The notes under the pieces are model-generated. The model was not told the DNA's origin and did no database searches. It saw nothing but the letters and a program-made list of their open reading frames with translations. From positions 310,001 through 374,000 of the forward strand of contig WIUZ02000001.1 in assembly GCA_015956445.1 (NCBI GenBank): a stretch of 64,000 bases of DNA. Reading direction: 5' to 3'. Positions within the stretch are counted from its first letter, which is position 1, and each line of letters starts with the position of its first letter. The DNA comes from Thelephora terrestris (Eukaryota; Basidiomycota; Agaricomycetes; Thelephorales; Thelephoraceae). A program made the position numbers and the translations under genes. Below are positions 1 through 64,000 of the stretch, piece after piece.

Positions 1-32
1 GAACCCTCACGCACCTCATTTTCTCGGCTCAG

Positions 33-552
33 GTGGGAGGTACATTTGATCCCGTGCTTGCGAAGGCCGCGGGCGGTCCAGAGTCACTTTCACCAGTACC
101 TCCGACCCTGTCAACCTCTGTGTCACCAGCTCACACCGACCCGCCTGCAACCACCCAGGGGAACGACAACGGGAACGGGGGGAAGAAATCATCGCATGTG
201 GGTGCCATCGTCGGAGGTGTCATCGGTGGCTTGGCGGCTTTGGCTGTGATTGGCGCAACCTGGATGTTCCTCCGTAAACGTGCGGCGGCACACGGCGATG
301 GAGATTATCCAGATTACACCAAGGTTTATCCTGGCGGTGTCTCCTCGTCCGAACATGCGCACGAAATACCGCCTTCACAACCGCGGCTCTACGTGAGGTT
401 ACCTGTCATCCTGCCCACGCTCGCGTTCTGATCAACGGTTGCAGGACCCGTCGGATCCGTCGACCTACCCCAGCCACATTGACCACGTTTCGAGTGTACC
501 TTACACTACCGTACCCCAAAGCGGCCGTTACAGCGGTGTCCCGGAACTGTAG
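33..552 (+). CDS. C-terminal part of a single-pass membrane protein (Mid2/SKG6-like), 5' end outside window
   Basis: The window opens inside an intron that ends in a pyrimidine-rich tract and CAG at 32, so the first visible exon starts at 33. It encodes a Ser/Thr/Pro-rich extracellular stalk, a glycine-rich transmembrane helix (GAIVGGVIGGLAALAVIG) and a basic stop-transfer stretch (FLRKR). A 52-nt intron (393-444, GTGAGG...GCAG) must be removed; this keeps the frame and adds 35 cytoplasmic residues ending in YSGVPEL with a stop at 550-552. Stalk, glycine-zipper helix and a Tyr/Pro-rich tail ending near 'GVPEL' are common in agaricomycete Mid2/SKG6-like surface proteins; a role in wall sensing is inference only. 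The signal peptide and ectodomain lie upstream of the window. Confidence 0.72.
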
Positions 553-1256
553 ATAGTCGGGTGGAGTACCGCCCTCACCACGCCTTGGACAAATCCTCCG
601 GTCTGGCGGTATAGTATACTTGTGTTGTATTTATGTACATCAAACCGGCCTGGCGTGGGTGTAATACTGCCTTCTGTAATAAATGACCACGCTCTCATGT
701 ATTTATGTTCTGATGCTGATTTGATGCTGAGACTCGTAGATTCACCGTCGGTTGCCTTTGGTGCATACGTTAGGCACTCCTATCAAGACCATACCCAACG
801 CTCGGTGGGTGTGCCCGTGACTGTAACAACAGACGAACGACGGCGTGCTGTAACCTGAATCTAGAGACCATAATGCGAGCCTTTGCGTCAGGAAACTGTG
901 ACTTTGTCAATTGCGCCGCCTAGTCCGGAGTTCGCTACTTTCCATCATGCACCGATGACACCGCCGCGAACTTGAACGTTGAGACTTCGCTCGGACTGAA
1001 ATCAAGGCAAAACCTGAGTCGATCGCCTTCTTGCCGAACTACCGAGCTGGCCAGTTTGCTGATGTAACCATCACTGGACGTAGATTGGAATTGCAGGCTC
1101 ACACCGCAGGACAATCATTGACTTCCGAGGATGATAATTTGCACTTCGGTTGGACAAAGACAACAGACAACATGTAGGGACGCGATTCAACAAATGCCTC
1201 AACCACACGTGACTGGGCTACTACTAAACGACCTGTTGATCAAGAACAATGGCTTG
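553..1256. other. intergenic, no gene recognised
   Basis: This spacer separates the 3' end of the membrane protein from the 3' end of the convergent F-box gene. The early part is T/A-rich with TATTTATGT runs, as expected for 3' UTRs. Short open frames exist but show no domain or splice support. Confidence 0.5.
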
Positions 1257-2501
1257 TCAATCGGGGTGTTTCGCAACAGCAACGCACCGTAAAATGCCTC
1301 TCTGAGCAGCCAAAGGTAACTTTTTCCCCACATCCTGATAGACATTGTCCAACAGTCTTCTTGTTCCGATAGGTGTTGCGAGGAGGATCTCCACGGTAAT
1401 CACAGATTGAAGTTGATGAGCGAGTATTTCGTCTATAGCAGACCACGGGATGAAGTCAAGGCGCGACAGGTCATCGGCAACTGTTTCCATTGTAAACTTC
1501 CGAATCGTGGGAGTCACCCGACACAATATGATAGGGATCCATTCGAAAGTTACCGGAATTTTTTCGGGTTGAGGTTTATGCGGAACGAGACCCTGGAACG
1601 TGAGCTCCTCGAGGTTATTGAATTGAGATATGAACTCTCCGGCGGCTTTGATGTGCAGGGTAAGGACTGTGTGACACGTGAAGTGAGGTAGTGGAGTCTT
1701 ACTGTCAACTCTTGTATGGGCCGCCGTAAGATGGCGAATCACTTGGATCCCGAACCTGAGCGCTCTCACACTTGGACCGTAGTGCCCTCCAAATCGTACA
1801 GGCGTTCGATCGATTAGAAGGGGGAACCGGACATCGAGGGATGTCAGGGAGGGGAGGGGGATGGGGTGATCGGCAAGAAACCGATAGATATTACTGTTCA
1901 ACCCAGCCAACGCGGACGGCCGCAAGGAAACGTGGGAGATCTTCGATTTGCGATGGGAAGGAGCGTCACCCCCCGCCTCGCCCACGTGTACGTGTCCTAG
2001 GACTAGCGATTTGAGCGCGCGAAACGACAAGACGAGATCCCAAAAATGGGTATCTTGCGCGAGATTCAGCCCATCGAGTTCGAGCGATGTGACCCAGTCA
2101 AACAGCGGATGCAGCCGGAGTAGAGTTGAGTTTTCCAACGGGGGGCTCGGCCTTGTGGGTGCTATGGCAAGATTGAGTGCTAAAGGTAGAGAGGTGTACT
2201 CCTTGTGGCAGCGGGTCGCGATCTGAGACACCGTCTGGATCGTGTCTACTATGTTCAGGAAAGACAGGATCGTCACTTCGATCCTCTTAATCAACGGCAA
2301 AACTGTCGGTTCCAGCTCCAAAAGGCGCTCCAGTCTGTCTGTTGGTTCGAAGTATAGGCGGGTGCGGAGAGTGTGAAAGAGAAGCGGCCTGCTGGCGCAG
2401 GCGAAGGAGGAACAACACAGCGAACATGCAGATAAAGCGGCGTTGTCGTCCCGTAGGAAGCTGATGATGTAGGAGATGAGCTCGAGTGGAATTCTGTGCA
2501 T
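1257..2501 (-). CDS. F-box / LRR-like protein, intronless
   Basis: A single 414-codon exon starts at ATG 2501. The N-terminus IPLELISYIISFL is a typical fungal F-box opening (I-P-x-E-L-x-x-x-I), followed by the leucine-spaced segments (LTSLDVRF, LEELTFQG) seen in agaricomycete F-box proteins. Such proteins bind SKP1 through the F-box and present substrates to an SCF ubiquitin ligase; the substrate cannot be read from the sequence. The C-terminal 60 codons also survive as a decayed copy 1.7 kb away (3028-3215), so this gene belongs to a locally duplicating family. Length and lack of introns suit the family. Confidence 0.82.
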   Translation of the reverse strand: MHRIPLELISYIISFLRDDNAALSACSLCCSSFACASRPLLFHTLRTRLYFEPTDRLERLLELEPTVLPLIKRIEVTILSFLNIVDTIQTVSQIATRCHKEYTSLPLALNLAIAPTRPSPPLENSTLLRLHPLFDWVTSLELDGLNLAQDTHFWDLVLSFRALKSLVLGHVHVGEAGGDAPSHRKSKISHVSLRPSALAGLNSNIYRFLADHPIPLPSLTSLDVRFPLLIDRTPVRFGGHYGPSVRALRFGIQVIRHLTAAHTRVDSKTPLPHFTCHTVLTLHIKAAGEFISQFNNLEELTFQGLVPHKPQPEKIPVTFEWIPIILCRVTPTIRKFTMETVADDLSRLDFIPWSAIDEILAHQLQSVITVEILLATPIGTRRLLDNVYQDVGKKLPLAAQRGILRCVAVAKHPD

Positions 2502-3027
2502 CGTGTATGGGGAGTGGTCTCGGGGATGTGGAACGATAACGAGCGTCTGTGGTCGAGAAGCGCTGACCCCCTGGAGATATATCAGTCGATTGCCCTATTG
2601 GCTCCGAGGCCGAAAGTTCCGATGTGCGGCTAGTAGCCCGGCTACCAGTCATGGCTACCGGGAAGCTGCCGGCTCCTGGAAGGAGCCACCAGGATGTCCA
2701 ACACTGAGATATATAGACGAGACCTTGTCTCGGGAAGCGCCAGTGCGTATGTATTTCCTTTCCCACATTGTGAGCATTCTACAGTCAGTGATGGCCTCAT
2801 CAGTAGAGTTGAGTATATAGGTTCCAATCGTAATCTCAGCCTCTCCGAACGGAAAGTTGGAGAGAAAGCAAAAGTACGCGATGATCTCCTCGAGGATGAG
2901 CTTCGTCGGCGCCTAACCTGCGCAAGTATGGACTCAACAATAACTGGCGCCGGTGAAAGCTCGGACCATACAGGGCGAAGATTACTGATAACATACCTGC
3001 AGGAGGAGTAAATGGAGAATAAACCTG

Positions 3028-3215
3028 CTTGCAAAATGGTGTTCTGAAACAGCCGAGCACAACAACGTGCCTCTTTTGAACAACCGAGAGTAACCTCCCC
3101 CCCCATATCCTTGCAGACGTTATCCAATAGACAGGTCTTCCTCAGGCTGACAGGTGTCGCAAAGAGGACTCCCGTGGTCGCTACCGATTCAAGCTGACCA
3201 AAGGGCATATCGTCT
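3028..3215 (-). pseudogene. relic of the C-terminus of the neighbouring F-box gene
   Basis: The minus strand aligns base for base with the 3' end of the F-box gene (1262-1440), including the segment coding LLDNVYQDVG, here read as LLDNVCKDMG. An expanded run of C (around 3097-3104) shifts the frame relative to the intact gene, and no F-box start is found upstream. It is a decayed duplicate of only the gene's end, in the same orientation as its parent. Confidence 0.65.
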
Positions 3216-3232
3216 ACCTTCAGTTACCTGAG

Positions 3233-3560
3233 GAGGACGTTGGGACAGGTGGTCCGCAAATTGTCAAGAGAAGTGAACACTGTGAATTCCGATTCCTCAC
3301 TTGTTGCAGCTGATCCTATTTGTTCCCCGATAGAGCTCCTTTCTCTCTTCGTTCGGAGGATAGCACCCAACATCCCCATTGACACCAAGAAGAAGATCCT
3401 GCCGACATCCTGCCTTCGGCCGCATGAGGAGATCGTGCGGATATCTCGCCTGTCGCACAGGAAGATCCTGCGAGTACGCCGCTCACTGCCACACAAGAGA
3501 ACGTTCTAAATCTGCCACCCACCGCTCCCCAGCAACGGATATTACCTGCGCAAGTTGCTT
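3233..3560 (+). pseudogene. relic of the 3' end of the kinase/NB-ARC gene at 15-17.9 kb
   Basis: This stretch aligns with about 17588-17930, that is, the last exons, the intervening 60-nt intron and the first bases past the stop of the kinase/NB-ARC gene. Matching landmarks are CCGCAAATTGT followed by an AAG-rich donor region, the GGATAGCACCCAACAT block against GGAAAGCACCCACCAT, and repeated ATCCTGCC motifs. Many substitutions and indels break the frame. The intron is retained, so the copy arose at the DNA level and not through mRNA. It lies directly against the F-box relic. Confidence 0.6.
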
Positions 3561-5854
3561 ACGTGGTAGACCAATGGCGAAGCAGTGCATTTCGACTCTA
3601 TGTGTTCCGTACTTGATTGGAAATGATATCTTTGGTTGCCTCCCTCCTGCGAAACTACGCCTTAGTGATGTAGTGCCGTTAACTTAGGTTACCGATCCAT
3701 AGTTCTCCAATACCCACCGCCGATTTCCCCAGCACAGCACTTAAATCGCCGGGGGAGCGTATGGGTTCCACGCACTTGGTTAGTTCCACCCCGAAGAACT
3801 TCCGCAACAATCGACTGGAGGTATGTGCTACGATCACACAAAAGGCTTTTAATCACATGGGAGAATCGGCATCCTCTCTGGCTCACACATGGATCCAAGC
3901 AAAGGACAGGTGCATGATTGCCTGGGCGAACAAAGAGAGAGGCGCTGTGAAAGGCGCACTGTGTAGGAGCGAGGGTCAGACCAGAAAAAGTCTGGGTAAC
4001 TTAACGGGAAAGGAGGACCCTGAGAAGGTCAACGGGGAACACAATAGACAAGAGGAGGGATAGAACGAGGGGTTCTCCTGTTCCTCACGGCAATATATCA
4101 GACAACCTACGTAGCAATAGCAATGGGGTCGAAGAGTTAGGCTTCTGTCCATCGGTAAGAGTGGAGGAGTGGAAGCCGTCGTCCTGAGGGTTGAGTGAGG
4201 GATTCGGTCGTCATAGAGCTAGCCAGGAATAGCTTGCAGAAACGAACCCACCACCACCTGTTGGGCAGGGACACCCACACTGTCCAGTCCTATCGACGGG
4301 TGTTTCCATGGAGACCAGTTATCGTTATCTCCCAGCTACATCCTTTGGGAGGGATCCCACCGCAGCTCTTTCAGGCCGCCGGCTGAGCTACTGCGTTTAC
4401 ATGCTGGACTCCGAAGCCGTGAGATGTGACCTGGACGGAACACGGACGAGGTTCTTGTCCTGTGTGACACCCAAAGAGTCGACAACGAACACCAATCAGG
4501 TCCGTTTTTGACTATGCCTCGCCTCAGCTCTCTGGGAGGGCTCAAATCGTTCTCAGGCGGAGCATGTGGTTGGTCAAGAAACCCAACCCGAACTGCGAGT
4601 AAGACAAGACAGCCCTTGACGTGACCTCCCATGTGTTAGCATGGCTCAAGGGGCGGAGACCGAGAGACAGAACCGATCGAGATCCTTCCGGCGAATAAAG
4701 GCAAAGTGGCCGTGAAAATTTGACCCATACTAGAGGGGATGAGCGCGCTGCCACTAGGCGGGCTGTGGTGTGTTTGTGTTATCAGTAACCATACATGCCC
4801 CAGTGACTCCGACATAACCTGTGCGGTTTTGGTATCTACCTCGGTCCAATGCGCCCCAGCCTCACTCTCCGGGTCCGCCGACCTCGCAAGCTACCCCCGT
4901 GAGCGAAAACGCTCCTCGCAAATTTGGGACGGTCTCATTGCCTCTTGAAGATTCTACTATAGGCTGGAAAGCGAAGAGAACTGTCCCATCCTCGGCCCCA
5001 GCTCGCACCATGCAATAGGCCGATTAAAGCACGGTCTTCACGGTCAGGCGTGGGACGAAATTCTGCCCGGCGATCGAGTGGCGGGGTACTAGGGCTATTC
5101 GCGTTCGGGCATGTCATATGGAACTGAACAGCCCTATCACATGTGGTCGGAAGACCCACCAACAAGGCATTCGTTCCACAACCCCAATTATACGCAGAAT
5201 GTATGGTGTTCCGGCCGGAGGAGCTTTGTGGTGTGACCTGGCTGTGCTCATAAATTAGAGGAGTGCTATTACCATGTTCGGGTCGAGTACTCCATCAGGG
5301 ATCGACAATGAGGATATTCGGGCGCTAACCCGAAGAACGCCGGGTATCGGATCGGCTTACGAGATCGTAAACGGAGCGCCGTCAAGCAGTGCAGAGCCTG
5401 GCTCCGCGCGCGTCAATGGAGGTTTTTCAATGGCTCACGGGCATCCGCGATGTACCGTGGGAAGGGTTGCCAGCGCGCCAAGAATCTAGCGCCGATTGCC
5501 ATGATCAGTGCCTTGGCTCGGGGGCTGTGGACTCTGGAGGGTTACGATGTGCACCTAGCTTTGGTTTTCGCACAACGGATAGTTCGAGACACTGGATTGT
5601 TATCCTACGTTCAGAACCCCCGCGAGGGTCCAGTGCCCCAGTGGAACTTTTTCGAACCCTTGACAACCCTCGAACCCAAATCCGCATATCTTCATAATAT
5701 GTTCATATTAGAATGAAAATCCGGCGTACAACAATGTTAAACGATTTCATACGACGCATACGACGCGAATCCTACTTGTAAATAGACCACTAGCTAGATG
5801 TTATTATAACAGAATACCAAGAAAAGGGGGATATTTCGGACAACGAGTCAACCA
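3561..5854. other. gene-poor stretch, short unrecognised open frames only
   Basis: About 2.3 kb without a gene I can support. Two segments look slightly coding-like on the plus strand: around 4850-5020 (a frame reading RKFGTVSLPLEDSTIGWKAK) and 5450-5716 (88 codons ending NMFILE). Neither has a recognisable domain, a good start or splice support. Given the relics just upstream, decayed gene fragments are the likeliest explanation. Confidence 0.4.
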
Positions 5855-7071
5855 CTACGCGGCTTGGCACCACACGCGGGGGTATACTTCTAAGGCGGGA
5901 CGACTGTTCGAAAATTCAAACACACCATTTTCGATGGCACGATCCAAAGCCTTGTCGATAGATTGGCGGTGATCATCTGCCTCTTCCTTTTCAATGTCCA
6001 AACCGAATATGATCTTCACATCCCGCTTCGGCTCAGCTTGGTCTTTCCTCATGGCAGAATTACTCTTGGGTGTGGGGGTTGCTCCGAGGGTCTGATTCAG
6101 CCGGTCGAGGTCGCTATCGTAACTTACGATGAGGCACGTCTCGAGTTGAGAGGATGGGATCGAGGATATGAAGTCGTGGAATGGGTAGTTGGGAAAAGCA
6201 CGGGCTACCGAGTGGAAGTTGACCTCGACGTGATGGATGGACTCGCACTGCGACAGGTTCAAGTTCTGGAGATCTGATACCTGATTTTAGATCCTTTCAT
6301 CAAGGGATACGGAGAGCTATGCATACCTTGGGCATCCGAGGGGTGACAGATGAGTCGCTCCATGGTTCCTGCGCAAGCATCGATGATCTCTTGCATTTCT
6401 CCACAAAACTGGAGGTCGACTGTGCGGAACCTGACTCCCTTCTGCATCGAAGCCAGAGCACAAAGAAAGTCTTGATCGAAGATCCCCGTCAACGTCAACC
6501 GTCCCGTGAAGGGCGGTGAAGATTCGATGGCCGGGACTCGAGGATCATAAACCGGCGCGATATCGATGCTGTCCACGGTGAGGTTCTCTAGGTTCGAGAA
6601 CATGCTGATAAAGCAAGCGAGTTGTTTGACGCTCCCTTTGGGGTATCGCAGCGTGAGTGACCGAACGGTGGACTTGAGGATGTCGCAATGTTCGTGCAAC
6701 CAAGGAAGTGGCGTCCCAACATCGAAGTACCTGAATTCGAGCTCTTGGACGCGTGTGAACGCGTGCAAAACGTTTATCGTCGGGGGTATGAAGAAGTCTG
6801 GTTGGTTGACCTTTCTGGTGGCGACCAGTTTGCGGACAAGATCGATCATCCCCATGTTCTGAAGGTCATGTATAGCCTCAAACCCCGAGCGATCCGAGAC
6901 GGTGAAGGTTCGGTGGAGGTGAGCTCGGGCAGCGATGCACCACGTGCGGGAGAGATAGGTGCAGGCGAGGAGGGTTGGACGGTCGTCCGAGATGTGGTCG
7001 ACGATGTAGTCGACGATCTCTTGGGGAAGCCACGCGTTTCCCGCTTTGATCGTCCCCAAGGCCCTCCTCAT
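5855..7071 (-). CDS. F-box-like protein, two exons
   Basis: Exon 1 runs from ATG 7071 to 6327, a 53-nt intron (6326-6274, GTATGC...TATCAG) follows, and exon 2 runs 6273-5855. A nearby alternative acceptor at 6281 breaks the frame, so 6274 is chosen. The junction reads SDAQ-DLQNLNLSQCESIHH, a leucine-rich motif crossing the intron. The product is 387 aa. The N-terminus LPQEIVDYIVDHI is F-box-like, and VRSLTLRYPKG and LENLTVDSI are LRR-like strands typical of agaricomycete F-box proteins. A substrate-adaptor role in SCF ligases is inferred from the family. Confidence 0.75.
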
Positions 7072-7656
7072 TTTCCTGTTGAGGCGCTTGCACGCGAACC
7101 AAAGCGTGTAAGACGCCTGTTTGGCATCTGCGTTGAAAAGTTAGTAAATAACGACGGAAAACCGCGAAAACACTTTACCAAGCTGGGTGGCACGAAATCT
7201 GCTGAGAGCTCCAGAACGTTTGGAATACATCTTTCGCTGAGTTCACTGGTAGTTAGAGGGATGGAGGCGATAAAGAACCGCCATTCTATGACCAGGCTTT
7301 TATACAGATTACGCCTGGGACCATGATTGTCGTATACAAAGGATGTGTAGCATGCATAGCCATGACATTGATAGCCCATACAGTGCCCCCACAGCACGTG
7401 ACATCAGGCAGTGTTATAAGTCCAACGTCAAAAGCCCGATTGACGGCGGTCTATGCATCTCCGAACATTTATCGTGCCTTTTCCCGCGTTCTATCCCCAA
7501 ACCCTGGGACCACCAGACCCGATTTGGAATGTGTTGGAGATACGGAGCGACGGACATGCTGGGATATTACGATATACGGTAAAGGTTATGCAAAGCTGAG
7601 CTCTACCAATATAGAGGGATACGGAGGCAGTAGGTAATCCAGTACATATTAACTTA
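7072..7656. other. spacer, probable promoter of the F-box gene
   Basis: This stretch lies upstream of the minus-strand F-box gene. A minus-strand TATAAAA is present at 7304-7298, about 230 bp before the ATG, which would imply a long 5' leader or an unspotted leader exon. No gene is seen. Confidence 0.35.
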
Positions 7657-8385
7657 TTACACCGATACTAATCTAGCTCGTGCGCGAACCCCGGATAAAT
7701 CAGGATTGGTAGGCAATGGACATCTTGGTACCCGAATTAGAGCCGGAGCTTTGGGTGAAGATCCCTTTTCACCCTCAGTGAATGTCACCATTCGTCGTGA
7801 TGCGATTGAAAGTGGCCGTTCCGGCGGATCGTTGGGCCGGGCTTCAGAAGTTGGGCTGAGGGGTGCCCACGGGAAATCCAAACGGGGTTGCCGCCACCAC
7901 GGCATGCCGTACCAAAACTTGGCGTCCTCCCAAAATTCCAAGCTCGCGGTCAACTGGTTGTAAACAAGAGCGATATTCGCGGCGATCGGGTCGAGATCGA
8001 GCATCGATTTCCTTTCAGCCCGTTTTACGGCATCGATGTAAAGGCGAAGTTCACGTCGGTGGCGGATGATGAGTGAGTCGCGTTCGGTTTGCGATGATTG
8101 CGGTGGCCCAAGGGATCTTTGGAGCCGAATGAGAGAGGCGTCCCGGTGATTGGGTCATGTGGCATACCTTCGACGGCCTTCGTGTGGTAGTTGATCAGGA
8201 GGAAGGGCAGTCCTCAGCTTCTCCACCATTAATGCGATCGCGGACATCAACCGCGACTGGCTGTTGAGCAACTGAGGCGAAACGACCCTCCAGAATAGCC
8301 CACCCGCATAAATCCTATCGATGTTGCGTACGATGCTGTCAACGGGAGGGGGCTTCCAGTCGTTCTCGGAGAGGCTGTGGGTCAT
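7657..8385 (-). CDS. hypothetical protein, two exons
   Basis: Exon 1 (8385-8168) and exon 2 (8116-7657) are joined across a 51-nt intron (8167-8117, GTATGC...AAAG) with matching phase 2, giving 225 aa. The chosen ATG opens MTHSLSENDWKPPP. The frame stays open upstream for about 35 codons and encodes a hydrophobic stretch (LIFSGFLALATFPLLP) that looks like a signal peptide but lacks an ATG, so an upstream exon may supply the true start. Visible features are an Arg-rich helix (RHRRELRLYIDAVKRAERK) and a Trp-rich segment (FWYGMPWW). I recognise no family, and function is unknown. Confidence 0.55.
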
Positions 8386-8918
8386 GTGGGAGGGAAGCAA
8401 TGGAAAGGTTGCCAGTGCCAGAAAGCCAGAGAAGATCAGGTTTATACTTAGGCGACAGAGGGTACCAGGATTCCGAGGATGACTTTAAAGCTGTGGAAGT
8501 GGCCAGCGAGAGAGGGTTGTGATGGGCGATTTCTCACGGTTGGACGGACCTATAATACTAGCAGGCCACACAGCCCAGCGCAGATGCGCACAGCCGGGTT
8601 TTAATAACACGTCATTTGGTCATAGAAGGATGCCACGAGGATTCAGCGCTCCTTCAACTGCCTCGCGGTCCAGATGCCTTAAGCAGTCGGATATACGTTT
8701 TATAGTGGGGTTCGAGCCCGCAGCCCTGGATAAGATGTAGTTCTCTGGCCTCAGACCGCGCCTCCTGTGCATGCAGAACTGATAGGATTAGACATTTAGT
8801 GCTCATCACTTAAATTGCTTCCCGTCTTGAGTAGATGGATGCACAGGCTTGAAAAGTACGCCCGATTGGGTGAGCGTCGTACAATATCAGCCAAGATCAC
8901 CATCCGAAAAAGGAAGCG
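8386..8918. other. divergent intergenic region (hypothetical gene / NAR1)
   Basis: This region contains the promoters of two diverging genes. I see no clear TATA box. It may also hold a missed first exon of the minus-strand hypothetical gene. Confidence 0.4.
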
Positions 8919-10943
8919 ATGGCTTTTTCCGGAGCTTTAGTGAGCACCTCTCAAATCCACCCCCTCCCCAACCACAGCACAACGCTAATCCCTCGACCAA
9001 ATCCAGACATTAACAGACCTTAACGACTACATCACACCGTCTCAAGCGTGCATCAAACCCGTTGAGACTAAAAATGCACCCGTCCAGGATGCAGGAGATG
9101 CTTCGGTAATGTGACTCCGATCAGTATTTTTACTGAGTCTGACTGAAACCATTCCCATCTCCAGACGCAGATTCACGTAGACAGAGATGGGACATACTAC
9201 GAGCTGTCCGTCTCCTCTGACCCTACCGGTGACAATGCGAAGGGAGGCGGGAAGAGGCTAGAAGCGGCCCAAGTCAGCCTGAACGATTGCCTAGCATGCA
9301 GGTGTGCTCCCCATGACGTAGGATCGTCATACGCTCAACTTATGCGATCCGTAGCGGGTGTATCACCTCAGCCGAATCTGTTTTAATCACCATGCAGTCT
9401 CATATACAAGTCCTCGACTTCCTTGCGGAAAACGCCACTCACGAACTGACGTCTCGAAACGCGAAGATCCCCGTCGTATCCGTCAGTCCACAATCCCTTG
9501 CGTCGCTAGCTGCATCCGTTTCATCCTCCTCCACTTCTTCCGTGACTCCCCGACAAATCCTTCACCGCATCGAAGTGTTCCTTAACCAAGTCCTCGGCAT
9601 ACACCACGTCTATGACACCACATTCGCTCGCCACGTATCCCTTTTGGAACACGCCAGAGAGTTTTGGGAGCGTAAGGCTCAGTCTGCGAGCGGTGCAAAG
9701 GGCGCTTTGCCTATGCTCGCTAGCGCTTGCCCGGGATGGATTTGTTATGCAGAGAAGACCCACTCGGAGATGCTGCCTTTCATTAGTCGAACGAAAAGCC
9801 CTCAACAAGTAATGGGAACTATCGTTAAATCTTGGTTGGCATCGAGGTGGGATAAAAGGTGAGTGTCATTCCCTCTCGAGTGTACCGATGCACGCTGAAA
9901 CGGTCAGCAGCCCTGACCAAATCTATCACGTCACAGTAATGCCGTGCTATGACAAAAAGCTTGAAGCCTCCAGGCAAGACTTTTATAACGACGTGTTCTC
10001 GACTAGAGATGTGGACTGCGTCATCACCACCGGCGAGCTCGAATTGCTTATGAAAGAGAAATCTTGGGATATCTCCGTGCCTGTCGTAAACGAACTTGTC
10101 CCGACGCCCCCTCGCACGCCACCTCCTAACGGATCTGGAAGCGATATCGCCACTATTCTCCCTCAGTTCATTTCACATCCAGGGACCAGTTCAGGGTCTT
10201 ATCTGCACACGATTATGGAGGCCGTACGGGAAAGACACAGACTTGATACTCGTCGACAGGATCCGCCCGATCTGGAGCTGTCCATCAAGGCTCTCCGTTC
10301 TGCCGATTATGAAGAATACACTCTTACGGATCCGGAGACCGGAAAGGTCGTGTTCAAGGGAGCGAAGTGTTATGGGTTCAGAAACCTCCAGAATATCGTC
10401 CGACGGGTCGGTAAGGAAGCTGGTGTGCAGACAGGGAAAGGCGCGGCTGGACGGTTGGTCGGAAGTCGATCAAGGGCGGTGAAGAAGACGACAGCTAGCG
10501 GCGAGGACGTGCATCTGGATTACGTTGAGGTTATGGCGTGTCCAGGCGGATGCATCAATGGCGGTGGTCAGCTCAAGCGGAGAGAGCTTACAAAGGCTAG
10601 TCCGAAGCCGAGGGAGACGGACTCTGAGGGGTATCAGAGAGATTGGAACGAATCAGGAGCTGAATTCGGATCTGATCTGGGTGCGAGGTGGGGAGACAAG
10701 GAGTGGACGAAGGAGGTTGAAAGAGTGTATTGGGCAGAACGGGAATCGGACGTCCCGACGCATGCTGGGACCAACGTGTTCGCGGTCGACGTGCTTCACG
10801 AAATGTGCCAGCATGCGGTTACTCCCGGCTCCTCGTGGTCCACATCCATGGACGAGAAGGCCGAGGCTCAACGAAGGACGTTATTTAGGACGGAGTATCG
10901 AGCGGTGGAGAGCGAGGTAGATGGGTTACTGGTGAAGTGGTGA
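8919..10943 (+). CDS. NAR1: cytosolic iron-sulfur assembly factor NAR1 (iron-only hydrogenase-like)
   Basis: Five exons: 8919-8939, 9007-9105, 9165-9301, 9355-9858 and 9911-10943; introns are 52-67 nt and all phases close to give 597 aa. The product begins MAFSGALTLTDLNDYI, the conserved NAR1 N-terminus. N-terminal cluster cysteines are at about 22, 82, 85 and 88 (NDCLACSGC). The hydrogenase-like domain shows ACPGWICYAEK (Cys about 211), VMPCYDKKLEA and MACPGGCINGGGQ. In the CIA pathway NAR1 sits between the CFD1-NBP35 scaffold and the CIA1 targeting complex and delivers 4Fe-4S clusters to cytosolic and nuclear proteins; it has no hydrogenase activity. A Pro/Thr-rich insert near PTPPRTPPPNGSG is a fungal loop. 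The gene appears intact and single-copy. Confidence 0.95.
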
Positions 10944-11083
10944 TGGGGAAGGAATCAACGATACGTTACGACCGCATTCCTGTTGTCAGTTCTCCCGTAC
11001 TGTCGACCGTTCTCATGGGAAACCAACGAAATTGCATGCCAACATCTCACTCGTTTCATTGCGCGGTTTTTCCTCATAACGAA

Positions 11084-11405
11084 CCTTGTGTGACCTCCAG
11101 TTCCCTACCTCCCTTGCCGACGAAAAGATACCTCCGGTCGAGCTCAACCTCCCTGCGACACCGAGCGACCTCATTTGCATAGCCTGGACGCTTCCTGAAC
11201 TGCCTACAAACACCGAACCAGTTCACCGAGAATCGTACCCCCAGCTCTAATCCATTTGGACGTTGCGCCCTTCGTCAACTCTTCGGCACAAATGATCTTT
11301 GAGATTCTTTGAGGCTCGCTGTGTTGATGGGAGTCGGTTCGGACTCCGCGAATGCGGAACGTGGTCTCGCCGACGACGGTGTGGCTTGTGGCTCGATCAA
11401 ACAGT
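11084..11405. repeat. dispersed repeat, copy 1
   Basis: About 320 bp aligning without large gaps to 13918-14237 in direct orientation, clearly similar by eye. Long shared blocks include CTCCCTGCGACACCGAGCGA and CGAATCGTACCCCCAG. Read on the minus strand, both copies keep a common frame (SHTVVGETTFRIRGV / SHTVIGETTFHIRGV, then ICAEELTKGAT / ICAEELTNGAT), suggesting an exon of an unknown duplicated gene. A further 60 bp to the left (about 11025-11084) also matches 13672-13735, so copy 2 carries roughly 180 bp of extra sequence at that point. Confidence 0.65.
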
Positions 11406-13917
11406 GGCCAGAAGAACCCCCACGGATAAAGCTTTCGATTCAGGTTGGCTTACAGAAGGCCTTGGAAAGGCTTTCTCGTGATGCGGTGAATCCATTATCA
11501 TTTCCTCATTAGTTACACATGAACTCCAAGGTAACGACGGATATGGTAGTGATGAGGGTCAAACTGGAAAAAAAACTAGGCATGGAACGAGAGAGATTGT
11601 GAGGTCTATTGTTTGATTCTTGAGGATGGTATGTCGGACAAGACTCGCATAAGGCAGTCGGGAGATTCGGTTGTCCAGAGAGGAGGGGCCGAATGTGCGT
11701 TCGAGGGGTTTGAGCGCACACCGAAATACGTCAGGATGACAGTCGCGAGGGAGAGCGGGGGATGAAGAGCGCAAAGCGTTAAAAAAATCCTTTATCCACA
11801 ACAAAGTCCTTCCACTCGATCAAGAGCGCCGTCCAGGTGAAGAGGGTTGAAAAGGTCTGGAATGGTCGGTCTTATCAACGATGCGAAATCTGGAAGGGAC
11901 TTAGGCCCTCGCCTTTCCGAATCCCTTGACGTTCGGGTGCCGACCAAGGATGTCAACGCCCCAGGTTGTTTCTCGCTGTGAAATGCGCGGAGAGTCTGGG
12001 GCGAACCCTGGACCATGGGTGGCTGGGAGCGCCTATCGCCGGGAGACCTTCGGGGAGGGAGAATATGGGTTGGGTAGTGACGAAAAGGAAGCTTGATGCG
12101 GTTGTGCTTCTCCTAGTGAGTCGGATCCTCCCACACGGAGCACCAATCCGTGCACTAGTTCACCCTCTCTAAGTACTGTGTCGTCCCGAACAAGCCCCCG
12201 TTCCGGAAGATGTTGCTCTGACATGGAAATGTGTGGCTTTTTGTCGTTAGCAGACATCGAGAGCGAACCTGATTTTGTTTCCTTCCGGGAAGGCCATATC
12301 CGGTGAAGTATTTTGCTGGTTCGCTAATGACCTGCGACGAGGAGTTTGACGGCGTCGGTGTCCAAGAGGTTGAAAGGACTTGACATCGACGTCGCGATAA
12401 CAAGGGAGTGGATCGCTGCGTTAGAAATGAGGGAGGGAGACGGCGAATGGGTTGGGGAACGAAAGGGATCGAGAGGAATGTTCAAAGCGGGTTTCAAGCT
12501 AGACAGGAAACACAGAGGTACCAGCACAACCGCAGATACGAACAAATTCCTCAGAACGGAGAGGGAACAGGTCGTGAGATAAGTGAGTGAAGCGGGGCAG
12601 GTTAACTTTGAGATGGACCCGCAATAATCGTGAGTTATGCTGAACGTTGTGCGTTTGGGCGTGTCGTGGGCGAAACGACGCTTGTCGACTTCTGGCGGTA
12701 GAGAGAACTATTTCCAAAACGGGATGAGCTACTCGCTCCAACGCGCCATCACAACCACCCGCGCCATTACTTTGGCTTCTCCGCCGCATACATCTTCCTG
12801 TCCTCTCACCATCGTCGAAATCGAGACGCCTAAAATCACATCTACCGTACCGCTCACGAATATGAACTTGGATGCTACCATCCCGGCTCTGAAGCTGGAC
12901 CTCCCGCGAAACCTCGGTAGCTATGACCGTTGGGAGTTCGTCAGGGAGTTCCACGCACAGGTCTAGGAAAATACCGAGCGCGGGTTTGTGCAAGCATTCC
13001 CCACGCGGGTCTCTTTGGACGTCCAGCTCCCTGTGTTCTTTCCCTTTCTCGCAGTCGTCAGTTGCCACCTCTTTGACAGCGTTCTGTCCCAAGTTCATCG
13101 CCCTCACCCTTTACACCATCTCTGCCGGCACCGCCTTTCCTTCTATGTGAATATTCAAGACACAAGCCCTTCCACCCGGGACATACACCTCACCCTCGAA
13201 CAAGGAAAGGGAACTTCGGACAGCATCAGCATCGAATCTGTCTCGAGCACCATGCCGCCTGCGTCGATCGTCGCCCTCGGTTGGAAACCATGGGCAAGTT
13301 TGCAGGATAGCTGTCGATCAATGACTCGGAAACATCGAGGCGATCCGCGTGTTGAAGCTATCGAGCGGGCGGTTTGGTTCCGTTGCCCAGTTCGTCCTCA
13401 TTCGATATTACGTCGACCATTGTGACATACTGGTAGCCACGAAGCTCAACCAGGGCCAACACACAGAGGGACTGCGACCGAATCTCGTCCCAAATGAAGC
13501 CAGCCAGTCGGGACGACGGGCAACTCACACGTTCGACAAGACTTCTGAAACCGGCCACACACTGTATACCATCGGCAGGTGCAGATGTGGATTCCAAGGT
13601 CTCGCCGGGTTTCGAGCCGTCTTGTGAGTCAGTTTCCCCTTTCTCATCGCAAACCAACCGCAATCTCACTAGTTCTGTTGTGCAGTTCTTCCATATTATG
13701 AGCACTATGTGACATCTAGTTTCCCTACTCTTTTTGTTTAGCTCCGACGCGCGGGGCCAACGTGGTAACGACATTGATGATCACGCACATTTCCTACTTC
13801 CCCCCATGGCCTAACAAGGTTTGCGCGTTATGTCGGACATATTCCAACATATTCCGGTAATATTATTTGATTTGGGCCCAGACAATCAAGTGATACGCGG
13901 GAGACGTTGTGAGTCGA

Positions 13918-14237
13918 GTTGTGACAAGCCCCCAACTTCGTCGATTTGCCGGCGAAAGGACACCTCCGGCAGAGCTCAGCCTCCCTGCGACACCGAGCGA
14001 CCTCATTTGCATGACATGGACGCTTCCTAAACTGCCCACAAACACCGAACGAGTTCACCGCGAATCGTACCCCCAGATCAAATCCACTTGAACGTTGCGC
14101 CATTGGTCAACTCTTCCGCGCAAATGTTCTTTGCGGTCCTTTGAGGCTTGCTGTGCTGACGGGGATCGATTTGGACTCCGCGAATGTGGAACGTCGTCTC
14201 GCCGATGACGGTGTGGCTTGTGGGTTGATCAAACAGT
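13918..14237. repeat. dispersed repeat, copy 2
   Basis: Direct-orientation partner of the repeat at 11084-11405. In this copy the shared minus-strand frame ends at a stop after GATFKWI, whereas copy 1 reads some 17 codons further. This is consistent with independent decay of a coding exon. Confidence 0.65.
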
Positions 14238-15053
14238 ACCTAGTCTCCGTTCCAAGAAGTCTGGGACGGAGCAGCCCGTTCGAACGCCCGTTACTGTAGG
14301 TAGCTAGTACGCACCCCACGAGATAGACCATATCAATATCGGGACAGTCAAGCGAATAATGCACAGACGTGGGTACTTAAAGAGTACCCAAATGACGAAC
14401 GAGGACGGGGTAGTGACATAACGCGCCCGGGTGAGGAGAGATTCCAGAATTGATCTTCCCCGATGGCAGAAAATAGGTGCGCGTTGACAAAAGGCAAACG
14501 TAGCGGGTAGCCACTCGACATTCGTACCGGTGTATCGAGCGGCGAATTCAATGAAGAAGGAGCAAAGGCATGATGATTTTCGTAAAGACGAGCGGAATAG
14601 TTTTCAAAGTGAGGCGAAGTTCTGGAAACGTGGAAGAGTGGTCGGGAACATAATCGGAAAATTCGCGGGAAGCGTTCGACTCAATTCAGAGGCCGCTCGC
14701 CCCCCTAGGTACCGTCCCCTCGCAAACCGTTCCTCCTCCGCCTCTGAATTCGAGGCTGGATTCCAGCCTACGTTCGACTGTCCCGGGAGATCTCTCGTTT
14801 TGTGCAAAACCAACATAGACGCCTCGTATTTTATCTTGGAGTCTTGGAATAAGCCACCAGCGCTCAGCAGCAGCCCTAGACATCGTGGTCAACGGCCCCT
14901 GGATCTAGACCCTCCGATGCATGACTCCTCTCCTAATCCTGTGAGGTGCCGCAACCGCGCGGCTTGCACGTTGCTCAGGGATGGCTACATAATCCGCCAG
15001 TGTCCCCAGGGACAGCTCACCCGCTTCCACCTTGCTAGTAAGACCCGTTCTAC

Positions 15054-17882
15054 ATGTCCTCCCCGACAGCTCAGCAACCGGCCTACAAACCATCCCACAA
15101 GGCTCTACAAGAGCTAGACCGCCTCGAAAGGTCTTCACTCGACTTTCCTGATCAACTCGCCAGCTTCCTCTCCAGGGAAGACTTCCAAGATTATGATGTT
15201 TGCAAAAGCCTTCGGGACGAGGATGCAGCGTGGCTTATCGACTATCTGGACAATGTTTGTGTTCGTTTTACTGTATCGCCTCTATACTGAACCTGCACAG
15301 ACCCTCGATACTCTCGATCCCGTTGATCCTGCATATCGAAAGTGCCTGGATGTGCTCCAACGCATATGCTGGATGAGTAAGAGGTTACCACGGTCGTACA
15401 TCCTTGATATTTCGCCCTTTGTCCCCATTGCTGGTCCAACCTCCATTGGGCCTTACGAATTCATTTACGAAGGGTCAATAAATGGTTCAAAGGCTTGCGC
15501 CAAGAGGTTCAACCCCTCCCTCTCATCGGCATGGTGGCGTGTCAAGATGGTACCTGATCAACACTCTTGTCTCTCCCGCTTTCCCCATTGACTCGATCGA
15601 CAGTTTGAATCTGGTGAGATTGTCAAGTGGAAACGTTTGACGCACCCGAACATCGTCCCCTTCCTTGGCATCACCAACGAGCCCATCCATCTTGTTTGGG
15701 CCCGGGCGCCTGGCGTAGAACTAAGTAGATATATCAACAATCACCCAGATACAAACAGGCTTGATCTTGTGAGTGTCTCCCTTCTCGTGTCTTGGGTTTT
15801 GTTCACACCATTAAAAGTTAATCGGCATTGCCAACGGCCTTGATTACCTTCATTCCCATGATGTGAATCATGTAGATCTCGGTGGGGTGCGCAATCACAT
15901 GAAGCCCATATGGCAGCCATGCTGATACCCAGACAGCCCAACATCATTGTTGATGACTCTGGCTGCCCGCACATCACTGAATACTGCTTCAACAAATTTT
16001 TTTCATGGTACCCACAAGCCAATGTTCATCGCTGTATGCGATGGGCTGATCCCCAATCGTCACCTGGGGACAAAGGTGATGTTTTCTCCTTTGCAATGAT
16101 CGTGGTTGAGGTAGGTCGCAAATAGTAGCCCCAAACAGACAGTTGGTGAACCTACTCCCCACCCCAACATAGGTTTTCACCGGTCAAGCTCCATTCTTCC
16201 CTGAACCTGATACTGTGGCACTGTTGGCTCTAAAGAGGGGGGATCGCCCGGAGCGGCCAACGCATAGGGATCTCACTGCTAAGCTGTGGGCATTGGTAGA
16301 GAGATGCTGGGACAATGACTGGGAACAGCGCCCCAAAATGCCGGAGGTATTAGAGATCTTGCGTGACTGGTCAGTGTTCCTCTTCCTGGCAGCCAACCGC
16401 TCATTGCAAAATCCTCATCAGCCGCAATGATGACCAAGTTCTCATCCCAGTCCTTCAACCAGCATCATCTGACTGGTTCTTACAAATCATGAACGAAATA
16501 CTGGACCTGACAGACCAAGTTGCATCAGTTGCCCTTTTCGGGCCGATCGGCGTTGGGAAGACTTTTGTGGCTCGTAACATCCTAGAAAACGACCGAACCA
16601 AAGCTATTTTTGGTGAAAACCGTTACTTCATGTGTTGCGATGGCCTCGAGGACTCGCTGGAGGGTTTCATCCAGCGCCTATCTGGCGCCACCCACACTGA
16701 TGAAACACAATTCAAGTCACACCTCCAGTCCCCATCTCCGATCCTGTTATTGCTTGATAGTGTGGATTCTCTCCTCGACTCACGGGCCCCTGAAGCCGAG
16801 AAAATCTATGCAATGATAGAAGAATTTGGTAGCCATGAACACGTCGGCCTGGTCACTACCAGCAGGATGTATCCGGACATTCACGGTTTCCGCCGGGTCG
16901 AAGTACCAACTCCAACTGAGGATGGCGCACGAGACATTTTCTACAGCCTCTGCAACTTGGCCAGGTCACCTACAGTGGACGCCCTCATCACAACATTGGA
17001 CTCCCACCCGTTTTCCATTAAACTATTCGCCAGGATTGTACGCAAAAATAATTGGGATGAACATACACTGTCAAAGATGTGGGACGACCTGGAGGGCGTG
17101 CTGAGAACAACATATTACGAGAAGCTTGAGGACACTATCGAGCCAGTGTTCCACTCTCCGAGGATTAAAAAACTAGGTACCAGGGCTTGGGATGTGCTCG
17201 AGGGAATCACATTCTTCCAATCTGGGATTGAAGAACAACAATTGGAGGGGATTTTTGACGGAAGTGGGGTAAGGGAGGTGGTTGATGTACTCTGCAGATT
17301 TTCCCTTGTCTATCGCCGAAACGGAGTTCTGAAGATGTTATCCCCACTCCAATTCTACTTTCGGCAGCCTATGATCTACCTGGATGAAATTGGTATGTCC
17401 CATTATTAGATCTATTTTGCGGTTGTCGTGTGAACATATTTTACCAGTGCCCACATGTGAAAGGGGTACGTCCCCTTATTAGATCTATTTCGCGTTTGTC
17501 ATGTGAACATTTTGAAGTGCCGCCTTACACTGGAGGTCGACTACCATATTATCCTCGCAGGCCCAAACCTCCCCAAAAATGGAAAGGGATTGGAAGACTA
17601 CCGCAAATTGTGAAGAAAGGTAAACACCATACCCCGGATTGCTCATTCATTATAGCTGATTGCTCCAATTCCACAATAGGGCTCAGGGCTCTCTTTAGCT
17701 GGCGGAAAGCACCCACCATACCGAACGACATTGAACAAGCTCCTGTAGGTATCCTGCCCCCAGGCCTACAGGAAAGTCCTGCAACCATCCCGGCTACCGC
17801 CGCACAACACAAATCCCCAGAGATCCCGCCTGGCGTTGCACAGGAAGTGCTTACGAATTCGCCACCGCACAAGAAGATGTAA
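15054..17882 (+). CDS. TKL pseudokinase fused to an NB-ARC/NACHT-type P-loop ATPase (NLR-like)
   Basis: Ten exons give an uninterrupted 782-aa frame: 15054-15254, 15301-15549, 15604-15768, 15818-15886, 15937-16110, 16173-16369, 16422-17392, 17448-17465, 17518-17619, 17680-17882. Residues about 110-352 form a TKL kinase fold: Lys135 in ACAKRF, THPNIVPFLGI, ANGLDYLHSHDV, a catalytic loop reading HVDLGGPNI (Asp225 and Asn230 kept, Lys lost), DFG replaced by TEYC (about 242-245), then GDVFSFAMIVVEVFTGQ and a C-lobe RCW motif. A P-loop ATPase follows: Walker A GPIGVGKTF (Lys398), Walker B ILLLLDSVD (Asp464), an ARC-like helical region and a winged-helix-like end; no WD, TPR or ankyrin repeats are present. 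Fungal STAND proteins act in non-self recognition; that role is inference here. The 60-nt intron 17620-17679 has no stop and might be retained (802 aa). Confidence 0.85.
17393..17517 (+). other. tandemly duplicated intron flanking an 18-nt microexon
   Basis: Two successive blocks match closely: 17393-17447 plus the exon start TGCCC, and 17466-17517 plus TGCCG. Shared landmarks are the donor followed by GTCCC, TTATTAGATCTATTT, and GTGAACAT before the acceptor. Both introns (55 and 52 nt) have GT and AG ends and leave phase 1, so splicing out either the two short introns or one 125-nt intron preserves the frame. A roughly 75-bp tandem duplication most simply explains it. Confidence 0.7.
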
Positions 17883-18431
17883 CAGCTATGCCGCTTACCG
17901 TCCCTTGGCAACAGATCCTATGCTGGGCAGGGTACAATGCTGGCTGGTGACAATAAATCGGATTAGAGTAATTTCAACTGTATTTTTTCTATTTAACAAT
18001 CTCTCCCTCGCTTCGCCCCAGCGGCACTCCCTGTAGCTGACACAACTCGGCCTGTAAACCTGATGCTTGCTTTGTAATTATCATTTCTTCCATACTGAAA
18101 AATTGTGTGAGCACACTTGGAGGAGCCTTTGAGTGGTGCTGTGCCGTTGACCTGGGCAAGCTTGTCTGGGTTCATTCAGTGTTGGTACAATCACAGTATG
18201 AAGCGCATGAGCCGCGTGAAACCGCAAGAAGAATTTTCTAGGTTTCTCCGAAAGCCTGCCCAAGTCATGTAGAATCTTGACGTGCAGAGATCACTGAAGA
18301 TGGTTCAACTTTGTGCGGGGTGACAGGTTTCGTGCGACATGATTGCATCGTGTGCGAAAGAATTTTTTGTGCACTCGACCGCCATAGGAACAAAGTACAA
18401 CATGAAGGAATCAGACAGATTTACTCATATC
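17883..18431. other. convergent 3' intergenic region
   Basis: This lies between the ends of the kinase/NB-ARC gene (+) and the 765-aa membrane protein gene (-). It is T/A-rich in places and suits two 3' UTRs. No gene is seen. Confidence 0.5.
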
Positions 18432-21322
18432 CTACACCATGACCTCTGGCCCTTGATCAACCTCACCCGTATTCGCCCTTGTTTTACCCAACAGCCTACG
18501 TGATGTGTTTCTCCCAGCCTGGTCGCCACTGACAAGGGTTGTATAACTGTTAACACGCCCCATTGTCCTCATTTCGTCGCCATCTTCTCCACCTTCATCT
18601 GGCGGAGGCTGAGTGATATCACCCTGCGGACAGAGGAGGCAATAAACTGCGCTAAAGACGCCAATATCTGTCCTGCCTTCTATCGTGATCCAGACACACC
18701 AGAAGATCAGGACTATCACCATCACGAACACCGCGCCGACGGAAAGTTTCGTCCGAATCTGGGGGGTAGACACAAGTGTCTCGAGACCAAAGGCGGTAGT
18801 AAACGACACCGTGCTACCGGTCAGCGACGTCAGACCAGCGGCTCGGGCGAAAACCACCAACTTATGAAGACTCACGACCACATGAGCAATGAATATGGTA
18901 GACTGTACAGAATTGCGAGCGTTTCGAAGCCGATCGCTTTGTTGTGTCTGCTTCGGAGATAAAGTTCCTATCAAGGAGAGCATACCAATCGCGATAAGGA
19001 AAGGGGTGGGGAAAGAAATCAGATAAAGTGGCGTACAACATCGCGCGCAGAGTCCTCCAGTTTGTTGCTATGTTTCCGAACCAGCAACAGGCCTATCACG
19101 ATGCTCCCAATAGCTGTCACAGTAGAAAAGTAGCTGGCGAGCTGGGTGCTGTTCCCAATCCCCGGTATGGCCAAGAACGCCATGTTTGCGGTCAACAACA
19201 CAGTGACCTACCGAAACGGGGTGCATGAGTCATGCGGCGGCACAACAACCAAACAGTACTCACGTTTATAATGGTGTCTTTCCACTCATCTTGCTGCCAT
19301 GTGATGAATCGTGCCCATCTATGTTGACAGATAATGAAATCCGTGTAAACAGATTCCAGTTCTATTTGAGGGTTTGTCAGTATACATCCGAAGAAAATAG
19401 CAACCATGCATACTTCTGAGGTACAATTCCGGAGTATAGAAGAAGAGAACAGACAAGATCTTGATCAGGAACGTCCGTTTCGGATGGATACCGTATATCG
19501 TCTGGTCACTCTCAAGCCGAGCCACTTTCTGGCCGTAAAAGTTGAGGTAACGCGCGAAAACTACCAATCGCCGTTTTCAGCCCCTCAACGTTCAATTACC
19601 TACCCATTACAACGTACTGAATAAATGCATCAAGCGGCCTGAGAAATCCTGTGAGAAAATACCAACTGGATGCAGAATATTTAACTTGCCAACGACGCAA
19701 GCAGAAAACCCATGGTTTCCCCCAGCCGATGTGACGTGATTCACATAGCTCAAAAACTTGTCAAGATCCCCTTCCGAATAAGGCGTGGTTGAGTTTGCAG
19801 AAGTCATGGATTCTTGGTTGTTTGTGAGTCACACAACAATCAATACTTGTTCTGACGTACCAACACCCGCGTGGGCCAAGATCCCACGGAGTTCTTGGAG
19901 AATGTGTTCAGGGGTCTCTCTGTTATGTGGATACATTTCCCAGTGGGACCTAGCAGCTGTTGACTGCGAGATCGCTGCAATGAGTGCAAGTGCTCACCAG
20001 TAGTGAGCTTGTAATGCCAGATCTATCAATACATTCAGTATCGAAGACGCCTGATGTGGCGCAGGGGCGGACTCACGAATGTGGGTACGCTCAGTAACAC
20101 CGGACGGGCTATCCAAAGCGCGTACAGGGTCGAATTCCTGCAGCCAAAACAGGCAACGAGTAGAATGGCGGACAAAATAGTACGAACAAAAATCTTTGTC
20201 CAGCTCCAAGACGAGCTCCCAATCGTCTACCGGGAGGGGCGGGAAATTCACCCTCAAGTTATCTATTTTCTCCAGAGCTTCTTCGATTCTCTGCCGCAGT
20301 TTAGGCTCACGCATGTTTGTGTCCGTGTAGATCGGCTTGGAGTGCGTTTGATCAGAAAGGGACACACGTGTGGGGGCTCGAGCCTACATCGTGCTTATTG
20401 ACCCAATGCAGGGCGCCGTCGGGATGAACAAGGGGGGTCCATTCAGGAACATGCTCACTGAGACATAGGATAAATTCATACTAGGCACTCCGCCGTGAAA
20501 TTCTTACCCTTCGAACTTTGTAGTGGCAGGGGGAAGAACTTGTGCCCGGTTCGCCGTCTCGACCTTTCCCTTCCGGTTTTTCCCATATCTATCGACCTCG
20601 ATCATGGGGAGCAGCCCAGCTCCGGGTTCCGAAGCATTGGTTAACGGTGACGGTTGCGGAGGGGAAAATCTCCCCGAAGTATGATACACGCAAGACGAGA
20701 CGGAAGTATTGACGGAGGGTGGGAAAGCGAATTGTGCAGAGGACGGAGGTTCGAGGTAGCCGCGTGCCACTGCCTCTGCCCCGTCTAGATTCGAGGGTGA
20801 ATGGTAGGCAGACTTCGACGGCGGGCGGCAAGAGCATTGCGGATCCGGAGGGTGTCCAAGACGGCGCTCTGGGAGTATTGGTGCGGGGCGATAAGAATTT
20901 TGTGAAGGGGGTCTGGAGTTATTTGGCGAGATGGTTGCAGAAGAACCTGAGATTGAGCCCTCGCGGTTTTGGTAGGTGTTGACATCTAAGTTGTGAGCGC
21001 TATTGTTCTCGTGGGATTCTTGAATGATATCATTGACAGTGGCCGTGCAAACTACGATAGTCGATGTGTCGCCGCCAGCGATCGGTGTGGCTGTGGGAGG
21101 GAGCCGACTGGCACAGATCACTGTGGTCGGACTGGACTTTGCTGGTCGGCGTTCGACGCTCGGACGAATCTTGTCTCTCCTTTCCGGGTTTCGGGACGAA
21201 AAACGTGCACGCAAATCCCCCAAAATGTACCACAACCTCCGGGCCATGTGATGCCATCGCTTGCGGAAAAGAAGTACTAGCTCCCTGAGGAATAGCAGGA
21301 AAGACCGGAGGGTTAACCGCAT
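18432..21322 (-). CDS. basidiomycete-specific multi-exon membrane protein, 765 aa
   Basis: Eleven exons on the minus strand: 21322-20508, 20457-20388, 20335-20077, 20022-19998, 19949-19861, 19812-19663, 19560-19414, 19361-19264, 19207-19037, 18967-18876, 18813-18432; all phases close. The order matches a large agaricomycete family known only as hypothetical: a low-complexity N-terminus, a WW-like stretch (VPEWTPLVHPDGALHWVN), a conserved block (DDWELVLELDKD...CSYYFVRHSTRCLFWLQEF), HWEMYPHNRETP, FYGQKVARLESDQTIYG, FYTPELYLR, and a membrane part with helices VTVLLTANMAFLAIPG, YFSTVTAIGSIVIGLLLV, LETLAILYSLPY-type and AVFVMVIVLIFWCVW. ATG 21322 is chosen because the family starts with a similar basic hydrophobic segment; an ATG at 21247 is possible. 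Function is unknown. The 102-nt intron 19662-19561 is the least certain junction. Confidence 0.8.
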
Positions 21323-22159
21323 CCCAGGTGGTGATTGTAAACACAACGCCCGTGTTGCAGAGGTGAGAGGTTGGGATGTAGGTGGCTGAGGCTAACCGCT
21401 CGAGGTGCACCTTTATCAGAATCGTGCACTTCTGCCTCGAGGCAGACCCGGTTCAGGGCGAAAGATCCTAGGATAATACAAGGGTCTTCGATACCTTAAT
21501 CTACGTGTGCACATATGCCCCCTAACCGCATCCTAAGATCCCTGGCCCAGGTCGTGCTGAAACGTCGAGCGTCCTGGTCAATCCCTGGCACCCAAGCCCT
21601 AACCTCGTGGGTTGGGATTCCAGACCCACGACTCATACCGAGAAGGACTGGCTAGATCCTGGTAGTTGCCGGTAACCTACTTATCCAATGATTGGGGCCC
21701 TGCGCGACTTTTGGATACTGAGAGTCGTTGCCGCACGTTGGCGCGCGCGCCTCACCGTCGAAAATGGGTCACAATGAGGCGGTAAAACTAGGCTGGAATT
21801 CTGCCTCGAATTCAGAGGTGAGGAGGTCGTGATTTAGAAGGGGAGCCACTTTCTGTGGCTGAACTGTAAATGTATATTTTATCATTATTTATATTTGCTT
21901 CATCCCTCCTGTAAAAATACATGTGCGCCCATGGTTTGCCCTCATGGGCTTCCCCCATCGACCTGGGTGGCCAGTCTGTGATCCTCGTATGATTACTGCC
22001 AACTTTTTCAGTGTTGGTACAATCCCATACAGCTTAAAGCTCCAGGGAAGCAGATGGGCACGCGTGATCGCAGGAAGAATTGGACTCTGGTTCTTTCCTT
22101 CTCTGAGAAGCTAATGGACAAGAAAATAGGGTCCGATAACATGCGGTGGTGGTGCGCCA
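21323..22159. other. intergenic, no gene recognised
   Basis: This contains the presumed promoter of the 765-aa membrane protein gene and the 3' flank of the carrier gene, both on the minus strand. A T/A-rich patch lies near 21865-21900. No coding features are seen. Confidence 0.5.
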
Positions 22160-23457
22160 TTAAGACCGACCGCCAATAACGGCGACAACCTTTTCGTACA
22201 CAGTGAACACGATCCCACCCGAGAGCTACAAACAATGAATTCAGAAGGGCATGCGTGTAATCTCCAAACGTACTCACCACTAGCCTTACGAGCCGAGGTG
22301 TCGTCCCAGTCCAAAACCTCAACACCCCTTCTTCCGTAAAAATCCTGTAAGCACAATGGAACGAGTTTCGATACTGCGATCTAGCTTCTAATGACTGCAT
22401 GCGGGTCTTGATCACGCTGTAGAAGGTCACAGAACGGGAAACGTGCAGGATGAAGTTAGCTTACTCGAGTGGCATTGTAGTATAAACGGTGACTAGGCCA
22501 GCGATGCCACCGATCCCAAAGGTGACCACGGTGGGCAATTCCTGGCCACCTCTAGTGGCGCCCTGACAGAATTGCTTGAGAGTGCTATAGGTAGTAAATC
22601 GTACGGCAGAGTTTGCGCCTTGCCGCATCATCTGGAATGACGTCGTGAGCGGATGAACCCGAGATCAGCCAGATATGCATACCACGGGGAACAAACCACG
22701 GTAGATGCCTCGTAGGCCCTCCGCCTTCACGATCTGAGTAGTTCCATGGATCAAACCACGGTATTGAGGTATTGGTCGCTTTGCGTCGTCTATCAGCTTC
22801 GTCCTGTGGGCGGATCCTCAGCTTCGGGTTCGGGGTAAGACGGATAGCCTCACTTGATTGTTTCTGATGGCGTGACGGCGAAGATCGCTTCCGTCATCCC
22901 AGCTCCTAGCCCAGCTATGTGAATGATGGTGTGAGAGGGGTGAATTAAAGGATTTCCGGAAGACTTTCTGACCAACAAGGCTACGTGGAGCGCTCACTTT
23001 CCCCTGGGGACAGGTCAACGCTGGTCGCGTAGGCGAGTGAGATCACAAATGCACCTCGGAATCCGCTAATATCCCTTTGAATTTATCGTAACTGACGAAT
23101 CGAACGCCAGCTTTGACGGAGTTTCCTACAATGAGCGCAGTGCAACCGGAATATAGTCCGGTTATTCCCTTGGTTTTCAACGTCGTTCTGAGGATGGATA
23201 TTGGGCTTTCCCTCTGTGCGCACGAAGAGTAGACCTTTAGCCACATGAGAGCAAGACGAGTTATATATGTCATACCTTTCCACCAAACTGAGATCGCGTC
23301 TTCACATATTCCGTCGGATATGTAACAAAGCTACGCTTCGTCCGCGTTGAGCCACGCGGTAGAATTTGAGAGTGACCAAAAAAGCATACGCTTCAATGCC
23401 TCCAGCGGTCGCACCAGCAATTAGCGAATGCAGCGGTTTCTCGTTCTTTGGAGCCAT
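22160..23457 (-). CDS. CTP1: mitochondrial tricarboxylate (citrate) carrier
   Basis: Nine exons (23457-23390, 23330-23276, 23213-23055, 23003-22973, 22914-22854, 22803-22683, 22631-22465, 22416-22278, 22225-22160) give 288 aa, the family's usual length. Three tandem Solcar repeats carry the signature P-x-[D/E]-x-x-[K/R]: YPTEYVKTR, TPSETIKTK and MPLDVIKTR. The start MAPKNEKPLHSLIAGATAGG and the segments LYSGCTALIVGNSVKAGVRF and GANSAVRFTTYSTLKQF match tricarboxylate carriers. The protein exchanges citrate for malate across the inner mitochondrial membrane and feeds cytosolic acetyl-CoA production. All introns are 48-62 nt with GT/AG ends, and no defects are seen. Confidence 0.93.
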
Positions 23458-25183
23458 TGGGATAGAAGGAATGAAAGAGGGCCAACTGCCAGTTGGCAGC
23501 CTCGCGGCAAATAATCTGAGCTGATTCCCACGGTTGCCACACTCCCTGTCGGGGTGTTCTGTGAATCACCACTCTCCTCCGTTGGCCTATGCCAGCAACC
23601 GGTTCACAAGAACCACCGCCTCACCTCGATGTGTCAACTGCTTACCACTACGCGCATGGTCCTCAACGACGCCACGGCGTTCGTGTTCGAGGCCATAACA
23701 GTTCATATCGGCCCCACTTCTCCTTTCTCTTCGCCTGTAGTAATCGCACCAGTCTACGCCACTCCCTGCAGCACCCTTCGCGGTTACTTCAAGCGCTGCG
23801 CCGTCCGAGGCTAGCAGCGTGGCCCGGACCACGCTTCGTTCATCCCAGCTCACCCTCTCGCGCCGCGACCAACCATGGGTATTTTTGTTGCTGTTTGCTC
23901 TTATAACGCCGCTCTACTCGGAAGGGTGCACTCAATCCGTGAGGTCAATACCTGGACCACTGCCGCCTGGCATCCGAGGACACGGACCACTGCTACTCAA
24001 ATTATATTGGGGTTCTATTCTTTCATCAAGCAACCGCCATTAACGTTATTATCCCCTTGCCTTTCCCGAAAGTCGCGAACCTATTGGAAACGCTTGTATA
24101 CCCCCCAGCCAGCCGAACACACAGCTATCATCCGAAGCAGATAACACCACTTCTGAGAGTCAGTTCACGGATTCAACCTCGAGAATGGAGATATCGATCG
24201 GTGTGCGTAGATTCTTTTCACCGATTTGAATACTTCCCAGGTGACTCACGGTGTTGACATGACTTAAAGCCTTCGGCGTGGATTCTGAATTGTTTGATTT
24301 ACTCTCCGTTGCTTTTAGCAGCGGCCGGACGCTGGAAGAGAGTCCGTCAAGCCTGTCAGAGCACCAGGAGGCGAAAATAAATAGATCGCGGGTCGGTCAG
24401 CTTGGTCCTGTCCCGATTTTCTGCGAGAGTCTGACCGGCCGTGCTGGGAATGCGTGAGGGATTGTAACTGACCCACCGCATGACTCTTTCTTGCCCCTCG
24501 GCTCCTCGGCCGAAATTCTCATCTCTGCGGGCCTCCATTATCCTAAGTGACGGCAGATTGCTGTTCAGGAAGCTCGAGGCTGCGATCGGGTCTGATGGTT
24601 GGAATCCCATCCAACTTATCGTTCCTTCCAAGACTCCCCTGATCTGAAAACCCTATCTTCTTCAATTTCCAGTCGCCGAAACCCTCCGTGGCCCGTCAGA
24701 TTGTCAAAATATGTCGCCTCTGCAGTCACAGCAACTGAGAAGCGGAACGCTGATTCTTGGATGCTTCGAAGTTGAAGTTTCGTTGCCGATGCTGCATGCA
24801 TCTCCGTTGCGGAAAGCTACATCGGCCAACTGCTCGTGAACGCGTCGTTCCATCACAAGTGTCTAGGAAGGTCCTACGGTCTATGTCATGCCTGATTCGG
24901 CCCCCTCCTATCCTTTGACCTCCGAATACGTGGCTCACCTTGAATGCTTGATGTGGAAGCCTACTCGGCTTGTCGTGTGCCGTGGCACGGCCCTCTTTTC
25001 CATCACCAATGGCCTCGCCGCGATTCCCCCTCCCTACGCAATGGCTCAAAGGTTTGGAGCCGTGTAACAAAAGCCCAATGTTCACGGCTTCCTGAGATGG
25101 GGCCACCGAACCCGCATGCGCTCATATAAGGCTTTCAGAATCCTTCCGCCATACCACCCCTCACACATCTCTCGCCAAGATTC
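23458..25183. other. intergenic, no gene recognised
   Basis: This separates the diverging carrier gene (-) and small orphan gene (+). Open frames occur on both strands (for example near 23600-23900 and 24730-25100) but lack starts, domains and splice signals that link them. Promoter elements of both neighbours must lie here. Confidence 0.45.
25125..25129 (+). promoter_or_regulatory. TATA-like box
   Basis: CTCATATAAGG lies about 55 bp before ATG 25184, a plausible distance for a TATA element of the small orphan gene. Confidence 0.45.
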
Positions 25184-25783
25184 ATGGAGACTTTCGAGAT
25201 CGCTTGGTTTTCGTCCGCGTTTGTGTTCGCTTACCTGGTCTATACTCTCGAGCCGTTCGAACCTTCGGAACGCCCCAAGGATTATTTGATACCCATCAAA
25301 GCTAACGGGAGGGACATTCGCGTTCCACCGGCGTTGGTCGACGTCATTTCCGACATCTCGAAGTTCGCGACCAAGTTTGAAATTGCTTTGAAGAAGGCTG
25401 TGCCGGACCTGAAGTCGGACAGTGGATCGCTGTGGACCGCACGAATTGTTCGCGGAAAGAAACCGGAGTTGGAGGCGGCTCTTCGAGGCATGGATGAGTG
25501 CGTACTATTTTTCATGGGGTGCTATGAGGTGTTGACCGTTGGGGTTGTAGCCTTCGGCGTGACCATACGGCTCTGCTTGACCGAGCCAACGACGCCTACG
25601 ATCGCGGTAAGGTCATAAAAAAAGATCTCAAGGACTACCGTAAGAAACAGAGAGCTAAGATGCACGAGATACAGGTGGGTCGACTTATTCCACCACGGAC
25701 ACGCCAGAATGGGACTGAAAGGACTTTACTAGGAACACATGAAGGAGTATTGGCCGGAAGATTCATCGTGGACTCTCTTGTAG
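25184..25783 (+). CDS. small hypothetical protein with N-terminal hydrophobic segment and basic coiled-coil tail
   Basis: Three exons (25184-25497, 25551-25674, 25733-25783) give 162 aa. The first intron (53 nt, GTGCGT...GTAG) is supported because it joins two coding-looking frames: the join reads ALRGMDDLRRDHTALLDRAN. The second intron (58 nt, GTGGGT...CTAG) yields a tail ending YWPEDSSWTLL. Residues 5-21 (EIAWFSSAFVFAYLVYTL region) could be a signal anchor. The C-terminal half is charged and helix-prone (VIKKDLKDYRKKQRAKMHEIQ region). I recognise no family. A TATA-like element precedes it at a sensible distance. Confidence 0.62.
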
Positions 25784-26441
25784 CTTCAGGAAGGACTTTG
25801 TCGTTGTCCAGCCGTCCTCTGCCCTCAATCGACCTTGCACAAAGATCCACTCGTTAGCTAAGAAATATTGGAGACTGCGGATCACTCTGTTTAGTTAGCA
25901 CCGTTGCAAGCCAAGCCAGCTCGTTATTTAATCAACCCATTTCTCTATGAGCCTACCGAATCCTTCCTGTTTGTAGGGAGCGGGAGAACAAAATCTGTCA
26001 CGAATCTGTGTGAGCCAACCCACGCCGTGCTCTAGCGATTGAGTGAAAGGGTATTGACATGGTAGATCGGACACCGCTGTGACGCAATGGTGCGCGCTTT
26101 CTCCTCCGGGTGAAGGCTGCGAGTTCAACTCTCGCCGTGGCTATCCTAGTTTCCGAGGTAAACAATGTTTCCTTTGGGAACCAAGGAGGGAGTTTCCTGG
26201 ACACTTGCGAGCGCTCAGTGGTCCGGGAAGGCCGCTACACGTCTCCGTCAAAACCTATGGCCAGGGTCCGACGTCGAGTAGTGTAACGACGGTTGTCGAT
26301 GACGGAATCGGTTCGGCGCGTGGCACCGCCCGACCAAGATGAGTCGTTGAGCTCTTTTTATCCGTCAAAAGCAATAAGTTTTTTTTACAAGGGAGAATTT
26401 AGTATACAAACAATGATAGTTCACCGGATCCTGCAGGTCTC
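25784..26441. other. intergenic with a tRNA-like remnant
   Basis: This is convergent space between the small orphan (+) and the peptidase gene (-). It contains the tRNA-like segment at 26073-26143 and a poly-T run at 26379-26386. No protein gene is seen. Confidence 0.4.
26073..26143 (+). other. tRNA-like (pseudo-tRNA or SINE-head) sequence
   Basis: An A-box-like D-arm (TGACGCAATGGTGCGCGC) is followed at tRNA spacing by a perfect T-arm: stem GCGAG, seven-base loop TTCAACT, stem CTCGC. The anticodon stem pairs poorly and the acceptor ends do not pair, so this is not a functional tRNA as read. It looks closest to a decayed tRNA or a tRNA-derived repeat head. Confidence 0.35.
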
Positions 26442-28765
26442 CTACGCTTCAGTCTGAGTCACCCCAATCAGGTCCTCGTACCAGCTCAACTCTGCCTCGA
26501 GCCCCGCCTTGATATTCTCAGCTTTCCTCCACCCATGCCCCTCGCCTTGGAAAAGAATATACTTGACCTTCTTGCCTCTCTCCTCCAGTGATTGCACGAT
26601 AAGCTCTGCTTGGGATGGCGGGACAACTGCGTCTTCTGAACCCTGGAGGATCTAAGCATCCCATAATCAATCTCCATAACCAAAATCCGAAGAGGGAGCC
26701 TTTGGGGGGTCGAACTCACCAACAGCGGCGTATCGATCTTATCGACGTGGCTAACCGGCGACCTCTCCTTATACACCTCCGGAACATCTTCATAGCTTCC
26801 CCCAAGTAACCCCTCCAAATACTTACTCTCAAACTTGTGAGTGTCATCGGCGAGCCTCCTCAAATCTGAGATGCCGTACAACGACGCCGCGCCGGTCCAC
26901 TTGAATTCGGACGGAGTGTCGGGAGGCGGGCTGGATATCGCCGCTAGGACGGTGTATCCGCCTGCTGAACCGCCTCTGATGAAGATACGAGATGGGTCGA
27001 TGAGGTTTAAGGAAGTCGACAGGTGTTGGGCGGCCAGGATACAATCCCTGACTTCTGAGATGCCCCATTGTCCTTGGAGACGATCGCTATATAGGTTGAG
27101 TGTTAGCGCTGACCGCTCCAGGAAAAGATGGAAGGAAAACTCGCATGTACAGCCTCCCATATCCATACGATCCTCCGTAGTTTACTTCGACCCTAGTGAC
27201 CGCGTAAATATGGGCCCCACCTTCTACGAACCGTACCTCGGGATATGCACTCACCAAGCCCACCCACGACTCGTGAAATACTGCCTACCCCAATTCAACA
27301 CCTGGCCCGACATACCCGTAGGTCCGCCGTGCACGCCAAACACGCACGGGGGTTTCTCTCCGTCCACGCCACCGAGATACTCTGGGTTTTTCGGGGGGTA
27401 AAAGTTGAGATGGACCGGGTCGTCGTTTGGGGGGACCTTGATTGTGATCGACTCAGCGACGGAGATGATCCCCGAAGGGAATGAGGAAGTGATGGAGGAC
27501 GATGTCGACTTGAGCGTTTTGAAGGGCGGGGGTTTGGAGGCATTGGAAGGTTGAAAGGTGAAAGAGACGATCTCGGAGGGAGCTGAGCTCTGGCCACCGA
27601 TGAAGAAGACTTCACCCGTCTTCGGGATGCTTTGGACGCTCGAAATCTCCACGAACTGGGACTTGATCTCGCTAAACACCCCAGTGCTCACGCCCACGAC
27701 ATACAGTGCCGACCGTCCGTTTTTCATGACCGAATACAAAACCCTCTCGCCCTTCTCGTCCAAAACAGCAGAGTAGGACTGACCCAACAGCCATCCTGGT
27801 AACGAAAAATCCATCTCGACGGGGATGGGGAAGACCGGAACGGATTTGCCGGTGAGGGTAGAATACGACCGAGGGTTCTGGTACCCCGACGCGTCGCTCG
27901 TGAACAGGACGGTTTCGTTCGTGATCCAGAGGGGATAAGCAGCGCTGACTTGGCCCTTTACACCACCGACCAACGATCTCTCTCCGAACTCAACCTTTTC
28001 CCCGTCGTCGCTCACCGTAACCTCGGCGAGATATATTTCTGCGCCTTGCCAAGGCATGTTCGGATGCCACCACTGCTGCCAAACCAAATGTTCTCCATCT
28101 GGCGAGAACCTAGGCGAAGCGTAAAAGTCCGCTCCGGAGACCACCGGAAAGATCGCCTTCTTGGAGGTATTGATCAAGACCAGATAGGTTTCGACTTCGG
28201 ATGGACTCGGACGAGTGTGATCTTCCAAGATGGCGATGAGGAGGTGAGGGTGGGTAGGTATTACTGCGAAATCTGCGAAACGATGGTTTTTGTTTTCTGG
28301 AAAGCCCGCGACGGATTGTCAAAACCCGGAAGCGCGGAAGACTAAAAGGCGTACCTGGAGTGACAGCAACGGGTTCAGCTTCTTTCTCCGAGCCCACATC
28401 CACCGAATAAACCCTCAAATCCGTGAGGCTCGAGAAATACACGACACCGCCGTACGCTATCGCAGCTCCACCTCCGTACTCCTCCACGCGAGACCTCGCG
28501 TTCCACCCCGGTCCGAAAATGTCTTTCCCATTGAGAGTGTCGACGATCACACATCTGCCAGCCTCACCGGGACGTGCTTCGATGTGGTAGACGGAGGATG
28601 TGATGGGGTCGATAAAGATCGAGGAGATGTTGATCGCCTAGCGGGAAGATGACGGTTGTGAGATAAGGTTGAAAGGGTCGGGTACCGCTTGCTCACGTTT
28701 TCGACGATGGCGTCCGATGTGATTGGAGAGTGCCATGTCCCGTACGGTGCGGCCTTTGGACTCAT
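26442..28765 (-). CDS. S9-family serine peptidase (prolyl oligopeptidase / acylaminoacyl peptidase-like)
   Basis: Six exons (28765-28697, 28637-28355, 28296-27255, 27192-27145, 27086-26720, 26651-26442) give 672 aa. The N-terminal two-thirds is beta-propeller-like (ASPRFSPDGEHLVWQQW, PLWITNETVLFTSD). The C-terminal alpha/beta-hydrolase has GVHGGPTGM, VEVNYGGSYGYGR, the nucleophile motif RGGSAGGYT (Ser about 521), Asp about 610 in GSEDAVVPP and His about 642 in GEGHGW, a complete triad. Family members cleave short peptides in the cytosol or vacuole; no signal peptide is seen, so a cytosolic enzyme is likely. The fourth intron (27144-27087) starts with GC instead of GT; the only frame-preserving junction I found needs it. 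Confidence 0.9.
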
Positions 28766-31700
28766 TGTAGAAAACTCAAGGAACAGTGAACGCTACGATA
28801 TCGGTGCGATAAGGCTGGACGGTGTTGGAGTGGGAAGTGATGGACGCTGGCGCCGATTCTATTCTTGTGGTTCAACCCTCCTCTAGTCATCGCGCTCGTT
28901 TCCTTCGCAGCAGGTTCTTGCTTGCTGCATGTCACGACGGTCATTCCTTCCACGACGAGATGCTCTCCGTCACCGTTCGCAACACCGTTCACTTGCGATG
29001 GCGGGCAACTCAGACTCTGCACGCGTCTCATCAAAACGCTTGTCTTGCCAGCGCATCGACTGAAACCAGAGGTGTCTCACGTCCCTTAATACCGCGACTC
29101 TGGTAACATATGGGCCAAACGGCGAATGAGGAATAGTATGCACCCGCCACCTCACCACTCCTCTCCCGACCTCGTGACGCCTTAAAGTCCTATTCCACGA
29201 CACAGACTCAAGTGCACCTGAGCCTTTACTGCCCCGGAACTTGGGTGAATCGCTTTCGAATCTCACGCTTCGTTCCACCCCTTGACAGCCACACGATTCT
29301 CGACTGGCTTGTAAATTAGCCAATCCCCCTCCCAACGCCTTGATATTTGATCGCTACATGGTGGTAGGCGATCCAGCTGCATCGCCGCATATTACAATTC
29401 TCGGGCTCACAACCGCTAGTAGCCTCTGAGACCACATTCGTGTTAACTCACTAAACCTCTCCTTTCTTGCATCTCTTCGCTGGCTTTGGTGTTGATTGAA
29501 CTATCTCTCCCCCTGAGGACAAACGACTTCCATTCAACAGGCACTGGTTCACAAGGTGATCTTTCTCCGGTTCTTCGGATGCATAAGACATTTTTCATCA
29601 AGGTCGAAATATGGCAAGGCCACCTGCAGGCCTAGGGGGTTGTGGAATGCACTGTTACTTACAAATGAGGTCCATTCAATACCCTTTGACGAAGCTTTGC
29701 TGTTGCCTTATGGGCGGAATATCTAACCATTATCCCACTCTAGATGCTGGGTGGGAACTCAGGATTCTGGGCGAGTTTTATGATGTTGGTCTGTTGCCTG
29801 CGTCTGGTCAATGGATCTTCTGCTCGGATCCACGGACTGTGTGTAAGGAGATTCATGAGCTGGAGCCCACGATCTTGTGTTATACGTAATGTGAAGCTCC
29901 TTAATGACTCCTGCCTTCGCGGTTGGTGGATCAGGTCCTCACATCCCCCCTCGTGCTACAATTTACCAGTGCGTCACCCTCATTGCTTGGGCATTTCGCT
30001 TTTATCCACCAGATCTTCCACAGGGGCTGGCATAAGGTTCAGCCCCGTCCGAATGACACCGCGACGTTTTGGTTTTGGGATACTGGTCCTGCCCTCTGAC
30101 ACGTGCTGGTAGCGTGCGAACGATTTCATCCTCACCAATAGTCACCCACATGAATATCCGGCTCACGTGTACACCAGGTTTCACTTGTATGCCGTGTTTT
30201 ACGTTCGGTTATTAAGTACGTTCATGAACTATTCGCGCGCACAGCTGTATTGAATGTTCAGGGACGAGGGGCGTCCGTGAACGGCGGGCTTCATACAAGT
30301 CTTTGCCCTGGGCGGCGTTCGCCATGTTTGCAACCCTTCTGGGCCTCTGGCTGCTCGGACATCCTCGAGGGAGAGTCTAATCCTCCGGGTCCCCACACCC
30401 CCTGAGGTTCTGGAAAGGTCGGTCAGGTAGTTGCATCATTCCCGCCCCCCCCCCTCTGCGCCGCCCACGAACCCAAAGACGTTGCTGACATGCCCTTTCG
30501 AGTACCTGGGCACACGATTGCGAAAGCTTCACGTTGTAAAAGTCACCATGGCATTATCGCTGGAAATTCTGCGGGACGTTCTCCTGTTTGTTTCTCCAGA
30601 GATTGCCAGCTCGCAAAGAGGTCAGAGAAAAGCGGACGGTCCGTGGTGGCATCGACTCTGAGTACTTTGCCTTGCCGGTTCAAAGTCCGTCGGTACGTCA
30701 GCAAAAGTGAGATCAACTCATTTCCCCACAGGTATAAAAGTTACATAAGAGAAGGGAAAGCTTCTCTTCTGATTCTGGTGTCTAATCGGGGTTAGGATTC
30801 ACCGAGTTCCTACTATCAAGATGCACGATCACCGAGTCAAGGGGTATGTTCTAACCGCAACCTTGCGGGTGAAAGGATACACTGCGAAGTCAACCCCCCA
30901 GATATCGATATGTCACCTGTCGGGACGTTATGATATCTGTGTTCCAAGATAGATGATTGACGTGCGACGTTCAGCACACAAGTTCAGTGCAAGCAGAGCC
31001 GTGTCACATTGTGAGGATGAAAACCAACGTAGTCACAGAACACCATCGAGAGGTCGAGGTACCCCGGGAAGATCACAGCCCCGGAAACCGATCGACGATC
31101 AATGTACTGCTGAGGATACGCTGGGCACTAGGATATATGTCGTAAAGATGTGGGTGCGTTTAGACTCATACCGGAGTATGGACGCGAGCGAGCGATTTGT
31201 ATTGAAAAGCACGGAGAGACAGAACGTCAAGCTTCGGGCTCCAAGTTTAGCCCCCAGATATGCCTCGTGGGCGCTTTCTACACAAACGCCCACGTTTCAC
31301 CCCTTCCATTCCATCGGTTGATGCGCAGCGCGCGCAGGGAGAGACTAATGTGCCACGACTCGAGACGTGTTCTATCTGAACAAATCTTGCCATCCAACAA
31401 CTTTCAGCGCGGTACACCATGCCCCCGGCGAACACCCTTCCTTGCCGTCTGGGTCAGACACCCTCATTTCCATCATATTCTGCTCATTCATCAGCGGTAC
31501 GCTGTTTAGGGGGATCATTCGTTTGTCGCGTTCGAGATTGCTCTCCGAGTGGGCGATCAGAAAGCTGCCATCTTGAACATGAGTTGTGCAAACGTGTCTC
31601 GAACCGCGGCTATGCAGTGCTTCCCGGTCGCCTACTGTGCTGACTTGGTCCCCCCCCTCGAATGAACCGGAGAGAACTTGAGGGATTCCCACACTATGCA

Positions 31701-33238
31701 GCATGACCTGGGGCTGTGGTGCCTGGTTCTTCAACATGTCGTAAATCTAGCAAACAGACACACTCCACCAAAGAAAAGACGACATAATATTAAACGCCAG
31801 GCGCTACACGTTAGCTAGCATGGAACACCTGTCAATTCCACGCAAGTTTTGAAAGAATGGCACCAAGAATTTTAAATACTTGCTGATCGGTGCTTGAGGT
31901 CGGCCGCGTTGAGCGGGTTCACTACTAAGCCCGTAAAGGATCCAATAGATTCTATAGAGCACGTCAAGAACGTGTTTTTTTAGCACTGTTTCCGTCGCTT
32001 TTCGAGCACACGCAGCGCGATCGACGTAATCGTGCATTCGCTGATCCCGAGCCACAGAAGTTGTTGACAACGTTGAGAGCTTCGGCGTGAGGCGAGGCCC
32101 GGGTGTTGACCCAAGAGGGGTAAAATCCGAGATATCGGACCAGTGACCGTCCTATGCCTCACACCCGCTTGCGAAACGCGAATATTTTTTCTTACCGGGT
32201 GGCCGTCCCTCGAACGTTCCCCATGGTGCGGGTGGAGGAGCGCTCACGGGTTGGCGAGGATCTAGCCAAGTCGTCTCGGGATCAAAGGGCTATAGTCAAT
32301 CAGCGAGTCAATCTCTATCGTGAGTTACAGTAACGGCAATTCGTTTTCCCCTATTGGCCTCAAGGCCTCAAAAAGCCTCGAGGCGCACTCACGCATCGCC
32401 GAAAAACAGGCGCCGCACAAAATCAGCCGGAGTGATTGCCGAACCGAGGAGAGAGGTTTTTCTTTCGGGTTTCCCCTTGTGATGGATCCGATTGGCGCTC
32501 CGGACCTCGCTGGACCTCCAGCCACATGTCGGGCCATATCAGGCCATGTCAGGGTTGGAATTCCGAGCCTCGAGGATTCGTTCGAACCTTCTGCGTGTTC
32601 ACGGTACCGTGACTATTCGATACAGTTCATTTGCCATAGATAAAACGTCTAATGTACATGTGCGAAGAGATACGCGCCTTTCATGACAATGGCTATGCCA
32701 CTCTCGTTCGTTCAATGACTTCATTCGTGCGATCGTCACTGGGAAGGAGCGCCCCCCATCATCGCCCCTTCCCAGCGAAGCCCTCCTCAAACTTCGAAGA
32801 CTTCCAAAATAGCCGCCTTCTACACCTCTCTCAGATAACTGAACCACATTGCAACGCCCGGGACTTGGCCCCCCGGAGGTTCCTAGAGTTTCCTAAACCG
32901 GTAAACAATACAAGACGATCAACATTTAAGGGAGAAGTTCTGACTTCGAAGTCGGGGGATCTGCGCCCCACACACGCGGAGTTACGATCAGTGTGGCTGA
33001 TCTTCCCCCCAAAAAAACGTTCTTTTCGCTCTAGATGCCTTTTTCGAACTTCAAGATGCATTCAAAGGTATTGAAACTTCGACCGTTGGTCGGAACAAGA
33101 TGTGTCAACAACAAGGGGACTTATACGAAAGGTCGTAGCAGAGTAGAAAACTACATAAAAAACGCCATTATGTATCATCAGAATTCGATTCGACATCCAA
33201 GGCATGTCGACACCCAGAAGAAAGAAAGAAGAGAAGAA
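28766..33238. other. gene-poor stretch
   Basis: About 4.5 kb without a supported gene. A plus-strand frame at 29611-29889 ends in a coding-like segment (GLLPASGQWIFCSDPRTVCK) but is isolated. The rest holds short frames on both strands with no domain, and pyrimidine- or A-rich patches (33130-33240). Remnants of lost genes are likely. Confidence 0.45.
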
Positions 33239-34381
33239 TTAAGCCATGCTATCCGACGATCTTTTATCAGCTGGGTCACTGCGTTGCCGTCTGAAGGTCG
33301 GTTGGGTGGCGAGCGCGGGGTCTTGGGCGGGCATCTCCTTATATGTCGCGTCCTGCCCCGGGTTGAGGACCTCGTAATTGAAACTGCGATATGACCACGC
33401 TATTAGGTATCATTACGATTAACCCGATTTAACAACGTACCGTTTCATAATCGTGTACAACCCTGCGCCGAGGAAGGATCCGAGGCAGGGACCCACCCAG
33501 TACTGGAAAAAAACCGACACGTGAGGCGAAAATGAAGCCGGTTTCGAAAAAACGAGGCATACGTACCACCCAATGAATTCCGTCCTTGAAACCCGTCACG
33601 GCAGCAGGTCCAAACGCACGCGCGGTGTTCATAGCGCCTCCCGTGAAGTAAACCGACCAGCTGATGAAAATGAAAAAAAAAAAAAATTGAGTGCCCGCCC
33701 ATAACGTGAGATTAATTGGGATCCGCACAGTTGACAGACGAAGAGGGTAAGACCGATCCCGACCTGTGGTAAAGGATGTCGTCAGCGGCTAGCCTAGCTC
33801 TGTTTAGATAGGCTTACCGGCGCAAACGGAGTCGCGCGGTGTTTTTCAACGGCGAGCATGAGGATGGCGAAGATGAGATACGCCGTGACGAACATCTCGA
33901 TGAACACTCCTTGGACGGGGCTGATGCCCTCGGCTAACGTAGTGCTACCGACATCCCGTCAGCACTACCGACGGTCTGAGATCCGAAATATCACATACTT
34001 GAATTTGCACGGCCCAGGTGTGAGTCCCAATATGACTGCCGAAGCGGCGGTAGACCCAGCGAGCTGAGCGATGCAGTACAGCACGAACCTCACGGGGGGC
34101 AGATTTCCGGTGATGAGCAACGCCAGGGAGACGTTCGGGTTGAACTGTCCTCCGGTAACGCGATAAAACAACCAGGCGGACACGAGGAGACTGAACCCGA
34201 AACAGGTGGAGATGACGAAGACGTTGAGCGCGGTGGGGGCGGCTGGGCCGACACCACCCTCTGCGATGACCGCTTGGACTGTTCCATAGGCGATGGAGAA
34301 GAAGAAGAAGGTGCCGACAAACTCGAGGAGGGCACCGCAGATGTCCTGCTTGATGTTTGCGAAGCTGATGGAGGCGACCAT
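33239..34381 (-). CDS. aquaporin (major intrinsic protein), NPN / NTA motif type
   Basis: Six exons (34381-33999, 33944-33818, 33763-33729, 33660-33567, 33502-33441, 33383-33239) give 281 aa with six membrane helices. The first half-helix motif is GGQFNPNVSLAL (NPN at 81-83) and the second is GGAMNTARAFGPA (NTA at 193-195) where the classic motif is NPA. These variants are known in fungal aquaporins, which pass water and sometimes small solutes such as CO2 or ammonia; the substrate is not predictable here. The tail continues FNYEVLNPGQDATYKEM through a last exon; without that intron the protein would stop after KRYVVKSG. A TATA box lies upstream at 34460-34454. Confidence 0.9.
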
Positions 34382-34453
34382 CTTTGCTGAGGTGGCTATT
34401 CCAGGAGGGGGTGGGGGGGTGGAATGGGGGACAGAGACGACAGTCACGAGGGG

Positions 34454-34460
34454 TTTTATA
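34454..34460 (-). promoter_or_regulatory. TATA box of the aquaporin gene
   Basis: The minus strand reads GTTATAAAACCCC about 75 bp upstream of ATG 34381. Confidence 0.55.
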
Positions 34461-37400
34461 ACTTTTCTAACCCATACCTAGGCTTGGAGGACAGTCCAGT
34501 CCATTTCCTCTCGATGGCCATATGGGGATTGCGTGGGTCGTGTCCCAAGTTAGGAAACATCAGCCCCGGTAAACTCCGTTCGCCTTCGACATTCAATTTT
34601 TGCGACTGACGGGACGCGTGGAGGGAGTGCGGACAGACGATCGCGGATATCAGGGCTTCCCAGCGAATTCATAGAGACAGACAGAGGGGATGGAAGAAGT
34701 AATGTGCGCGCCGGATTCAATCGACACTATGTTCAGGCCCGCGTATTTCATTGTTTTAAACGCCTTATGTCCTTTTTCCGACTCGGCTTTTGCCGTTTAT
34801 CTCCCGTCATACATTTTCTCCGCGTCATCGGCCCTTCGCCGTTCTTATCGTTCCTCGCCGTCTTGTCGCTTCGTCGGTGGACCATGTATACGCGGTCGGG
34901 CCCACTAGCCTGGGGGGGGGGATCTATTTCATTTCATCTGGCGTTGGCAGTTTCTCTCTGAAGCCGTATGACATATATGGTTACGTCCAGTTTGGCTAAT
35001 GCAATGGAAATCATGATAGAGTTGGGACCGCGCAACCCCCGTTCCATGGTCAAATCAATATCCTGTTTGTCCTCGGATTGAATACGTACTTGAAATTGAA
35101 TCGTCACGCGTCGTCGTTTGCAACCGTGTCGTCTATTGTTTATGGATATCGAGTCGTCCGGAGGGAGAGAGAGGGTTTGGGACGGCCGGAACCTTTTTGC
35201 TTTTTGCTCGATTATTATTATTTTTCGTTAGGGGGGCCTAGGGGTGTGAGAGTGCGCGGAGGGAGGGACTTGTGCGCGTTCTACCAAAGCTGAGGTTGGA
35301 CGGATCTACGAACGAGGACTCTTTCTTTGTTTTTTTTGCTTTTACCACTACCGGTGATTACATGTTACATTTTGCCCCTCCTTTTCTCCCGAGGGTTTGT
35401 CGGTGACGACCGTAACCGGACGGAGATGAAGAAAACAATCGTACATTTTCTTTGCATTCTCTATCGAGGAGTCACCACGTATTGCCCTCGGAGTTTTTGT
35501 GCTCCAGTGTCTTGGAGGAGATAGCCGGTCGATACCGCTCAAGTGGCGTGATCCTGATCAGCGATGCCTTGTCAGTCCTCTCATCCCAGAAGTCTTGTTG
35601 AACGCAAGAGGTTCGTCGCATTCAAAAATGGATACCTCAAGCAATCATCATACAGATCGGCCCCGCGCCATATGCATCAACGGGAGACCGGATGATCGGA
35701 TCCACGTTCTGACTCCAGTGTATCTTGCTCCCGTATTTCCGTGATGCTCCACATGTGTTAGTTTGGGGTCTGGAGGGATTCCACCAACAACAGGAAACCA
35801 CAGCTGGACACCTCCCCTCGACCGAGCAGAGATGAGAAAAGTTTGCAAAAAGAAAGTGAGCTGCACACCCCTCCCCCCCACCACGGTTTTTCGTGGAGCT
35901 ATCGATCTTGGCTCTGATCGAGGTTCGAGAACGTGGGCGGATAGACCCTAAGTCTCTTTCTCAATTACTGGGTTCTTGGCGCTTCGATGGAACCCGCAGA
36001 AGGCAAGGACCGAATGACTGGGGTAATAATGAAATTTTTTTTGACTCATTCACTATCCAGGTTCTTTCTCTTTGCTGATTTCCCTGGCTTCATGATGGAC
36101 CTTCGATCGGTACCGGACTTTCCTCAATCCAGAGGAGAAAAAACTCGGGAATGAATACCCTATCCTACACTCAACAGACATTCTATCCGCGAACAACACC
36201 TGGTCGACGCCACCCATTGAGATCTTGAGGTTCGGAACCCATGATCTTTTCCATCTGTCACGCCGGGAGGGTTTTGAATGTCGAGGAACCCTATCCGCGA
36301 ACGATACCTGGCCAACGCCCGTATTGAATATTGAGATCTTGAGACCTCAAGACCCATAACTATCATCTTTCTATCTGTTACGTTGTGAGGGTTTTGAATC
36401 TCGGGCACCAGTTTCCCAGCCGTCAGAATGCTCCCGAGTTCCCCCCCTTCACGATCGTCATCCTGATTCCCGTCTCGAGGTGGGTTCGCAGTCCGCCCCT
36501 GTCCCTCGTTGCACCTTATCGATATCGGGTGATAGTACCCGTTATCTCTGTATGGGGGCCAGTTCTCGTGTGATCCGAACCGAGCGTCGTCCCTTAGACC
36601 TTAGGCCTTGGCCAGCGAGTTCTACGACATCGCTCTGGTTGACATCGTGTCCGCAGTGGGCCCACACTGTGCTCTGGTGGAGTGCCCCCATCTTCCTCAA
36701 GATAAGGAGGTTGCACGTATCAAACGCTGCATGTGGGGCTCACAGGACAACCGCACAAGCGGAAACGACCGATAAGGCCATTTACTTACAGCCATCGCTG
36801 GTTGGTTGGGAACTAAAATGGTCACCAAGTGTTCTTCCCGTGGGGTAGAAACTTTTTTGACTACATGCGCAGCACCTTGGGACGTCTGTGTTTACTTTGA
36901 TCGAGGGGCAGTTCTTTCATACTTTTCCACCACATACAATTCGTTCCTCGGTCACATTTAGGCCTCATGACCACATTCATCCCCAACTTCGCAATTGTCT
37001 AAACCCCAGAGTAGTTTGATCCTTTGATCTTCGAGCGTTGTTACGTTTGAGCGTCTCTATTGAGATGGGTTCTCCTCGTTCGTGCTTGGGCGATGCGCGA
37101 AGTTTCAATTTTGATTACCACCCTGTTGAGTGGGTGTGAAAAAAAACAGTGGAAGAACACTGACGCTTTGTCGAGAGTGCTATCGTTGTGAGGCTAGCTC
37201 CGACCGCCATTCGCGTAAAACGTAAACGGGAGAGCAATTGCTCCCCCCTGGTATCCATAGGTCTATCCGCAGGTCACGATGGTCCTTGTATGAGCCAGGT
37301 CAGGAGCAATCGACCTTCTGCAACTCAATGTCGAAGTTACTCCACCAGTAGTGAAGAGCGGAACATCGAAGGTCCCTATTCGGCCCGTGGTCATGTCGAG

Positions 37401-40297
37401 ATCGTGAGCAACCGCGGCAGCGATAAGTGCTGAGGAGGATGCTCATAACACAGGTGGTGCTAGTGTCTTTGGTGATTTCATGCTGGGTCTTCATATGGGG
37501 CAGGGATGGTGGAGACGGCATTCGTAGTAGCGGTACCGAAGTTAGACCCCATTCTTCTCGTCTTGGTCATCAGGACGGTAGAAATTCCTTCGGGTGACTG
37601 AACGCAATCCAGGATCACGATCAAGTCCTACAGAAAGAAGCAAACCCACGTGTTCCGTGCCATGGTAGTCACCAAGGGTGTAAAAGCCAAGTCCAGTCAG
37701 CAAACAGCTACAGCGGGCGCCGTAGGATTTGGAGAAAAAAACCCCGGTTTGGCAGGTTATAACTTGAGCGATACGCGGTCCGGAGCCGTTGCTGACAACT
37801 TTGAAGGATAGATCCTCGGTATCAAAAAGTAGTACGCGATTGATTGCACGCGTCTTATCGTCGTTAAAAACACAAGATGGTGGGAGTCAGCTGGTCCAAC
37901 GGTGGTGGAGATTCAACATCATGTGGCTTGATTGTAACCTGGTTTTTTGTTGACGATTTCGACGGGATCTTTCTAGACACCAACACATTCGGGCGCGCCA
38001 ATATCAATGACCCCGCGTGCTTGAGACTGCTTGAGATCAACCCAAAGGAGAAAGGGGGGGTGGGTCTGAGGTCCGCAGTGAATGGTAACTTCTCTCAGAG
38101 ACATTGTTCGGGGCGACTTCGAGAATGTGGCTTTGATGCAGAGGAGCCAGCGGGGATGACGACAGGAGTAGTGGCTACGATTGTGCCAACGTACATACCA
38201 CAAGTGAGCGTAACGGTGAGCTTTGTCGGGACTGATGGACTCCAGTCTCAAGAGCGTTGCCGCGACGCGAGTCGATCGCTCCCGACTCCTGCTCGCAGTC
38301 AATCGTCGACAACGCTCAACCTCCTTCGTCTCCTTGGGTCCTTATTCGGCAGAGAACTACCGTTGGTGTTTTCCCCTTTGGCTCGCTTCGGTCGGGGCTT
38401 CTGCGTTATGGAGAAAAGCGGTCATCACCACTCAGAGCCCCACGATTCGCGTGTCTCCAACCTCGCGGGGCCAAATCGATGATCCGACCTATTACTACCC
38501 TCAAAGCCGCAAGCACATCTTGGGGGAACCACCCTCTCAGTCTCCGAAAGGTCCGTGGTTTGCGTCTCTGCCGCTGGTTCGGGAACTCCGCACTCCCCCT
38601 CCCTTGCGAAAACCTAAATGTAATCTTTGTCATACTCGACACGAGGTGCCTAAACTTGGGAGACCTACTTTCTGACCCGTCGCTACCCTGTCGGAAGGGA
38701 TAACGGGTAAGTGTTGTTCTGGATGGCACGCAAAGCCTAATCTCACATCGGCGCCATAAGAATCATAGTGCGGAATTTGCGCAAGGACCTCTCTCTAAAT
38801 CCCGACAGGCCGCTTTCGGTCCCATGCATTCTTGTCTGTCTCCACTGTATCTATGGAAGATCTCGACGCTCACAGGACAATTCGAAGGACCTCCGGACTG
38901 ACTTTTCATCGTACCTCGACCGATCAGGAAATTAACCAATCACCGCCCCGGACACTTCATCTCCCCGGAAACCGAACGCGTCGCCTCACAGTGGCGGATA
39001 ACCGGATTACATTGTCACGCTGTCCCACCTTAAACCCTTCCACCGACAGTTATTGCCTCTGAATCCGCGTTTGCATTGACTCTCCTTATCACGCTGTTTG
39101 TTAGCCTGTATCCCACGCTCTTTAAAACGCCCATATCTTTGTCGACGACACTCTTCTAATGTGCCTGTTGGATTCACTAGGTAAGGGCCATCAGGACTAG
39201 ACAGATGCGAATGTCGGACACCAATTCGTCTGGTAATCTATCTTTGGACGCGTGAGGCAGCATCCCTGTCCACCTCCGACCTCGGAACGCCTCAATGAGA
39301 GCCACGGAAGGGGATTCGTATGTCGGTCTGCGAGAGGTACATCACCTTCAAAAACTATGGATCTCTGGGCGCAAAATCGAACACAAGCTTGGTGCTACAC
39401 TGTCACAGGGTGTCTGGGTGGGGCTCACCCCGTCTGTGGATGGCCCTGGGCCCTGGGATCTTGCGTCATTGGTTAATGTCATGTTGTATTCTGGGACGCC
39501 GATGCGGACATGAAAACAAGGAGGCGAACGTTCGATTTGAAGATGGGTAAACAGGCACATAGGGTTCGCGCTCGAACATATGAAATCTGAACAAAATCCA
39601 CTGTAAATTCGGGCCGATCGGAACAACCGAGGGGGTCTGTTTGCTGATATGACCTATAGAATGAGACGACTAATACATCGGTCGTGACCTGTGCTTCGGT
39701 ATGTCGTTTTCTCCGGCTAAAAGAACCAGGTTTCCTTGCGCGTTACTCCGCCTTATCTGCCCCAGCGACCCGTGGTTGAAATCCATTGGAGATCACCAGT
39801 TTAGGGGGAACCACAGTCCAGAGCGTAATGTGTCCGGCAGAAATGACCTACGTTACCGCTGCGGGGCCCCTTTTCGGGCTCATCTCGTACCAAGACCTTG
39901 GCTGGGGGCGCCTTCTCAACGCCCTGTCCCCACACCACTTCGGGGATGGAAAGTCTCTTCTGCCCGCAGTTGCGGGTAGGAAAACCCTATTCTCTGCAAT
40001 CGCAAGCAGGGGTGGCCAATCTTTGTGCGGGGCTCGTGGTTTATCCCATCTGGCAGTGGCAATTTTTCGATTTCTGGAAAGGGGGGGGGCTTCACTGATC
40101 ATCCTACTTTTACAGCAGTTCCACTGTGATTCCAGTCCAGCTAAAAGGCGTCATGGGCACAACCAAAAGCCGTACTGAGTCGTCGCAGAAGCGCTTGCGG
40201 GCATCGGCCCTCGTGAGAGCGCAAATGACACACGTTTTCCTGCTGTGGTCCACGATGTCGACTTGCGTCGCAATAGTAGGTTTCCTCTGCAACCACC
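34461..40297. other. gene-poor stretch with possible relics
   Basis: Almost 6 kb without a gene I can defend. The 34700-35500 part is T-rich on the plus strand. On the minus strand 37570-38300 several frames look weakly coding (segments such as GLGFYTLGDYHGTEHVG and LILARPNVLVSRKIPS), and on the plus strand 38257-38703 a frame ends with leucine-spaced text (VRGLRLCRWFGNS, LNVIFVILDTRCLNLGDL) like an F-box/LRR relic. None assembles into a model with a start and consistent phases. A two-copy tandem repeat lies at 36184-36405. Confidence 0.4.
36184..36405. repeat. imperfect tandem duplication, two units of about 107 and 115 bp
   Basis: Both units begin CTATCCGCGAAC (36184 and 36291), share ATTGAGATCTTGAG, a CCATCTGTC / CTATCTGTT block and GAGGGTTTTGAAT, and end near 36290 and 36405. 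They are clearly homologous but diverged, with small indels. Confidence 0.6.
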
Positions 40298-41610
40298 ATG
40301 TTCAAGGCCGCAGCAACGAAACTGGCTCACAACTCTACCATCCCCGCTCTAGCAGGGAATTCAGATTTGAAACCACTCCAGGAGATCATCGCGACCCAGA
40401 AACGTGTCTTGCAGTCGTACGTCACGTGGGCCTCACACTGGCCACACTGATTCCAATATCAAATTCTCAGCCTTCAGAGGCTTAGCACGGACGTCAACAA
40501 ATCCACCGAAGCTCTGCGGACGTGGGCCAAGGGTGAAGGCGGAGACCTCGACGTACGTTCAACTGTCACCTTATTGGTCACTAGTCACCAACTAGGGCAT
40601 CCCAGGACACGATTTCTGCGTGCTCAACGCTACTAAACCACTGGGCTACATCACTCACATCCTTCGCTTCTCATTTCGCGCGCATCCGGGAATGTGTGAA
40701 AACCGTCCGCACCAAGGAAGAGGCGCTCGACGACATGCAGTGCCGCAGAAAGTCTGTAGCATCCAAAGCCGAAGTCACCGAGAAGAGGCTGAGCAAGATG
40801 GGGTTCGATAACAAAAACTTCCAGCAACAAACAGACGTCCTGACAGTTCTTCGTGCACACATCCGGGTTCTCGACGTTAAGATCCTGAACGAGGAAGCGA
40901 CCCTCGGCGATTGGAAACGTGTCAAGGTGAGGGAATGGATGGGAGTCTTGCTCGGTGGATTGCTCGAGTGCAGCGAAAAGGGGACGGTCGTTGCCGAATA
41001 TGGTCGTGCTATCGTTGGGTACGTGTCCACGCAAAAGACACAACCGGGTCATCCCCGGGCCCTCTACTACAGTCACTCCCATGTGGGATCCCTCGTCGGG
41101 AAAGCTGAACGGGAACTTATCAACGTCTCGTTCACCAGTGAGCTCGGTGACGAGCTCCAGCAACCGCCCAATGAGGACCCCTTCAACGGCAGTCCCGAAC
41201 GCCCACCTCCGTATACCAGCCAGTTAGGTCAATCGATGGAGACCCACATGCCTCAATTCTATGCACCGTTCACACTCTCGAATAACTCACCTATCAATCC
41301 ATTTGAACCGAACGATTTCGGCGAGTACAGCCCCCACCCTCATTCCCAAACCTATGCACCTGGACAGCAAACCTACCTTCCTACACCCGACCAATTGTCA
41401 CCGGTTAGCCCCACCAGCACCAGATCGAGGTTTACCTCCTTCCAGGAAGGCTCCATGTCTACTCATAGTCATCGACGTCTTCTCTCTCAAAGTTCGATAT
41501 CGTCAGGATTTGGTTCCATCCCTACCTACACTCCCCTCAACCCCATTGCCTCATCCTCGCCACTGCTTTCACAGATCTCACACCTTCATCTAACGACACC
41601 TGGATCCTGA
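40298..41610 (+). CDS. eisosome PIL1/LSP1-type BAR-domain protein
   Basis: Three exons (40298-40416, 40471-40552, 40606-41610) give 401 aa. The N-terminus MFKAAATKLAHNSTIPALAG and the block LQRLSTDVNKSTEALRTWA match the fungal Pil1 domain (BAR-like). About 240 residues of charged helices follow (RRKSVASKAEVTEKRLSKM, EEATLGDWKRVKVREWMG, GGLLECSEKGTVVAEYG). The C-terminal 150 residues are Ser/Pro/Gln-rich and probably disordered. Pil1-domain proteins bend the plasma membrane under eisosomes; the divergent, shorter domain suggests a paralogue rather than the core Pil1. The start lies in a good context (CAACCACCATG). Confidence 0.85.
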
Positions 41611-42052
41611 ACTGGAAGGGTCTGAAACCTACAGGTTTCTCTTTTTCTCCTCTATTTTGCGAAGACCTCATGTATGTATCCCATTGGATTGTGATTTTTA
41701 ATCGCCATGTTCATACATGGAATTCTGTATCCTCTTTTTATGTTGATTTTCCATCGCTTTCTATGTATCATCGTGCGCACTGTTCGTTCTGCATTGTTTA
41801 TTCATGTTGCCGAACCCTTGGAAATACTTGAAGGAATCGCTGCACGTCCAAGATTGCTGGCCGCTCTGATTTGATCGATGCCCCAAACCACGCCTGGGTA
41901 GTACTTATCAAGACTTCGAGTGAGAGAATATTCAAGTTGAGAGGGCAGATCACACGATGTATGCCCTGACTGCAGAATCTTTCACGTTCATACAATCGTA
42001 AGAAACATAATGGAAAACGGCTGCGACAATGCGTATGGTGGGGGTTTTGCAT
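41611..42052. other. convergent 3' intergenic region
   Basis: A T-rich stretch with TATGTATC-type motifs (41660-41800) fits 3' UTR and poly(A) signals of the PIL1-domain gene and of RPS9 on the other strand. Confidence 0.5.
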
Positions 42053-42860
42053 TTACTCCTCTTCCTCATTATCTCCTTCCTCCTCACGCTTGGCCGCAGC
42101 AGCGGCACGTCTGCGCTTGACACGGCCCGGTCCTCCTCCGCTTAATGGTGACGTGAGGGAGAGGTCGACGTGTTTTTGGGAATCAAGTCGGACGATAAAG
42201 GAAGGCACGTTCACGGTTTGTTTGCCGACACTTGACAAAATGTCAGCACATCATCGAGTTCCAGAAGCAGAGTAACGCACCGAATGTGTCGTTGCCTGAT
42301 CAACACGCGAGCATGGTGGATGCTCTTGGCCAAGCTACTCTTGAATACCTGTGTCTGTAAGCGACGCTCCAAGAAATCTTCGATCTTCAAAGCCAACACG
42401 TAGTCCAATCGCATACGGTTTTCATCGAGCACACCAATTCGCACGAGACGACGGATCAAGGCGTTACCCTCGAAAAGGCGCTTGGGATCCTTCTCATCGA
42501 GCTTGAGTAGTTCACGAGCGGCACGACGGATCTTGGAGAGGATAAGGGCAATTCGCCACAGCTCCCTCTTGTTGCGAAGGCCGAACTCTCCGGCGAGCTG
42601 TGGGATTTGGATTGAGCGGCTGATAAGGTAGGCTCCACAGAGACGCACCTTCAACTCTGCGTCGAGACGAGCCGACTCAAAAGGTCGACGCGGGACCTTG
42701 TAACTGTTAGGATGGTACGGTAATCAGAACGATACGTCCCTCCACGTCAAAGTGGTCCTGAAGTTGCGAGAAAAGCTCACGTCTTACTGTGGTTTCGTGG
42801 CGCTCTATAAAGAGGATGAGTATATGTGGCGACAGAGAGCGAGACTGTTTACTTTGGCAT
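42053..42860 (-). CDS. RPS9: 40S ribosomal protein uS4 (RPS9)
   Basis: Five exons: 42860-42853 (only ATGCCAAA), 42804-42781, 42703-42649, 42597-42281 and 42230-42053, giving 193 aa, the usual length. The product starts [20 protein letters not shown] and holds the S4 RNA-binding core ([44 protein letters not shown]) and the end [11 protein letters not shown]. The 8-nt first exon and 24-nt second exon were placed by phase and family N-terminus. The 51-nt intron 42648-42598 has no stop and could be misread as coding, inserting 17 residues after DAELK that no family member has. uS4 binds 18S rRNA near the decoding site. It is divergent from RPL21 with a shared 235-bp promoter. Confidence 0.95.
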
Positions 42861-43095
42861 TTTTCTTTAAGAGGTCGGTCCTGGGATCGTGGTATTGCGC
42901 TTGGAGAGCAGGTGGTGGGATCGTGGGTAAACTGTACCGTTGATGGGAGATGCCGAAGCCACTCGGAAGATGCCGAGCAACCACAATCAACGAGTTTCCC
43001 ACTCTCGCTACGCCCATCCTTCAGTTCCTCTGGTGAGAATGCTGACATCCTTCCGCTTTTCCTTGTGCTGAGACTCTCACCCAAAAGCTTTTAAA
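42861..43095. promoter_or_regulatory. shared bidirectional promoter of RPS9 and RPL21
   Basis: The two ribosomal protein start codons lie 235 bp apart and point away from each other. No TATA box is evident. A CT-rich patch (42993-43070) lies next to the RPL21 start, as usual for fungal ribosomal protein genes. Confidence 0.7.
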
Positions 43096-43736
43096 ATGCC
43101 GCACTCCTTCGGTTACCGGGCGCGCACGCGCGATCTCTTCAAGCGCAAATTCAAGGGTGTGTAACCCTTGCAGCAGTAAACCGGCTCTTGCTGACTTTAG
43201 ATTCACAGAGAAGGGTCTCATCAAACTCTCGACGTACCTCATCAGCTACCAGGTTGGTGACATCGTCGACATCAAGGCAAACGGGGCGCAGCAGAAGGGT
43301 ATGCCGCACAAATACTACCACGGGTCCGTCCGAGATCTCGCTCCATGCCATCCTTGATTTACACATTATCCACAGTCGGACTGGCATCGTCTATAATGTG
43401 ACTCCTCGTGCTGTCGGTATCATTATTAACAAGATTGTGGGCAACCGATACATCGAGAAGCGGGTGAACGTCAGGATCGAGCACGTCAGGCACTCAAAGT
43501 GCCGGCAAGAGTTCTTGGACCGGGTGAAGAGGAATACCGCTGCCAGTGCCGAGGCCAAAAAATCAGGTCGTGCGTAGGATTTTCACGAACTTTTCAGGAA
43601 GCCCTTCTGAACGTTCTGTCTAGAGCGCGTCGCCCTCAAGCGTGTACCAGTATTACCCCGTGTCAGCCACACCGTCTCGACGGAGAAGAACACTCCTCAG
43701 ACGATTGTCCCTGTTCGTTACGAGACCACTATTTGA
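43096..43736 (+). CDS. RPL21: 60S ribosomal protein eL21 (RPL21)
   Basis: Four exons (43096-43156, 43209-43323, 43376-43569, 43624-43736) give exactly 160 aa, the family length. The product starts [20 protein letters not shown], continues [55 protein letters not shown], and ends [14 protein letters not shown]. The acceptor at 43208 is used, not the nearer AG at 43200, because only it restores the conserved KFKEKGLI join. The donor at 43570 must be spliced: reading through ends the protein 36 residues early after SGRA. It is a structural protein of the large subunit near the central protuberance. Confidence 0.95.
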
Positions 43737-44151
43737 TTTTTGTACTGGTACTGTATGCATGAAATCGAACCGCATAAGACTATCATAGCTAGAATCCACG
43801 AGAGGCATCCGACCAAAGGGGTTCTTCGGTAAGCACTTTCGGTTCAACAGATCTGATCCGCTGCCTCTCGTCTAGCCTCCTTCGTTCCTTGTTTGTGCAC
43901 GAATATTTTGTCCTCTGCATCTTCCATTACATGCTCATCGTTGGCTGTGTCTCTCGACACTCCACATGACAGGGAAAATGCTCGATTCCTCGACTACCGT
44001 CTTCCTGATTCGGACAGAACTCCCACAGACTGACGTGCCTGACGTCACGAAACGATTCCACCCCGCGCCGTGAGGTCGGTTAGTGTCGTATATAAAGTCA
44101 CGCGAGATGCATTTCCAGCAGTCTTCCTCTTCTCTTTCATCCGACTCCCAC
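43737..44151. other. intergenic, promoter of the PalI/SUR7-like gene
   Basis: This joins the 3' flank of RPL21 to the promoter of the next plus-strand gene. A TATA box is annotated separately. Confidence 0.5.
44089..44096 (+). promoter_or_regulatory. TATA box of the PalI/SUR7-like gene
   Basis: TCGTATATAAAGTCA lies 56 bp upstream of ATG 44152. Its position argues that the in-frame ATG at 44107 is upstream of transcription start and not used. Confidence 0.6.
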
Positions 44152-45001
44152 ATGTCGACTTCCCGAGCATTCTGCGTCCCCGGCGTCTTCTTCCTCCTCG
44201 CAGCGACGGTGCTGCTCATCATCACCTCCGTGTCCCTCCCGTTTCTTCCCGCCATCGACTTCGTGAGGGCTCATGTACAATCCGGAAATGTCGGGGTAGC
44301 CAATACCCAAGGAATAGCCACGTCTTCGTCTATCAGTCAGTTGAAAGTGAGTAGCTTGGTTTCTTACGCGTTTGGATGGCCCCTGATAGGTGTCGTCTGA
44401 CCAGTTCGGGGTGTGGGCCTATTGTGCCGTCGAATCGGCCTCTGGAAATCGCGACTGCAGCAACAGTGGATACGCTTACGGCGTTGTCGTTCGGGACAAC
44501 AGCTCGAACGACTCGGTCACCATAAAATCTAGTTGGACTCGCGGCCTGGCTGTCCACCCAGTCGGTACGTCATCGGAGTTAATCTACGCGCGTCTCGTTC
44601 AGGCCTCTGACGCGGACGTCCTCACAGCTGCTGTGGTCTCATTTATTGCTCTTCTCCTCTCCTTCTCTACCCACATCACGGTCACCCTCATCGCATCGCT
44701 TGTATCCTTCCTCGCAGCCCTCATCACCCTCATCGCGTTCGCCATTGATATCGCTCTCTTCGCGTTTGTGAAGCACGAAGTGGGGAAATTGAGCGGCTCG
44801 AGATTCATGACCAATACCGCCCCGGCCTTTTGGATGACCTTTGCCGCGTTCATCCTTTTGCTCCTCGCCGGTTGCACCGTTTGTTTCGGCAGGAGGAGGC
44901 AGTCGAGGTCGTATGCCGCTGACGCATCCGAACCTGGCCCTTACCAATCCAGGTATGGAGGAGGTTTCTGGAATAGGTTCCGGAGGACTCCCAAAATCTG
45001 A
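44152..45001 (+). CDS. SUR7/PalI family membrane protein
   Basis: Two exons (44152-44346, 44405-45001; 58-nt intron GTGAGT...CCAG) give 263 aa. The layout is that of the SUR7/PalI family: an N-terminal helix (FCVPGVFFLLAATVLLI), a long extracellular loop with a short FGVWAYC-x8-RDCS motif characteristic of the family, then three helices (VVSFIALLLSF / LIASLVSFLAALITLIAF / FWMTFAAFILLLLAGCTV) and a basic Arg/Tyr-rich cytoplasmic tail. Relatives act in ambient-pH sensing (PalI) or in eisosome-associated membrane compartments (SUR7); which applies cannot be told. A PIL1-domain gene lies 2.5 kb away, possibly by chance. A TATA box supports the start. Confidence 0.82.
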
Positions 45002-45485
45002 AGCGGCCGTGTGTGGTACGCCAAGCGCCGACCTTTCTATCCCTCCTTTTTCAATTGTGAACGACCTGTCTCATATATCCTTCACGAGATCCCTACACGG
45101 TTTCCATAACGTTCAAATACCTCAATCATCGTACTTTCACGAGCTGCATCTTGCTATTGACGAGCGTACCGGTGAATATCTTAGTCATTTATCCCGGCAA
45201 ATTCGGTAGTGATCGGTCCCGGTCAACAATGATGCTACATGTAGATTACATAGCGTGGCCCCTTAGGCGGCTAGTTCAAGAACAGAGATGATGAAAAAAA
45301 CAACAGAGTAATGATGAAAAACACTTGGAGTGTGCCCTCCTTCCTGTGCATCCTCCCGCCGCCCTTCCGATGATTGTGTGAGATTTGGAGGGGGGAAACT
45401 CGTCGATCGAACGACCGTACTGCCTCGGGCAGCAAGCTTACGGCACTATCCTGGAAGGTATGTGACACGGTGGTGATGTGCCAAA
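45002..45485. other. convergent 3' intergenic region
   Basis: This lies between the ends of the PalI/SUR7-like gene (+) and H2A.Z (-). An A-rich run at 45292-45300 suits a poly(A) region. No gene is seen. Confidence 0.5.
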
Positions 45486-46025
45486 TTATACTACAGCATC
45501 TTCCTGAACTGGTTTCCCTGGTTTTGCGGTGAGGGCCTTGTGAATATGAGGCATGACACCTCCTCCAGCTATGACCGCCTTGACGAGCATGTCGAGCTCT
45601 TCGTCTCCTCTGATGGCGAGTTGCAGATGACGTGGTGTTATGCGTTTAACTCTGAGGTCACGGGCGGCGTTGCCTAAAGAAGTGATTAGACGACGGGTGT
45701 TAATCTTGATGACAATGACGCACCGGCTAGTTCGAGGACCTCGGCGGAGAGGTATTCCAGAACCGCTGCTAGGTAAACGGCCGCTTTCGCTCCGACTCGC
45801 ATGTTGTTTTGCGTTTTTTGCTTGAGATAACGATGGAGACGGCCAACCGGGAACTGTGTCAAGGCGAGAACGGGATGTAAAACGAAATGACACGGTAAGT
45901 CGAAAGCCAGAGAAAGGCGTCACCTGAAGGCCAGCTCTGGAACTACGCGTCTGGAGACCCCGCCTATCATCCTGTCCCATGACAGACATGGATGATACGG
46001 CTTTTCCATTGGATTTCTCAACCAT
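45486..46025 (-). CDS. HTZ1: histone H2A.Z variant
   Basis: Three exons (46025-45924, 45853-45724, 45673-45486) give 139 aa. The histone fold is intact: [66 protein letters not shown]. The RGDEELD and HIHKALTAK region marks H2A.Z rather than canonical H2A. H2A.Z replaces H2A in nucleosomes beside promoters through the SWR1 complex. The N-terminal tail ([17 protein letters not shown]) is unusually poor in lysine; a 48-nt in-frame GT...AG segment (about 46025-45951 region) could be an additional intron, or the true first exon may lie upstream. The core is certain, the first 30 residues are not. Confidence 0.88.
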
Positions 46026-46791
46026 TTTTGCTTACAGGAAACCCAGCAATCTAAATCAAGTTATTAGGTAACGCGCCGTCTCTCAGCATCCCCATCCACT
46101 CCTGAGGGATGGACACGGAGAAACGGCGGGAAACAGGTTCCTAGAAAATGAGTAGACTACTCACAGTGATATCCTTTACCTCGACTTACACAATATATCA
46201 GTAGGCGGGTGGATGGATGGGGAACCGGAGTTGCGCCTCGGTCAGCGCGGGGATGAAAGGCGAGAGGAGAGATGTGCCCTTCGTGATCGAGAAGCAGGGA
46301 GCTCAGGAATCAAACAGATTCCATTTTCCCACGCCCACTGCCCTCCTTCTCCGACCTCTTGGATATGACCCCTACCCAAACTACCTGGAAAGCAAAAGGC
46401 TCTTGAACCAACGATCGCTTCTCGGCCGCGCTACTACCACACGAGTTGTGTGTTTCTTTTTTGTGAGCCTCCCGTTTCATTGAAGGCCGAGCGCACGGTG
46501 CCTTGGGTCTGCGTTTCCAAAAATCACAGAATCTTTCGGAGTACCATAACTCATAATCAGTCACAAGGTTTGACCAGGTTTCTGGGGGGACTTTGAAACC
46601 TCCGCAGCGGTAGTTGGAACCCTCAAAGCAAAGACAGCCACTGGCATGTGACGTTCAAAAAGGTTCTACGTTGTGGTCTGAACCAGACCCTCCCTTCCTC
46701 CCCGACATACCTCCACCTACGCTTTGACCCTTCGACCCTTTTGAAGCCTGCGCGGGTTAACCCTACTTTCCCAACTGGATTGGACGAAAAC
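46026..46791. other. divergent promoter region (H2A.Z / F-box)
   Basis: The start codons of two diverging genes lie about 770 bp apart. The plus-strand frame of the F-box gene stays open upstream to 46648 but without an ATG. No separate gene is seen. Confidence 0.5.
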
Positions 46792-48246
46792 ATGTCTTCC
46801 CCGAAGGTGTTAACGATCAATGATCTCCCAAACGAGATACTCCTCGTAATATTCGACTTCGCCGCCACCCCTCCTCCACCCAACAGTGCGACCCGCAACT
46901 TCCGCCGAGTCGTATCATTGACGCACGTCTCTCGTCGCTGGATGGTGACTCTACTCGGCGATGGTCAATCATGGTCGAACGTCCACATCTACGGTCAAGA
47001 CATTGACATGCTGGACACTCAAATCAGGCGCTGTCAACAGGCTTCCCTTCGAGTTTGGGTCGAAGTACCATTTTGGAGCACCCTGAAATCCACACACTTC
47101 TCGCAATCCAAGAAAAACATCGAAAAAGCTGCAAACCTCGTCCGGAAACGCAGGGGCCAGGTCGTACGCTTGCAAGTCCGCATGAGTTGCCGGTTCTTTC
47201 ACAAGTTACTGGGTAACGAATGGCCAAACCTGAAGAAACTTGTTTTTGTCGACGACTGTTCCCTAGGCTCGAATCTCCATGGAGTCGTCGATGGTGGATC
47301 ATTACCGACATTGAAATTCCTATCCATCGATGGGGGGTACGGCTGGCCCGTGAACATCGCCACACGCCTTACGACGCTCAGGCTACAAGGGCCCACGAAC
47401 CTCGATCTCACGACCTTCGCCAAGTTCCTCCGTAGGAATTCGTCGCTCGAGTCCCTCGAACTCACCGGCTTGATCATAGGGGGATCGCAGAGTTACCACC
47501 GCGGGGAAACTCCTATCAAATTACCGCACCTGAACGAGCTCTTGGTTCGCAACGCAACATTGGGGTGTGCGCTTGACCTCCTGAACCTCCCATCTCTCCA
47601 ACGCCTCAACGTTTCCTCGTGCGCCAGGCAAAACCCTTGGTCAGATTCCCACTGGTCCAGGCTTTGCAGCCAGCTCCCCATCACGAGCCTCGAGGCGCAT
47701 TATCGTAGCTCCTTGCACCAGGAGATTACAGTGTCAGGGTCCGGCGAGTCAGGCGCTCACTCCTTCCGCTTCACCGAATTTTCACCCACCACCCTGGGCC
47801 CTGCCCTATTCAAATCGTTGTCAACAACCCCCTTATCCTTCGTTACATCGTTCACCCTTGTCAAAGGTATGCCCGAGGCAAGGGTGTCGTCATTGACCGC
47901 GGCGATCCATGGTCTCCTGAAGAAACTTCCGCAGGTGGAGCACATGAACCTTTGTCCGAGCGGTTTGGCCCTTGCAGTATTGCGACGGTTGAGCGACCAC
48001 TCGGAGTTGTGCCCGGGGCTGAGGGAATTGGAGGTCATGGTAACTGCTGAGACTTGTGAGGCAGCTGTGGAGCTTGTGGCTAAGGTGGTGGAGGGTCGAG
48101 CTAGTTGCGGTAATGGGAGGAAGATGAGAAGGGTTGGATGTTTTCACCCTACGGCTTTGCAGCGTAGCGAGGAAATGGGGGTGCAAGTTGCGTGTGATAA
48201 GTTCTGGAAAAAGTTTGGACTGGAGAGATACGTAAGCGGTGAGTAG
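46792..48246 (+). CDS. F-box / LRR-like protein, intronless
   Basis: A single exon of 484 codons starts at ATG 46792. The F-box is clear: INDLPNEILLVIFDFA then VVSLTHVSRRWMVTLLGDGQSWSNVHIYG, a very common agaricomycete layout. LRR-like strands follow (LKKLVFVDDCSLG, LKFLSIDGG, LESLELTGL, LNELLVRNATLG, LQRLNVSSC). The length of just under 500 aa and the lack of introns suit the family. It is not a close copy of the two F-box genes at 1.2 and 5.9 kb. It is probably an SCF substrate adaptor; the target is unknown. Confidence 0.85.
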   Translation: MSSPKVLTINDLPNEILLVIFDFAATPPPPNSATRNFRRVVSLTHVSRRWMVTLLGDGQSWSNVHIYGQDIDMLDTQIRRCQQASLRVWVEVPFWSTLKSTHFSQSKKNIEKAANLVRKRRGQVVRLQVRMSCRFFHKLLGNEWPNLKKLVFVDDCSLGSNLHGVVDGGSLPTLKFLSIDGGYGWPVNIATRLTTLRLQGPTNLDLTTFAKFLRRNSSLESLELTGLIIGGSQSYHRGETPIKLPHLNELLVRNATLGCALDLLNLPSLQRLNVSSCARQNPWSDSHWSRLCSQLPITSLEAHYRSSLHQEITVSGSGESGAHSFRFTEFSPTTLGPALFKSLSTTPLSFVTSFTLVKGMPEARVSSLTAAIHGLLKKLPQVEHMNLCPSGLALAVLRRLSDHSELCPGLRELEVMVTAETCEAAVELVAKVVEGRASCGNGRKMRRVGCFHPTALQRSEEMGVQVACDKFWKKFGLERYVSGE

Positions 48247-49320
48247 TTTTCCGCACGAAATGGAGGCATACCATGGGTTCTGATCGTCGTTGAAACCGGT
48301 GCAAAGGTTGCTCTGCCAGTCACTCATCCCCGCCTGCCGACCGTAGACGGATCACGGGTGGCGAAGGTCGTGATATCCGCGATTGCATTTTCCGTTAAGT
48401 ACTAGGACCGGGCGAGTGTCCGCAATTCTAGATTTAATCATATCTGTCGTAGAGGGCGTAGGTCGCCGGCTTTCACAGTGTTCCTGACCCCATAGATCGG
48501 TCGGGTTCGCTTCGCTTCTTTAGGCTCGGAAAATGTGTTTAGAGGCGGGTAGACATCTAGACGGTCACCCGCTAGCTTGTAAAATGTATCGTTCTTTCCT
48601 TAAAGCTCATTATTTAATCGTTTATTACAGGCCATCAGAAATTTCCATCGACATGCGCTTGGAGGCTGCATCGTTCCAACACCAGGTACTACTCGGCCAG
48701 ACTACAGCGGGATCGCGAATGCTCCAAGGCCAGTGCGGTGGCACATAATCGAGAGGTCTGTTTCCCTTCATCATAGCACAGACTGCTGCCGTATTATGTA
48801 GCTCGTAAAACGGGGGGCGTCTTGTGAGAATCCGCCTTGAGATCAGCGAACAGAACGGATACTGTTCAGATGGGGCGTGCCCGTGCCTCAGAAGCCCATA
48901 ACTTCGAAGTCGCCCATGTCACTGGCTTTCGTAGGGTGTTGTTCACGTGCTGTCGGACAGCGGTTTACGCGCTCTCACGCCTCCAGGGGACTTTGTCTAT
49001 GATAATGTTCGAGGATCCGTAGTTTGAACCCTACTGCTTCGGTCATCCCAAAGAACTGAGTCACGTCACCATCGTGATATATTTCATACTAACTTCAAAC
49101 AATATCGGATAACCTCAAGGATAACCTTGACCCTACAGAGCTGCTGGGGCCCCTTCGCCTTACTTATGAGTCCATACGCATTCGAGCAGATTCGAGTGTA
49201 CACCGTAAATTCTGCTGATAGTTACACCTGTACTACTACATTGCATGTGATAAAAACACAGATACACTGAGAGCGCCTCCGACTAGAATATAAAGGAGGA
49301 CCACTAGATATAATAGGTCT
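48247..49320. other. intergenic, no gene recognised
   Basis: About 1.1 kb between the 3' ends of convergent genes. Only short frames are present; 49180-49320 is A/T-rich, fitting the 3' UTR of the minus-strand gene. Confidence 0.5.
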
Positions 49321-49934
49321 TTAATCACTTGGGGCACGAGCATCTCCAGTGACGGCGAGCTTTCCTCCACTCTCCCTCAACTCTCCCTTTTCGTGCAATT
49401 CCGGCTTGTTCATAAACTTCCCAGTGACCTATCAACGAGCAAGCCAGTCAGCATCTCATGAAATACGCAGTGTCGACAAGGCATCAACCATCAACTAATT
49501 TACCTTTTGCATCTTCCCGACGACCTTATCGGTCAATTTGGCTTTGCCTTCTGGAAGACCACCCTGCCCATCAATCGCAACACCTCCATGGTCCGTAGGT
49601 TGCACGTTCAACGGACGTTCAGAATTGAAAGCGTTCTGTTTGGACGACGGATCTTGGAAGTCGGGTGCTCCATGATGAACGCCAGTAACACCTGGACGAA
49701 CGGTAAGCCTATGAGAAGGGAGAGAGATACGCGAGTCAACGTACCGGTGTCCTGCCTGTTGTCAACGTCATTCGATTGGTCTTGTCCGTGAGCAATCGGG
49801 TCGCTTCCCGGCAAGAGCTCAGAGTCTCGGTGAAGGTGATGTTCCGGACGAGGTTGCTCGCGGAGGTTGTCGGCAGGGTTGGAGTTTTCCCTGACGCCAG
49901 ACTGAGGGGGGAAATAGTTGGGGTTTTCAGACAT
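49321..49934 (-). CDS. small hydrophilic stress-type protein (CsbD-like tail)
   Basis: Three exons (49934-49745, 49691-49504, 49428-49321) give 161 aa. The N-terminal half is Asn/Pro/Gln-rich (MSENPNYFPPQSG) and probably disordered. The middle has HHGAPDFQDPSSKQNAF, and the C-terminus carries EGKAKLTDKVVGKMQK and NKPELHEKGELRESGGKLA, a pattern common in small basidiomycete proteins resembling bacterial CsbD-like stress proteins. The role is inferred only from this resemblance. A TATATAAA box lies about 105 bp upstream. A degenerate copy of the whole gene sits at 54.9-55.5 kb in the same orientation. Confidence 0.75.
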
Positions 49935-52351
49935 TATTATTATTACACGAGATGAAGTGCTTGGTAGACGATGTTGAGGATTGTGGTGATACGAGGGTTG
50001 AGATCTGAGAGGTGAGTAGGATGGCGAAGTTCACCCTGTTTATATATGTGCGGTTTCGACAGAGGGGCTAGGAGTAGATGGGGACTGTATGAGATCATCG
50101 AGGAGCCGCGTCGTCACTTCCAGCACGAAGCCTGGGGGGTTTGGGTAGCGTCGTCAGAGTCGCAGAGTTGCCGAACTAGTTGAGAATGGAGGAGCCTGCC
50201 GTTGAGTCATTGTCAACTTGGCTCCACCACATGATCGGCTTCTTCAAGGGACCAGCAGACCGCCCCACCTCGTTCACCACTCGCTGGTTCCGTAGAGGTC
50301 ACGGCGAAGGAACGTAGGGGTGTAAATGGACGTCACAGCTGGTTGCGGCCTGGAGGATTGTTGGGAACGTGCACCGGTATAGCACGGCCTTTTCCCGTCC
50401 GGGTGAAAGCCTGATGACGAAGGGGTATTTAGCGACCCGTGGTGGACCTCGTCACCGGGCGTCTTGAACCGGGCGCTTGGCGGGTGGCCCAATGATGGTA
50501 GGATGGTCCGCAAGTGACGGTTAGGTTCCACTCGAGCCCCACTCCATGAAAATTCGGCTGGGCTGACGTAGGGGGTCGACCAAGGGTCGACGAATAATAA
50601 TGAGGTGCTTGACCATGCTTGGCTGAATACCGACGGGCCTGATCGTCCGTGACGGAACAATTTGAGTACAACACCGTACGTCCGGATCATTACAGCCTCA
50701 GTTGCGAGTACTGTATGAAACTCTTTTGAAACAACCGACATCGACTGCTGTTGGTTGCAGTCCACGCAGGGCTAGAGCTACGAGTCTCAGTGTCAGTTAG
50801 GTCCACGTGAACGCTGTTCTTGTACATGTGGCGCGCAAAGATACTAAGGCGCTTATTCGGCGCGTCCCGGTGACTGGCCACCGGCCACCCCTAGCCACCT
50901 GGTTCCGCCCAAGATCAGGACATCCAGATACTTGGATTCCTGGTCACTCAAGCGTTGGAACGAAAGTCACGCAAAGCCCTTTCTCTGTACGGGCTCAACG
51001 CCGGAAACCGAAGAACGAATACCGAGCAATGACGAGAGATAAATCAATCGTCATCCAGCGCGTTCAATGTTATGCCAAAGGGAAGACGCTTTGCGAGCTC
51101 ACTCTCGCAACCATGGACTATTTTTGCGATCACCCACTTGTGTGCCCAGAGCTCCGGTCGCTCTCGCATACCGCGTCAGATAGGGCCGACTACGGACGCT
51201 GGCTGCATCGGATGGACTGCGTGGTCTTGGAAAATGGGGACTCACACGGAGCGGCGCGTATCTAGGAATCTCTGTCGTAGACTCTGGGGATATCTCCGAT
51301 GTAATTGCGTTGAGGTACGTCTTAAAAACCTGTCCGTTTAAAATGATATGATGAGCCCCTTCCGCTGCGTAATGAGACCCCTCAAGCAGGCTGGCGCCGT
51401 GCGCGGATATGTGTCCGACAGAAATGAAAGCGTTCTGAGAGGTGGGCCAGGCGCCTTGACCAGGTACGATGCCAACCATATCGTGTTCTCTACTGGACCC
51501 AGGGTTTCAGTTTTACAATGCATATCACAGCCACGTGGCCCGTTTTGCTTGATTCGAGTACAGCGGTGATCAAATCTCACACGTTCCAAGCTCCTCTTCC
51601 TGCACACCACACCGGCAACGAATGCCGCGCTGAGTAAGCATCTCTATCGCATCAAGAAAAGTGTGAGGATGATTACTTATACACGAGGCCGCTCCCTTCC
51701 AGGCATCGAAGCTGTACATCCGCTCTATCCCCACAACTGCAACCGCGAGCGCCTTCCTTTATAGGCACCGGAGGGTGTAGACGTGAGTATTCTTTGAGTT
51801 CTGGATGCTTCAGGTTCTTGAGAAGCTTGCCAATTCCAGGTCTGGCTAACGAACTCATTTGGGGTTTTCATTAGGTCCACCCCTTGACGCTTTGTGGGAA
51901 TGCGTGGTCCACCCGTGAGCTTTATGACCAAAGCACGAAAAGCCCACTCGAAACACGCATTCTGCCAAGCACAGTGAGCTCGTTTTAGCAAGACTTCAAT
52001 CACTATCTAAGCACGATTTAGCAAAGGGGTACGATCAGCGCATTGTCAATTTCCCGATGAGCGGTGATCTATTGATCAGCAAGATGCAAGATCAATAAGG
52101 TTCACATGAAAAATGTAACCAGATTGGCTTCAATCAGAGCCTCCAATTTCGAGTCCTCGAGGAGTGACTCCGGACCGGCCCATTGAGCAGAAATCCCGCA
52201 GATCACCAAAAGAAAACCCCGTATATTGTGAGTGCGCCCTATCCTACGTATAGATACCGAGGTATACACAAGTCGGAATTACTGCCGCAACTCAGCCCAC
52301 CGCACGGATCTTAATCCCCACGTTCCAAATACCCCATAGAGGCCTTTAGAC
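49935..52351. other. gene-poor stretch
   Basis: Apart from the promoter of the small stress-type gene, I find no supported gene. Frames at 50274-50765 (-) and 50807-51265 (+) are unaccompanied by splice signals or domains. Confidence 0.45.
50038..50047 (-). promoter_or_regulatory. TATA box of the small stress-type gene
   Basis: The minus strand reads CACATATATAAACAGG about 105 bp before ATG 49934. Confidence 0.5.
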
Positions 52352-53688
52352 TCAAAGATCCGTGATACGGGTCCATTCCTCTTCCAAGAGTGCAACGACT
52401 CCCCCGATTTTCATGCGCCTGTGCTCTTTGGGGTTCCAGCAACTTCGGATCATTTGCCACAAGGTTTCCGAGACTTGATCAGGTCGTGGCGGTCTGAACC
52501 CTTCCGACATCGACCGATTTGCTGCCGCTTTAGACATCTCATGAAACACGGGCCGCCCCGTCAGGATCTATTTCAAGTGAGCGAATCGAGCGATTCCACT
52601 GGAAGGAGACTACCCGCACCTCGAAGGCCATCACTCCGAAGGCGCAGATGTCGCTGGGTTTATTGGAGCGCATGAGATGGGTTGCATCCGACGACGTTCC
52701 TGGTTCCGATGAGCTGCTGCGAAAAAGTCGGTTGGCCCTTGTCTTGACCAAGACTGTCCAAAGTTTAGAGCGCGGAAGAATGTGGGCGCTGCCTAGGCCA
52801 GCTATGTGAGGAGCACCCCCTTTGTCGACTAGGATGTTTGTCTATAGTACGCGGCGCATGAGAATCGGGCGGATAGACACACGAGACGGATCGGAGGTTT
52901 ACCGCGTTGAGGTTCCCATGGGCAATGTTGAGGTCGTGCATACGCTTCAAACCTTGAGCCACGTCCATCAACTATAGCCAAGGAGAATCAGATCAGTGAC
53001 GTCTAGCGGGCGGCTGAGAAGAGAATAGCTACCAGTTTTAGCTTCTCGACGTTGGATTCGTCGGTCAGGTATTGGTTCAGATCGAAGTTGACCATGTACT
53101 CATAGATGAGACCGAGAGGATGCCTCTCTGTGGAGTATACCCCGACGAGGATTTTGTCAGAGTCGGAAAGGCGGCCGCATGCGCGGACCTCGTTGAGGAA
53201 TCTCTGAATGGGAATGATGAAGAAGATTCTTGATATAGGTAGGCCCGACGCACCATGGCAACCCGAGCGATGTCGAACGACTCTATGTAGCAACGATAGG
53301 ACTTTAGAACAACCCTGCGCCCAGCGTGAATCGCCCCCCAGATATTGGCAAAGCCTCCAGCAGCGATGGGGTGTTCTCCGGTGAGTGTTATGTTGCGGGG
53401 ATCCAGTAAAGGATATTGAGATGGTAGGGACGGTAACAGCTCCTGGACCACCTTTACATGATGTTGGGAGAGGGCTACGTCGTCCAGGTTTGAAATAGGC
53501 AACCTCTCGTTCCGGACTTCGACTTTGTGCAATGTTGACGAAGTATGACCAAGGGATGGCGGAAATGGGAATCCCCTAGGGATCAAGGGCTCTCTTTCCT
53601 CGGTATCATCCTGGGAGTGGTAAACGGCACTGAGCCTTGACAAGAGTCGTATGGGTTGCATTCGGGTCTGTTTTGCCAAGGGTCCCAT
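52352..53688 (-). CDS. TKL-type pseudokinase, five exons
   Basis: Exons 53688-53254, 53203-53033, 52971-52903, 52841-52620 and 52567-52352 give 370 aa; introns are 50-61 nt. The order is that of agaricomycete TKL kinases: ITLTGEHPIAAGGFANIW (Gly-rich loop), RRVVLKSYRCY (ATP Lys), VGVYSTERHPLGLIYEYM, ANG-type helix AQGLKRMHDL, catalytic loop IAHGNLNATNIL, then HIAGLGSAHI, SDICAFGVMAFEILTGRP and SCWNPKEHRRMKIG. The catalytic Asp of the HxDL motif is Asn here and DFG is replaced by GLG, so phosphotransfer is unlikely. Start 53688 is the first ATG in the open frame; an upstream exon is possible. It is probably a scaffold or decoy, by inference. Confidence 0.83.
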
Positions 53689-54896
53689 AACCGAGGGGTG
53701 CACGAGAAGCGAGAATGTGTGATTTTGCCACTGTACCTACTGACCTTTAAGGAGAAAGCATATGTGCCTTCTGCAAGCACGTTAGTCAGATACTGTGCTC
53801 CCAATGATGAGCCAGCTCCGTACCAATGTATCAAGATTTGTTTGTCGTTGCCCATTTGCGACGACACGCTCGCTTATCTAGCCTTCATATGATCGGGGGA
53901 ATTATCACTTCCATACCTAGACCTACATGATGAACCTCCCTCCACTCCACCGCTATGAAGGAGATAGAGCCCTTCAGATTTCATTTCGGTGAGAATTCGG
54001 ACAAACGAGGACCCGCCAACGTGCCAGGGTTATCCCGAGCGAAGAGGGATGTTCTAGCATCGTTCGAATCTAGATTTCAACTCAATCGGGGCGTGCGTCC
54101 TGCTAAGCGGCGGTTCCCCAACCCCCGCGCCCTGGGTCAGGTCCTAGAGGCCTCGTTTGGTAATTAATTCATTCCGGGCCCCGAGGAACTAGAATAATAA
54201 CTCCGAAGCGTACTTCACAACATCCGGAAACTGGAGGTTGCCGTCGTGGCTCGGACCGCGTATCACAATTATCGTTCGAGTGTGTGAGGCTCTAGGGTGC
54301 CGAAGATCGAAATGCCTTGCTTCGTGTGACGTCAGCCTTTGTTTATCTAATTTCCGCTCCTTGGCTCGGACGTCTGTGGAACCTTGCACGTTTAGCGGCA
54401 AAACATTCCGCATGATAAACACAAGTGTGGGTACTTGGAATTCTTGCAAAAATGCGGGTTCCTGCGAGTCATCTGCAAATGAGTGGCAACAGGTATGTTG
54501 CCGCTATCGCAGTTTTCAGCTCTGATTTTAGTGAACACAAAGAAAATTGCATCCTCATGTGCCCTGTCGTGTCCTTGCCTCCCCCTTCCCGCGACCATCA
54601 CTGCGGGATAGATGGACACTGATTCACAATAAATAAGTCGTTTCTACCGAGAGAGTTCGTCGCTACCCACTTTGTATACCGAACAAGCGGGTCGAGCCCC
54701 ATTTAAGATTTAGGTTATCATTCAATTCGCCTCTTTGCTGCCACGCCCTAATTACTAATCGGACTCACCGGGGCGTCCCTCAAGGGGAGGAAAAGACGCA
54801 ACTAACTTCAGGCTGTTCTAGAGTCGCGTTGCGCTTATTCAAGATATAGCAGGGAGGGCCTCGAACGACGGGACAGACAGAGGCATTGAACCACCA
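53689..54896. other. intergenic, no gene recognised
   Basis: This contains the presumed promoter of the TKL pseudokinase. Frames at 54189-54620 on both strands have no recognisable content. Confidence 0.45.
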
Positions 54897-55479
54897 AATG
54901 TGCTGCGCACGAGCATCTCCTGTGATAGCGGACGTTCCCACACTCCCGCAGCTTCCCTTCTCGGCGTGAGGTTCCAGCTTGGTCATATACTTCCCGGCGA
55001 CCTACTAAGACACAAGCCGGAATCCAACAAAGCACGCGGTACCAGAAATGCGACAATTGAGATATATTTCGCCTTTTGCATCTTCCCGATGTCATCTTCT
55101 CGGTCATATTGGCGTTACCTTCCGAAGAATCCCCACGGCCATCAATCGCAACACCTCCTTGGTCTGTGGGTCGCACGCCCACCAGGAGTTCAGAGATGAC
55201 AGTGCTCTGGTCGAACGACGACTCTCGGAAGTTGGGTGAACATCAGCGACGCCTGACAAACGGCAAGGTGAGGAAAGCAGGGGTATACCAATTAATGTAC
55301 TGATGTCTCTTCTGTTTTTCCAGGCGCCCGGATCTTCACTATGAAACATTGAGTTCTTCCCTAGAAAGGGGTTAGAGTCTCGGTCAAGGCAACAGTTTCT
55401 AAATGTGAGTTTGTTTGGTGGAGTGAAAACTTTTCCTGGCACCAGACTGACGGGGGAAGAAGTTGGACTTTCCAGACAC
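54897..55479 (-). pseudogene. decayed copy of the small stress-type gene at 49.3-49.9 kb
   Basis: The whole gene, introns included, aligns with 49321-49934 on the same strand. Shared blocks include ATCAATCGCAACACCTCC, TTTTGCATCTTCCCGA and GAGTCTCGGT (plus-strand reading). The start codon is changed to GTG (55479), exon 1 contains stops and an insertion, and the last exon lost the frame before the APSD end. It is a DNA-level duplicate that has decayed. Confidence 0.7.
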
Positions 55480-58400
55480 GAGAGGGGTGAATTGCGGCTT
55501 TTGCCCTGTTTCATATGCGTGATCTCAATGGAGGAGCTTGGGGTCGGGAGGGGGGGTTGTACTAACTTATCTCGTTACCCGTCGCCGCTTCTTGCATATT
55601 AGTTTGGAGGATTTGAGCGGCATTGTCGACAGAGCCGCGAATTCGCCAAGCGAGTCGTGCAATGGAGGGGCCAACCGTGGAGTCGGGGGCTCCACAATTC
55701 CACGTTCCACGATCGCCGTTTTTGTCAAAGGAGCGGACGATCGAGCCATACCACTGGAATCGCCGATCATCGACTCCTTGCTGGGAAGTCTGCCTAATTA
55801 TAAGAGAGCAATCAAAATCCAATGTCCTACACGCATGGTCGCGAACATACCCAAACTTGCCAACCCAGTTGTGTTTCCTCATGCACCGTGCCCCCACTAG
55901 TCGAGGGCCCAAGATCATTCCGTCGTCGGATCGGGGATGGGAGGCGATTTATCGGAAGTTGAACGCTGGTCTGAGGGTCGCTGCTCAGTTCGGTGATGAA
56001 TGTGACTGAGTGAGCGCACCAATGCATTGTGGTGGCATACATACCACACTTCCTATAGACATGTTCTGAAGATCTGAACCCCAATCTCTCAAAACCACTT
56101 CGGAGTCCTTTTTGTATGGCGTTGACCATGATCACGACCCCTTTTCTTTTTTGTGCAGCGGTTGAGGACACCGTACAATGGTAATCGGAGCGCACGGCCC
56201 GGCGATCGATCTTTCGGAGACACCCGCCTGAGGAAATGTACCAGTGGCCAGTGGCCGCCCAGACGACACAGGACGACGCTGTGCGGGCACCGCACTCGGG
56301 TAAAATAACGATCTCACCCACCCCCCACATTTACATGCGACGCATGGGCGCAACTCCGACTAAACCTATTAAAACCCGCATTAGTGACCACAATGCACAC
56401 CCAGCCGCATCACTGGTGTGACGTTACCAACATTTTGGTCGTCCTCCCCCTCCCATTCCAGTGACCGTGTTTTCCGTCGTCATCGCGTTTGTTGGCCACC
56501 CAACCCGTATTCACGTTCTTCGTCCCCATTCCCATCAACCCTTCCGCCATAAAACACGGCTCAAGCATGGCCTGAAGAGGTTCGCGCAAAGTCTCGCACC
56601 GGTTTGGACACAGGCCCTTGACCAGGTCACCGTTATTGTAATGGGTACGTACTCTCCCTGAAGTCATCGGAATTAGTTGCGTTGAGCACGAGAGTGCTTG
56701 TGATGTTGGTGTTGTTGGGCTGCGCAGCTGGTAACCCGGTTCAGGAAAGTCGACCTTGATCCACACATTCTTCATGCCGCACTCGATCAATTTGGAAGGC
56801 CGCTTTGCTGCAGATGAGGAAGTTTGACAAGCAGTGGGCGACTTGCTCATCAAACTATGCCTCGCCTCTTACAGGTTCTGTTCAAACTTCCTCTTGTCCC
56901 CGCCCCGTGATACCCCAGTCTCAGACCACGATCACCATCGATTTAGGGCTCCGTCTTCTCGGCGGTGCAATCCAGGAAACGCAATGTGCTCTCGGTTAAT
57001 CTCGAGGGATCGCTCACTGTACGCTGTGAGGGTCATTGTTCTAGTGCGACAAGATGAGGGGGTTAAGACCTCCAAGGGTGTTGCTCAGATGTGACACCCC
57101 GAAGTTCGTGTCGCCGCGGCCCTGCACGTGGTTCGATGCACCGTGGTACTCCTGCATCGTCAGTGGATGGGCCGGTTCTGGTAGGCCAACATCGGGTCAA
57201 CATCTATTAGCTCCGCTCTTGTGTGTTCCGAGAGTCTCCCGCTCGTCGTCGTCCCGAAGGCCAGATGGTGACTGTGGCTCTGAATTCCGTGAACTACGAT
57301 CCCACCAGAGCCCACCAGTCGCGAGCCCAACAATGGTCGTTCCAAACAAGTTGCGAATTACATGCGACAATTTCCACCGCCGCCATAGCACTGCATCTGA
57401 ACAGACGAATCAATGTAGGGATTCCTATCACCTGTCGTAATCGTCAGAAAACTGACATCTCCCAAAAAATCCACTGATATGAAGGTTCGCCGATTCCAAG
57501 CTTCCAACTTCGTGATGCATTCGGTTGGATGGTGTCACTCTCACACGCACGCCCAAGTGCGCAGCTATATAATAATACTGTTTGTATTCATAGTGCAGTT
57601 CTCACTCAAAATATACTTGTTTTTAAAAATATCTTGATTAGAATATGGAGGGGAGCTCTCCCTGGAAACGTTCTTGAGAGGGCTTATGAACATCCTATGG
57701 GACAGCTACCCGCAGCTATGGCGGTGTTACGGACGTAGCTATAGCCATAGGAGGAGTGCGATGGCCATTGATATAAGGTCTGATCGAATAGTCCCGGCTA
57801 CGGCTCGGCTGGCGTCGTTTAGCCGCGAAGATTGCTCCAGACGCGCCGGTACATAAGAATCGCGAAATGCTTCATTTTAAGCAATTATTGCGTATAGGCT
57901 GAGGAGGACCGAAGACGAAAGGGAAGGACAAAAGAGGAGGAAGCCGGGGGAAGGTCTGGCGGCACCTTGACGCTAGACGTACGTACTTTATGGGTCCTGG
58001 TGAGCGCCCGTGGCTGTGCCTGGTGACAGCAGGTAATGTACGGCTTAGCCTTTTGCCTTGGCGACCGGACGAACTGAAGGTCCGACACGAGCAAGACAGA
58101 TGGTAGGGATCGCAACTTTGGCACAGAATCTCCGCCTCGATAGTTTCTTGATTACAACTCCCATTCGCTCTCTTTGACACAAAGGCAAAGAGTTGAATAA
58201 GCTCACAATCCATGCTTCTTCGGGAGACCTGAGACAGTGTTGCCGGGTCCTGAGATCCCCACCGGAACTCCTCAGATTACGGAACTATATCGCCACAATT
58301 CGGCTCACGGCAGCACTAGATGTACTGTAGAAGGGTCAGCTGGGTTTTTTATATACAAAGTCTTGGCCACGGTTGACCTGGATTGCTCAGGCGGGGAGAA

Positions 58401-58979
58401 GTTCTACAAGATCCTCATCAGAGTTTGGCGTGTAGCATCGGTGGAATCCGGTCAGAGGTGATGATAGCTTCCCGATGTAACACCCCGAGCTCGATAGAAA
58501 GAACTCAGTAGGCTTGGACAGAGAGGGATGTACAACGTCCGAACGGACATACTTATAGCTGGGGGAGAGAGCGCGATCGTTCCACGTGGATCAATCGATC
58601 AAGGGTGCGGCGGCAACGGTCACATGGGGTTCGTACGGAGAGGGGAACTCCGGCCGCGTTGAATTGAGGCTTGGCTAGCGTTACTTATACCGCGTATGGA
58701 CTAGCCTATTGTTACTTAGCCAGTGCGCACACGCAGCCAGTGACATTGTCACAAAACATGGGGCGCTTTCAACTACATATGGGGACTGGCAACCTCTGCC
58801 AAATTTTGATTCCGCACGGAATTCCCACACATTCAGTTCACATTGTACTTTTCGAAACCAATTTTTTCTAGAACGCCACATGCTATGCCAGGTTTGAAAA
58901 CATACATCATGAATAGGTATGACAAACTTTTAATAGGTGACGGCATTTCTACGACAAGTGCCTCACTGTAGGAAAAGAT
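55480..58979. other. gene-poor stretch with unrecognised frames
   Basis: About 3.5 kb without a supported gene. The plus-strand frame 55690-55900 (STIAVFVKGADDRAIPLE, LPNYKRAIKIQCPT) and a minus-strand frame near 56640-56850 (NVWIKVDFPEPGYQLRS) read somewhat like protein but have no domain or splice support. Pyrimidine tracts and short frames make up the rest. Confidence 0.4.
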
Positions 58980-59170
58980 TAGGTCGGTTTTCGACCAAAG
59001 TTTGGTCACTTGGCTATAGTTCGACCAAAGTTCGGTCGGTTTCGGGTAGTTCGTGATTTGTAATTGCACCTGCCACTTTCGTTCCGACCAATTCCGACCA
59101 AACTTTGGTCGACTGGAGTGATCTGAAATTTTCCGGTTGCCGAACCGGTCAATGTTTGGTCGATTTGGGC
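58980..59170. repeat. cluster of CGACCAAA / TTTGGTCG dyad motifs
   Basis: Within 190 bp the motif GACCAAA or its complement TTTGGTC occurs repeatedly, twice as a near-perfect dyad (GACCAAAGTTTGGTC around 58996 and its exact complement GACCAAACTTTGGTC around 59094), with degenerate copies between (GACCAAAGTTCGGTCGG, CCGACCAATTCCGACC, TCAATGTTTGGTCGA). The two full dyads are inverted relative to each other, so the cluster could fold into a larger hairpin. Confidence 0.6.
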
Positions 59171-59387
59171 TCGGAGCCCGGGAACGCTTTGACCCAGGGG
59201 GGGCGCGGCAGCGCACCCAAGGACACGCAACCCTCAAAACCCCGATGGACCCCGGGGACACCCCCCGACCTTTCCTATTTGGGACATGTCTTTACATCTC
59301 GCCATATTTAGTAGTACGGGCCAAATAAATAACAACAAACTTGCTTAACCGACGAACATCCGGCATGCATCGCGACGCAAAGTAACA

Positions 59388-60278
59388 CTACTGATATCGA
59401 CCACTCTTCCGGGCACCACTAACAGAGGAAGCGGACGAAGCGCGTGCACGCTTCTCACCAACCGTTGGTTCCACGAGATCATCAGAGTTCGGTACATCGT
59501 GAGCCGACCGATACTGCTTCACCCCTTCCAAACACACCTTCATCAAACCTGCTTCCTTGAGCGAGATATGGATTTTTGGAAGGAAGTCAGGTGGAATCAC
59601 CTCCTCGGGGTGTTGAGTTGCCATGTGGATGACCGCATTGTACTTCCAAATACAATGTTCACGCTGCGAAGAAACACAGAAAGGGCAGGATATCGGTATG
59701 TTTGTGCAAGGGGAAGTTTTTGTCGTGATTTGTGCTTGCCCGTAGTTGAAGGACGTGAATGCGTATCGACAACTGGAGGCGATGGTTACACGGCCTTTCC
59801 CTGTCTGATCGAGTGTAGTGGTGCAACCTTCTTTGCCGCAAAAACCGCACGGTTCTACCCCGAGCTGTGGATCGGGTTATCATTGAGAGGGCATGCAGCG
59901 TGCGCAGAAGCATACCTTGAGTGCTTCTTGGTTGCTCTCGCCGCACATGTGAGCAAGGATATGTCGTCCAACGTGTCCGCGCATGGACCCAAGAATATAG
60001 GGCTTGTTGCAGAGGAGGCACGCAATCTTGGTATCGCGTTGTAGAATCCCTGCCTGCGGCACCATCACGAGGTCATCGATAACAAAGTACTCGTGTTCTG
60101 GGAGACAGAGGTAAGGGCGAGAAGATGTACGAGAAAAATCAGATACCCACCGTCACTCTCTCGGTACGGCAATTCATCGACGGACATCGAAGTAAGAATT
60201 TTAAGGGAGTCGTGAATGTTCTCTGGAAATTGTTCCTCTAGGAGTCCCCACAACTGCGAGAGAGATTCGTTGAGGGAG
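59388..60278 (-). CDS. 5'-truncated repeat-associated cysteine-rich (zinc-finger-like) protein
   Basis: Three visible exons on the minus strand (about 60278-60151, 60097-59916, 59864-59388) splice in phase across introns of 53 and 51 nt. The product reads LSQLWGLLEEQFPENIH, EYFVIDDLVMVPQAG, a first cysteine/histidine cluster KIACLLCNKPYI...GHVGRHILAHMC, a second EPCGFCGKEGCTTTLDQTG...SCRYAF, then SPCTNIPISCPFC and CIWKYNAVIHMATQHPEE, ending in a basic Ser-rich tail. This Cys/His layout occurs in many-copy proteins scattered through agaricomycete genomes beside repeats. Upstream of about 60285 the frame meets a stop and the 35-bp satellite begins, so the N-terminal part has been replaced. It is probably a non-functional remnant, though the remaining exons are undamaged. 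Confidence 0.65.
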
Positions 60279-60288
60279 CCCCTTCAGC

Positions 60289-60400
60289 TATCTTTTCTCC
60301 ATGGGTCATGGACCATACATCGTGACAATTCTCCATGGGTCATGGGCCATGCAACGTTGTACAACGTGTTGTACAACCCATGACCCATGGAGAAAAGATA
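60289..60400. repeat. 23-bp inverted repeat at the outer edge of the array
   Basis: 60289-60311 (beginning TATCTTTTCTCCATGGG) is the exact reverse complement of 60378-60400. Array units inside and just after it (to about 60430) are in the opposite orientation to all later units, so array orientation flips here. Confidence 0.75.
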
Positions 60401-61760
60401 CCATTGTACAACCCATGACCCATGGGTAATGGAATAGTATCCGTTGCCCATGCCCCATGGGTTGTACAATGGTATCTGTTGCCCATGCCCCATGGGTTGT
60501 ACAACACTATCCCTTCCCCATGCCTCATGGGTTGTACAATGCTATCCTTTCCCCATGGGGCATGGGTTGTACAACGGAATCCAATTCCCATGCCCCATGG
60601 GTTGTACAACACTATCCTTTCTCCATGGAGCATGGGTTGTACAACACTATCCATTCTCCATGGGGCATGGGTTGTACAACACTATCCAGTTCCCATGGGT
60701 CATGGGTTGTACAACCCTATCCAATTCCCATGCCCCATGGGTTGTACAACACTATCCTTTCTCCATGGGGCATGGGTTGTACAACCCTATCTATTTCCCA
60801 TGCCCCATGGGTTGTACAATGCTATCCAATTCCCATGCCCCATGGGTTGTACAAAGCTATCCGTTCCCCATGGGTCATGGGTTGTACAACGCTATCTGTT
60901 CCCCATGGGTCATGGGTTGTACAATGCTATCCTTTCTCCATGGGGCATGGGTTGTACAACACTATCCATTCTCCATGCCCCATGGGTTGTACAACACTAT
61001 CCAGTTCCCATGGGTCATGGGTTGTACAACGCTATCTGTTCCCCATGGGTCATGGGTTGTACAACACTATCCTTTCCCCATGGGTCATGGGTTGTACAAC
61101 GCTATCCTTTCCCCATGGGTCATGGGTTGTACAACGCTATCCTTTCTCCATGGGGCATGGGTTGTACAACACTATCTGTTCCCCATGGGGCATGGGTTGT
61201 ACAACGCTATCCATTTCCCATGGGTCATGGGTTGTACAACACTATCCATTCTCCATGGGGCATGGGTTGTACAACACTATCCAGTTCCCATGGGTCATGG
61301 GTTGTACAACCCTATCCAATTTCCATGCTCCATGGGTTGTACACCACTATCTGTTCCCCATGGGGCATGGATTGTACAACACTATCCGTTCCCCATGCCT
61401 CATGGGTTGTACAACGCTATCCGTTCCCCATGGGTCATGGGTTGTACAACACTATCCGTTCCCCATGGGTCATGGGTTGTACAACACTATCTGTTCCCCA
61501 TGGGTCATGGGTTGTACAACGCTATCCATTTCCCATGCCCCATGGGTTGTACAATGCTATCCTTTCTCCATGGGGCATGGGTTGTACAACACTATTCTTT
61601 CCCCATAGGGCATGGGTTGTACAACACTACCCATTCTCCATGCCCCATGGGTTGTACAACACTATCCAATTCCCATGCCCCATGGGTTGTACAACAGCAT
61701 CTTGTGCCCATGGGGCATCAGTTGCAGAATGGTGTCCTTTCTCCATGTCCCATGGATTAT
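60289..61760 (+). repeat. 35-bp tandem satellite array, left copy (about 40 units)
   Basis: The period is 35 bp, checked at several places. Each unit has a perfect 10-bp palindrome GTTGTACAAC, then a [A/G]CTATCC spacer, then an interrupted palindrome CCATG-N3-CATGG. The N3 centre varies (GGG, GGT, CCC, CCT, GAG), so CCATGGGGCATGG and its complement CCATGCCCCATGG alternate irregularly. Some units extend the first palindrome to GGGTTGTACAACCC. The plus strand of the unit has no stop codon in any frame. Confidence 0.92.
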
Positions 61761-61870
61761 ATCACTATTCCAGGAAAGGAGATACTTTGTAAATCAACCA
61801 TTAGCTGTGTGAATTTGAAAAAAATTAGACTCTGTTTGTATGCATGATAGACCATATATCAGTTTGTGGC

Positions 61871-62096
61871 TCTAACCTAATGGAAACTAAACTTAACCTG
61901 ATAATAGCCACAACCTAATCCTCAATCTAACCTGAGCCAATGTAAACTTGACCCATGAACCTAAGCCTAACCTAATCCTAAACCTGGTCTAATCCCAAAT
62001 CTAACCCTAACCTGACCTGACCTAACCTAACCTAGCCTAACCTATACCTAAACCAACCTATACCTATACTAACCTATACCTAACCTAACCTGGTAT
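61871..62096 (+). repeat. degenerate CCTAA-type tract, left arm
   Basis: About 225 bp rich in CTAACCT, CTAACCCTAACC and CCTATACC variants. It resembles a degenerate form of the TTAGGG-class telomeric repeat, C-rich on the plus strand. Confidence 0.7.
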
Positions 62097-62340
62097 GGGC
62101 AAACCTAACCTACCTATCATGACCTGTTTCAGCCTAATGTCATGTATGCCAGCCAAGACTAACTTCACCCAGTTGCAAACATATGACTTGGGTCACAGGA
62201 CCATAAAGCAAACTGCAGTCCCCTCACTCTGTGCCCAACCATCCCATAAGCCCACAGACGCACATATATATCATCAGCAACCCAGCATCATGCTTATCAC
62301 CCATGTTCAACCACAAACCACTCTCACCCTTTGTTCTGTG

Positions 62341-62494
62341 CCATCGCACAGACAAACCACAACTCAAGTTCATCCACCTCCTTGGGCCCACAAGCAAGTG
62401 GCCTACAAACATATGGTTTATAGACTTATAACATATTCCACACAAGGATTAATATGGGTGGGTGAGCTGGAGTTATGGTTAGGCTTTGAGATAG
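62341..62494. other. unpaired loop at the palindrome axis
   Basis: Symmetry stops after TTGTTCTGTG (62340) and resumes at CACAGAACAA (62495). The 154 bp between are not self-complementary and hold no recognisable element. Confidence 0.75.
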
Positions 62495-62738
62495 CACAGA
62501 ACAAAGGGTGAGAGTGGTTTGTGGTTGAACATGGGTGATAAGCATGACGCTGGGTTGCTGATGATATATATGTGCGTCTGTGGGCTTATGGGATGGTTGG
62601 GCACAGAGTGAGGGGACTGCAGTTTGCTTTATGGTCCTGTGACCCAAGTCATATGTTTGCAACTGGGTGAAGTTAGTCTTGGCTGGCATACATGACATTA
62701 GGCTGAAACAGGTCATGATAGGTAGGTTAGGTTTGCCC

Positions 62739-62964
62739 ATACCAGGTTAGGTTAGGTATAGGTTAGTATAGGTATAGGTTGGTTTAGGTATAGGTTAGGC
62801 TAGGTTAGGTTAGGTCAGGTCAGGTTAGGGTTAGATTTGGGATTAGACCAGGTTTAGGATTAGGTTAGGCTTAGGTTCATGGGTCAAGTTTACATTGGCT
62901 CAGGTTAGATTGAGGATTAGGTTGTGGCTATTATCAGGTTAAGTTTAGTTTCCATTAGGTTAGA
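62739..62964 (-). repeat. degenerate TTAGG-type tract, right arm
   Basis: Mirror image of the tract at 61871-62096: GGTTAGGTTAGG and GGTTAGGGTTAG variants on the plus strand. Confidence 0.7.
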
Positions 62965-63074
62965 GCCACAAACTGATATATGGTCTATCATGCATACAAA
63001 CAGAGTCTAATTTTTTTCAAATTCACACAGCTAATGGTTGATTTACAAAGTATCTCCTTTCCTGGAATAGTGAT

Positions 63075-64000
63075 ATAATCCATGGGACATGGAGAAAGGA
63101 CACCATTCTGCAACTGATGCCCCATGGGCACAAGATGCTGTTGTACAACCCATGGGGCATGGGAATTGGATAGTGTTGTACAACCCATGGGGCATGGAGA
63201 ATGGGTAGTGTTGTACAACCCATGCCCTATGGGGAAAGAATAGTGTTGTACAACCCATGCCCCATGGAGAAAGGATAGCATTGTACAACCCATGGGGCAT
63301 GGGAAATGGATAGCGTTGTACAACCCATGACCCATGGGGAACAGATAGTGTTGTACAACCCATGACCCATGGGGAACGGATAGTGTTGTACAACCCATGA
63401 CCCATGGGGAACGGATAGCGTTGTACAACCCATGAGGCATGGGGAACGGATAGTGTTGTACAATCCATGCCCCATGGGGAACAGATAGTGGTGTACAACC
63501 CATGGAGCATGGAAATTGGATAGGGTTGTACAACCCATGACCCATGGGAACTGGATAGTGTTGTACAACCCATGCCCCATGGAGGATGGATAGTGTTGTA
63601 CAACCCATGACCCATGGGAAATGGATAGCGTTGTACAACCCATGCCCCATGGGGAACAGATAGTGTTGTACAACCCATGCCCCATGGAGAAAGGATAGCG
63701 TTGTACAACCCATGACCCATGGGGAAAGGATAGCGTTGTACAACCCATGACCCATGGGGAAAGGATAGTGTTGTACAACCCATGACCCATGGGGAACAGA
63801 TAGCGTTGTACAACCCATGACCCATGGGAACTGGATAGCGTTGTACAACCCATGACCCATGGGGAACAGATAGTGTTGTACAACCCATGACCCATGGGGA
63901 ACGGATAGTGTTGTACAACCCATGACCCATGGGGAACGGATAGCGTTGTACAACCCATGAGGCATGGGGAACGGATAGTGTTGTACAATCCATGCCCCAT
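63075..64000 (-). repeat. 35-bp tandem satellite array, right copy, running off the window
   Basis: Reverse complement of the left array, about 26 units to the window end. In-register identity to the left array holds to about 63838; after that the sequence instead matches, in order, units from left-arm positions about 61355-61520, pointing to unit exchange within the array. Confidence 0.9.

Follow-up and report, generated by a model that had tools for sequence, protein, structure and literature searches.

We analysed a window of 64,000 nucleotides (C1:310001-374000) from the assembled genome of Thelephora terrestris (40.6 Mb, 60 contigs). The window contains an AAA/NACHT-like ORF (16363-17406), an eisosome Pil1-like ORF and, towards its right-hand edge, a large palindrome that sits about 372 kb inside a 4.57-Mb contig. 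The inverted arms (60841-62378 and 62457-63994) are 1,538 nt each, 98% complementary and 78 nt apart. They differ by 29 mismatches. The outermost 156 nt account for 18 of these and the innermost 37 nt for 9, leaving 2, at positions 61250 and 62287, between 60997 and 62341. The inner arms (60997-62340 against 62495-63838) can be aligned without a gap, with these 2 mismatches in 1,344 bp and a 154-bp loop between them. This mapping bears out the start at 60997, the 1.34-kb arms, the 154-bp loop and the lack of indels given in a preliminary description of the locus. An inverted match that extends over 1.3 kb without a gap and has 2 mismatches does not come about by chance, and the palindrome is real. 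The order of array, spacer, tract and core from the outside of each arm was also found as described. In contrast, the extent first proposed, 60997..64000, was too short: the whole copy measures 4,634 bp and runs from 60276 to C1:374909, its last 909 bp lying beyond the window. The features are as follows.

16888..17376, - strand: paralogue of the empty target site of another copy (L027), in the AAA/NACHT-like ORF and not part of the element
60269..60275, no strand: left target-site duplication GTTGAGG, 7/7 exact
60276..60282, + strand: terminal heptamer GAGCCCC (R-type end)
60283..60411, + strand: subterminal inverted repeat beginning TTCAGCTATCTTTTCTCC, from the majority consensus of ends
60412..61712, + strand: left-arm 35-bp array of about 37 units with the palindromic motifs CCATGG and TTGTACAA, from the repeat finder
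61713..61869, + strand: left-arm spacer from array to tract, by eye
61870..62095, + strand: left-arm degenerate AACCT tract, approximate limits
62096..62378, + strand: left-arm core, with at least 40 copies in the genome
62342..62378, + strand: innermost stretch of the left arm, with 9 arm-to-arm differences in the window copy
62379..62456, no strand: loop, 78 nt between the aligned arms
62457..62739, - strand: right-arm core, limits mirrored from the left arm
62740..62965, - strand: right-arm AACCT tract, approximate limits
63123..64000, - strand: right-arm 35-bp array, continuing past the window end
C1:374903-374909, outside the window: terminal heptamer CACAGGG (L-type end) of the window copy
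64910-64916 in window-equivalent positions, outside the window: right target-site duplication GTTGAGG

The tract had been called telomere-like. We counted 15 AACCT and 1 CCCTAA in its 225 nt and, to our knowledge, an AACCT-type tract is not a canonical telomere repeat. On this composition the telomere reading was rejected, and we refer to the tract as AACCT-type.

The core had been considered unique. When positions 62100-62380 were used as a query against the genome, 80 matches were obtained at at least 40 places, 76 of them at 95-100% identity and 4 short ones at 86%; this number of places is a lower bound, 40 of 99 candidates having been scored. Both arm cores were present in 36 of these at least 40 copies. 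The 20 best of the 40 were retrieved together with the sequence about 4.9 kb to either side of their centre. In the family of the window copy (family A), an end consists of a heptamer followed by TTCAGCTATCTTTTCTCC, the heptamer being CACAGGG (L) at one end and GAGCCCC (R) at the other, and exact matches genome-wide numbered 48 for the L end and 58 for the R end. Two sister families were also found. Family B ends in CACAGGT and GAGCCCA, each followed by TTCAGCTACTTTTT, while most copies of family C have TTCAGCTATTTTTT behind L and TTCAGCGATTTTTT behind R. In all three families, one end of an element has a CACAGG-type heptamer, the opposite end has a GAGCCC-type one, and a like subterminal repeat comes next at both. 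A majority consensus, drawn from 28 L ends (including some of family C) and 22 R ends, is shared by the two end types over about 180 nt inward of the heptamers. The palindromic build was seen in B copies L032 and L033 and in C copies L034 and L035; the repeat finder detected 45-bp units, 27-bp units and an AACCT tract in L033, and 35-bp units with an AACCT tract in L035. Long inverted repeats made of tandem units in variable number, by which fold-back elements are recognised, were thus found in family A, in one B copy and in one C copy. Read in the same direction, CACAGGG and GAGCCCC carry complementary bases at 5 of 7 positions (counted by eye; this is not reverse complementarity), which may be chance.

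Each opening end was paired with whichever closing end of its family came first within 15 kb, L and R types being treated alike; before this step, one R-like end with 3 mismatches (C12:412947) was removed and two B-type R ends were added. This gave 74 pairs (49 A, 21 B and 4 C). L-R pairs accounted for 73 of them (48 A, 21 B and 4 C), and the sole L-L pair uses an end with two mismatches; dropping this end leaves 73 pairs and 30 unpaired ends. The paired ends are separated by 459 bp, in the A element L036, to about 12 kb, and the genome-wide end search located the elements on many contigs. On contig C12 (2532023-2533657), three R-type ends with a common orientation follow each other at intervals of 807 bp, which looks like a tandem triplication of one element's end. 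In addition, CACAGGATTCAGCCA, two letters off the L-type end, was present at five places (C2:1283634, C32:27369, C56:141750, C60:1094910 and C60:1107363) without a paired R-type end. One of these places was retrieved over 1.5 kb (L041), with no repeat and no ORF of more than 92 codons. No exact match to a 25-bp subterminal sequence was obtained in viral contigs.

We looked at the flanks of the 26 elements for which both ends were in hand. An exact 7-bp duplication was found in 24, and in the other two (L017 and L031) the 7-bp duplication has one mismatch. The duplication length was constant, as none of the 26 reaches 8 bp. L014, L023 and L025, from the first 20 copies, do not belong to this set since one of their ends lies outside the retrieved stretch. 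L021, which has two L-type ends 137 bp apart (L021:7224-7389), only the outer one adjoining a matching target duplication, was scored by eye at the outer end, and a mixed B-A end row in L024 was set aside from the count.

For the empty sites, the flanks of 17 copies were joined minus one duplication and compared with the window and the retrieved loci. Matches were obtained in 2 of the 17, L027 and L024. The joined flanks of L027 aligned with the paralogue in the window over 492 nt at 82.5% identity with no gap at the junction, and gaps rose from 3 to 10 nt when both duplications were kept. In this case a paralogue of the AAA/NACHT-like ORF of the window is interrupted by a fold-back element at C1:599424-604062. 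L024 lies in an array of 45-bp units resembling the family B array, and an array of this kind continues across its joined flanks; the match of L024 is less decisive because arrays slide. Matches of L011 were discounted as low-complexity AACCT sequence, and for the remaining 14 of the 17 copies no relative across the junction was present in the window or the retrieved loci.

We then considered the interior of the copies. Among 23 copies examined, 20 had both ends, and the orientation of their loop relative to these ends was L-R in 12 and R-L in 8. The inner 660 nt of the arms were compared in 17 of the 23 copies, 2 having been dropped for nested inserts and 4 for coverage below 0.9. Within the first 60 nt beside the loop, the difference between the arms inside a copy amounts to 13.8%, whereas the same arm differs between copies by 0.4% (left) and 1.6% (right), meaning that this difference is old and fixed. 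Eight loop-side arm differences were retained in 21-23 of the 23 copies. In 5 of the 7 bins from 60 to 480 nt, the two arms of one copy differed less than left arms or right arms did among copies. Farther out than 480 nt, the within-copy figure fell between the lower left-left and the higher right-right value, the broken arm of L014 being part of the reason. Taking everything beyond 60 nt from the loop, 9 of the 17 copies showed no arm difference at all (555-599 nt compared), against about 1% between copies. The strictly closest arm was the own partner in 9 of the 17 copies and was not in the other 8. As for the arrays, 7 of 20 copies had their longest ungapped identity run with their own other arm, the median runs being 157.5 within a copy and 118 between copies. 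The window copy is extreme, with an array identity run of 767 nt between its own arms. For the inner arm, the arm-to-arm homogenisation put forward in the preliminary description therefore has support in about half the copies; for the arrays this support is only partial.

We read this pattern as exchange and conversion between the arms, which would fail beside the loop and leave the tips unaltered, rebuilding or polishing being possible. Specifically, it is possible, though we consider it rather unlikely, that the likeness of the arms comes from fold-back copying at each transposition, or from the polishing of reads, instead of continuing conversion. The identity run of the window copy ends abruptly inside the array, at 60996, as such events might leave it, and all the sequence compared comes from one assembly, in which polishing of near-identical arms is possible. 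However, the eight loop-side differences persist in nearly every copy, and polishing should also blur the differences between copies.

Altogether, the palindrome in the window is very probably one copy of a family of non-autonomous fold-back DNA transposons. We favour this reading because the ends are unlike and defined, the target duplications are 7 bp long, the copies are dispersed and two sister families are alike in ends and palindromic build. A fold-back element was one of four candidates listed at the outset, and it is the one to which the dispersed copies, the fixed unlike ends and the target duplications point; the other three do not explain dozens of copies of this kind. It is highly improbable that the locus results from a break-induced inverted duplication or is a centromeric or subtelomeric palindrome. 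Satellite-like arrays are present in the arms, and the elements are spaced more tightly than at random (15 neighbours less than 50 kb apart, where 2,000 simulations gave 6.3 on average and 15 at most, for the 62 of the 73 elements that lie on contigs of known extent), but such an origin conflicts with the fixed heptamer ends, the 7-bp duplications, the empty sites and the spread over many contigs. Palindromes are also a hazard in assembly. Nevertheless, a fold-back made by the assembler is scarcely credible here, since it predicts an isolated locus without flanking duplication when the window locus is one of at least 40 and has a duplication; neither would an artefact explain why 24 of 26 elements have the same 7 bp just outside both of their unlike ends, nor why fixed differences remain beside the loop.

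Long copies were inspected for a mobilising enzyme. L029-L031, of which two are A copies of 9 kb and one is a C copy of 8.4 kb, carry nested insertions. A Pfam scan of 10 ORFs in these three copies gave no match of any kind, and no transposase was found in them. Several fold-back elements contain an inserted 3.3-kb repeat (L023:601-3906, L030:5203-8507, L031:3015-6341 and L029:1610-7875, the last itself interrupted). The tips of this repeat are TGTCAGG..CCTGACA, its flanks show what appear to be 5-bp duplications, and its scanned ORFs had no Pfam match. When the ends were relaxed to CACAGGNTTCAGC and GAGCCCNTTCAGC, no coding family appeared among the first 100 places in two listings, almost all one-mismatch places lying outside these.

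Domain searches were then made in the whole genome. The KDZ domain gave 125 exon-wise matches, which collapsed to about 60 places, and none of these was inside any of the 73 paired elements (the 30 unpaired ends being outside this test). One unpaired B end on contig C13 lies 10 kb from a KDZ gene; no matching left end was present in the 1.3 kb inspected, which belongs to another repeat. The sole KDZ element end that could be defined (left, in L039/L040) is CACCTCGTTCTC, unlike the fold-back heptamers. L039 from position 2577 (C12:1777704) and L040 (C34) are KDZ element copies; they match each other at 99.3% along 7.4 kb or more and their left flanks differ, which suggests recent KDZ movement in the T. 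terrestris genome. For hAT, 3 dimerisation-domain matches were obtained, and for MULE 2 matches, neither of them within a paired element. Searches for P-type transposase and for Tet_JBP gave 0 matches each, with the control likewise silent in both.

Our best guess, somewhat short of even and tentative, is that the elements are mobilised by a KDZ (Kyakuja-like) transposase. The 7-bp duplication length and the abundance of KDZ in this genome favour it; what disfavours it is the GAGCCCC end, together with the fact that no KDZ element with CACAGGN/GAGCCCN tips was found. According to the part of the source consulted, Kyakuja elements (KDZ, Agaricomycotina) resemble the fold-back elements in their 7-bp duplications and in one end starting with CA, and differ in having CA..TG ends, no inverted repeats and a transposase gene (PMC12730594), whereas the fungal fold-back right end is ...TC; the fit to this description is weakened by the GAGCCCC end and the long inverted repeats. 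KDZ elements of Cryptococcus are reported with inverted repeats of 139-241 bp and duplications of 4-8 bp (PMC12810828). There is about an even chance that the same fold-back transposon is moved by a non-KDZ enzyme, whether hAT with 7-bp duplications, MULE, P-like or undescribed. The fold-back plan has arisen alongside transposases that are not related to each other, a MULE one in Tm1 (PMC3169594) and a P one in Galileo (PMC3573991), and hAT7 of rusts generates 7-bp duplications (PMC12730594), as far as the consulted parts of these papers go; the absence of KDZ places from the paired elements points the same way. On the other hand, hAT and MULE domains are rare in the genome, and the P-type search was empty but so was its control.

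Whichever enzyme acts, the fold-back elements could move as follows. A cut-and-paste transposase supplied in trans would bind the repeated palindromic motifs of the arrays, a step that we propose because the tandem repeats of Galileo hold the binding sites of the THAP domain of its transposase (PMC3573991, PMC3688188, in the parts compared). It would pair one L heptamer with one R heptamer and insert the element with a 7-bp stagger. Recombination between the arms within a copy would flip the loop, and one arm would be rewritten from the other. The stretch beside the loop and the terminal heptamers would be exempt from this, and their differences would be kept because only L-R elements move. 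That all of this forms a KDZ-driven system, in which the two heptamers are an obligatory left/right code, the interior is free to flip and rewrite itself and only L-R elements survive transposition, is a possibility that we place on the unlikely side.

Among known systems, the plan of the T. terrestris family is closest to those of nematode Tm1 and Drosophila Galileo, and Tm1 appears the nearest because it too has unlike 7-bp tips outside repeat-filled inverted repeats; the comparison covers parts of the source papers. In Tm1 (Mutator/Foldback, root-knot nematodes), the inverted repeats consist mostly of tandem units in variable number, asymmetric 7-bp motifs lie at both tips outside the inverted repeat, copies are mostly non-autonomous, and a rare copy with two same ends was ascribed by its authors to crossover (PMC3169594). 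Tm1 differs from the fungal family by mostly 9-bp instead of 7-bp duplications, a MULE (Phantom) transposase and units of about 14 bp instead of 35 or 45 bp, and its arms are on average 93.15% identical (PMC3169594). Galileo (P superfamily) shares long, internally repetitive inverted repeats and 7-bp flanking sequences (PMC3573991), as well as chimeric copies of variable length (PMC3573991, PMC3688188). It has a P-type transposase (PMC3573991), for which the search in the T. terrestris genome gave nothing with a silent control, and unlike heptamer tips are not mentioned in the parts of the papers compared (PMC3573991, PMC3688188). Tetris of Drosophila virilis, in the part of its description compared, is likewise a fold-back element, apparently non-autonomous, whose inverted repeats contain tandem repeats and which has a link to satellite DNA, but its repeats are of about 220 bp and it feeds free satellite arrays (PMC4079207). 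No fungal fold-back family with such unlike ends was found among the papers listed from the openly available literature, at the level of titles and opening lines.

Kilobase palindromes are usually thought hard to maintain. Here, dozens of them are present in one fungal genome, with what may be a readable record of arm exchange, and the L-R pairing in 73 of 74 elements would be a natural test of the need of a transposase for two unlike ends.
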